A DNA stretch of 39,680 bases from Blastocatellia bacterium (lineage in GTDB: Bacteria > Acidobacteriota > Blastocatellia > HR10): NCBI GenBank assembly GCA_035573895.1, contig DATLZR010000156.1, positions 1 through 39,680 on the forward strand. The letters run 5' to 3'. The notes below the pieces were generated by a model, which did not search any database, was not told the origin of the DNA, and saw nothing but the letters and a program-made list of their open reading frames with translations. Positions 1-39,680 of this stretch are shown in pieces. Each line of letters begins with the position of its first letter. The first letter of the stretch is position 1. The position numbers were made by a program, and so were the translations under genes.

Positions 1-235
1 CGCACTCGCCGGAAGAGATCCACGCGCCCCGGGGAGGCATTACCCCTGGCGGAGGAGAGCCACAGATTTCACGGATTCCACTGGCCGCGGAAAGAGGCGA
101 ATCCATAGGGTCTGTGTTTGGTTTCCGAATCCGGAAAGGCGGGCTGCTGGACGGTGCATGCCCGACGCGAGAATGTGGCCGGGACTATTCCAGCGTGTGG
201 CGTGTTCTCAGTGGCTGCTTCTCGCGTGAGGGACG

Positions 236-436
236 ATGATACAGCGACAAAGGACAATCGGGTGGGGAAAGCGTTGCGGACTCCTGCTCTGGCTTGTGAT
301 CGCCCTGGTCAGTGGAGAGAGTGTCGTAGCCTCGTCCCTTGAGCTACCTCTTGATGTCACTCGCCGATGGGAATTACCGGGTCCTTCAAAGGGTGAGCGA
401 CAACGCCGCAAACGATTTCGGGATTCACCTGCCTAA
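236..436 (+). CDS. Possible short or truncated secreted protein
   Basis: An open frame of 66 codons. Its first 32 residues look like a signal peptide: a basic N-terminus, the hydrophobic run CGLLLWLVIALVSG, then an Ala-Ser stretch. The following segment (LELPLDVTRRWELPG) reads like the start of a mature secreted protein. After that the frame becomes Arg/Lys-rich and stops, and neither other frame gives a convincing continuation. It may be the surviving 5' end of a longer secreted gene that lost its frame. No good ribosome-binding site is visible. It lies in a decayed stretch next to another broken gene. Function unknown. Confidence 0.25.
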   Translation: MIQRQRTIGWGKRCGLLLWLVIALVSGESVVASSLELPLDVTRRWELPGPSKGERQRRKRFRDSPA

Positions 437-574
437 TGAAAGGGAGAACCGAACCCCAAAACGACATTCACCCTAGCGGTACCGCGCGCGTCTGTGCTGA
501 GACGAGGCAGGAAGCTCATGGCTCTCGATCTGATCTTTTGTCCTGGCTCTCCTGTTCTGAAGGCGAGCGGATGA

Positions 575-965
575 GAACCCATACCGCTTATTGGCCCGGA
601 GTACGAGGTGGGTCTGGAACCGGTGCGCGTCAACGTGGAACGGATGATTCATATCTTCTGGCTGGCGGCTCGGGAACTGGTGGAGATCTGGCACAAATTC
701 TCCCACCGTCATCGTTCGGCGACATTCAGAAGATTGTCGCCCGGAGCGACGATGAGTTCTGCTTCCCCACAGACGTGTGGGTAGCCGTCACCTACGATTT
801 CGCCCTAGCCTTTCACCGGCGCGTGATGGCACGAGATCATCTCCTGCAGGCACCGGTCCCGCTTTACCTGGCCCGGATGGCCTCGCTCGTCGTAGAAAGC
901 ACGGCCGATGACGTGGAGCAGATCATCGAGCGTCTCTGTCGCCGGCTTGAAGAGCAAAACCCTCG
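575..965 (+). pseudogene. Degraded glycosyltransferase-like gene (C-terminal part)
   Basis: Two adjacent pieces in different frames read like one protein. From 575 to about 710 the frame gives PEYEVGLEPVRVNVERMIHI and then AARELVEIWHKF. From about 712 the next frame continues with DDEFCFPTDVWVAVTYDFAL, FHRRVMARDHLLQ and IIERLCRRLEEQNP. A TGA at 572-574 interrupts the first piece upstream, and a frameshift joins the two near 705-712. From memory, the joined order resembles the C-terminal part of glycosyltransferases of the glucosyl-/mannosyl-3-phosphoglycerate synthase type; I could not align it. The N-terminal catalytic half is absent. No full-length product can be made, so it is called a pseudogene. 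Confidence 0.45.
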
Positions 966-990
966 ATCGTCGCGCGATGGCTCTAGGACA

Positions 991-1015
991 GGTAGCGCGG
1001 ACTTTCCCGTCTGCA
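991..1015 (+). repeat. Partial copy of a dispersed palindromic element
   Basis: The segment GCGCGGACTTTCCCGTCTGC closely matches the left arm of the palindromic element at 7698-7762 (GCGCGGGCTTTCCAGCCTGC). Only one arm is seen here, so this is a partial copy of a repeat that probably occurs elsewhere in the genome. Confidence 0.35.
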
Positions 1016-1148
1016 ACTCGGATTCTTGTTGGCCAATTTTCTGGGCGGAGCAGCGACGGGCTGTAGCGGCTGGTAGATTTTCCACTGGTTTTGGCCTAGA
1101 CTTTTTCTCGCCGAGAAGCAGCGACATCACGACCGGGCGATATGGACA

Positions 1149-2438
1149 ATGGCACGAACCAACGACATCCTGGCCATCATTCTGGGAGGGGGACAGGGGA
1201 CGCGCCTCTTTCCCCTCACAGCGTTGCGCTCCAAACCGGCCGTTCCGCTGGCGGGGAAATATCGGCTGATTGACATTGCCGTGAGCAACTGTATCAACTC
1301 CGGGATCGGGAAGATCTACGTCCTCACCCAGTTCAATTCTGCCTCGCTCAACCGTCACATCTCCCGAACGTATCGCTTCAGTCGCTTTTCCGATGATTTC
1401 GTAGACATTCTGGCAGCGGAGCAAACGCTTGAAAATCGCAACTGGTTTCAGGGGACGGCCGATGCCGTTCGTCAGGGCTGGCGCCATTTCGATCAGTGGC
1501 GTGCGGAGACCTACCTCATCCTGGCCGGGGATCATCTCTATCGCATGGACTACCGTGATTTCGTCGAACGTCATCGGCAGACGAATGCCGACGTGACGAT
1601 CTCGGTCATCGCCGTTGAGGAGGAGAAGGCACCGGGACTCGGCCTGCTCAAAATTGACGACACGGGACGCGTCATCGAATTCCGCGAAAAGCCTCAAGGA
1701 GAAGCGCTCGCGGCCATGCGGACGGATACGAGCCGGTGCGGGCTCACACCCGACGAAGCACGACGTCGGCCTTATCTCGCTTCGATGGGCATCTACGTCT
1801 TCAAAAAGAGCGTGCTCAAGGCCCTGCTCGACAATAATCCTGAACAGGTGGATTTTGGCCGGGAGATCATCCCGACGGCCATCACCCAATGTCACGTCCA
1901 GACCTACCTCTTCGACGGCTACTGGGAAGACATCGGAACGATCAGTGCGTTCTATCGAGCCAACATGGACCTGACGATGGCGCTGCCGAAGTTCAATCTT
2001 TACGATCCCGATGCACCGATCTACACGCATCCTCGATTCCTTCCCCCGGCCAAGATTCGGGAGTGTCGGATTCACGACTGCCTGATCGCTGATGGCTCGA
2101 TCCTCAGTGGAGCCGAACTCATTCATTGCGTCGTCGGCATTCGCACGCGAATTGAGCGGGGAGCACGGCTGGAGCGAACAATCATCATGGGAGCCGATTA
2201 CTATCAAACGGTCGAAGAAATCGCTGAGGACCGTGCCCGAGGGATTCCCCCCGTCGGAATCGGAGAGAACACGACCATCTACAAAGCTATTATTGACAAA
2301 AATGCCCGCATCGGCGCGAACGTGAAAATCGTCAATCAGAACGGTTGGGAACACGCCGACGGTCCGAACTACTACATCCGCGAGGGAATCGTCGTCATCC
2401 CCAAGGATGCGATCGTCCCCGAAGGAACGGTGATTTAA
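1149..2438 (+). CDS. glgC: Glucose-1-phosphate adenylyltransferase (ADP-glucose pyrophosphorylase)
   Basis: The enzyme makes ADP-glucose from ATP and glucose-1-phosphate, the committed step of bacterial glycogen synthesis, in the cytoplasm. It is 429 residues, the normal family length. Visible signatures are the N-terminal nucleotide-binding loop ([13 protein letters not shown], about residues 13-25), GTADAVRQ, the metal-binding [11 protein letters not shown], the sugar-phosphate motif [15 protein letters not shown] and [11 protein letters not shown]-terminal left-handed beta-helix carries hexapeptide-like repeats (from about residue 290) ending in [12 protein letters not shown]. The sequence looks closest to the cyanobacterial/plant type. 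The ATG at 1149 directly precedes the conserved N-terminus; the ribosome-binding site is weak. The next gene follows 34 bases later on the same strand. No other glycogen gene is in the window. Confidence 0.97.
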
Positions 2439-2472
2439 CGGCCGAGGGCGGAATTGCAATCACCCGAAGACG

Positions 2473-3246
2473 ATGACGGATCCGGCGAGAGATATCCGAA
2501 GCCAGGTGCGCGACCGGCGTGCTCGGCTCGAACGCGCCTCCCGGCCGACGATCGAATTGCTCGTTCCGGCGCGCTCCCGACTGCGTCGGGGAGGACGATT
2601 GGGCGTCTTCCCCGCGTCATTCAATCCGGTGACGCGGGCGCACGTGGAGATCATCTCTCGCGCACGAGCCGATCATCAACTGGAAGAAATGTTGCTTTTG
2701 CCGAGCCTCACCAATGCCGACAAGACCGCCTACGAAGCGTCGCTCGAAGATCGCCTGGCCTTGCTTCTGGTGGCCTGCGGAGACGATCCCGCGATCTCTC
2801 TGGGTATCGCCAGCCACCCCTTTTTCGTGGATCTCCTCCCCCCGCTCAACGAGCTGTATGACCACCCTCAGATTTTCTTCATCATGGGATCGGACACCCT
2901 TGTTCGGGTACTGGACAAAGAGGGGCACTACTATCGGCGCTATCATCGGTCGTACAGGGATCGTCTGGAACCACTCGTCGAACTTTTTGCCGCCAGTCAG
3001 ATTCTGGTTGCGACGCGCACGCCGTTTGCGAACGAGGATCTCGATCGCTGGCTCGATGGCCCGGAGGCGGCCTTCCGCCCTCGCATTCATCTGCTCGAGC
3101 TGCCGGAAGACGTGAGAGGAATCTCCGCCAGCGCCGTCCGCCAGCGCATCCGACAGGGAGAGCCGATCACGTCGCTGGTTCCCCCGGCGGTGGAACGATA
3201 TCTCACCGAACACAACCTCTACGGCTCAGGGTCTCCCCGCGGCTGA
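2473..3246 (+). CDS. NadD-like nucleotidylyltransferase (nicotinate-nucleotide adenylyltransferase family)
   Basis: A cytoplasmic nucleotidyltransferase of the HxGH superfamily. NadD members join ATP to nicotinate mononucleotide in NAD synthesis. The 257-residue protein has an N-terminal Arg-rich extension of about 40 residues before the Rossmann core. The first motif reads GVFPASFNPVTRAH, so the usual T/HxGH signature is TRAH here. The C-terminal motif reads ISASAVRQRIRQGEPI in place of ISSTxxR, followed by the typical LVPPAVERYLTEHNLY end. Between them, FIMGSDTLVRVLD fits the substrate-binding region. The substituted motifs and the N-terminal extension leave substrate specificity open. It probably shares a transcript with glgC. 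Its 3' end overlaps the convergent DedA gene by 21 bases. Confidence 0.8.
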   Translation: MTDPARDIRSQVRDRRARLERASRPTIELLVPARSRLRRGGRLGVFPASFNPVTRAHVEIISRARADHQLEEMLLLPSLTNADKTAYEASLEDRLALLLVACGDDPAISLGIASHPFFVDLLPPLNELYDHPQIFFIMGSDTLVRVLDKEGHYYRRYHRSYRDRLEPLVELFAASQILVATRTPFANEDLDRWLDGPEAAFRPRIHLLELPEDVRGISASAVRQRIRQGEPITSLVPPAVERYLTEHNLYGSGSPRG

Positions 3247-3855
3247 GCGTTCCAGTCGGATGTGGCGGCGAACCCACCACACGACGCTGAGCACGATCAA
3301 AGCACCGATGACGAGATCGAATTTGTGGAAGTACTCGCGCAGGCTCTCCCAATTATCGCCGAGAACTTTTCCCGCATAGGCCAGACCGTAGCACCAGGGG
3401 TAGGACCCGAGGAACGTGTAAACGACGAATTTGGTGAGATTCATTCGGGCCACACCCGCGGGAAAAGCGATGAACGTGCGAATGATGGGAAGCAAACGGG
3501 CTGTGAAGACAATGGACTCGCCATATTTCTCGAACCAGCGGTCGGCCAGGTCCAGATCGTGTCGAGAAATCAAGACATATCGCCCGTAGCGCTCGATCAG
3601 GGGACGCCCGCCATACATCCCGACCCAGTAGGCCGCAAGGGATCCCAGCACGCAGCCGATGGCACCGGCCAATCCCAATCCCCATAGGGTGAACCGTCGC
3701 GGCACGAGCGATCCGGCAAACGGCATGATGATCTCCGAGGGGAGCGGAATACAGGCGCTCTCAATGGCCATGAGCAGGACGACGCCGCTATAGCCGAGCG
3801 CATTGATCGTCGTGATGATGAACAGAGAGACAAGCGTGAGAATTTCGGCAATCAT
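3226..3855 (-). CDS. DedA family inner-membrane protein
   Basis: A 209-residue polytopic membrane protein of the DedA/SNARE-associated (VTT) family. Members of this family act in lipid flipping and membrane homeostasis. Family signatures are visible: an N-terminal hydrophobic segment, the [17 protein letters not shown] re-entrant motif (about residues 32-48), a Gly-rich helix around residue 65, and [18 protein letters not shown] (about residues 117-134) with its conserved Arg and Pro. A last transmembrane helix ([14 protein letters not shown]) and a basic tail follow. The start overlaps the end of the upstream pcm gene by 4 bases, so it is translationally coupled as the last gene of a surE-pcm-dedA operon. 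Its 3' end overlaps the convergent NadD-like gene. Confidence 0.93.
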
Positions 3856-4520
3856 TCTGACCAGCCGTGAGCCCCGATGAGTTTCACGAAGATGCAGCCG
3901 CCATGATATTCGATTTTATTTTCCGTCTCGCCCTTCCACAGGCGCACCAGGTCCTGCTGCGTCTCATCTCCGACGGGGATGACGAGGCGTCCGCCGACGA
4001 TTAATTGATCAACGAGCGGCCGGGGGATTGCCGGACTGCCCGCCGCTACCAAAATGGCATCGAAAGGAGCCGCTTCAGGCCAGCCCAGCGTTCCATCCGA
4101 AGCACGCACCCGCGCGGTGGTTATGCCCAGGGCTTCAAGGCGAGCCTGGGCGCGCTGGGCCAGTTCCGGGATCCGCTCCACGGCATAAACCTCGGCTCCA
4201 AGCACGGCCAGAATCGCCGTTTGATAACCGGATCCGGCGCCAATCTCTAAGACCCGCTCGCCGGGCTGAACCCGCAGTAACTCGGTCATGAGCGCGACCA
4301 TGTAGGGCTGGGAAATCGTCTGCCCGTAACCGATGGGAAGAGCGTGATCCTCATAGGCTCGATGCCACAACGCTTCCTCGACAAAAAGATGACGCGGCAC
4401 CGTGGCCATCGCCGCGAGCACGCGTTCATCGCGGATTCCCTTTTGTCGAAGGCGCTCGACCATCCGCTGGCGAGCAAGCGCATAAGGATCGTCATTGGGC
4501 GCGAGTGGTGTGAACATCAT
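3852..4520 (-). CDS. pcm: Protein-L-isoaspartate O-methyltransferase
   Basis: Cytoplasmic repair enzyme that methylates L-isoaspartyl residues of damaged proteins using S-adenosylmethionine. The length of 222 residues is typical. Visible features are the family motif [19 protein letters not shown] (about residues 60-78), SAM-binding motif I ([15 protein letters not shown]), the acidic AVERIPEL loop, and the late [10 protein letters not shown] motif. The start overlaps the end of surE by 29 bases, which is the classic surE-pcm arrangement in bacteria, and a 4-base overlap leads into dedA. The doublet ATG leaves a one-codon uncertainty in the start. Confidence 0.96.
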
Positions 4521-5262
4521 GCGAGAGGAAGGTCCAGGAGTGAAGGTCGTTCAACACCCGGAAATTCGTCAGATTGTTCTGAAGCGGGGTCACCGAGATG
4601 TACCCTTCCCGAATGGCTTCATAATCGCTCATTTCCTCATGATTCCAGGTCGCATGCTCCTCACCGATCCAGTAATATTCGCGGCCGCGCGGATCAATTC
4701 CCTCATGAATGCGCGTGCGAACGATCTTCGTCCCTTGATGCGTGACGCGGACGCCGCGAATCACTCCGCGAGGAACATTGATGTTGAGGACGGTGCGCTC
4801 CGGTAATCCCTCTTCGAGCACCTTCTTGGCAGCCAGCCGAGCGAACTGAGCCGCCGGTTGAAAATCATAGGTGCCACGACCGACCTGAGAGATGGCGATG
4901 CCGGGCAGACCGTAGACGAGGGCTTCGAGCGCTCCGGCCACTGTTCCCGAATAAAGGACATCATCGCCGAGATTCCCCCCATGATTGATCCCCGAGACGA
5001 TCAGATCCGGCGGTTCTCCCGCAATGATCTTGCACATGGCCAGCGTGATGCAATCCGTCGGCGTGCCGTCAACGGCATAGTGCGTGTCATCAATCCGATC
5101 AATGCGCAGGGGTCGTCCGAGCGTTAAGGCATGAGACGCCGCGCTCACCTCATGCGAGGGAGCGACGACGATCACCTGACCGAGATCGCGCAGCGCAACT
5201 TCCAGCGCCCGAATCCCCTCAGCATGAATCCCATCATCGTTGGTGATCAAAATCTTTGGCAT
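4492..5262 (-). CDS. surE: 5'/3'-nucleotidase SurE
   Basis: Metal-dependent nucleotidase/exopolyphosphatase that removes phosphate from nucleoside monophosphates, a stationary-phase survival function. It has 256 residues, the usual length. The N-terminal metal site [17 protein letters not shown], the SAASHALTL segment, [10 protein letters not shown] and [19 protein letters not shown] (about residues 90-108) are all present. First gene of a tight surE-pcm-dedA operon on the minus strand. The start is the ATG immediately before the conserved [10 protein letters not shown] block. The 117 bases between it and the convergent end of the aroF-pheA fusion carry no strong promoter that I can name. Confidence 0.97.
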
Positions 5263-5379
5263 ACATCGCCCCTGTCACGGCGCCAAAAGCTAACACAGTT
5301 GCTCCCCCAAACGCAACCGCCCCACCGTGCGCGATTAAGCGAGATAGTGTAACGTGCGTTCACCTGTTGCCCACCGTCT

Positions 5380-7065
5380 TCAAGCCGATGCCGGATAGGA
5401 GCCGAGGACCTTCAAAAACTCGGTAAGCGATCGCACCTGTTCTAACGCTTGGGCGACCTCCGGCTGATCGAGATGACCTTCCAGATCCACGTAGAAGATA
5501 TACTCCCACGGTCGTCCGGCGATTGGTCGGGATTCGAGCTTGACCAGGTTGATCTTGTGCTCGGCGAAAACCTGAAGCGTGCGAAAGAGCGCGCCCGGCT
5601 TGTTCGGCGTGCTGTAGATGAGCGAGGTCTTGTTGGCTCTCTCGTTCACCAGATGGTCTGCCGAAATAACCAGAAAGCGGGTGTAATTTCGGGGATCGGA
5701 CTCGATGCCCTCTTTGAGGACGGCCATACCGAAGGCCTCGGCAGCCTGCGCGCTGGCAATAGCGGCGGCATCGCGCAGATTGTGTTCACGGATATACTTG
5801 ACGGCTCCCGCCGTATCATAGACCTGGAAAATCTCCCACTGAGGATAAGCGGCGAGAAAGGCTCGACATTGAGCGATGGCTTGAGGATGGGCGTAGAGGC
5901 GGCGAATGTCCTCCAGGCGCGTCCCCTCATGCGCGATGAGGCTGTGAATGATGCGCAGCTTCAACTCGCCAACAATAGCCACATCGTATTCGAGCAACAG
6001 GTCGTAGTTCTCATGAATGCTGCCCGCGAGTGAGTTCTCGATGGGGATGACGCCAAACGGGCAGCGATGCTCGGCGACGGCCTCGAATACATCGCGAAAG
6101 GAAGGGTGAGCTTCGGCGATGGCCGTCTCGCCAAAATACTGATAGACAGCTTTCTCGCTGAAGGCTCCGGGCTCCCCCTGATAGGCCACGCGCAAGGGGC
6201 GGGCCCTGGTCCATCCCGTCGGCAAAACCGGTTTGTAGGCGAGGTCCAACTGCCGGCCCACGACCGGTGCAATTACTTCCAGATCGCGGAGCAGCTTCTC
6301 CATCTGTTCGACGTAGAGGCTCTGAGGTCCATCTGAGAGGGCTTTCTCCGGATCCGGATGAACCTCCACGATGATGCCATCGGCTCCGGCGGCGATCGCC
6401 GCCAGGGCCATGGGCGCGACATGCTGACGATTGCCCGTCCCGTGACTGGGATCAACGATGATGGGCAGGTGCGTCCGGGTCCGAAGCACCGGGATGAGGC
6501 TCAGATCGAGCGTGAACCGGGAATGATCTGAAAAGGTGCGAATGCCCCGCTCGCACAACACGACATAGGGATTGCCTCGCACGAGGATATACTCAGCAGC
6601 GGCCAGAAATTCCTCCAGCGTCGCCGCCATTCCTCGCTTCAGGAGCACGGGCTTGGGCTGCTCGCCTACGGCCTTGAGCAGCTCGAAGTTCTGCATGTTC
6701 CGGGCACCAATTTGCAGCATGTCGGCATAACGGGCTACCAGCGGCACGTGCTCGGGAGAGAGAACTTCGGTCACCACCGGCATCCCGGTCAGTTCGCGAG
6801 CTTCGGCTAAAATCTTCAATCCCTCTTCGCCGAGGCCCTGAAAGCTATAGGGAGAGGTGCGTGGCTTGAACGCTCCCCCGCGCAGCATGGTCAATCCCAT
6901 TCGTTTTAACCGGGCGGCAATGTCCAGCATCATCTCTCGATTCTCGACGGCGCAGGGGCCGGCAATCACCACGAATTTTTCTCCACCGATGATTCGCTCC
7001 CCGACGGGAACGAGCGTCTTCTCCGGTTTGGCATCACGAGTGACCAGCTTCAAATCAAGTCCCAT
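5380..7065 (-). CDS. aroF-pheA: Fused DAHP synthase - prephenate dehydratase - ACT protein
   Basis: A 561-residue fusion that covers the first step of the shikimate pathway and the first Phe-specific step. Residues 1 to about 270 are a DAHP synthase of the KDO8P-synthase-like type: GPCAVENREMMLDIA, LRGGAFKPRTSPYSFQGLG, QIGARNMQNFELL, KRGMAATLEEF, CERGIRTF and IIVDPSHGTGNRQHV. After a linker, residues about 290-470 are prephenate dehydratase: VAYQGEPGAFSE, GVIPIENSLAGSI and the catalytic NYTRFLVI. Residues about 480-555 are an ACT domain with PNKPGALFRTL and the Phe-binding KLESRP motif, which suggests feedback inhibition by phenylalanine. No chorismate mutase domain is present. A strong ribosome-binding site (AAGGAGGG) precedes the ATG. 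Upstream lie a hairpin and a Phe-rich short frame that may control expression. Confidence 0.95.
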   Translation of the reverse strand: MGLDLKLVTRDAKPEKTLVPVGERIIGGEKFVVIAGPCAVENREMMLDIAARLKRMGLTMLRGGAFKPRTSPYSFQGLGEEGLKILAEARELTGMPVVTEVLSPEHVPLVARYADMLQIGARNMQNFELLKAVGEQPKPVLLKRGMAATLEEFLAAAEYILVRGNPYVVLCERGIRTFSDHSRFTLDLSLIPVLRTRTHLPIIVDPSHGTGNRQHVAPMALAAIAAGADGIIVEVHPDPEKALSDGPQSLYVEQMEKLLRDLEVIAPVVGRQLDLAYKPVLPTGWTRARPLRVAYQGEPGAFSEKAVYQYFGETAIAEAHPSFRDVFEAVAEHRCPFGVIPIENSLAGSIHENYDLLLEYDVAIVGELKLRIIHSLIAHEGTRLEDIRRLYAHPQAIAQCRAFLAAYPQWEIFQVYDTAGAVKYIREHNLRDAAAIASAQAAEAFGMAVLKEGIESDPRNYTRFLVISADHLVNERANKTSLIYSTPNKPGALFRTLQVFAEHKINLVKLESRPIAGRPWEYIFYVDLEGHLDQPEVAQALEQVRSLTEFLKVLGSYPASA

Positions 7066-7096
7066 GACGAATCCCTCCTTCTGTTGCTCAGAATTT

Positions 7097-7114
7097 CCGG
7101 CGTCTCAACGCCGG
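7097..7114 (-). promoter_or_regulatory. Hairpin in the aroF-pheA 5' leader
   Basis: A perfect 7-bp stem (CCGGCGT / ACGCCGG) with a TGAG loop, about 32 bases upstream of the start codon and just before the ribosome-binding site. No T-run follows, so it is not a terminator by itself. It could be the anti-terminator or the sequestering stem of a leader, or a chance hairpin. Confidence 0.3.
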
Positions 7115-7197
7115 GATGATGGCGGCTTCGTGTAAGAGTCACGCGCCGACATCACAGCCGTTGCCGTGTGTGGGAACGATTCAGGATGGGGAGTAAA

Positions 7198-7231
7198 AGC
7201 GTACGCTCACTCGTCCGCGTTCCGCGGACGA
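7198..7231 (-). promoter_or_regulatory. Two adjacent palindromes, possible attenuator stem
   Basis: On the minus strand, a perfect 9-bp stem (TCGTCCGCG / CGCGGACGA, 3-base loop, 7211-7231) is followed by the palindrome AGCGTACGCT, which runs into TTTT. The stem overlaps the stop codon region of a Phe-rich short frame and lies about 135 bases upstream of the aroF-pheA start. The layout resembles a leader-peptide attenuator, but the gap between the strong stem and the T-run is longer than in a normal terminator. Confidence 0.3.
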
Positions 7232-7398
7232 AAGCGAAACTCATCAAAGAAGAAAACGAGGCGATACAGGGGACGGGCTTTGGAGCCTTCATCCGGCAGG
7301 GTCGCCGCACAGGCCGGAATCGTCAGCGACCGATGCGCCGTGAGTGGGATCCGGTTCTGCCGGAAGCGTATCTTTCTTCTCTCGTGCATCGCCTGCAT
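7207..7398 (-). CDS. Possible Phe-rich leader peptide of aroF-pheA
   Basis: A short minus-strand frame whose end reads YRLVFFFDEFRFRPRNADE: five Phe codons within nine, just before a strong stem-loop and upstream of the Phe-biosynthesis fusion gene. Phe-rich leader peptides control pheA by attenuation in enterobacteria. Here the start is uncertain. An ATG at 7398 gives about 63 residues, longer than usual leaders, and a shorter product from a non-ATG codon is possible. It resembles no protein I recognise. It may be chance, and is listed because the placement fits. Confidence 0.25.
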   Translation of the reverse strand: MQAMHERRKIRFRQNRIPLTAHRSLTIPACAATLPDEGSKARPLYRLVFFFDEFRFRPRNADE

Positions 7399-7697
7399 CA
7401 ACCCTCACAAGTGCGGACCGAATCGTAGCCGAATTCCTTCCGACTGTCAACACGGTGTTCGCACGGGGGTGCAGCCAGCAGGCGATAACACCTCCGGTTT
7501 CGCAAAACTCGGAGTTCATCGCTTCCCTCCCTCGGGAAAACTTCGGAAGCCTCCTGCTGATCCTCAGACTTTTCGCCTCCCCTGGTCGTCCTTGCCTCCA
7601 TCGGGAATCACGCGAGCGCAAGGTCACAAATACTAAGCTGTGAAGCATTGGCAGGGTCCGAGACCAATGATAGAATGCCGCCTGCTCGAGCGACACG

Positions 7698-7762
7698 GAG
7701 CGCGGGCTTTCCAGCCTGCGACGCGTAGCGCAGACAACTGCGCAGGTTTGAAAGCGGGCGCT
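7698..7762. repeat. Palindromic dispersed element
   Basis: Left arm GAGCGCGGGCTTTCCAGCC and right arm (reverse complement) AGCGCCCGCTTTCAAACC match at most positions, each followed by TGCG, and are separated by about 20 bases. A partial copy of one arm occurs at 991-1015. The form is that of a REP-like intergenic repeat. It sits about 45 bases upstream of the start of the gene at 7810. Confidence 0.5.
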
Positions 7763-7809
7763 ACAGGTGAAAAAACGCAGACTCGAGGGCTTGAGCCGGG
7801 AGGAGACGA

Positions 7810-8655
7810 ATGATTTTTCTATCACTGGCGAAATGGCTTCGACCTCCAGTGAGCCCGCGGACGCAGCGGTTATTGCGAATTGCCGAGTTTCTCATTCTGG
7901 CCGGCCTGCCTCTTGGTGGAACCTACGTGGTCGCTCTCGGACTGGAGAAGCTGGGCCAGCAGCTTTTCCCCACGCTCGATGTCAGCACAGCGGCTCAAAC
8001 GTTTTACAATGTCGGCACCTTGGTTGTGCTCAAGCTGAGCATTGAACGAGTCACCCGGTACAAAATTGCTCCGATGTTCAATGCACGGCTGGCCTTCAGT
8101 CAGGAAGATGTTTCCGGGGAATTCCTCACGGTAGCCAAAGGGACTCCCGTGATTGAACTGCTGATGGGCGAATTCTATGACTACGCTCGCTACTGGCCAC
8201 TGCGCCTGACGCCCAAGGAGCTAACGCTCATCCTTTATCGAGATACCTTCCAGGGATTGTTGGCGCTCATCGAGAAGATGAAATCGGGGTGGTCGCTCAT
8301 TCCGGAAACGGCAATCATCATGATCTACACGCCGCTATTGAAGGACGAATATGCTCGGCGGCTTCAGGCGATCACGTCGTCGCGGGTGGTCAGGCAAGAG
8401 GAGCTGAGGAAGAAGCGGCTGGTACATTATCGTCTCAAGATGATGCTGGCGCTTGGGGTGAATCCCTTTTCCAGGACATTGCCCATCCCCAAGTTTTATC
8501 GTCGCGGCTATTTTTTGGCCAAGTCGTTGCTTCAAGAGGATCTGGAACGCGATCTCCGTCAGGAAGTCGTTCGCCTGTCGGCTCTCATCGCTCCGATTCT
8601 GGCCCGCAAGCGCTGGGGATGGGCTTATCCCCGCCTCAGATGGCCGAGCGATTGA
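7810..8655 (+). CDS. Unknown protein with an N-terminal membrane anchor
   Basis: A 281-residue protein I cannot assign to a family. It opens with a hydrophobic segment (IAEFLILAGLPLGGTYVVAL, about residues 25-44) and a second moderately hydrophobic stretch around residues 62-78, which suggests one or two membrane passes. The rest is charged and probably cytoplasmic, with a helical, Arg/Lys-rich C-terminal third (residues about 180-281). No catalytic motif is obvious. The ATG at 7810 has a good Shine-Dalgarno (GGGAGGAG, about 5 bases upstream). Codon use is like that of neighbouring genes, so it is very likely a real gene. It is followed by a TPR gene on the same strand that has its own promoter. 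Confidence 0.75.
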   Translation: MIFLSLAKWLRPPVSPRTQRLLRIAEFLILAGLPLGGTYVVALGLEKLGQQLFPTLDVSTAAQTFYNVGTLVVLKLSIERVTRYKIAPMFNARLAFSQEDVSGEFLTVAKGTPVIELLMGEFYDYARYWPLRLTPKELTLILYRDTFQGLLALIEKMKSGWSLIPETAIIMIYTPLLKDEYARRLQAITSSRVVRQEELRKKRLVHYRLKMMLALGVNPFSRTLPIPKFYRRGYFLAKSLLQEDLERDLRQEVVRLSALIAPILARKRWGWAYPRLRWPSD

Positions 8656-8732
8656 AGGCAACCTCTGGCTGAACGTGCGCGGTAGTGGTCAGCACGAACC
8701 CGTACCCCTTACTCTTGAAGTCTGTCCCTGCC

Positions 8733-8760
8733 TTGACATCCTGATAGCGAGAACTATAGC
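8733..8760 (+). promoter_or_regulatory. Sigma-70 type promoter for the TPR gene
   Basis: TTGACA (8733-8738), a 16-base spacer, then TATAGC (8755-8760). The predicted start of transcription (about 8767) is only about 4 bases before the GTG at 8771, so the message would be nearly leaderless, and no ribosome-binding site is present. Confidence 0.5.
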
Positions 8761-8770
8761 CTTTGCAGAC

Positions 8771-9781
8771 GTGAAAGCGTCGTTTCATCTCTTTCAAGTT
8801 TGCTTGCTCCTGAGCCTTGCCCAGAGCATCGCACTATGTCAGAGTCCTGAGCCGCTCTCCCGGCCGAAGGCAGTTGACAATCCGGTAAGTCCGAATAAGG
8901 CGGAAATCGCCGGATACATTCGCCTGGTGCAAGACAACCGGGGCGTCAGCTCGGTGTTGGTTCGTCTGGAGACAGACACGGGGACATTAGTCGCCCAAAC
9001 CTGGACGAGCCACTCCGGGAGATTTGAGTTTCCCGGCATTGGCTGCGGCTATTATGTGATCGCCGTTGATGTGCCGGGCTACAAGCCGATTCGCATTCCG
9101 GTCGAGCATTCGTTTGAGTCCTTCGATCAGGTTCTCTACCTGGTGCCGGGCGTGAATGAGTACCTTTCAGAGGGTGCTTCTTCGCGGCCCCCGCACATTC
9201 CGCTCTCGGCCCGGCGAGAGTACGAAAAGGCCCAACAGGCCCTGGCCAAGAAGAACTTGGCAAGCGGTATCGAGCACCTTCGCCAGACGCTCCGGCTCGC
9301 ACCTGATTTTGAGGAGGCTTCTTTTCAACTGAGCCTGGCGTACCTGCAACAAGGAGCCCTGGAACAATCGCGGGAGATTTTGGAGAAAGCTCTTCGGCTG
9401 AACCCGAGCAGTGCTCGCTTCTCCACCCTGCTGGGAATAGTCCTGGCCAGACAGCAGCGCACCGATCTGGCAGTGAAGGCGTTCAAGCAAGCCATTGCCC
9501 GAGATGATCGCGCCTGGCGCGCTCACTTCGAGTTAGGACGAATCCTGATGTTCGAGGGGAACTTCGATGAAGCCTACGATCATGCCCGCCAGGCACATCG
9601 GTTGAATCCTCGATCTGCGATGGTTCACTTGCTGCTCTATAATCTCTCGCTTTTGCGACGGGACTTTCAAGCCGCCCTGACCGAAGCCGAGGAGCTGCTG
9701 GATCAATTTCCCGACACCCCCTGGACTCCCCAAATCCGCGAGCGAAGGGAGAGGTTGCGGAAAGTATTAGGGCTTTCGTAA
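8771..9781 (+). CDS. Secreted TPR protein with a carboxypeptidase-regulatory-like domain
   Basis: The GTG at 8771 is chosen because the protein then begins with a signal peptide (VKASFHLFQVCLLLSLAQSI) and lies just downstream of a promoter; an in-frame GTG at 8675 would add 32 unlikely residues. After the signal peptide, residues about 40-120 resemble a carboxypeptidase-regulatory-like beta-sandwich (EIAGYIRL, GRFEFPGIGCGYYVIAVDVP, GYKPIRIPV). The C-terminal 190 residues are tandem TPR repeats (ALEQSREILEKALRLNPSSA, AWRAHFELGRILMFEGNFDE). Such proteins are exported scaffolds; the partner is unknown. The end overlaps by 15 bases the convergent remnant of an ASPIC/UnbV protein, a family often found beside TPR proteins. 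Confidence 0.85.
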   Translation: MKASFHLFQVCLLLSLAQSIALCQSPEPLSRPKAVDNPVSPNKAEIAGYIRLVQDNRGVSSVLVRLETDTGTLVAQTWTSHSGRFEFPGIGCGYYVIAVDVPGYKPIRIPVEHSFESFDQVLYLVPGVNEYLSEGASSRPPHIPLSARREYEKAQQALAKKNLASGIEHLRQTLRLAPDFEEASFQLSLAYLQQGALEQSREILEKALRLNPSSARFSTLLGIVLARQQRTDLAVKAFKQAIARDDRAWRAHFELGRILMFEGNFDEAYDHARQAHRLNPRSAMVHLLLYNLSLLRRDFQAALTEAEELLDQFPDTPWTPQIRERRERLRKVLGLS

Positions 9782-10147
9782 CCGCACCGTCTCCGGCTCT
9801 CCTCCTTCCTTGAGTTGAACAAAGCGGTCAGCCTCCATGTTATCGAAGGTTTGCACGCGTCCGCTGGGCCAACGGATTTCCAGGCGTTCGATCCTGGCCT
9901 TACGCCCCAAGCCGAAATGGATTCGGGCATCGTTGTGGGAAATATAGCTCCCGCCGCTGCGCACCTCTGCCGTCAGCGTCATGCCGCCGAGCAGCGCGCG
10001 AACCCGGGTTCCGATGGCACTGCGATTGCTCCTGGTTCCCACGAGTCGCAGCGTCAGCCAGTGATTCCGGTTCCCGCCGTCATTGCGCAGCAAGCTCGGG
10101 CGGTCGTTCAAATTAGAAGAGATATCGCTCTGCGGCGACAGTTGCTA
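9767..10147 (-). pseudogene. C-terminal remnant of a CRTAC1-type (ASPIC/UnbV) protein
   Basis: The minus strand encodes only the last part of an ASPIC/UnbV protein: SLLRNDGGNRNHWLTLRLVG, SNRSAIGTRVR, GGSYISHNDARIHFGLG and IRWPSGRVQTFDNM are the family hallmarks. Intact members have several hundred residues of FG-GAP/VCBS propeller before this. Here the homologous frame can be followed upstream only to a stop codon at about 10148, after a degenerate stretch (DISSNLNDRP). No ATG opens the piece; a TTG at 10111 is the only nearby start. It is therefore called a truncated gene remnant. It lies tail to tail with a TPR gene. Confidence 0.75.
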
Positions 10148-10299
10148 TTATTCCAACTGCTTGCATCATGGCTTAGTGCAGAGCCACCGGTGACTGGATA
10201 CCAGTCTTTGTAATCACTGGAGAGCGGCACTTTTGTCGTGATATTCCGGAGAAAGTGGAAAAGTCGAAGCTTTCGCGCGATTCACGTGTGTGGTGGGCT

Positions 10300-10953
10300 C
10301 TATCGAGCCAGAATCTGCTCCAGACAGGCCAGCTCATCGGGCAACGGCTCTTGCCACAGCCAGCCGACGTCTATCCAGAAACCGGGCAGAGCGTGACTCT
10401 CCACTCGACCTTGCGTGTGGGTCGTCACCCGATAGGGGGCCATCGGGTCATCAGGGAGGAGATGTTGGTGAAGAATTGCCTGTTCAGGGTCAACAGCCCA
10501 GTATTCCGGCACCTGATGTTGCCGATAGGCAAGGGCCTTCGTCACCAGATCATGATGGCGCGTCGCAGGAGAGATCACTTCCACCACCAGGAGCGGCGTT
10601 CCGGAGAAATGCTGCTTTTCCAGGCGATCCCGCTGCTCGGCAGGGACGACGAAAATGTCCGGCTCATAATTCAAGCCAGGACGCAGCCGCACCACTGCAG
10701 GGCCACAAAGGACATCGCCAAGACCTCGACTCCGAACAACAACCCGAAGCAAGACAGTCAAAAACTGAGTGATCGCCTGATGTCTGATATTCACCGGTGA
10801 GTGCATGATCAACTCTCCATCCTCAAATTCAACGAACCACATTTCGGGCGCTTCCTCGAAGTACCGCTCTTCAGTCCAGCCAGGGATGCGCAGCAGGAAG
10901 GCTTGCAATGTCTCCTCACTCTCCGGTCCAATGACTTTCACAGCCAAGCTCAT
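10300..10953 (-). CDS. Uma2 family putative endonuclease (PD-(D/E)XK)
   Basis: A Uma2/DUF820 protein of about 217 residues. These are small proteins with a restriction-endonuclease-like fold, multiplied in cyanobacteria, Chloroflexi and some Acidobacteria; their role is unknown. Visible are the ELIMHSPVNIRHQ segment, YEPDIFVVP (metal-binding Asp), LLVVEVISPATRHHDLVTK (catalytic Glu and distal Lys) and QVPEYWAVDPE. The ATG at 10953 is chosen because AGGAGAG lies about 8 bases upstream; an in-frame GTG nine codons earlier has no such site. A second Uma2 gene begins at 39557. Confidence 0.9.
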   Translation of the reverse strand: MSLAVKVIGPESEETLQAFLLRIPGWTEERYFEEAPEMWFVEFEDGELIMHSPVNIRHQAITQFLTVLLRVVVRSRGLGDVLCGPAVVRLRPGLNYEPDIFVVPAEQRDRLEKQHFSGTPLLVVEVISPATRHHDLVTKALAYRQHQVPEYWAVDPEQAILHQHLLPDDPMAPYRVTTHTQGRVESHALPGFWIDVGWLWQEPLPDELACLEQILAR

Positions 10954-11023
10954 CGTCCATCTCTCCTGAGAGTATTTCACACGCTTTTAAGCATACCACC
11001 GGACACTGTTGGGGGGCTACGGT

Positions 11024-12466
11024 TCATCGCTCCGGCGCGAGGTTGTATTTTTTGATCTTGCGGTAGAGCGTATCACGAGAGATGCCCAGATCGCGTGCAG
11101 TCGCCGACACGTTCCAGTCGTGAGCGTGAAGCGCCAGTTGCAGCAGGTGGCGTTCGGCCTCTTCGACGGCCCGGGAGATGGAGGATGAAGGGCCGACAGA
11201 GAGAGGCTGGTCAGCAGCAAACGAACCCTCAAAGGAGGCCCGACCAGTGGCCACTCCTTCAGCATCCAAGATTTGAGCCTTACCGTCGGCATTCGCAGAG
11301 GGTCGAAGCGGCGGCAAGTGGATGGGTAACAGTTCCGAGCCCGGCGGACATAAAATAGTCGCCCGCTCGATCACGTTTTTCAGTTCGCGCACGTTGCCCG
11401 GCCAGTCGTATTTGAGGAGGAGTTCCTCGACCTCCCGTGAAAGGCCCCGCACCGGACTCTGATGCATTTGACACTCCCCGAGAAAGTGCAAGGCAAGGGG
11501 GATAATGTCTTCGCGCCGCTGCCGCAAGGGCGGCAAGTGGAGCATGAACGTACTCAACTGATAGAAGAGGTCCTTGCGAAATCGTCCCGTCGCGACATCC
11601 TGCTCCAAATCCCGATTGGTGGCCGCAATGAGGCGCACGTCTACTTCGATCTCGGTCACTCCGCCCAGGCGCCGGAATCGCTTTTGTTCGAGGGCATTCA
11701 GGAGCTTGGCCTGCACGCCCTGATCCATCTCGCCAATCTCATCCAGAAAAAGCGTTCCGCCACCAGCGGCTTCAAACAGGCCGATTTTGCGCTCGACGGC
11801 GCCGGTGAACGCGCCGCGCTCGTGCCCGAAGAGTTCCGATTCGGTCAGCTCGCGCGACAGACCGGCGCAGTTCAGCTCGACGAAGGGCCCCTTCCTTCGC
11901 GGCGACGCTTCGTGAATGAAGCGGGCCAGCAGACCCTTCCCCGTGCCGGTTTCTCCACAGAGCAAGACGGTAGTCTCGCGCGCTGCCACAGCCTCGGCCA
12001 GTCGCAACACGTCGCGCATGGCGCTGCCTTCGCCGCAGATGAAGGGCTGCGAGGGCGCGGAGAGTCGTTCGAGCTGAAGGGCTTTGCGGCGAAGCGCGTA
12101 AGCTTCCAACCCTTTGGCCACCAGAGCCAGAAATCGGGGTGGGTCAATCGGCTTCTCGATGAAATTATCTGCGCCCCGTTGCATGGTCTCCACCGCCGCT
12201 GCAATCGTTCCGACGCCGGTCAGCACAATCACCGACATCTCCGGGCGGAGTACTTTGAGCTGCGGTAACAGATCAAGGCCGCTTGCAGTTCCCAGCCGAA
12301 TGTCCAGAAGCGCCAGCTCGATTGATTCACGGCGCAGCAGTTCGAGGGCGGCTTCGGCGGTCTCGGCCGAGCGCACCTCGTACCCGGCCTGACCGAGTAA
12401 CCCCGTCAACGCCTCCACCAACGACGCATCGTCATCAATGATCAATATCCTCTGCCCCATGAGCAT
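11024..12466 (-). CDS. Sigma-54-dependent response regulator, NtrC family
   Basis: A 480-residue transcription activator with the three standard NtrC modules. The receiver domain (residues 1 to about 125) has the acidic pocket DDD at 11-13, phospho-acceptor Asp55 (LLDIRLG) and Lys105. The AAA+ domain (about 142-375) has Walker A GETGTGKG (171-178), the sigma-54-contacting GAFTGA loop (218-223), Walker [12 protein letters not shown] and the WPGNVREL sensor region. A Fis-type helix-turn-helix ends the protein ([20 protein letters not shown]). The Walker A ends in Gly where relatives often have Glu. It lies downstream of a propeller histidine kinase, the likely partner, and is separated from it by a GxxExxY insertion. 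The start abuts a CACGGATG-type repeat and has no ribosome-binding site. Confidence 0.95.
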
Positions 12467-12535
12467 TTACCACGGATGGACACGGATGCACACGGATGGC
12501 ACGGATGCGCCACAGATACACACGGATTGCTCGGA
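12466..12535. repeat. CACGGATG-type repeat, left arm
   Basis: Imperfect direct repeats of CACGGATG/CACAGAT (ACCACGGATGGACACGGATG and following units). The reverse complement of the 12985-13025 segment gives ACCACAGATGCACACGGATA, so the two arms form an inverted repeat around the GxxExxY gene. A single related copy (CACAGATTTCACGGATT) lies at 61-77. Confidence 0.7.
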
Positions 12536-12591
12536 AGCCATGTCTCGTTTGCGTCCATCTCCTGGACCCCGCCATCTGTATGCACCCGAGG

Positions 12592-12960
12592 TCAAAATAC
12601 CAATCGCTTCCATTCAAGTCGAGGCCTGCCAAAATCAACGAGCAGGCCGACCTTCATCCCGGTGGCTTTTAAGTAATTGAGCAACTGAGCCTCATGCTCG
12701 CCAGTCAGGGCTTTCGCTGCCTTTAACTCGACAATGACGCGTCCTTCAACAAGGATGTCAGCATAGAATTCACCAACGACGCGGTTCCGAAACTGTACTC
12801 GCAAAGGCACCTGTGCTTGCGCCGTCAATCCCTTCTCTGCGAGAGCGATCAACAAAGCTTTCTCATAGAGGCTTTCCAAGAATCCCGGTCCAAGCTCGTT
12901 AGAAACCTCAATACAGGCGGCAATGATCTTTTCCGTCAATTCTTTTTCCAAAAGCTCCAT
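12592..12960 (-). CDS. GxxExxY protein (PD-(D/E)XK nuclease-like)
   Basis: About 122 residues from the ATG at 12960 (MELLEKELTEKIIAACIEVS), chosen because family members begin there; an upstream ATG would add 13 residues coded by the flanking repeat zone. The name-giving motif is ELGPGFLESLYEKAL. The central FYADILVEGRVIVELKAAK has the Asp, Glu and Lys of a restriction-like nuclease core. The end is LLVDFGRPRLEWKRLVF. The family is widely scattered, usually flanked by CACGGATG-type repeats as here, and its biological role is not established. It sits between a histidine kinase and a response regulator that would otherwise be adjacent, which suggests insertion of a gene cassette. Confidence 0.9.
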   Translation of the reverse strand: MELLEKELTEKIIAACIEVSNELGPGFLESLYEKALLIALAEKGLTAQAQVPLRVQFRNRVVGEFYADILVEGRVIVELKAAKALTGEHEAQLLNYLKATGMKVGLLVDFGRPRLEWKRLVF

Positions 12961-12984
12961 GGCTCTCCCCCAGCAATTGTCGTC

Positions 12985-13025
12985 CCTTCCTCGCTCCATC
13001 CGTGTTTATCCGTGTGCATCTGTGG
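12985..13025. repeat. CACGGATG-type repeat, right arm
   Basis: CCATCCGTGTTTATCCGTGT and the following GCATCTGTGGTTAA are the reverse complement of the left-arm pattern. The last codons and the stop of the upstream kinase (TDAHG, stop at 13006) are read from this repeat. Confidence 0.65.
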
Positions 13026-16000
13026 TTAACGGCAGGCAGATTGTGAAGGTGGTGCCACAATCGGGCTGGGACTCCACCGTGATCGTGCCGCCATGCTCGG
13101 TGACGAGTCGCCGAGCAATAGCCAATCCCAATCCCGATCCCTTACCGGTGGTGAAGAACGGCTCGAAGATTCGCGGCAGGATGTCGGGCGCGATCCCGGC
13201 TCCATCGTTGTGGACCCGGAGGCAGAGCCGTCCATCCGACACGGGATTCACCGAGAGGGTGACTGTCGTGACTCCCTGCGCATGTTGGGCGGCATTGGCG
13301 ATCAGGTTGACGATGACCTGAACCAGGCGTGCGCGATCAACGCGAATCACCGGGAGGTTCGCGGGCACGGCTAGCACAATTTCGGGGAACGTTGGACTGT
13401 GCTCAGCTCGATAGCTCTCGACGGCTTCTTTGAGCAGGCTCAGCGGATCGGTCGGCGTCAGGAGCAACTCTCTCGGTCTCGCGAATTCGAGAAGATCATT
13501 CATCAACCGGGAAAGTCGGTTGGCTTCTCGCACGATGAGACTTACCTGAGTTTGTACCTCCTGGCGCCCGCAGACTGTTCCACAGTGCCGCTGGATCACA
13601 TAAGCGGCTGCCTGAAGGGCAAACAGCGGATTACGCACTTCGTGGGCGACGCCGGCCACCATCTCCCCATAGGCGGCCATGCGCTCACTTTCGGCCAGGG
13701 CTTTGATGCCCTCCTGTACCCGCGCTTCCAGCGTGCGATTCAATTCCGCTAATTCTCGCGTGCGCTCGGCCACGAGCTTTTCCAACTCTCGCTCGCGCGC
13801 TTTCAATTGCCTCACCCGGAAGATGTAGATGCTCGGTCCGAGCGACGCCAGCAGCAGCACGGCCAGAGCCAGGAACCATCGCGTTTGGTAGAAATGCGGT
13901 TCCAGGTAGAACTCCACAGCGGCTCCCATCTCATTCCACACTCCATCGTTGTTGCACGCAATGACGCGGAACCGATAACGCCCCGGTGGAAGATTCGTGT
14001 AATGGGCCGTGCGGTGCGTCCCGGCATCCGTCCAGTGTTCGTCGAAGCCTTCGAGCCTGTACTTGAACCGAACCTTCTGCGGATCGAGAAGACTGAGCGC
14101 CGTATAATCAATCTCCAGTTCCCCCCTGCCGGGAGGAGCCTGTGCCGTCTTCCTCAGATCAATGACGTTCCCATCCACCTTGATCTGCTCGATAACCACC
14201 GGAGGGGGCAGCGGGTTCGCTCTAAGGCGGGTCGGATCAATGGCGACGACTCCTTTCGTCGTCGGGAACCACAGTCGTCCGTCGCGGGTTTTACAACCTG
14301 CCGATTGATTGCCGCCATTGCATTCGGAACTCTTCATGCCGTCGGCTGCCCCGTAGACCGATGGTGTGAGGGAGGCGACTTTTCCTTGAGCCAAATCGCT
14401 CAGCTCCTTTCGGCTGACGCGAAAGATGCCCCGGTTGGAACTCATCCAGAGGTTCCCTTGGCCATCCTCCAGAATCTGGTAGATCACATTGTCAGGCAGA
14501 CCGTGATCGGTCGTGTAGACGGTGAACTTTCCATCCCGGAAGCGGTTGAGTCCGCCACCATAAGTGCCGATCCACAAAGTTCCATCTTCGTCTTCGTGAA
14601 AAGAAGTCACCAGCTCACCCGGCGAAAAGCCCTGTTGAGGGCCGTAGAAAGTCGCATTCTCTCCCCTCAACCGAAAGAGCGCTCGTCGCGCACCGACCCA
14701 CAGATTCCCCTGACGATCCTCATAAATCACCCGGACGAAGCCTTGTGGACTGGCTCCAGAGCTGACGCGACGCAATCGGTTCCCTTCGAGGGTAAAACTG
14801 ATGAGCTTTCCTCCCTTCACCTGGTAAAGTCCCTGGCCATAAGTGCCAACCCACAGGTATCCGTTTCGATCTTCGTAGATGGCGTAAACGCGATCGCTCA
14901 TGAGTCCCTGTTTCTGGCCGTATCTGATAAATCGGCCCTGGCTCCATCGAACCAGGCCGCCGCCGTCGGTCCCGATCCAGAGGTTTCCTTTCCGATCCAC
15001 GTGGAGAGCCCTCACGATGTTGTTCGGCAATCCCTGAGCTGTCGTGTACGTGATCAACATCCCCTCTTTCCATCGCGCCAGCCCGCCTCGCGTTCCGATC
15101 CAGAGACTGCCGTCGCGGTCTTCACCCACCGAATACACCCACTCATCTGGAAGACCCTCTCTGGTTGTGTAAGCCGTCACCCGCTCATCCTTGAGGCGAT
15201 TTAATCCACCGTGCGTTCCGACCCAGAGGCTTCCTTCACGGTCTTCGTAGAGGGAAAGGACGCGATCATCGGACAACCCTTCTTTGACGGTGAGGCGACT
15301 CCAGGTTCCCCGGCTCAGCCGATACAACCCCTCTCCGTAGGTTCCGACCCAGAGGTTGCCTTCTCGATCGTGAATCATCGTGCGTCGCGTCCGGGGCGAA
15401 AAGCCGTCCTTCGATATGAGGACGAACGTCCCGTCCTTGAACCGAATCAGCCCTGATCCTGTGCCGATCCACAGGGCGCCTTCCTGATCTTCCGAGAAAG
15501 CTTGGACACTGGCGAAGGAGACGCCTTCTTTGGCTGTATAAGCGATGAACCGCCCGTTGTGGAAGCGGCTCAATCCGCCCGCCGAGCCGACCCAGAGGGT
15601 TCCTCGCCGATCCACGTAGGTGACGCGCACGTCATTGGACGCCAATCCCTGCTGCTGCGTGTAGACGGTGAATTTCCCATTGGCGAAGCGGTTTATCCCA
15701 TTGGTTTCTGTGCCGATCCAGAGGTTCCCCTGATGATCCTGACAGAGGGAAACGATGCGATTGTCAGATAGTCCGTCGCGGGTGGTGTGGACCGTCCACT
15801 CCCCGTTTTTCAGTCGGATCAACCCGGTTGGCGTGCCGATCCACAGAGCCCCCTCCCGGTCCTCCAATAGAGCCGTGATGCGGTTACTGCCGAAGGCAGG
15901 CGTATTCGCCTTGTTGAACACGGTGAACCGCAGGCCATCGAAGCGGGCCAGACCATTGTCCGTCCCCAACCAGAGGTAGCCATCGCGGGTTTGAACGATG

Positions 16001-16173
16001 ACGCCAATAGTGTTGGAGGGCAATCCGTGTTCGATCTGCCACACATCATGGGCATACTGCGTGAGGGCTTTACGTGGATCAAGTGCCCACGCCGCAGGGA
16101 TTCCAGCCCATGTCATGAGATAGAGACCGACAAGCCCAGCGATTCTCACCATCCCGTTGAATTTGCCATTCAT
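13006..16173 (-). CDS. Two-component propeller histidine kinase (Reg_prop - Y_Y_Y - HisKA - HATPase)
   Basis: A sensor kinase of about 1055 residues. An N-terminal signal/anchor segment (about 10-30) is followed by a dozen or more Reg_prop repeats (for example GNLWIGTETNGINRF, GSLWVGTHGGLNRL) to about residue 640, forming large periplasmic beta-propellers. A Y_Y_Y domain (YRLEGFDEHW, YTNLPPGRYRFRV), one transmembrane helix around 770, a coiled linker and the kinase core come next. The H-box is GVAHEVRNPL (His844), the N-box NLIANAAQHA, the G-boxes NDGAGI and GKGSGLGL. It probably senses an extracellular ligand; related proteins in Bacteroidetes sense polysaccharides. The neighbouring NtrC-type regulator is the likely partner. 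The ATG at 16173 is preferred to a GTG at 16185. The final residues come from a repeat sequence. Confidence 0.95.
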   Translation of the reverse strand: MNGKFNGMVRIAGLVGLYLMTWAGIPAAWALDPRKALTQYAHDVWQIEHGLPSNTIGVIVQTRDGYLWLGTDNGLARFDGLRFTVFNKANTPAFGSNRITALLEDREGALWIGTPTGLIRLKNGEWTVHTTRDGLSDNRIVSLCQDHQGNLWIGTETNGINRFANGKFTVYTQQQGLASNDVRVTYVDRRGTLWVGSAGGLSRFHNGRFIAYTAKEGVSFASVQAFSEDQEGALWIGTGSGLIRFKDGTFVLISKDGFSPRTRRTMIHDREGNLWVGTYGEGLYRLSRGTWSRLTVKEGLSDDRVLSLYEDREGSLWVGTHGGLNRLKDERVTAYTTREGLPDEWVYSVGEDRDGSLWIGTRGGLARWKEGMLITYTTAQGLPNNIVRALHVDRKGNLWIGTDGGGLVRWSQGRFIRYGQKQGLMSDRVYAIYEDRNGYLWVGTYGQGLYQVKGGKLISFTLEGNRLRRVSSGASPQGFVRVIYEDRQGNLWVGARRALFRLRGENATFYGPQQGFSPGELVTSFHEDEDGTLWIGTYGGGLNRFRDGKFTVYTTDHGLPDNVIYQILEDGQGNLWMSSNRGIFRVSRKELSDLAQGKVASLTPSVYGAADGMKSSECNGGNQSAGCKTRDGRLWFPTTKGVVAIDPTRLRANPLPPPVVIEQIKVDGNVIDLRKTAQAPPGRGELEIDYTALSLLDPQKVRFKYRLEGFDEHWTDAGTHRTAHYTNLPPGRYRFRVIACNNDGVWNEMGAAVEFYLEPHFYQTRWFLALAVLLLASLGPSIYIFRVRQLKARERELEKLVAERTRELAELNRTLEARVQEGIKALAESERMAAYGEMVAGVAHEVRNPLFALQAAAYVIQRHCGTVCGRQEVQTQVSLIVREANRLSRLMNDLLEFARPRELLLTPTDPLSLLKEAVESYRAEHSPTFPEIVLAVPANLPVIRVDRARLVQVIVNLIANAAQHAQGVTTVTLSVNPVSDGRLCLRVHNDGAGIAPDILPRIFEPFFTTGKGSGLGLAIARRLVTEHGGTITVESQPDCGTTFTICLPLTTDAHG

Positions 16174-16354
16174 AAGCAACACCACGGGAGGGCATTAATT
16201 TAGGCCGGACCGCATCGAGCGAAGGAATTGATTCCTGCCACGCACCCAATGAAGGTCGAATACCTTTTTGGTCCAGAAGGCGAGTTTCGCTTTCGCTCGA
16301 TCTGGTATTACGACCACTTCGGCGCCCCCCTTCATGATTCATCCCTTCAGCTAC

Positions 16355-16370
16355 TGCAATTATTGTGCCA
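16355..16370 (-). promoter_or_regulatory. Sigma-54 (-24/-12) promoter upstream of the propeller kinase
   Basis: On the minus strand the sequence TGGCACAATAATTGCA matches the sigma-54 consensus TGGCAC-N5-TTGCW, with GG and GC in the right register. It lies about 180 bases upstream of the kinase start. The adjacent NtrC-type gene has an intact GAFTGA loop, so the kinase-regulator locus could control itself. Confidence 0.6.
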
Positions 16371-17078
16371 AAGGGATGATCCTGAAGAAAAGGCAATCCT
16401 GTTAACCAACGGCTCTTAGGATATAGGGATGTAGAAGGCACCATCGGCTCGTTTACAAGGTATGGCTGCCAATGCGCTGTCTATGCGACAGAGCCTGAAT
16501 GAATTCGAATATGGAAGCATTCGGAGAAAGCGGGATACATCATTCGCTCCGGGCAATTTCTCGTTGATCTGCAAGGAATTTCTCTCCCCTCACCCTGGGC
16601 TTTCAGGACCGTGTCATTGTCCGGAACGGCGTCGCACGACTGCGACATTTCAAGGCTTGAAACCCATGCGCTTCGTGCAGGGGATCCCTCTTTGGAGGCT
16701 TTTCTCGCGGGATCGGCACATGCAAGACCGCACAAGGGCACTCCAAACGCCTGATCGTGTTACTATCGTTGACGGTAAAGATCGGATGGAGAGAAGGAAG
16801 ATGGCGGGTTAGAAGGAGAAAGCCAGGTTGTCAACGAGGGCAACAGAATGTCGCCGACGGGAGACAGAACGAAACCCTCTTTGCTCAAAGAGACTCTCTC
16901 CTCAAAAACCGACAGGTCAATATCGGCACATTCCCAGTTGGGGCATGCTTCTGCTAGCAGCACTGATAAGACTTCCCTCGACCCGGGCGGGCCAGGCTCT
17001 TTTTTTACGAGAGGCTGGTGCCCTCGCGCTCCCTCACAGGATATCGAGGGACAAAAGCCTCACTCTCCCGCTCCGGCG
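16371..17078. other. Intergenic stretch without a recognisable gene
   Basis: About 700 bases between the sigma-54 promoter and the 3' end of the TonB operon. Short frames exist on both strands but none has a good start site or a recognisable motif. I see no tRNA, terminator or repeat in it. It may contain activator sites for the sigma-54 promoter, but none can be named from the sequence. Confidence 0.5.
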
Positions 17079-17134
17079 ATGAAAGGCGCGTTGCTCACGA
17101 AAGTACCCAGAGCGGCATCTGGGCGGCCTTTCAT
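17079..17134. repeat. Nested inverted repeat at the end of the TonB operon
   Basis: Outer arms ATGAAAGG (17079-17086) and CCTTTCAT (17127-17134) enclose inner arms CCCAGA (17106-17111) and TCTGGG (17118-17123). It lies about 30 bases past the stop of the TPR gene on the minus strand. There is no T-run, so it may be a 3'-end stabilising or Rho-associated structure, not an intrinsic terminator. Confidence 0.4.
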
Positions 17135-17164
17135 CCATAGAGCGAAGATTCGGCGGTTCTTTTC

Positions 17165-18004
17165 CTACTTCTGCGGAGGTTGTTGCTGTTGCTGCTGTTG
17201 CTGCTGTTGCTTTTTCTTCCCCAGCTCCAGGGCTCGGTTGTAGGCCTCCTCTTTAAGTCGCATCAATTCCGCTTTGCGTTTGGGATCTTTTTCAGCCTTT
17301 GCCTGCTCAAAGTAGAGCAAATTCAGATAGGCCCATGCGTCCCCATACTCGGGATCAATCTCCACGGCCTTGTTCAGATATTCCAAGCCAGCCTGGGCCA
17401 GTTGCTTGATCTTTGGGATTTCGCTGTCGGGGATATTCCAGGACACCGGCTGAGGCGGACGATTGACCACATACTGTTGGGTAATTTGATAAGACTCCAA
17501 CCAGTAGCCCTGACCGAGAGTGTAGTAGATTTCAGCGCGTTGCTTCGGGGTGATGCCGGGAACCTCCAGTCGCTTGAGCGTCCACTGGCGATACTGCTCG
17601 ATATGCTCCTGTCGTTCCGCCTCGGTCTCGGCGGAATCCGCCAGATTCTTGTGAATGATGGCGATGTAGGCGATGACATCGGGATTGGTGGGGTCTTCCT
17701 TGTAGCTTTCCTCGTAAATCTTCAGCGCATCAAGGGCCAGTTGGGGATCGCTCGTCAGGGTGTACTTGGCGTAGAGCGCAGCCGCATAGTAGAGCTTGGA
17801 CTGCTTCATCTGAGGATAGAGCTCCATGGACTCCTTAAAGAGCGCGATCGCTTCGTCATAGTTTCCTTTCTGATAGGCAATCGCGCCATTATTGAGCCGG
17901 TCTTTGGCCTTGACCATGCGGAAGAAGCTCGGCCCCTCGATGGCCCCCAAGGTGACGAGCAAGCCCACAAGCAAGAGAATCAGAATGAGCAATCCTCGTT
18001 TCAC
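17165..18004 (-). CDS. TPR protein with polyglutamine tail, TonB operon
   Basis: A 279-residue protein with an N-terminal membrane anchor or signal (GLLILILLLVGLLVTLGAI, residues 4-22) followed by TPR repeats (AIAYQKGNYDEAIALFKESM about residues 42-61; DALKIYEESYKEDPTNPDV; YLNKAVEIDPEYGDAWAYLN). The extreme C-terminus is KKKQQQQQQQQQQPPQK, a run of ten Gln coded by mixed CAA/CAG codons. It is the last gene of the tonB-exbB-exbD-exbD operon, 63 bases after the second exbD. TPR proteins accompany TonB/ExbBD sets in several phyla and may organise the complex in the periplasm; its exact partner is unknown. Confidence 0.88.
   Translation of the reverse strand: MKRGLLILILLLVGLLVTLGAIEGPSFFRMVKAKDRLNNGAIAYQKGNYDEAIALFKESMELYPQMKQSKLYYAAALYAKYTLTSDPQLALDALKIYEESYKEDPTNPDVIAYIAIIHKNLADSAETEAERQEHIEQYRQWTLKRLEVPGITPKQRAEIYYTLGQGYWLESYQITQQYVVNRPPQPVSWNIPDSEIPKIKQLAQAGLEYLNKAVEIDPEYGDAWAYLNLLYFEQAKAEKDPKRKAELMRLKEEAYNRALELGKKKQQQQQQQQQQPPQK
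17180..17209 (-). repeat. Polyglutamine codon repeat (10 CAA/CAG)
   Basis: Ten consecutive Gln codons in the pattern CAA CAG CAG CAA CAG CAG CAA CAG CAA CAA (minus strand). The 9-base unit CAACAGCAG repeats, so length could vary by slippage. Confidence 0.85.
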
Positions 18005-18067
18005 TCTTTAATTCCTCCCTATCGAGCTGTCTTTGCGCCCGCCGATGAGGCCGGCGCCACTGATGGT

Positions 18068-18526
18068 TTACTGCTCCGGCAAATCGTCAATTTGTAAGCC
18101 AATGGGGCTAGCCCCGGCGGCCTTGACGATGTCGATGATACGCACGACCTCGCCGTAGAGGGTATTGCGCGGAGCCTGAATGAACACCGACCGCTGATCT
18201 GCCGGACGTGCTGAGATAATTTCCTCCAGCCGCTCGGCCAACGTTTCCTCGGTCATCGGATCCACATTGAGCTTGATCCCGGTGATCCGCCCCATGCCAT
18301 CGGCCGTCACCGAGACGACCAGGGCCAACGGGTTGACGACGTTGACGTTCTCCGGCGGTTTCTCCGGGATCTTTGACTCCAGTTTGCTCGGCTTGAGCGG
18401 CGTTATGGCCATGAAGATGATCAACAGCACGAGCAGGATGTCAATGAGCGGGACGATATTCATGTCCACCAACGGCTTGGCCCCTTTAGGTTTTTTCTCG
18501 CCTTCTTTTCCCGTCGGTATTGCCAT
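18068..18526 (-). CDS. exbD: ExbD/TolR family biopolymer transport protein (second copy)
   Basis: A 152-residue inner-membrane protein with one N-terminal transmembrane helix (NIVPLIDILLVLLIIFMAIT, residues about 24-43) carrying the conserved proton-path Asp, then a periplasmic domain (ADQRSVFIQAPRNTLYGEVV, DIVKAAGASPIGLQIDD). With ExbB and TonB it couples proton flow to outer-membrane transport. The N-terminus is Lys-rich (KEGEKKPKGAKP). It lies 103 bases after the first exbD; the gap contains no gene. The two copies are clearly divergent, so they may form a mixed ExbD set. Confidence 0.93.
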   Translation of the reverse strand: MAIPTGKEGEKKPKGAKPLVDMNIVPLIDILLVLLIIFMAITPLKPSKLESKIPEKPPENVNVVNPLALVVSVTADGMGRITGIKLNVDPMTEETLAERLEEIISARPADQRSVFIQAPRNTLYGEVVRIIDIVKAAGASPIGLQIDDLPEQ

Positions 18527-18629
18527 CGGTTCTCACCTCTTCTTTATTTTGTTCCTGAGAAAGTGAGAGCAGCCGTCGCCCGAAACAATCGAGCGACGGG
18601 ACATCCGAAGCTCGAATGTCACGCTCCGG

Positions 18630-19064
18630 TTACTCTGTTTTTCGCTTCCCCGGATCAACCACGAGTCCGACGCGATCAACCCCCGAACTGCGCACTGTTT
18701 CGATCACCTTCACCACCGTATCGTAGCGCACGCGATTGTCCGCCTTGACATAAACCACGCGTTGATCGAGCGGTTTGGTCTCCATGAGTCGGCGAATGCG
18801 GGTTTCCAGATCACTTTGCGAGACGAGATCGCGTCCGACGTAGATCGTCCCATCAATTGGGATGGCGACGACGACAGCCGTTTCCTTATTGATGTCCGGG
18901 TCCTCGTCTCCGTGAGGACCTTTGGGAAGCGTGACGGCGATGCCCGCCTGAAGGAATGGCGTCACCACCATCATGATGATGAGCAGGACGAGCATGATGT
19001 CGGCCATCGGAACGACATTGATGTCCGACACCACGCCCTTTCGTTCACCAACCTGCATTCCCAT
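18630..19064 (-). CDS. exbD: ExbD/TolR family biopolymer transport protein (first copy)
   Basis: A 144-residue ExbD. The transmembrane segment (VVPMADIMLVLLIIMMVVTP, residues about 16-35) contains the conserved Asp, and the periplasmic part includes TIYVGRDLVS, QRVVYVKADNRVRYDTVVKV and SGVDRVGLVVDP. The start lies 6 bases after the exbB stop, so the two are translationally coupled. The motif GLVVDPGKRKTE ends the protein. Confidence 0.94.
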   Translation of the reverse strand: MGMQVGERKGVVSDINVVPMADIMLVLLIIMMVVTPFLQAGIAVTLPKGPHGDEDPDINKETAVVVAIPIDGTIYVGRDLVSQSDLETRIRRLMETKPLDQRVVYVKADNRVRYDTVVKVIETVRSSGVDRVGLVVDPGKRKTE

Positions 19065-19070
19065 AGGGCA

Positions 19071-19823
19071 CTAGCTCCCTTTCTTCAAAAATGGCATCAA
19101 AGCGACGTCCACCAGTTCCGATGAGGAGTTTTCCATCTCGACGACGTAGGAATCCAAGCGGTTGGTGAAGTAGTTGTACATCCAGACGGCCGGAATCGCC
19201 ACGAACAGGCCGACGGCAGTGTTGATCAGAGCCTCGGAAATTCCTCCGGCGACAGCCGCGATGCCCGCCGTCTCCGCTTGTTTCAATCCCTGGAAGGCGT
19301 GGACGATGCCGATGACCGTTCCGAACAACCCCACGAAGGGGGCGGTTGATCCGATGGTCGCCAGATTCGCCAGCCCGCGTTTGAACTCAGCCGTCTTGAC
19401 GGCCACGGCGCGTTGCAAAGCGCGTCGGGTCGCTTCGACAATTTCACCGGGAATTTCATTGGACAACTGATGTGACCGAAACTCCTGGAGTCCGGCATTG
19501 ACGACCATGGCCAGGTGGCTCTTCTTATACTTACTTGACAGCGCGATGGCTTCATCAATCCGACGGTCGCGCAAAACCTGCGCCACCTTGGGAGCAAATT
19601 CCCGCGATTGCTTCTTGGCTGCCGAGTAGGTCAACAAGCGCTCGATCATCACGGCGATCGAGTACATGGACATGAGCGCCAGCACGATCATGACGATGAT
19701 CCCGACCGTGCCCAACCGCTGGAGCATCGCCCACAGGGTCCACTCCGCAGCGCCAAATCCTTCGCCTTCCTGCTGAAGCAAGAGGCCAAAACCGGTTGCC
19801 AGAAAGATCCATCCATTGAACAT
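19071..19823 (-). CDS. exbB: ExbB/MotA/TolQ proton channel family protein
   Basis: A 250-residue inner-membrane protein that, with ExbD, forms the proton channel energising TonB. It has an N-terminal hydrophobic segment, a helix around residues 38-60 ([20 protein letters not shown]), a cytoplasmic loop ([20 protein letters not shown]), and the conserved pair [20 protein letters not shown] and [20 protein letters not shown]. The position directly after tonB and before exbD fits its role. A short 32-base gap separates it from tonB. Confidence 0.95.
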
Positions 19824-19855
19824 ACGATGCTTTTCCTCCCGTTTTTAAATGGTTT

Positions 19856-20614
19856 CTAGAGCTTAAAGTTGAAAATGAGAATTCCCGTCACCTTAATCGG
19901 CTGACCGCTCAGGAGCGTCGGCCGGAATTTCCACTGCTGGGCAGCTTCCAGCGCCGCCTGTCGCAACAAGGGATGTCCATCCACGACAGTAGCCGAGATG
20001 ACGTTGCCCTCTTCGTCAATCACCACTTCGATCTGGACCGATCCTTGAACCCGAGCCGCCCGGGCAATCGGTGGATAGACGGGTTGGACGCGGCGAATGG
20101 CATTGCCCTGCAAAACTCCACCAGAGACGCGACGCGGGGGCTCTTTCTTCGGTTCCTCCTTGGGGGGTGGAGGCGGGGGCGCTTCAACCGGTCCGGCCAC
20201 GCTCCCCAACACACCACCGATCACTCCACCAATGACTCCTCCCGGAACCCCGCCCGGAACACCTCCCGGAACGCCCGCCTGAGCCGCCGAGACAGCGACA
20301 ACGTTAGGAAGCTCCTTGGGAATCTCCTTGGGGATCTCCTTCGGGACGACGAACTCGCTGGGGATGACGACGGCCTTCGCCGGGACAGCCGCGGGTGCCG
20401 CCGCCGGTGGAGGAGGCGGAGGTGGAGGAGGCGGAGGTGCAACCAACGCCGCCGAGATGAACTGTTCCCGCAGCTCGGGATTAACCAACAAAATGCTGGC
20501 GACAACCGACGTCACAAAGATGAGGGAGTACACAACCATGGTGCCGAGAAAAAACCACTTCGTTTGTGACGTCCCCTTTTGTGTTGTTGATTCGACTAAA
20601 GACCATTCAAACAT
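19856..20614 (-). CDS. tonB: TonB family protein with repeat-rich linker
   Basis: A 252-residue energy transducer spanning the periplasm. One transmembrane helix follows a 20-residue cytoplasmic start (VYSLIFVTSVVASILLV, residues about 28-45). The periplasmic linker contains an 11-Pro run, PKEIPKEIPKEL repeats, a Gly-Val repeat (GVPGGVPGGVPGGVIGGV) and a second Pro run with KEEPKKEPPRR. The C-terminal TonB domain begins around residue 170 (RRVQPVYPPIARAARVQGSV) and ends with IKVTGILIFNFKL. The ribosome-binding site GAGGAGG lies 5 bases before the ATG. It heads the tonB-exbB-exbD-exbD-TPR operon, driven by the promoter at 20718-20746. Confidence 0.95.
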   Translation of the reverse strand: MFEWSLVESTTQKGTSQTKWFFLGTMVVYSLIFVTSVVASILLVNPELREQFISAALVAPPPPPPPPPPPAAAPAAVPAKAVVIPSEFVVPKEIPKEIPKELPNVVAVSAAQAGVPGGVPGGVPGGVIGGVIGGVLGSVAGPVEAPPPPPPKEEPKKEPPRRVSGGVLQGNAIRRVQPVYPPIARAARVQGSVQIEVVIDEEGNVISATVVDGHPLLRQAALEAAQQWKFRPTLLSGQPIKVTGILIFNFKL

Positions 20615-20717
20615 GCGGCCTCCTCTTGCCGATGGGTCTTCCGGCCCACGTGATCTCTCAAAATCCCCTCCGTCATGTGAGACTGAAACGGCTCAACCAG
20701 GTCAGCAACTGGTGGCT

Positions 20718-20746
20718 AGTATAACGGCCCCCGGCTGAACGGTCAA
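20718..20746 (-). promoter_or_regulatory. Sigma-70 type promoter of the TonB operon
   Basis: On the minus strand: TTGACC (20741-20746), a 17-base spacer, TATACT (20718-20723). It predicts a 5' leader of about 95 bases before tonB. Confidence 0.65.
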
Positions 20747-20796
20747 GCCCCTTCATCTTATGAATGCCGATGGAAAAGATCACACCGACCACGTAC

Positions 20797-22089
20797 TCAG
20801 CGAGAGACAGTGACTTTTCGTTCCTTCTCCTTCTGCGTTGCCGCCTTGGCCGCAGCGGCAGGACCAACCACGCGCCGACGGGCGGCTCGTCGCGCTCGCC
20901 AGGCCTGCCACCAGAGCATCACCGGACTGGCGATGGCCAGCGTCGAATACGATCCCACGATGATGCCGATGACCAATACCAGCGAGAACCCTCTGAGCAC
21001 CTCGCCTCCGAAAAGATAGAGCGCCAACACAGCCAAAAACGTCAACCCTGATGTCAAGATCGTTCGAGAAAGAGTTTGATTGATACTATCGTTGACAATC
21101 TTGGTCAAGTCTTCCCGCCGCCGCAGGCGAAGATTCTCCCGCACCCGATCGAAAATCACGATTGTGTCATTGACCGAATACCCGATGAGCGTCAGAAGCG
21201 CCGCCACGACATTGAGCGAGATTTCCTCCTGAAGCAGCGAGAAGATCCCCAACGTGACGAGAACATCATGAAAGACGGCGACCACGGCGGCCACGCCGTA
21301 GATCCACTCGAAACGAAAGGCGATATAAATCAACACGCCGACGAGCGATGCGAGCGTGACGTAGATCGCTCGCTGACGCAACTGCTGCCCGACCTGCGGA
21401 CCGACGATCTCCGCACTGATCATCGCCGCGTTTCCGGCGAAGAAATGCTCGGCCAGAGCATCCACCAGCTTCGGGGGGAGGTCGGCGACTGCCTTCAAAT
21501 CGCTGAGGTCGCCAATCAACCCTCCTTTTTGCTGGTCCCGATAGGTCACAATTGCCGCCGCATATTTGCCGTACTCGGCATCGGCGGCCGTCCGTCCGGA
21601 ACTCGCCACCAACCCCAGCGGGTCGAATTGCAGAAGCGCCTCCCGCAGCCGGTCACGACTGACTGTATTGAGATCAATCTTGCGGCTGGCAACCGCCGCG
21701 GGGTCATTGAAGCGGGCCAGAGCGGCGAGAATTGCCCGCTTCTCCACATCCAATTCGCTCTCGGCGGCTCCGCCTGCCGCTTCTCGTTGAGGCAGCCGGA
21801 TGAGAACTTCGTTCCTGATCCCCGCCAGAGGATCACTGATGGGTTGAATGATGACCTTGCCGATATCAATCCCCTGCTGACCGAGGGCTTCGCGGATTTG
21901 ATCCTCCGGCGGTGGCGTCCCTTTGAACTTAATGTTGACGAGCGTCCCGCCGGAAAAATCTATCCCCAAACTGAATCCCCGCCAAGCCGCCGATGCTCCC
22001 CCGATCGCCAACAGCACCACCGAGAAGAGGATGAAGTACCGCTTCAGACCGATCCAGTCAACATTTGGATTTTTGATCAGCTCGTACAT
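20797..22089 (-). CDS. secF: Protein translocase subunit SecF with an enlarged periplasmic domain
   Basis: A 430-residue SecF. Usual members have about 300-320 residues. The family core is clear: an N-terminal transmembrane helix, FSLGIDFSGGTLVNIKF (about 39-55), the later VGPQVGQQL (229-237), YIAFRFEWIYGVAAVVAVFH, YSVNDTIVIFDRVRENLR and the final transmembrane helices. The extra length comes from an insertion at about residues 105-222 in the first periplasmic loop, and from a basic Ala/Lys/Arg-rich tail. The insert contains two helix-hairpin-helix-like segments (KIDLNTVSRDRLREALLQ and DLKAVADLPPKLVDALAEH). SecF works with SecD and YajC to pull proteins across the inner membrane. The start is 3 bases after the secD stop. 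Confidence 0.96.
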   Translation of the reverse strand: MYELIKNPNVDWIGLKRYFILFSVVLLAIGGASAAWRGFSLGIDFSGGTLVNIKFKGTPPPEDQIREALGQQGIDIGKVIIQPISDPLAGIRNEVLIRLPQREAAGGAAESELDVEKRAILAALARFNDPAAVASRKIDLNTVSRDRLREALLQFDPLGLVASSGRTAADAEYGKYAAAIVTYRDQQKGGLIGDLSDLKAVADLPPKLVDALAEHFFAGNAAMISAEIVGPQVGQQLRQRAIYVTLASLVGVLIYIAFRFEWIYGVAAVVAVFHDVLVTLGIFSLLQEEISLNVVAALLTLIGYSVNDTIVIFDRVRENLRLRRREDLTKIVNDSINQTLSRTILTSGLTFLAVLALYLFGGEVLRGFSLVLVIGIIVGSYSTLAIASPVMLWWQAWRARRAARRRVVGPAAAAKAATQKEKERKVTVSR

Positions 22090-22092
22090 GGA

Positions 22093-23760
22093 CTAAATGC
22101 TCAAGGTCTCCATCCGCTCGGTTCGTCGCTCCAGCACCCACAGAAAGAGCGTCCGCGAGACGAAGACCGCCGTGAAGAGATTAGCTACCAGACCAGCCGT
22201 CAGCGTGACCGCAAACCCCCGAATGGGACCCGTCCCGAAGACAAAGAGGAAGAGGGCGGCAATGATCGTCGTCAGGTTGGAGTCGAAAATCGCCGTAAAT
22301 GCCCGTTCAAATCCCAGGGCGACAGCCGAGGCAGGAACCTTTCCGGCCCGCAATTCCTCGCGGATGCGCTCGAAAATGAGAACATTGGCATCTACAGCCA
22401 TGCCGATGGTGAGAGCCACACCGGCGATGCCCGGCAGTGTGAGCACAGCACCGAACACGCGCATCGCCGCCAGCAACAGAAGCAGGTTCAGAATCAAACA
22501 GATAACGGCATTAATGCCCGACAGACGATAGTAAAAGAGCATGAACAAGACAATGGCGGCCAATCCTCCAATGGAGGCGGCAAACCCCTGACGGATCGAA
22601 TCCGCCCCGAGACTCGGTCCCACCGTCCGTTCTTCCAGGTAGGTCACGCGTGCCGGCAGTGCACCCGAGCGCAACGTCAGGGCCAGGTCCTCGGCTTCCT
22701 CCTTGGTGAAATCTCCCTCGATGCGTCCTTCGCCCCCGGTGATGGCCTCCTTGATCACAGGCGCACTTTTGATCTCGTCATTGAGAACGATGGCCAGGTT
22801 CTTTCCCACATTGGCGCTGGTGACGGTGCCGAACCGCTCGGCTCCCGACGGCCGCAGGGAAAAGAGAATCTCGTAGATGCTGCCGCCGGTCTGCGAGGGT
22901 ACGGCTTGGGCGTTGCGCAGGTCATTGCCCGTAATGACGGACACCTTCTCGACGACATAGTACTGAATGGCTGGAGCACCGGGTTCCCGGCGACGTTCGC
23001 GCGAAGGAAGAATTTGCTTGTCGGGAGGAACAGTCCCGCCGAGCGCCTGTCGGGCCGCTTCCTCCGTGGGATAGGGACCACTATCTACGAGTTTCAACTC
23101 CAGCCGCGACTCCGCCCGAATGAGATTCTTCACCCGTTCGGGATCATCCACACCGGGCAATTGGAGCAGAATTTGATAACTTTGTGGGGGGCCGTGACGT
23201 TGAATTGTCGGCTCGGCGACGCCGAAGGCATTGATCCGGGTCTCAATGACGTGCATGGCCTGTTCCACAGCCCGTTCGCGGATCTCCGCCTTCTCCTCAT
23301 CCCGCATCTCGAAAATAACTTTGGTGCCTTCGTTGCGAGCCGTCCACCCCGGACCGAAATCCGTCGTGAGTCGGGATTTCGTCTCCTCGATATTGGCGCT
23401 GTCCTCCAGGTCCACCTCGATGCGTCCCGGTGCCGGAGCCGTGACGTTCTTGAACTTGATCTTCACCTCCTGAAGCACTGCTCGCGCTTTCTCGGCATTT
23501 CCATCGGTGACGGCTCGCACAGCATCGTCGGTCTGAACCTGAAGAATCAGGTGGCTCCCTCCCTTGAGATCGAGACCGAGTTTGATGTTATTGGCGAGAT
23601 TCTGCTTTAACTGCCGGAGGGTGAAATTCGACGCCACCGCCCGAAGGGACACCTGGCCCGATGCATCGCGCACGCGAAAGGGACCGAAGAGCAAATAGAG
23701 CGAGAGAACCACCACGCTTGCTGAGAGCAGGAGCCGATTCCGCAACCTGCGACTCATCAT
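22093..23760 (-). CDS. secD: Protein translocase subunit SecD
   Basis: A 555-residue inner-membrane protein using the proton gradient to complete Sec-dependent export. Features in order: N-terminal transmembrane helix (LLLSASVVVLSLYLLFG), the signature LGLDLKGGSHLILQV (about 62-76), the periplasmic P1 domain including TRINAFGVAEPTIQRHG and LQLPGVDDPERVK, the later GRIEGDFTKEEAEDLAL and LRSGALPARVTYLEERTVGP, then six helices with MAVDANVLIFERIREEL. The reading frame begins with two Met codons, so the start is uncertain by one residue. It is 61 bases downstream of yajC and directly upstream of secF. Confidence 0.97.
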   Translation of the reverse strand: MMSRRLRNRLLLSASVVVLSLYLLFGPFRVRDASGQVSLRAVASNFTLRQLKQNLANNIKLGLDLKGGSHLILQVQTDDAVRAVTDGNAEKARAVLQEVKIKFKNVTAPAPGRIEVDLEDSANIEETKSRLTTDFGPGWTARNEGTKVIFEMRDEEKAEIRERAVEQAMHVIETRINAFGVAEPTIQRHGPPQSYQILLQLPGVDDPERVKNLIRAESRLELKLVDSGPYPTEEAARQALGGTVPPDKQILPSRERRREPGAPAIQYYVVEKVSVITGNDLRNAQAVPSQTGGSIYEILFSLRPSGAERFGTVTSANVGKNLAIVLNDEIKSAPVIKEAITGGEGRIEGDFTKEEAEDLALTLRSGALPARVTYLEERTVGPSLGADSIRQGFAASIGGLAAIVLFMLFYYRLSGINAVICLILNLLLLLAAMRVFGAVLTLPGIAGVALTIGMAVDANVLIFERIREELRAGKVPASAVALGFERAFTAIFDSNLTTIIAALFLFVFGTGPIRGFAVTLTAGLVANLFTAVFVSRTLFLWVLERRTERMETLSI

Positions 23761-23821
23761 ACCCTGTTCAGCAACTCCTCAAAATTCCTTTGACGACTCA
23801 TCGCCTTGGCCAAAAATCATC

Positions 23822-24142
23822 CTACTTCCCAGCAGTTTTCTGACTCTCTTCGGCTCGAGGCTGCTGCAACCCGATGACGGCATTGCGGGCTAGCTCCAAC
23901 CGTGATTGATCCGACCGGATAACCACGGTGTCATCACGGAGGCTGAGGATGGTTCCGTGAATTCCCCCGGTGGTGATGACCTTATCGCCCACTTTGAGAT
24001 TAGCGATCAGCTCCTGCAATTGCTTGCGCCGCTTTCGCTCCGGCAGGATGATGAGAAGATAGAAGATCAGGAGGATGGCAAGCAGTGGAACCAATTGCAG
24101 GAAAGCAGCTCCCGCCTGCAAAAGAACTCCCGTAATCATCAT
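23822..24142 (-). CDS. yajC: Preprotein translocase subunit YajC
   Basis: A small single-pass inner-membrane protein of the SecDF-YajC complex. It shows one transmembrane helix (LVPLLAILLIFYLLIILPER) followed by a basic stretch (RKRRKQLQELIANLKVGDKV) and the family motif TTGGIHGTILSLRDDTVVIR. The start is uncertain: the ATG at 24142 gives 106 residues, the usual size. A TTG at 24154 and an ATG at 24202 (which would overlap tgt) are also in frame. No ribosome-binding site clearly decides between them. It lies in the classic order tgt-yajC-secD-secF. Confidence 0.92.
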   Translation of the reverse strand: MMITGVLLQAGAAFLQLVPLLAILLIFYLLIILPERKRRKQLQELIANLKVGDKVITTGGIHGTILSLRDDTVVIRSDQSRLELARNAVIGLQQPRAEESQKTAGK

Positions 24143-24198
24143 CTCTCGTAACAATGGCTCCTGTTGCACTAAAAACCTTCCAATCCCCCTCCCGTCGG

Positions 24199-25341
24199 TC
24201 AACTTCCAGAGTGCGAACCGTAGCGTCTCAGGTAGTCTGTCGAAAACTCTGCGAAGTTGCCAAGTGCGATAGCTTGCCTAATTTTCTTCATCGTGTCAAG
24301 GTAGAAGAAGAGATTGTGATAGGTGCAGAGGATGGAGGCCAGGATCTCACGCGAGTTGTAGAGGTGGCGCACATAGGCGCGGCTGTAGCGACGACAGACA
24401 GCGCACTCGCAAGCGGGATCGAGCGGTGAGGGATCACGAGCGTAGGAGGCATTTTTGATCGAAATCGGACCGTTGGCCGTGAAGACCTGACCATTACGGG
24501 CATTGCGCGTGGGCAGAACGCAATCAAACATGTCCACGCCGCGCCGCACGCACTCGATCAGATCAACAGGCGTCCCGACCCCCATCAAATACCGCGGCTT
24601 CTCTCGCGGCATGAGGGGAGCGATGAACTCGACCGTATCGAGCATGGCGGCGGTCTCCTCCCCTACACTTAATCCCCCAATGGCATAACCGTCGAATTCG
24701 ATCTCCAGCAGATCGTGGAGGCTGCGCTCCCGGAGATCAGGATAGAGGCTCCCTTGAATAATCCCGAAGAGCTGTTGCTCCGAGACGAGGCCCTCGTCCC
24801 GAAGACGGAGGAAATGATCTTTGCTGCGCCGCGCCCACTGCGTTGTCAACGAAACCGCGCGTTCGGCCCGCGTCCGCTCGGCCGGATTTTCAATGCACTC
24901 ATCGAGCACCATAGCGATGTCGGATCCAAGCGCCGCCTGAATCTCGATCACCCTTTCCGGCGTCAAATGATGACGTGACCCATCCAGATGGGATTGAAAG
25001 GTGACGCCGTCATCGGTCACCTTCCGCAGCGCGTTGAGGCTGAGGATTTGAAACCCACCGCTATCGGTCAGGATCGCACGCGGCCAGGAGATGAAGCGAT
25101 GAAGCCCTCCCAGCTCACGGATCGTTTGCTCGCCCGGTCGCAAGAAAAGATGATAGGTGTTGGCTAGAATGATCTCAGCACCGAGCGCTTCGAGCATCTC
25201 CTGCGTCAGCGCTTTGACAGTCGCGCGCGTGCCCACCGGCATGAAGACCGGTGTGTGAACCGGCCCGTGGGCCGTCATAAGGATGCCGACGCGCGCATGG
25301 CTGGCCGCATCTTCGGCGACGATTCTAAAATTCCCGCTCAC
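24199..25341 (-). CDS. tgt: tRNA-guanine transglycosylase
   Basis: Exchanges guanine 34 for preQ1 in tRNAs with GUN anticodons, the key step of queuosine synthesis. It has 380 residues, the usual length. Visible are GPVHTPVFMPVGTRATVKAL, TYHLFLRPGE, LTDSGGFQILSL (catalytic Asp), DECIENPAERTR, GGLSVGEE, RYLMGVGTP, the catalytic VDMFDCVLPTRNARNGQVFT and the zinc site CECAVCRRYSRAYVRHLY. The GTG at 25341 is chosen because it immediately precedes the conserved N-terminus; the longer open frame upstream is antisense-like, Arg-rich and overlaps the preceding gene. It overlaps the amidohydrolase end by 17 bases, so it is probably co-transcribed with it. Confidence 0.96.
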   Translation of the reverse strand: MSGNFRIVAEDAASHARVGILMTAHGPVHTPVFMPVGTRATVKALTQEMLEALGAEIILANTYHLFLRPGEQTIRELGGLHRFISWPRAILTDSGGFQILSLNALRKVTDDGVTFQSHLDGSRHHLTPERVIEIQAALGSDIAMVLDECIENPAERTRAERAVSLTTQWARRSKDHFLRLRDEGLVSEQQLFGIIQGSLYPDLRERSLHDLLEIEFDGYAIGGLSVGEETAAMLDTVEFIAPLMPREKPRYLMGVGTPVDLIECVRRGVDMFDCVLPTRNARNGQVFTANGPISIKNASYARDPSPLDPACECAVCRRYSRAYVRHLYNSREILASILCTYHNLFFYLDTMKKIRQAIALGNFAEFSTDYLRRYGSHSGS

Positions 25342-26716
25342 GGTGAGACGCCTTTCCCGGGGAGAGACCGAGCCGACGACAGACCTGGCGACGGAGCCGC
25401 TCAACCTGACGGCGCAACTCCGCCTCCGGCACGGTGAGCACGCGCCGCTCGGCCATAACAATCTTCCCTCCAACGATCACCATCCCCACATCGGAAGGTT
25501 TGCAGGCGTAGACAAGCTGTGAGATAACGTTGTACAGGGGAATTTGATGAGGGGCCGTCATATTCACCAGGATGAGATCCGCCATCTTCCCCACCTCGAG
25601 GCTGCCGATCTCCGCCTCCAGGCCGAGAGCACGCGCTCCCAGCCGCGTCGCCATCCTCAATGCCTCGGATGCGGTCAGCGCCTGGGGATCACCCTGATGA
25701 ACTTTTTGCAACAGTGCGGCCACCTTCATTTCGGTGAACAAATCAAGAGCATTGTTGCTGGCCGCTCCGTCGGTCCCCAATCCGACGGCCACACCGGCTC
25801 GCACCATTCGCGTGACGGGAGCCACACCGGAGCCTAGCTTCATGTTACTCTGCGGATTATGAGCCACACCCACACGCCGCCGCTGCAAAAGAGCAAGCTC
25901 ATCATCCGTCACATGAACCACATGAGCAGCTACCAGGCGCTCACCAAGAACCCCCAGCCGATCGAGATACGCGATCGGTCGAGCGCCATGCCGCCTTTCG
26001 GTTTCAACGACCTCTTGCTCGGTCTCCGCCAGATGAAGAAGCAGCGGCACACCATACTTATCCGCCAATTGCCGTGTCGCTTGCAGCGTCTTGGGGGAGG
26101 ACGTGTAGATGGCGTGAGGAGCCACTGCCGGAGTCACGCGCCGATGGCCTCGCCACGCCCGGATCAACCGTTCGGCCCGGCGCAGACCCTGCTCCGAAGT
26201 CGGGCTATCAGGGCTGGGGAGATCAAGAATCGTCTGGCCGACAACAGCCCGCATCCCCGCCCGATCAACAGCCCGCGCGACCTCCTCCTCAAAATAGTAC
26301 ATATCGGCGAACGTCGTGATGCCGCCCTGAAGCATTTCCAGACAGGCGAGCAACGTCCCCCAGTAGACAAAAGATCGCGTGACGACCTGTTTTTCCGCCG
26401 GAAAGATATAGTCCGCAAGCCAGCGTTGGAGATCGAGATCATCGGCCAATCCACGAAAGAGCGTCATCGGCGCGTGCGTATGCGCGTTGATGAGCCCCGG
26501 AAGCACGACTTTTCCCCGAGCCGAGATCACACGACGCGCCGTGATGTCTCGGGCAACCGTTCGGGCTTCACCGACAGCAAGAATGCGCTCCCCGCTAATG
26601 GCGACGGCCCCTTCATCGAAGATGCGATCCTCCGAATCCATCGTCACGACCATGCCGCCAGTGATGAGGAGATCGGCTGGGCGCGCCCCGGTTGTCGTCC
26701 TCGCACACCGCCTCAT
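25325..26716 (-). CDS. mtaD: Amidohydrolase, 5-methylthioadenosine/S-adenosylhomocysteine deaminase type
   Basis: A metal-dependent hydrolase of about 463 residues that probably deaminates S-adenosylhomocysteine, methylthioadenosine or a related adenosine compound. The metal-binding motif NAHTHAPMTLFRGLADD is characteristic of this subgroup. HAIYTSSP, LLLHLAETEQEV, AHVVHVTDDEL, HNPQSNMKLGSGVAPV and GLGTDGAASNNALDLF give the remaining ligands and catalytic residues. The C-terminal composite beta domain ends with EVGKMADLILVN and VIVGGKIVM. The ATG at 26716 is chosen because a good promoter ends 8 bases upstream of it; this implies a nearly leaderless message. Related N-ethylammeline/atrazine hydrolases share the fold, so the exact substrate is inferred. 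Confidence 0.88.
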   Translation of the reverse strand: MRRCARTTTGARPADLLITGGMVVTMDSEDRIFDEGAVAISGERILAVGEARTVARDITARRVISARGKVVLPGLINAHTHAPMTLFRGLADDLDLQRWLADYIFPAEKQVVTRSFVYWGTLLACLEMLQGGITTFADMYYFEEEVARAVDRAGMRAVVGQTILDLPSPDSPTSEQGLRRAERLIRAWRGHRRVTPAVAPHAIYTSSPKTLQATRQLADKYGVPLLLHLAETEQEVVETERRHGARPIAYLDRLGVLGERLVAAHVVHVTDDELALLQRRRVGVAHNPQSNMKLGSGVAPVTRMVRAGVAVGLGTDGAASNNALDLFTEMKVAALLQKVHQGDPQALTASEALRMATRLGARALGLEAEIGSLEVGKMADLILVNMTAPHQIPLYNVISQLVYACKPSDVGMVIVGGKIVMAERRVLTVPEAELRRQVERLRRQVCRRLGLSPGKASHREREF

Positions 26717-26724
26717 CGCCGGGG

Positions 26725-26754
26725 AGTATAGCGGAAGCGCCCTCGGACTGTCAC
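26725..26754 (-). promoter_or_regulatory. Sigma-70 type promoter of the mtaD-tgt-yajC-secDF group
   Basis: On the minus strand: GTGACA (26749-26754), an 18-base spacer, TATACT (26725-26730). The ATG at 26716 follows the -10 by 8 bases, so transcription should start at or next to the start codon. It lies back to back with the tRNA promoter. Confidence 0.6.
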
Positions 26755-26760
26755 CGGGTG

Positions 26761-26790
26761 TTGACATGCCCATCGGGCTTGACATAAGAT
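26761..26790 (+). promoter_or_regulatory. Promoter of the tRNA-Gly gene
   Basis: TTGACA (26761-26766), an 18-base spacer, TAAGAT (26785-26790). It predicts transcription starting about 9 bases before the tRNA. A second TTGACA (26779-26784) has no good -10. Confidence 0.5.
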
Positions 26791-26805
26791 TGTGATTCAC
26801 AATGA

Positions 26806-26880
26806 GCGGGCGTGACGCAACGGTAGCGTATCAGCTTCCCAAGCTGAGTGTTGCGGGTTCGAATCCCGTCGCCCGCTCCA
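26806..26880 (+). tRNA. tRNA-Gly (anticodon CCC)
   Basis: A complete 75-base cloverleaf with encoded CCA (26878-26880). The acceptor stem pairs GCGGGCG with CGCCCGC; the D stem is ACGC/GCGT; the anticodon stem TCAGC/GCTGA encloses the loop TTCCCAA with anticodon CCC at 26838-26840; the T arm is GCGGG-TTCGAAT-CCCGT. It reads the Gly codon GGG. It stands alone between the mtaD group and the peptide-modification locus. Confidence 0.96.
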
Positions 26881-26914
26881 TATTTTTTGATCGTCCCAAT
26901 ATCCCCCGGTGGGT

Positions 26915-26943
26915 TTGACATTCTACGCTTCGCAACGTAGCAC
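26915..26943 (+). promoter_or_regulatory. Possible promoter and operator of the peptide locus
   Basis: TTGACA (26915-26920) is followed 17 bases later by a poor -10 (TAGCAC). Between and overlapping them is the inverted repeat CTACG-N8-CGTAG (26923-26940). A weak -10 with a dyad in this position would fit a regulated promoter. The locus could also be read through from the tRNA. Confidence 0.35.
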
Positions 26944-26950
26944 CGATGCG

Positions 26951-27247
26951 ATGGACACCATATTCGAGAAGTCGCCCATGATCGTCTCGCGAAAGATCGG
27001 AGAGGAATACCTGCTTGTCCCCCTCCGCCGCGAGGCAGCCGATCCGGAGAAAATCTACACGCTCAACGAGGTCGCAGCCTTCATCTGGGAGCAGATTGAC
27101 GGAACCCGATCCGTCCAGCAGCTTGTGGCGGCTGTACTCGACCATTTTGACGTGACCGCGGATGAAGCCCGGAGGGATGTCATTGAGTATCTGGAACTGT
27201 TGTCGCGCATCGGAGCGATCGTGTCCCGCCAAAGGGACACCATTTAA
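26951..27247 (+). CDS. PqqD family peptide-recognition protein
   Basis: A 98-residue PqqD-like protein. Proteins of this fold (the RiPP recognition element) bind the leader of a precursor peptide and hand it to a radical SAM enzyme. Visible are the SPMIVSRKIGEEYLLVPLRR start, the family core IYTLNEVAAFIWEQIDGTRS (about 35-54), SVQQLVAAVLDHFDVTADEA and the helix VIEYLELLSRIGAIV. The ATG at 26951 is preferred to an in-frame GTG at 26909 that overlaps the -35 region. The ribosome-binding site is weak. It lies 14 bases before the radical SAM gene, the expected partner. Confidence 0.88.
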   Translation: MDTIFEKSPMIVSRKIGEEYLLVPLRREAADPEKIYTLNEVAAFIWEQIDGTRSVQQLVAAVLDHFDVTADEARRDVIEYLELLSRIGAIVSRQRDTI

Positions 27248-27261
27248 TCTCGAGGTTCACG

Positions 27262-28539
27262 ATGGGAAATTCGAGCATCCCTCAACTGAGCTATCGGGCC
27301 TTCGGCGAGCGCCTTATGGCGATGGCGTCGGCCCGCCGCATCCCCCTGTTTGGAGAGATCGAACTGACCTATCGCTGCAATCAAAACTGTGCCCACTGCT
27401 ACGTCAACCTTCCCCCAGGAGATCGAGAGGCAAAAGGCCGGGAGATGACCGCTGAGGAAATCTGTCGGATTATTGATGAGATCACCGACGCCGGATGTCT
27501 CTTTTTGTTGCTGACCGGGGGCGAGCCGATGCTTCGCCCCGACTTTCTCGACATCTATGCTTACGCGAAGAAAAAGGGGTTGCTCATCACAATCTTTTGC
27601 ACTGGGACGCTCGTCACGCCCCAGATCGCCGATTACTTGGCCCAGTGGCCCCCTTACAACATTGAGATCACCATCTATGGAGCGACTGAACAAACGTATG
27701 AGCGCGTGACCGGACTCCCTGGGTCTTATCGGAAATGCTTTGCAGGAATTCGGCTGCTGCTGTCTCGGGGATTGCCGGTCAAACTGAAGACGGTGGTCAT
27801 CTCCCTGAACAAACACGAATTTCAGCAAATGGAACAAATCGCTCGCGATCTCGGCGTGGAGTTCAAATGGGACGGACATATCAATGCCCGCATTGATGGT
27901 GGACGCAAACCACTCGATGTCCGGCTTGATCCTGAAGAGGTAGTGGCCCTTGATCTGGCAACCGAAAAGAGAATCACCGAGTGGCGCGAGTTTTGTGACC
28001 GCTTGCCGCGTTCCTATCGAACCGATCGGCTCTACTCGTGCAGTGCTGCCCTCACCGCCTTTCATATTGATCCCTATGGGCGGATGACCCCCTGTACCAT
28101 GGCGCGACTTCACGGCTACGATCTCCGGCAGGGCAGCTTCCGTGATGCCTGGGAAGGATTGTTCGCCGATCTCCGGAAGCGAAGACGGCCCCCGACTGAT
28201 CGCTGCGCCGATTGCGATTTGATGACCATCTGCTTTCAGTGCACGGGTTGGTCCCAGCTCGAACACGGAGTGGAATGGGCACCGGTTGACTTCCTGTGCG
28301 AGGTCACTCATGCTCGCGCCGAGGCTCTCGGGCTGCCGCATGCGCGGGGAATCTGCTGCGACGTCATCGAGAACATCAAAACACGGAAGCGACGCCGCCT
28401 GCACGGCTGTGCGGTCGGAGTCCATGCCGCACCGGCGCGGGCAACAGGAGAAATAAGCAATGAAGAAAAAACCCTATCGCAAACCGGAAATCCAGGAAGT
28501 CCGATTAGTCCTTCAGGAATCCGTCATGATGGTCTGTAA
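27262..28539 (+). CDS. Radical SAM/SPASM peptide-modifying enzyme
   Basis: A 425-residue radical SAM protein of the PqqE-like group. The first iron-sulfur cluster site is C39-x3-C43-x2-C46 (ELTYRCNQNCAHCYVN); the SAM-binding TGGEP is at 85-89. The C-terminal SPASM region supplies Cys 260, 278, 315, 318, 324, 327 and 346 for auxiliary clusters. Enzymes of this type form thioether, C-C or similar crosslinks in precursor peptides. The start has a weak GAGG site. The last 50 residues are Arg-rich, then low in conserved features, and overlap a short peptide gene in another frame (28460-28539). The substrate is inferred to be that peptide. Other SPASM roles, such as protein maturation, are possible. 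Confidence 0.93.
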   Translation: MGNSSIPQLSYRAFGERLMAMASARRIPLFGEIELTYRCNQNCAHCYVNLPPGDREAKGREMTAEEICRIIDEITDAGCLFLLLTGGEPMLRPDFLDIYAYAKKKGLLITIFCTGTLVTPQIADYLAQWPPYNIEITIYGATEQTYERVTGLPGSYRKCFAGIRLLLSRGLPVKLKTVVISLNKHEFQQMEQIARDLGVEFKWDGHINARIDGGRKPLDVRLDPEEVVALDLATEKRITEWREFCDRLPRSYRTDRLYSCSAALTAFHIDPYGRMTPCTMARLHGYDLRQGSFRDAWEGLFADLRKRRRPPTDRCADCDLMTICFQCTGWSQLEHGVEWAPVDFLCEVTHARAEALGLPHARGICCDVIENIKTRKRRRLHGCAVGVHAAPARATGEISNEEKTLSQTGNPGSPISPSGIRHDGL

Positions 28540-28624
28540 GGTCGCCGACCTTGGGGGACCTGGACAACCCGTTTCCGGGTGTAAGGGCCAAATAGGACAA
28601 CAGTGCGCCCTTTTGGGGACATAA
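28460..28624 (+). CDS. Candidate RiPP precursor peptide (54 residues, three Cys)
   Basis: A short gene with a good Shine-Dalgarno (AGGAG, 9 bases before the ATG), starting inside the radical SAM gene in another frame and ending 73 bases before the next gene. The N-terminal half is a charged leader (MKKKPYRKPEIQEVRLVLQE); then come SVMMVCKVADLGGPG and the tail QPVSGCKGQIGQQCALLGT. Cys are at 26, 41 and 49; a Gly-Gly pair at 32-33 precedes Pro34. The KPYxKPEIxEV leader and the CK motif resemble, from memory, short peptides beside radical SAM/HprK-like genes in other bacteria. Its place between modifying enzymes supports its being their substrate. The product and its modification are unknown. 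The overlap keeps expression coupled to the radical SAM gene. Confidence 0.72.
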   Translation: MKKKPYRKPEIQEVRLVLQESVMMVCKVADLGGPGQPVSGCKGQIGQQCALLGT

Positions 28625-28651
28625 GGAGAGCACCTGGTCGCCAGCTTCCCC

Positions 28652-28675
28652 TATAACCGGAGCTATAACCGGAGC
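28652..28675 (+). repeat. Tandem 12-bp repeat before the methyltransferase gene
   Basis: Two exact copies of TATAACCGGAGC in the 73-base gap between the precursor gene and the methyltransferase-S26 gene. Each contains TATAAC, a possible -10 element, though I see no matching -35. It may be simple duplication or a protein-binding site. Confidence 0.6.
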
Positions 28676-28697
28676 GAGATAATCACGGGGAGCACGG

Positions 28698-29960
28698 ATG
28701 AGCGTACCTCGGAGACCTCACATGCAGACAGAGGCCGCTCGCTGGCTGTCACTTGTGGCAGCCAAGTTCAATGCTCCCGAAGAAGTTGCCTCCCACACGG
28801 AGACAGTCGCCGAAGGGTTTGAAGCTTGGGAACGAGAGGTCGTTCAACAGTTCATGACATGCCCCGGACGACTTCTCGATGTGGGCTGCGGCGCAGGTCG
28901 CGAGGCTTTCGCCTTCGCCGAACGGGGCTTTGAGGTCGTCGCCATTGATATTGCCGAGAAGATGATCGAGCAGGCTAAAGCCCTGGCTGCCGAGCGGCAA
29001 GTGAACATCGAATTTCACACGATGAGCGTGACCGAATGCGCTTTCCCGCCTCAGTCCTTTGACTACATTTTCTTCAGCCGGGCCGTCTATTCCTATATCC
29101 CCACGCGGGCGCTTCGTCTCGCCACGTTGGCCCGACTCCGCCAGATGCTCAAGCCGTCGGGACTGTTGATCCTCTCCGGCTACTTCGTCGCGCGACGTCG
29201 CCTTCTCTCCCGGAGAGCGCTTCGCCATTTCGGCCAATGCCTGGCAGCGACACTGTGGGGACGGTGGACAGCGACGGAACCGGGCGACACCCTCATTGGT
29301 CGCGTGTCCGAACGGAGCGACTTGAACAAGCCCTGCTTCGTTCACATATTCCCCAGTCTCACGGCCATCGCTGAGGAACTTCGTCAGGCGGGATTTTCCA
29401 TCCTCCGAGGGGGCACGCACTTTTATTTCGTCGCTCAGCCCGCGCCCGAGGGGAACGGCGACGTTCGAGTGGTGACAAATGATGCCTTCGGCCACCTGAT
29501 ATCGGAACTGCTCGCCCAGGGACTTCGAGTGCGCTTCACCGTCAGCGGAACGAGCATGCGCCCCTTCCTTGAAGAAGGGGACATCGTCACCCTCGCCCCG
29601 GTCACGCCAGCGGACCTGAAGATTGGCGACATCGCGCTGGTGCGTCGGTCTCCGAATTCGCTCACGCTGCACCGTCTTGTCAGAAAAATGAGGGGATCAC
29701 AGCCACTCCTCGTTTTCAAAGGAGATGCCGTCAACGAAAGTGATGAGCCGGTGGCCCCTCATCAGGTCATCGCCCGGGTGACTGAAATTCAGAAGACGCA
29801 TAAGCGCATCTCTCTTCAGGAAGGGATGGCCATTGTCCGGAACTGGTTTCTCGCTCAGAAATCAATCCTTCGAGCCACTGGCCGACGGGCACTTCATCGG
29901 GTGATTTTGCGGTCGGTTCCGGCGGACACAGGGACTAACTCTCCCGCAAAAGAGCCATGA
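28698..29960 (+). CDS. SAM methyltransferase fused to an S26 (signal peptidase-like) domain
   Basis: A 420-residue two-domain protein. Residues about 55-245 are a class I methyltransferase: LLDVGCGAGREAFAFAERG (motif I, 59-77), AIDIAEKMIEQAK, SFDYIFFSRAV and a later LKPSGLLILSGYF. Residues about 275-365 are an S24/S26 serine peptidase-like domain: TVSGTSMRPFLEEGDIVTL puts the nucleophile at Ser286, and LTLHRLV gives His325, as in Ser/His (SipW/Sec11-like) signal peptidases; FKGDAVNESDEPV completes the family pattern. No transmembrane anchor is evident, unlike true signal peptidases. In context it may methylate and/or cleave the Cys-rich peptide. The stop overlaps the next start by 4 bases. 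Confidence 0.88.
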   Translation: MSVPRRPHMQTEAARWLSLVAAKFNAPEEVASHTETVAEGFEAWEREVVQQFMTCPGRLLDVGCGAGREAFAFAERGFEVVAIDIAEKMIEQAKALAAERQVNIEFHTMSVTECAFPPQSFDYIFFSRAVYSYIPTRALRLATLARLRQMLKPSGLLILSGYFVARRRLLSRRALRHFGQCLAATLWGRWTATEPGDTLIGRVSERSDLNKPCFVHIFPSLTAIAEELRQAGFSILRGGTHFYFVAQPAPEGNGDVRVVTNDAFGHLISELLAQGLRVRFTVSGTSMRPFLEEGDIVTLAPVTPADLKIGDIALVRRSPNSLTLHRLVRKMRGSQPLLVFKGDAVNESDEPVAPHQVIARVTEIQKTHKRISLQEGMAIVRNWFLAQKSILRATGRRALHRVILRSVPADTGTNSPAKEP

Positions 29961-30916
29961 CACAAGCGCCCCTTACTCCTTTGGGAGGGAATAGGGAGGC
30001 ACCGGGAGTGTCCTTTGATCAGGTGTGGCTGGAGATTGCGGAGACAAGAATTCGGATTCGCCCATCGGATCATCGGATGAAGATCGGCGTCACCCCGGAA
30101 TATTTCCCCTTTCTTCGAGAGACACCCTGCGACGCGGCCGATATTGACCTTACGGTCCATTGCCAGGAGATCCCGCAGATTCCCCTCACGCTATCGCTAT
30201 TTGACTCCGGTGGAGTATGGACGCTGGGACTGTCGGGAGATCGGTTTATCTTTCACTTCAGGACCCTGGCAGCCGATCCGCCGCTTTACAAGCTGGCCGT
30301 CATGTCGCGCGATTTCTCAAAAGGCGACGTGTTCATAAGACCTGACACAGGCCTGGTGATCGGTAATGTCCTCTATCCCCTCGAATTCCCTCTGGACGAG
30401 CTGTTGGTCAATCATTGGCTGGCCAACGGTCGGGGAATCGAGCTTCATGCCTTTGGAGTCTGCTTTGATGGTAGAGGTCTGGTCTGTTGCGGTCAGTCAG
30501 GAGCAGGAAAATCTACAATGGCCCGGCTCTGGCAGGAGGTCGGCTGTGGGCAGATCCTCAGCGATGACCGGGTGATTTTGCGCCTCCAGGATCCCCCGAA
30601 AGCCTTTGGGACTCCCTGGCATGGCGACGCAGGAGTTGCCTCCAGCACAGGCTGCCCTTTGATGGCTCTCTTCTTTCTCGAACACACGCCTGAAAACCGC
30701 CGGCAACGGCTCACACCCGCTCAAGCCTCTTCCCTTCTACTGGCCCGTTCCTTCCCTCCCTTCTGGGACAAAGAGAGGATGGAAGCGACCCTCGACGTGA
30801 TCACCCGTATCGTCGAGCGCGTTCCCTGTTACCGCCTGGGCTTTGTCCCCGATCAAAGCATTGTTCACTTCCTGAAATCCCTCGCTTACGAAATTAATAG
30901 GCATAACCGCCCGTAA
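29957..30916 (+). CDS. HprK-like P-loop kinase
   Basis: A 319-residue protein whose C-terminal half resembles HPr kinase/phosphorylase: the P-loop CCGQSGAGKSTMARLWQEVG (G179-T187), the acidic ILSDDRVIL about 16 residues later, and the AFGTPWHGDAG motif. The N-terminal 150 residues are beta-rich and not HPr-kinase-like. HprK-related kinases are found next to PqqD-like proteins, and homologues phosphorylate lasso peptides on Ser in some pathways. Here the peptide lacks a C-terminal Ser (it ends LLGT), so Thr54 or Ser39, or a carrier protein, would be possible targets. It is coupled to the methyltransferase-S26 gene (ATGA overlap). It closes the locus; no transporter follows. Confidence 0.85.
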   Translation: MTQAPLTPLGGNREAPGVSFDQVWLEIAETRIRIRPSDHRMKIGVTPEYFPFLRETPCDAADIDLTVHCQEIPQIPLTLSLFDSGGVWTLGLSGDRFIFHFRTLAADPPLYKLAVMSRDFSKGDVFIRPDTGLVIGNVLYPLEFPLDELLVNHWLANGRGIELHAFGVCFDGRGLVCCGQSGAGKSTMARLWQEVGCGQILSDDRVILRLQDPPKAFGTPWHGDAGVASSTGCPLMALFFLEHTPENRRQRLTPAQASSLLLARSFPPFWDKERMEATLDVITRIVERVPCYRLGFVPDQSIVHFLKSLAYEINRHNRP

Positions 30917-31386
30917 CGCCCCGAGCTGTGAACGACGAGGGGGAAGATCACGGCAAAAGCAACCCGCCCTCCGCTCCCACTCGTAGCGAATCATTATGGA
31001 GGCTAATACCCCTTCCGTAACGGGAAATTCCCAGTCCAGGCACGGTCACAAACTGTAATAGTCTGCGCCATCTTTGATCTTTCAGAACAGAAGCGGGGGA
31101 TCCATAAGGGTACTGCTCTGCACTGGGAGATTCCTGCCAGACTCCCGGCTTCTATCCATTGAAGTACTCCTCTAATGACCAGGCTTTTTGTCGCATATCT
31201 TCTTGCATCAAGCGAAGATGAAGAGATTTCCCCAAGAGCCGAAACGTTCCGTCCTGGCCCGATGTGAGCGGGTCAGAATCCCCCCGCGCCAGGTCCAGAC
31301 CGGTCACCGATTCAAGAGTCCCTCTCATGCAAGGGCAGTACCCATCTCCCGGGTCGGGACGGGGGAAAAAATTTCTGGTCACGATC
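30917..31386. other. Intergenic stretch between the peptide locus and groES
   Basis: 470 bases with no clear terminator after the kinase gene and no recognisable RNA. The only frame of interest is a 76-codon minus-strand one (31152-31382), listed separately. The groESL promoter begins at its right edge. Confidence 0.5.
31152..31382 (-). CDS. Doubtful small protein upstream of groES
   Basis: A 76-residue frame from a GTG at 31382, ending KSLHLRLMQEDMRQKAWSLE and then EYFNG. The second half is amphipathic and plausibly coding, the first half is not. No ribosome-binding site is visible, and I recognise no family. It is divergent from groES. It may be a remnant or chance. Confidence 0.2.
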   Translation of the reverse strand: MTRNFFPRPDPGDGYCPCMRGTLESVTGLDLARGDSDPLTSGQDGTFRLLGKSLHLRLMQEDMRQKAWSLEEYFNG

Positions 31387-31415
31387 TTGACAAAAAGAGA
31401 CGCAGATTATATAAT
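31387..31415 (+). promoter_or_regulatory. Consensus sigma-70 promoter of groESL
   Basis: TTGACA (31387-31392), exactly 17 bases, TATAAT (31410-31415): a perfect vegetative consensus. Predicted leader about 35 bases. No CIRCE operator (TTAGCACTC-N9-GAGTGCTAA) is visible around it. Confidence 0.85.
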
Positions 31416-31456
31416 CCGACCTGAATCAAATTTCAGAACAGACGGAGGAGGTGCCT

Positions 31457-31780
31457 ATGGCATTGAATATTCGTCCTTTGCACGATCGGGTCGTTGTCAA
31501 GCGATTAGAGGAGCAGGAGCAGGTTCGGGGTGGCATCATCATCCCCGATACAGCAAAAGAGAAACCCCAACAGGGCGAGGTCGTTGCCGTCGGTAACGGC
31601 AAGATCCTGGAGAATGGAACCAAAGTCCCCCTGGATGTGAAAGTGGGTGATCGGGTTCTGTTTGGTAAGTATTCGGGAACGGAAGTCAGGATTGACGATG
31701 AGGAGTATCTCATCATGCGGGAAGACGAGATTCTTGCCGTTATAGAAGCAGCGGCCAAGTCCAAATCAGCGAGCAAGTGA
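31457..31780 (+). CDS. groES: Co-chaperonin GroES
   Basis: The 10-kDa heptameric lid of the GroEL chaperonin. 107 residues from the ATG at 31457, which has a strong ribosome-binding site (GGAGGAGG). A GTG two codons earlier is in frame but lies in the spacer. Family features: [19 protein letters not shown], the mobile loop [53 protein letters not shown]. It is slightly longer than most members because of a KSKSASK tail. groEL follows 34 bases later. Confidence 0.98.
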
Positions 31781-31802
31781 GTTTTCCCCTATCTTTAGAT
31801 AA

Positions 31803-33440
<1,638 letters not shown>

Positions 33441-33466
33441 AGTTCCTCTCTACAACCCACCCTCCT

Positions 33467-33501
33467 AGGGGCTCGTCATCGAGCCCCTCCCCCTCTTTTT
33501 T
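33467..33501 (+). terminator. Rho-independent terminator of groESL
   Basis: Perfect 9-bp stem AGGGGCTCG / CGAGCCCCT with a TCAT loop (33467-33488), followed by a pyrimidine tract ending in TTTTTT. 27 bases after the groEL stop. Confidence 0.9.
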
Positions 33502-33971
33502 GCGGTCGGCAGAAACTCTGGTCCCTCTTTCCCCTGAAAGCGGACTCCCCCGCATTGCAAGGAGAACCGTTCCCCACACCTAACAAATGAGGGGCCAACG
33601 ACGAGGGTGGATTTTTTCTCCTCAGGCTTGACATTAGCAGGGCGATTGAGTAGAAATGCGGCTGACATAGGGCTGCCTCTAAGGCGGCGGAGGGTTGAGC
33701 AAAAAGTGCGCTTGTGAGAAGGGCCAGCTCGTTGCCCTCTCCGAAGTGAGAACGCGAATGAGGATCTCACGGGGAATTTTCAGGTATTCCGTCCCGACTG
33801 CTTGCGCAGAGGGGAGCGTGGCTGTTCTCCCGCTCGCCCTGTGCCATCACCCAGAGCCTGCGGGAGAGGTGTTCACGCACGGCCCCGGAGGGGCGCCGAT
33901 CAGGCGTTCTGTGAGATCGAACGGTTCACAGCTCCGAGTGGCTCAGCTTCATCGGTGGGAGGGAGGCCAGA
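33502..33971 (+). other. Long upstream region of the CSLREA/PKD gene
   Basis: 470 bases without a recognisable gene. It holds a possible promoter at 33628-33656; the remainder would be a leader of about 310 bases. It contains GC-rich inverted stretches, but I cannot match it to a known riboswitch. Confidence 0.45.
33628..33656 (+). promoter_or_regulatory. Possible promoter for the 33972 gene
   Basis: TTGACA (33628-33633), a 17-base spacer and TAGAAA (33651-33656), which matches the -10 consensus at four of six positions. The gene starts about 310 bases further on. Confidence 0.4.
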
Positions 33972-36521
33972 GTGACGCCAGCGGTGCGCTTTTTGCTCGT
34001 GATCGGAGTGACAGCGGCTGTGGTGGTTCCGTGCGGAATGACGTGGGGGTCTGCCGTCAGGGGGAACGAACGTCCTCCGTCGTCCGCGCCGACAAAGCTG
34101 TCCCTCATCGTTGAAGGACGGGGGCGGCATTCGCCCTCGATGACTTTTGATGATCCTCTCGATCTGTCCGGTGAGATCATCGAAGGCCTGGAGGGTCTTC
34201 ATCCTGCTCCCACTCAAGGGATCGTTGCTCCCCTGACGCCGGCCACGGCGGATTTGGACGATGACGGTCAGCTCGATCTCCTTATCAAGTACGCGACGTC
34301 GGCAGGCGAAGCACTCACGCTGAGGAGGGCCAGTACCCCCACTGTTACTTCCCGCGGGCATAAGACGGAACCATTGCCGGCCCGATCGGATCGGCACGGG
34401 AATACACGGCTTCGCTTAGCCGGACCAAAGCGCTTTGCCTCGACCGCTCGGCCCGCTCTGAACGCCCAGCCAAATATCCTGACGGTCACCACCACGAGTG
34501 ACAGCGGCGAAGGCTCACTCCGTGACGCCCTCATCCGGGCAAACATGAGTACGGGACCGGATACAATTGTCTTCGCCATCCCGACTTCTGATCCTGGATT
34601 CGCCGAGGGAGTCTTCACTATTCGTCTTTTAAGCCCGCTTCCACCTCTGACCGGCGGAGGGATCACCATTGATGGAGCATCGCAGATAACGGTCACGGGG
34701 CCGACCAACGGGACCCATCCCGTGATCAAGGTGACGGCAGCAGATGACGGTGTCGCTTCTGGTTTCGTTCTGCAAAGCGACAACAACACTATTCGTTCGC
34801 TCATCATCTCCGGTTTCGATGTCGAAGAGGGAGCCGGGATCGTTATCACTGGTGATGTCTCGGGCAATGTCGTCGAAGGATGTCTCATCGGCACAACGGC
34901 GGATGGGCGGGCTGCAGAGGGCAACACGATTGGCGTGAAGGTGGAATCCGGCGCCCGCAATACGACCATTGGTGGGACGACGGCCGAAGCCCGCAATGTC
35001 ATCTCCGGCAATGGCGTCGGCATCGCGCTCATCGGAGAGGCGACGACCGGGACGCGCATCGTCGGCAACAGAATCGGACAGGCTGTCACTGGAGATCCCC
35101 TGGGAAACCGCCGAGCGGGAATCCTCATCACCGATTCGAGCAACAACGTCATCGGCGGAACATCCCCTGGTGAAGGGAACGTTATCGCCCATCAAGAAGG
35201 CCCCGGCGTCGAAATCACCGGCACTGCCATCAACAATTCCATCCTGGGAAACTCCATTTTCGATAATGGTGGGCTCGGCATTGATCTTGGCGGTGATGGT
35301 CCGACCCCCAACGACGAAGGGGATGCGGACACGGGACCCAACAACCGGCAAAACTTTCCCGTGATCACCGACGTAGCCGTTCGCGGCACCCGGGTGACGA
35401 TTGCGGGGACACTCGATACTGTCGCGGGAGACGTTCGCGTGGAGTTTTTCTCCGACAGAGCGTGCGATCCATCGGGCTTTGCCGAGGGTCTCCAATTCCT
35501 CGGAGCGATCATGGTGACGGCGACGGGCGATCCCGCTCAGCCCGCTCGCTTCAGTGTAGAGTTGCCCGCGCCCGTGGCGAGATTTTTCGTCACGGCGACG
35601 GCCACCGATTCCGCTGGTAACACATCAGAATTCTCTTCCTGCCAGCCATCTAACACGGCTCCGATTGCTGATGCGGGGCCGGATCAAAGGGTAGACGAAG
35701 GAACGGTGGTCACGCTCGACGGCACGGGCAGTCGTGATCCCGATGGCGATCCCATCACTTTTGAGTGGCGGCAGGTAGCAGGACCACCGGTCACGCTCTC
35801 CGATCCGACCTCGCCGCGTCCCACCTTCACCGCGCCGATCGTGAGTCCGACGGTCTCTCCTCCGGTAGTCCTGACGTTTGAGCTGGTGGTGAGCGACGGA
35901 CGATTGCTCAGTGATCCCGATCAGGTTCAGATCACCGTGAATCGCCGCCCGGTAGCCAATGCTGGCCCCGATCAAACCGTGGATGAAGGAGCGGTGGTCA
36001 CACTCGACGGCACGGGCAGTCGTGATCCCGACGGCGATCCCATCACTTTTGAGTGGCGGCAAACGGCTGGTCCTCCGGTCACGCTCTCCGATCCCACGTC
36101 GCCACGACCACGATTCACAGCGCCCTCGCTGTTGCTCAACGAGCCGACGTCGCTTCGACTTACCTTCTCGCTCACAGTGAGCGATCGGCGACTGAACAGC
36201 GCACCGGATACCGTTGACATCACCGTGCAGAATGTGGTGCGCATGGACGACTCCGGTCGGAGCGGTAACCAGTTGAAGATCAACCTGGCCACGAATGCCT
36301 TTGAGTTTCGCATCGCCCGAACGGGTCAACTGTTCACCGGAACGATCACGACGATTGTTCGAGCGGCAGGTGATGGGGGGAGCGTCCGCATGACCGGTTC
36401 GGGCGCTGGGGGCGCGCGGCTGGAGGTCACGATTGATACGCGCCGAGGTGTGGGACTGGCCGTTCTCACTGTCGGTCGAGACGCATTTGTGATCTTCAGC
36501 CCGGATATGCGGCGCGAGTGA
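33972..36521 (+). CDS. Secreted CSLREA/beta-helix protein with two PKD-like domains
   Basis: An 849-residue exported protein. The GTG at 33972 has GGGAGG upstream and begins a signal peptide (VRFLLVIGVTAAVVVPCGM, about residues 5-23). Around residue 165-190 is a CSLREA-like motif (VTTTSDSGEGSLRDALIRAN), followed by a right-handed beta-helix with NosD/polymorphic-toxin-like repeats (NNTIRSLIISGFD, SGNVVEGCLIGTTADGR, NNVIGGTSPGEGNVIAHQ; about 260-440). After a beta-sandwich region come two PKD/REJ-like domains, each beginning GPDQ and containing VVTLDGTGSRDPDGDPITFE (about 560-660 and 660-755). The last 90 residues are a separate beta-rich domain. Such proteins lie on the cell surface and bind carbohydrate or other matrix; the substrate is not evident. 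It shares PKD-like elements with the following OMP gene. Confidence 0.85.
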   Translation: MTPAVRFLLVIGVTAAVVVPCGMTWGSAVRGNERPPSSAPTKLSLIVEGRGRHSPSMTFDDPLDLSGEIIEGLEGLHPAPTQGIVAPLTPATADLDDDGQLDLLIKYATSAGEALTLRRASTPTVTSRGHKTEPLPARSDRHGNTRLRLAGPKRFASTARPALNAQPNILTVTTTSDSGEGSLRDALIRANMSTGPDTIVFAIPTSDPGFAEGVFTIRLLSPLPPLTGGGITIDGASQITVTGPTNGTHPVIKVTAADDGVASGFVLQSDNNTIRSLIISGFDVEEGAGIVITGDVSGNVVEGCLIGTTADGRAAEGNTIGVKVESGARNTTIGGTTAEARNVISGNGVGIALIGEATTGTRIVGNRIGQAVTGDPLGNRRAGILITDSSNNVIGGTSPGEGNVIAHQEGPGVEITGTAINNSILGNSIFDNGGLGIDLGGDGPTPNDEGDADTGPNNRQNFPVITDVAVRGTRVTIAGTLDTVAGDVRVEFFSDRACDPSGFAEGLQFLGAIMVTATGDPAQPARFSVELPAPVARFFVTATATDSAGNTSEFSSCQPSNTAPIADAGPDQRVDEGTVVTLDGTGSRDPDGDPITFEWRQVAGPPVTLSDPTSPRPTFTAPIVSPTVSPPVVLTFELVVSDGRLLSDPDQVQITVNRRPVANAGPDQTVDEGAVVTLDGTGSRDPDGDPITFEWRQTAGPPVTLSDPTSPRPRFTAPSLLLNEPTSLRLTFSLTVSDRRLNSAPDTVDITVQNVVRMDDSGRSGNQLKINLATNAFEFRIARTGQLFTGTITTIVRAAGDGGSVRMTGSGAGGARLEVTIDTRRGVGLAVLTVGRDAFVIFSPDMRRE
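35694..36120 (+). repeat. Tandem duplication of a PKD-coding segment
   Basis: Segments beginning at 35694 and 35982 (offset 288 bases, 96 codons) are nearly identical for about 135 bases, including GACGGCACGGGCAGTCGTGA and the ATCCCATCACTTTTGAGTGG stretch. The identity extends to synonymous positions, which points to recent duplication or gene conversion. Confidence 0.85.
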
Positions 36522-36600
36522 TTTTAAGGATAACCCCAATGAGCGAGTCACCGAGGCAGCATCCCGACGACTCATTCACAACGCACTCGCCGATGAGGAA

Positions 36601-39126
36601 ATGGTGAAGCCGATGAATCCACCAAGGGGAACGACCGTGCGACGCACAACGAGACGTCTGGCTCTGATGCTCCTTTTGCTGATCCTCGATCTGGACCTCC
36701 CGATCGCGCTCACCGTGAGCGTTCGGGCAAGCGGCCCTCCGCAGCAACGCCGGGCAGTCGAACCCGCGAATCAAACTGCCACCACCGTCACGGGAGGAAC
36801 AAGCACCGGCCTTTTCGCCACCTGGAGTGGTCGAACTCTGCGTCGGACGGAGTTCACTCTGGGATTTTCCTGGAATAATTTCGACCGGGATCCCGGCGAT
36901 GTGGATATCAACCAGATTCCGGTGAGCTTCACCTATGGGGTGACGAGTCGGGTGGAGCTGTTCGCCAATGTGGCTTTCTTCCAGCAGGTGACGGCGCGAC
37001 AGCCCTTTGCTCTTTCCGGCTATCAGTTCAACGGTGTGCGGTCGGCCTTTGGCGGAGATCCATTTGTTGCCTTTGGCACGCCGGTGGGAGGGCGCGAGGG
37101 CGCGGCCGCGTTTTTCCCCTTGAGTGGATCGCTCCTTGGCGGCGTCTTGCCTCCGCCGGGAGCCGCCTTCGGACCGGCGATCCTGGCCGACCGGCCGAGC
37201 TTCCTCAACGATCTTCCCTTCTTCGGTCCGGCCACCTTCGATGTCCTCACCCGCAATTTCCAGATTCGCCAATCGGCCAATGGACTGGGCGACATCACTC
37301 TGGGAACGAAGATCGCCCTCACTGATCCGGACGGCCTTTTTAATCTTGCTCTCCTCGGCTTCGTCCGCCTGCCCTCAGCCCGCAATTTTCACGCCATGTC
37401 GCACGGACGAGGAGCGGGAGCTACCGATTATGGCATCGTCCTCATCAACGGGCAGAATTTCTTCGGCAACCGATTGAGGCTCGTCCAGAATTACGGCTAC
37501 GTGCGTTCAGGCGACATTGAGCGCAACGGCATCAAACTTCTGGATCGCCGGGACCAACTGCTGCTCAACGCCGGCGTGGAGATCGCGCCGGTCCAGTCAC
37601 TCGTTCTCACGGCAGAGTGGGCCAACACGTTCTACATTGGAGGCGGAACGCCGCGACTCAACTCGGTCAATCCGTCGGAGGTGATTCTGGGCGCTCGGCT
37701 CTATGCCTATGAAGGACGGATTCAACTGGGCGGAGCCTGGCGACGATTGCTCAATCAGGCCGATCAAAAAACGATTCCCGTTTTCGTCCCCGGTCAGGGC
37801 ATCCGGCAGCTCGACATCAGTTCGGGCGATGTGAACGGTTTTGCCTTCAATTTTGCTCTGGCGCGGCGAGCGTCGCTCATCCCCCTGCCGCCACCGAATC
37901 GAGCGCCCGTGGTTTCTATTCTGGCCGAACGGACGGAGATTCGAGAGGGTGAGACGGTTCGGCTGGAGGCGCGGGCCGTTGATCCCGATAACGATCCCCT
38001 CTCGCTGGCGTGGTCGGTCGAACCGGCGACCGTTCCGGCGACGGTGCTTAAGCCGGAAGTTCCCGGTGCTCCTTTGAGCGAGCGGGTGATTTTCGATGCG
38101 ACCGGTGTGAATCCGACGCCGGGAGCGCCTCCGGTCACGGTGACAATTACGGTGACAGTAGATGATGGTCGGGGCGGAACAGCGACGGATCGCCGAACGA
38201 TCAGCGTCGCCTCACCGGTTGTAGCTCCGCCGCCTCCTCCACCTCCTCCGCCACCTCCGCCAGCCAATCGGCCGCCGCAGATTCAAATGATTGAGATCAC
38301 GCCGATCGGTGCCCCGCAAGTCCCCGGTCAGATCACCGATGGTGACCTGCTGCGCCTGCGAGCTGTGGCAGCCGACCCCGACGGCGATATCCTCATCTAT
38401 CGCTGGGGATCAACGGCCGGACGACGCCTGGGCACCGGCAGTGAGATCACGCTCGATACCACTGGCGTCACGGCTGGCCCCGGTGCTCCGCCGGTGACTG
38501 TCACCATCACGTTGACGGTGGATGACGGTCGAGGAGGAACCGATAGCGATACCCGCACCATTCGCGTGCTGTCGGTCGCCCGACCACAAGCTCTCGCGCA
38601 GACGCCCTTGATTTTCGTCCGGCTCAATGCCGCGCGGGTAACGAACGTTCACAAAGCGATCCTGGATATCGTGGCCGAGAGGCTCAAGGCAGATCCGCGC
38701 GCGCAGCTTGTCATTGATGGGCATCAGGATCCCGCCGAGCGACCTACCCTCGCTCGCACGCGCGCGCAAAACGCGGCGATCTATCTCGTTCGGGAGCGCG
38801 CCATTGATCGGCGGCGGATCATTCTTCGGGATTTCGGCAGTCGCCAGCCGCATCCGAGCGGACGCCGGGCAATGAATCGTCGGGTGGAAATGTGGATCGT
38901 CCCGCCGGGTGCCGAGATGCCGCCGGATCGCGCGGCCACCCCAATCCCGTTTGAACCAACTGTTCAGCGACCGCCGCGGCGTCGTGCGCCCGCCGCTCAA
39001 CCGCGATCACCGTCCGAACGACGACCGACCTCCCAGCCAAAAGCTCGTCCGCCTGCGACGGCGCGGCCCACCGCAGCGAGATCGGCTCAGGCTCCGCCCC
39101 GACAGTCGCAAAAACGGCAGCAATAG
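36601..39126 (+). CDS. Outer-membrane beta-barrel protein with two PKD-like domains and an OmpA C-terminus
   Basis: An 841-residue envelope protein. The signal peptide is LALMLLLLILDLDLPIAL (about residues 20-37); the start may be the ATG at 36601 or 36613. Residues about 60-430 are beta-barrel-like, with alternating strands and aromatic girdles (FTLGFSWNNFDRD, VSFTYGVTSRVELFANVAFF, QSLVLTAEWANTFYIGGG). Two PKD/Ig-like domains (about 435-540 and 560-660) share VTVTITxTVDDGRGGT and are separated by a 12-Pro run. Residues about 675-770 are an OmpA peptidoglycan-binding domain (AQLVIDGHQDPAERPTLART, RRAMNRRVEMWIV). The last 60 residues are Arg/Pro/Ala-rich. It would tie the outer membrane to the cell wall with Ig-like spacers. 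It lies 79 bases after the CSLREA/PKD gene and is probably co-transcribed. Confidence 0.85.
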   Translation: MVKPMNPPRGTTVRRTTRRLALMLLLLILDLDLPIALTVSVRASGPPQQRRAVEPANQTATTVTGGTSTGLFATWSGRTLRRTEFTLGFSWNNFDRDPGDVDINQIPVSFTYGVTSRVELFANVAFFQQVTARQPFALSGYQFNGVRSAFGGDPFVAFGTPVGGREGAAAFFPLSGSLLGGVLPPPGAAFGPAILADRPSFLNDLPFFGPATFDVLTRNFQIRQSANGLGDITLGTKIALTDPDGLFNLALLGFVRLPSARNFHAMSHGRGAGATDYGIVLINGQNFFGNRLRLVQNYGYVRSGDIERNGIKLLDRRDQLLLNAGVEIAPVQSLVLTAEWANTFYIGGGTPRLNSVNPSEVILGARLYAYEGRIQLGGAWRRLLNQADQKTIPVFVPGQGIRQLDISSGDVNGFAFNFALARRASLIPLPPPNRAPVVSILAERTEIREGETVRLEARAVDPDNDPLSLAWSVEPATVPATVLKPEVPGAPLSERVIFDATGVNPTPGAPPVTVTITVTVDDGRGGTATDRRTISVASPVVAPPPPPPPPPPPPANRPPQIQMIEITPIGAPQVPGQITDGDLLRLRAVAADPDGDILIYRWGSTAGRRLGTGSEITLDTTGVTAGPGAPPVTVTITLTVDDGRGGTDSDTRTIRVLSVARPQALAQTPLIFVRLNAARVTNVHKAILDIVAERLKADPRAQLVIDGHQDPAERPTLARTRAQNAAIYLVRERAIDRRRIILRDFGSRQPHPSGRRAMNRRVEMWIVPPGAEMPPDRAATPIPFEPTVQRPPRRRAPAAQPRSPSERRPTSQPKARPPATARPTAARSAQAPPRQSQKRQQ

Positions 39127-39149
39127 AAGCCCCCGCTCGCTGCCCCAGG

Positions 39150-39463
39150 TCGTGGGGAGATCGGTCGCTGTTGCGACGCGTCCTGGTGAACCTGATCTCC
39201 AATACCCTGAGGTTCACCCGGTCGCGCGTCCCCGCCATCATCGAGATCGGTCCTCCTGATTGAGCGGAGGAGATCGTCGTTTACGTGCGAGATACCGGCG
39301 TGAGTTTCGATCCGACCTCAGCGGAGAAACTCTTCGGAGTTTTCAGCGGTTGCACTCGACAGCCGAATTTGAGGGGACTGGGATTTCGCTGGCCAATATG
39401 CAGCGGATCATCCGGCGTCATAGAGGACGCACCTGGGCCAAGGGAGCTGTTGAAATGAACTGG
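39150..39463 (+). pseudogene. Remnant of a histidine kinase ATPase domain
   Basis: Translated pieces match the HATPase_c part of a (phytochrome-like) histidine kinase: GDRSLLRRVLVNLISNTLRF (N-box), [20 protein letters not shown] (G1 box) with EKLFGVF, then after a frameshift near 39342 [20 protein letters not shown] and [19 protein letters not shown]. An in-frame TGA at 39258-39260 breaks the first piece. The upstream sensor and dimerisation domains are absent, so this is a dead remnant, read on the plus strand after the OMP gene. Confidence 0.75.
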
Positions 39464-39556
39464 TTGGGTCTGTTCTCCAGACCCTGCCCACACGTTTCCC
39501 TTCTCCTTGCATCGGCACAGACCGATTCTTACAATCTCACCGACGAGGGATGAGCG

Positions 39557-39680
39557 ATGGTCGAAGCGCAGGTGATTCTCGAGCAACGTTCCCCGACGGT
39601 CCTCAGCCTGAGCCTTCGCACGGTCGGGCTGAGCGACGAGCAATTTTATCGTCTCTGCCGCGAGAATCCCGATCTTCAGT
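39557..39680 (+). CDS. Uma2 family protein, start only (runs off the window)
   Basis: The first 41 codons of a gene whose protein begins MVEAQVILEQRSPTVLSLSL and continues RTVGLSDEQFYRLCRENPDL. SDEQFYRLCRENPDLQ matches the N-terminal segment of Uma2/DUF820 putative endonucleases. A GAGG site lies about 9 bases before the ATG. Truncated by the window edge. Confidence 0.75.
   Translation, partial: MVEAQVILEQRSPTVLSLSLRTVGLSDEQFYRLCRENPDLQ

Follow-up and report, generated by a model that had tools for sequence, protein, structure and literature searches.

The genome of an Acidobacteria-like bacterium carries a compact peptide-modification gene set that is very probably a RiPP locus, composed of a discrete PqqD-type RiPP recognition element (RRE), a seven-cysteine radical SAM/SPASM enzyme (rSAM), a 54-residue peptide, a methyltransferase-S26 peptidase fusion and an HprK-like kinase. 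The full reading, in which the kinase would act on the C-terminal Ser/Thr of the peptide and the S26 domain would remove its leader, is one that we hold jointly to be somewhat better than even. The gene combination is widespread and appears to be undescribed; no paper coupling HprK-like kinases with radical SAM RiPPs was found in the open-access literature, a search that covered few subscription papers and preprints and is thus weak evidence of novelty.

Few phosphorylated RiPPs are on record: besides lasso peptides, there are the linear polyphosphorylated peptides (LPPs) that Popov et al. described in 2026 (PMC13381572). The locus family described here joins the RRE, kinase and peptidase of these two groups to radical SAM chemistry, and, if the reading is true, their phosphorylation and leader-removal toolkit would be a portable module for unrelated core-forming enzymes. 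We give an even chance to the view that these loci represent a distinct multi-phylum RiPP class, with a three-Cys core handled by an rSAM, a kinase for the tail Ser/Thr and an S26 peptidase to which exchangeable capping domains (methyltransferase, acetyltransferase or nucleotidyltransferase) are attached.

Organization of the locus

The window, the whole stretch of 39,680 nucleotides that was analysed, contains the locus at positions 26951-30916 as five intact open reading frames on the forward strand, on which all features given below also lie. The first-pass annotation had described five same-strand genes that are tightly spaced or overlapping, and all five were confirmed. The RRE gene (98 aa, 26951..27247), for which an in-frame GTG at 26909 offers a possible longer frame, is followed by the radical SAM/SPASM peptide maturase (425 aa, 27262..28539), whose 3' end overlaps by 80 nt with the precursor gene (54 aa, MKKKPYRKPEIQEVRLVLQESVMMVCKVADLGGPGQPVSGCKGQIGQQCALLGT, 28460..28624), and a GGAG stands 5' of the ATG of the latter. 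The fusion gene (420 aa, 28698..29960) shares 4 nt with the kinase gene (319 aa, 29957..30916). The absence of an exporter, as noted earlier, holds in that none is conserved at the locus. A genomic island at the adjacent tRNA-Gly was also considered and is unsupported, since the 3' end of the tRNA is not repeated within the window.

The precursor peptide

The small peptide is a real conserved precursor and not a chance open reading frame, because it recurs in 50 loci and almost always adjoins the same enzymes. The earlier proposal that the Cys-containing peptide is the substrate is supported. Homologous loci without a conserved peptide, which the first-pass annotation had named as counter-evidence, were also looked for, and this test did not refute the reading; a peptide-only profile recovered the enzyme loci. 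No NCBIfam model matched the window peptide.

The leader contains the putative RRE recognition motif Y6-R-K-P9-E-I11 (28475..28492), and the general form [Y/W]xxP, a type known for lasso and LPP RREs (PMC12710340, PMC13381572), is present in all 50 complete peptides, usually 19-21 residues ahead of the first core Cys. By analogy, the leader is probably cut between S21 and V22 (28520..28525), because this point aligns with the LppS site FET^, which occupies positions 14-16 in a numbering that begins at the motif Tyr (PMC13381572); relatives mostly have [E/D/Q]-E-A at the equivalent positions. The core of the window peptide holds three cysteines, C26, C41 and C49 (28535..28606). All complete peptides have at least three core Cys and 48/50 exactly three, the last of which lies five residues from the C-terminus in 38, and both the core sequence and its spacing are variable.

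The last residue is Ser in 48 and Thr in two of the 50 complete peptides, the window peptide ending in Thr54 (28619..28621), which is proposed as the phospho-acceptor. This complete conservation (35 clusters at 60% identity) compares with a Ser plus Thr frequency of 0.24 in the core and a hydroxyl frequency of at most 0.52 at any other peptide position. The Ser codons are of both types (TCN 40, AGC 8), and the terminal Ser/Thr is kept even where the profile match, at residues 3-37, ends well before the C-terminus. The first-pass annotation was right about the Cys peptide and had passed over its C-terminal Ser/Thr and [Y/W]xxP motif, the Ser-His-Asp triad of the peptidase and the close parallel with LPPs and phosphorylated lasso peptides.

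Modifying enzymes and proposed pathway

The catalytic and metal-binding residues named earlier for the rSAM, SPASM, S26 and P-loop regions proved correct and are kept in relatives; Asp343 is to be added to them. The PqqD-type protein matches PF05402 above the cut-off (2.8e-19), and its R14, E19 and P24 are kept in 38-39 of 39 relatives; its earlier description as an adapter is supported, as is that of the whole as a peptide-modification locus. The maturase matches Radical_SAM (2.1e-22) and SPASM (4.5e-5), and its cluster cysteines C39/C43/C46 and SPASM cysteines C260, C278, C315, C318, C324, C327 and C346 are found in 42-44 of 44 relatives. In profile searches of solved structures, the best matches were PqqE (8e-26) and the sactisynthase SkfB (2e-25). 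Crosslinking of the peptide by this enzyme is plausible given the rSAM/SPASM type and the three conserved Cys, and formation of a thioether in the Cys core is a tentative assignment, to which we give slightly less than even weight.

The N-terminal part of the fusion protein is a class I SAM-dependent methyltransferase domain (28698..29440; PF13649, 4e-21), with a daptide RiPP methyltransferase among its weak NCBIfam matches (5.6e-12, below cut-off). This domain is rare among relatives, and the S26 domain is fused elsewhere to GNAT or nucleotidyltransferase domains instead (NTP_transf_5 in L015 and L017). The archaeal/SEC11-type S26 domain (29463..29960) carries Ser286, His325 and Asp343, each conserved in 31/31 relatives and corresponding to S29/H68/D93 of LppS, which are required for leader cleavage (PMC13381572). 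Peptidase_S24/S26 remained below threshold in a single-sequence scan, and a family profile matched SEC11C (1.5e-11); structural comparison of the AF2 model (pLDDT 84) matched it to signal peptidases and LexA-type folds with Z of 9-11. The domain is predicted, with good likelihood, to be the leader peptidase. Its presence near only 19 of 36 Acidobacteriota loci (flanks of about 5 kb) shows that it is not required in cis.

The kinase has H164, a P-loop at G179-T187 and D203-D204, of which G179, G184, K185, H164 and D203 are present in 42/42 relatives and D204 in 40/42. It therefore carries the His-Lys-Asp-Asp motif needed in lasso kinases (PMC9266682, PMC10368454). A match to HPr kinase was obtained by family profile (1.1e-6), which was also needed for comparison with the PDB, where a single-sequence search was uninformative, and the AF2 model (pLDDT 93.7) shows the PEPCK/HPr-kinase fold. 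A true HPr kinase/phosphorylase was rejected, as PF07475 scored 11.3 bits in the single-sequence scan against a cut-off of 33.3 and only the kinase core and fold are in common. The earlier analogy with lasso kinases is supported, and we consider it probable that this enzyme phosphorylates the C-terminal residue.

Genes, conservation, co-occurrence and active sites were obtained directly, and the following pathway is proposed on their basis and by analogy. The RRE would bind the leader via YRKPEI and bring the peptide to the enzymes, the rSAM would modify the Cys-bearing core, most likely with thioether or other crosslinks, and the kinase would phosphorylate the C-terminal Ser/Thr. The S26 domain would cut off the leader in the cytoplasm with the help of the RRE, as LppS does in LPPs, and the fused methyltransferase would probably methylate the freed N-terminus, which is the weakest step. 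With the precursor, its probable phospho-acceptor and the catalytic residues identified, the site of phosphorylation, the chemistry of the rSAM and the removal of the leader are each open to direct testing by co-expression, and the interchangeable peptidase fusions make the step order (cutting, then capping of the new N-terminus) testable as well.

Distribution and co-occurrence

The peptide-only profile matches 36 of 396 Acidobacteriota genomes (about 9%), and of 36 loci taken around its matches the rSAM is near 31, the kinase 32 and PqqD 27. Among 162 Blastocatellia genomes, ten have kinase and peptide, one the peptide only, none the kinase only and 151 neither (Fisher 4e-15), where locus and genome counts are non-independent through kinship; in the single peptide-only case the contig ends just past the peptide. 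Outside Acidobacteriota, where the distribution rests on ten loci, the family extends to Nitrospirota, Omnitrophota and one Deltaproteobacterium, and the order PqqD-rSAM-peptide-HprK-S26 is kept across Acidobacteriota, Nitrospirota and Omnitrophota and partly in the deltaproteobacterial contig. Distance matrices of the rSAM, kinase, PqqD and S26 proteins correlate (r 0.65-0.85). Conserved-neighbour clustering was dominated by shadow open reading frames in GC-rich DNA, and only Pfam-checked proteins were used.

Relatives often adjoin genes for polysaccharide export or giant secreted C25 peptidases. The C25 peptidase was rejected as an obligatory partner, being present in just 9 of the 36 Acidobacteriota loci (flanks of about 5 kb). 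A second copy in the same genome consists of rSAM-peptide-C25 without PqqD, kinase or S26.

Alternative explanations

The main alternative retains the RiPP and moves the phosphate to a Ser/Thr inside the peptide, close to the N-terminus left by leader removal, the C-terminal Ser/Thr being kept for rSAM recognition, as a terminal cap or for protease protection. Core Ser3, and not the C-terminus, is the target of the lasso kinase BsfK and of LppK (PMC10368454, PMC13381572), so that action on the tail is not general among HprK-like kinases, and Ser or Thr occupies the positions C1+2 and C1+5 in roughly half of the peptides. However, the equivalent of LPP Ser3 is mostly Gly/Ala here, and no internal position approaches the last residue in hydroxyl conservation; we regard an internal site as unlikely, at roughly one chance in a handful. 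An accessory role for the HprK-like protein, as an ATPase or GTPase that assists the rSAM or the protease instead of a peptide kinase, draws on a fold common to PEP carboxykinase and on a sequence in which only the kinase core is recognisable, but every residue of the His-Lys-Asp-Asp motif is conserved and peptide phosphorylation has been proven for lasso and LPP cluster proteins that carry it (PMC10368454, PMC13381572, PMC9266682), which makes a helper role quite improbable. Phosphorylation of the C-terminal Ser/Thr remains the preferred reading.

The first-pass annotation had suggested a cofactor-like or intracellular product. A PQQ- or mycofactocin-like redox cofactor that stays in the cell would suit the PqqD protein and the rSAM/SPASM enzyme, the latter of which resembles mycofactocin and PqqE maturases below cut-offs, as well as the lack of a conserved exporter. 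Against this stand the variable core and spacing and the patchy occurrence (10-11 of the 162 Blastocatellia genomes), which are more like a natural product, and a kinase and variable S26 fusions that look like lasso or LPP tailoring and not cofactor assembly; an intracellular fate also sits poorly with the frequent polysaccharide-export and secreted-peptidase neighbours of relatives. We therefore find that proposal unsupported and a cofactor pathway very improbable. A product that activates, inhibits, is cleaved as a substrate by or is matured by giant secreted C25 (gingipain-family) peptidases is improbable too, although C25 proteins lie in or beside many loci and one immediately follows the second peptide of this genome, since none is seen beside the window locus and most of the 36 Acidobacteriota loci lack one within about 5 kb.

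Comparison with known systems

The closest parallel is with LPPs, which share the discrete PqqD-like RRE, an archaeal-type Ser-His-Asp signal peptidase beside it as leader peptidase, the HprK-like kinase, a YxxPx[hydrophobic] leader, an NTP transferase in some relatives and polysaccharide genes often nearby. LPPs are, however, described as linear, are restricted to Bacillota and phosphorylated at Ser3, with YxxPxVLxHQxIxFETxxS leaders, and the paper names no radical SAM enzyme (PMC13381572), whereas the present family has an rSAM/SPASM adjoining the window peptide and most others, three core Cys, a C-terminal Ser/Thr, a peptidase that carries a methyltransferase or GNAT domain and members in Acidobacteriota and other phyla. 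Only YxxPx[ILV] and E15 of the LPP leader are in common, position 19 being mostly Gly/Ala, and Pfam detected neither an LPP-type NTP transferase nor an MsbA-like transporter in the five window genes.

Phosphorylated lasso peptides (paeninodin, ThcoA, SyanA, pseudomycoidin; Bsf) likewise have a discrete RRE (B1), a [Y/W]xxPxL leader and an HprK-like kinase with the same motif, and their nucleotidyltransferase is sometimes fused to the leader peptidase, as in relatives here. The paeninodin type has a C-terminal Ser acceptor, for which the window has Thr as a candidate. Unlike lasso clusters, the window locus has no cyclase and no B2 peptidase, and instead an rSAM/SPASM and an S26 peptidase; lasso membership was rejected, as all PF00733 (Asn_synthase) matches of the genome are on other contigs.

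The StsA/StsB/StsC sactipeptides of Actinomycetota have a discrete RRE, a WxxP leader and an rSAM/SPASM maturase. The StsA model gave a weak match to two relatives (7e-4, below cut-off) and none to the window peptide, and the StsB model scored the window rSAM at 77 bits against a cut-off of 625, which places it outside that family. To our knowledge, no kinase or S26 peptidase has a role in the Sts system. The PQQ pathway (PqqD/PqqE) also combines an RRE with an rSAM/SPASM whose substrate is a small peptide, and PqqE is the nearest solved structure by profile, but the pathway is without the kinase, S26 peptidase and Cys-containing core found here. SynChlorMet cassettes (NCBIfam ScmC-F) bring together a PqqD-like protein, rSAM/SPASM enzymes and an HprK-like protein; the scores at the window locus lie far below the cut-offs (ScmC 13.7 against 125 bits, ScmD 35 against 100, ScmE 74 and ScmF 73 against 400). 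The multi-rSAM relatives L018, L019 and L020, in which rSAM and HprK-like domains occur in one open frame, look nearer to these cassettes than the window locus does.

Architecture of the locus

The first-pass annotation described a peptide-modification locus of five same-strand genes, and all five are present, overlapping or closely spaced, at 26951-30916 of the window. The PqqD-like protein (98 aa; 26951-27247), the radical SAM (rSAM)/SPASM protein (425 aa; 27262-28539) and the methyltransferase domain that shares an open frame with an S26 domain (28698-29960) exceed the Pfam cut-off, while the S26 domain and the HprK-like kinase (29957-30916) fall below it in single-sequence scans. Profiles of relatives reveal a resemblance of S26 to SEC11 signal peptidases (1.5e-11) and of the kinase to HPr kinase (1.1e-6), and AlphaFold2 models are consistent with both assignments. 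The kinase model (pLDDT 93.7) fits the PEPCK/HPr-kinase fold (HPr kinase: Z 11.5, 125 residues, rmsd 2.9; PEPCK: Z 13.3, 245 residues, rmsd 5.5), and for the S26 domain (pLDDT 84) the matches are to signal peptidases and to peptidases of LexA-type fold (Z 9-11).

The catalytic residues are highly conserved. C39/C43/C46 of the rSAM enzyme occur in 44 of 44 relatives and the SPASM cysteines in 42-44 of 44. Lasso kinases need a His-Lys-Asp-Asp motif (PMC9266682), which in the lasso peptide kinase BsfK reads H148-G163-G166-G168-K169-S170-D186-D187 (PMC10368454); the window kinase has the same spacing except for one residue. Its H164, G179, G184, K185 and D203 are found in all 42 relatives, as is Ser or Thr at the position of S186, with G182 in 37 and D204 in 40. 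S286, H325 and D343 of S26 are retained in 31/31 relatives; leader cleavage by LppS, the peptidase of linear polyphosphorylated peptides (LPP), depends on S29, H68 and D93 (PMC13381572).

A conserved precursor peptide

The window peptide (54 aa; 28460-28624) is real. A peptide-only search profile (A2), built from 14 peptides and no other proteins, matches 11 of 162 genomes of the class and 36 of 396 of the phylum, and related loci, mostly ordered PqqD-rSAM-peptide-HprK-S26, occur in same-class genomes and in MAGs labelled Nitrospirae, Omnitrophota and Deltaproteobacteria. Homologous loci devoid of a conserved peptide near the rSAM gene would have spoken against the first-pass reading, which withstood this test: of 36 loci retrieved around the matches, 31 carry an rSAM gene close to the peptide. 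Overall, the reading is partly supported and sharpened. The kinase is close in 32 of these loci, PqqD in 27 and S26 in 19; nine have a C25 peptidase, and several loci without a partner gene are cut by contig ends.

At 1e-40 the kinase profile detects 10 of 162 Blastocatellia-like genomes, all ten with the peptide (Fisher 4e-15 for co-occurrence across the 162); in the eleventh peptide genome the contig ends just after the peptide. The distance matrices of the rSAM enzyme, the kinase, PqqD and S26 are mutually correlated (r 0.65-0.85), and none of 2000 permutations reached as high a value.

The 50 complete peptides (35 clusters at 60% identity) all contain [Y/W]xxP (Y 45, W 5), followed by any residue and almost always Ile/Leu/Val, and normally placed 19-21 residues upstream of the first core Cys. 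Glu occupies position 15 from the motif Tyr/Trp in 45, exactly three core Cys occur in 48, and the last of these lies five residues from the end in 38. Ser and Thr together account for 0.24 of the core residues, and the only invariant hydroxyl is the last residue (Ser 48, Thr 2, both Thr peptides in the genome carrying the window), no other examined core position exceeding 0.52 Ser/Thr. The terminal Ser is encoded by both TCN (40) and AGC (8), so that conservation is at the level of the amino acid rather than of the DNA. The profile may favour Ser at its end; matches stopping at profile position 37 are still Ser-terminated.

Single open reading frames joining rSAM and HprK-like kinase domains were also observed (L018:5962-7914, L019:1318-3597, L020:3688-5634; fetched loci); they belong to multi-rSAM cassettes in MAGs of Omnitrophota, Lentisphaerae and Aminicenantes.

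Proposed pathway

RREs bind [Y/W]xxP leaders (PMC12710340; PMC13381572), and by analogy PqqD would bind the leader at YRKPEI and the rSAM enzyme would modify the core. Paeninodin-type lasso kinases phosphorylate the C-terminal Ser of precursors that otherwise have little in common (PMC8498205; PMC9266682), the acceptor of BsfK and of the LPP kinase LppK is Ser3 (PMC10368454; PMC13381572), and an RRE speeds BsfK phosphorylation (PMC10368454); the putative acceptor here is Thr54. The LPP leader is cut off by an archaeal-type signal peptidase with RRE assistance, after residue 16 from the motif Tyr (FET^) (PMC13381572). The equivalent positions here are mostly [E/D/Q]-E-A; from the LPP site, leader removal by S26 is therefore predicted after S21. 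The open-frame partners of S26, namely methyltransferase (window), GNAT (L014, L079) and NTP_transf_5 (L015, L017), suggest capping of the product's new N-terminus or of the phosphate. An S26-C25 frame is also open in L027 and L028.

The locus probably works like an LPP or phosphorylated-lasso pathway with an rSAM core-forming enzyme. Membership of either class was rejected, some defining features of each having been tested for and not found, and the locus represents a variant of RiPPs undescribed in searchable literature.

Second copy and genomic surroundings

A second rSAM-peptide pair (rSAM 52% identical) lies on contig C158 of the same genome (L024:886-5987, minus strand). Its peptide ends in TVGT, and the gene immediately after it encodes a probably secreted protein of 1168 aa that carries a Peptidase C25 domain at its C-terminus. 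No PqqD, kinase or S26 was found at this locus, and the genome has one kinase for two peptides; the window enzymes may act in trans on this pair. Contig C30 bears another PqqD-like gene (L133:6096-6560, minus strand) with no obvious adjoining rSAM gene; its product is a candidate adapter for the C158 pair.

In the window, a tRNA-Gly (CCC; 26806-26880) ends 70 bp upstream of the PqqD gene, and there is no sign of an integration site because its 3' end is not repeated elsewhere in the window. Downstream follow groES/groEL-like genes (31451-31780 and 31815-33440; named from sequence) and two large, probably exported proteins (33972-36521 and 36601-39126) with PKD, Ig-like, beta-helix or OmpA domains.

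A cell-surface connection is hinted at by neighbours of the loci, among them C25 peptidases, giant Kelch, SdrD or DUF11 proteins, and genes for polysaccharide chain length. Wzc/GNVR-like neighbours recall the capsule loci that also house LPP and paeninodin clusters (PMC13381572). A single family of Wzc/GNVR-like polysaccharide chain-length proteins, Pfam-checked in L085, occurs near L014, L016, L017, L071, L082, L083, L085, L086, L088, L089 and L092. Giant Peptidase C25 (gingipain-family) proteins adjoin the peptide loci L026, L027-L031, L071-L073, L076, L087, L094, L097, L102 and L104.
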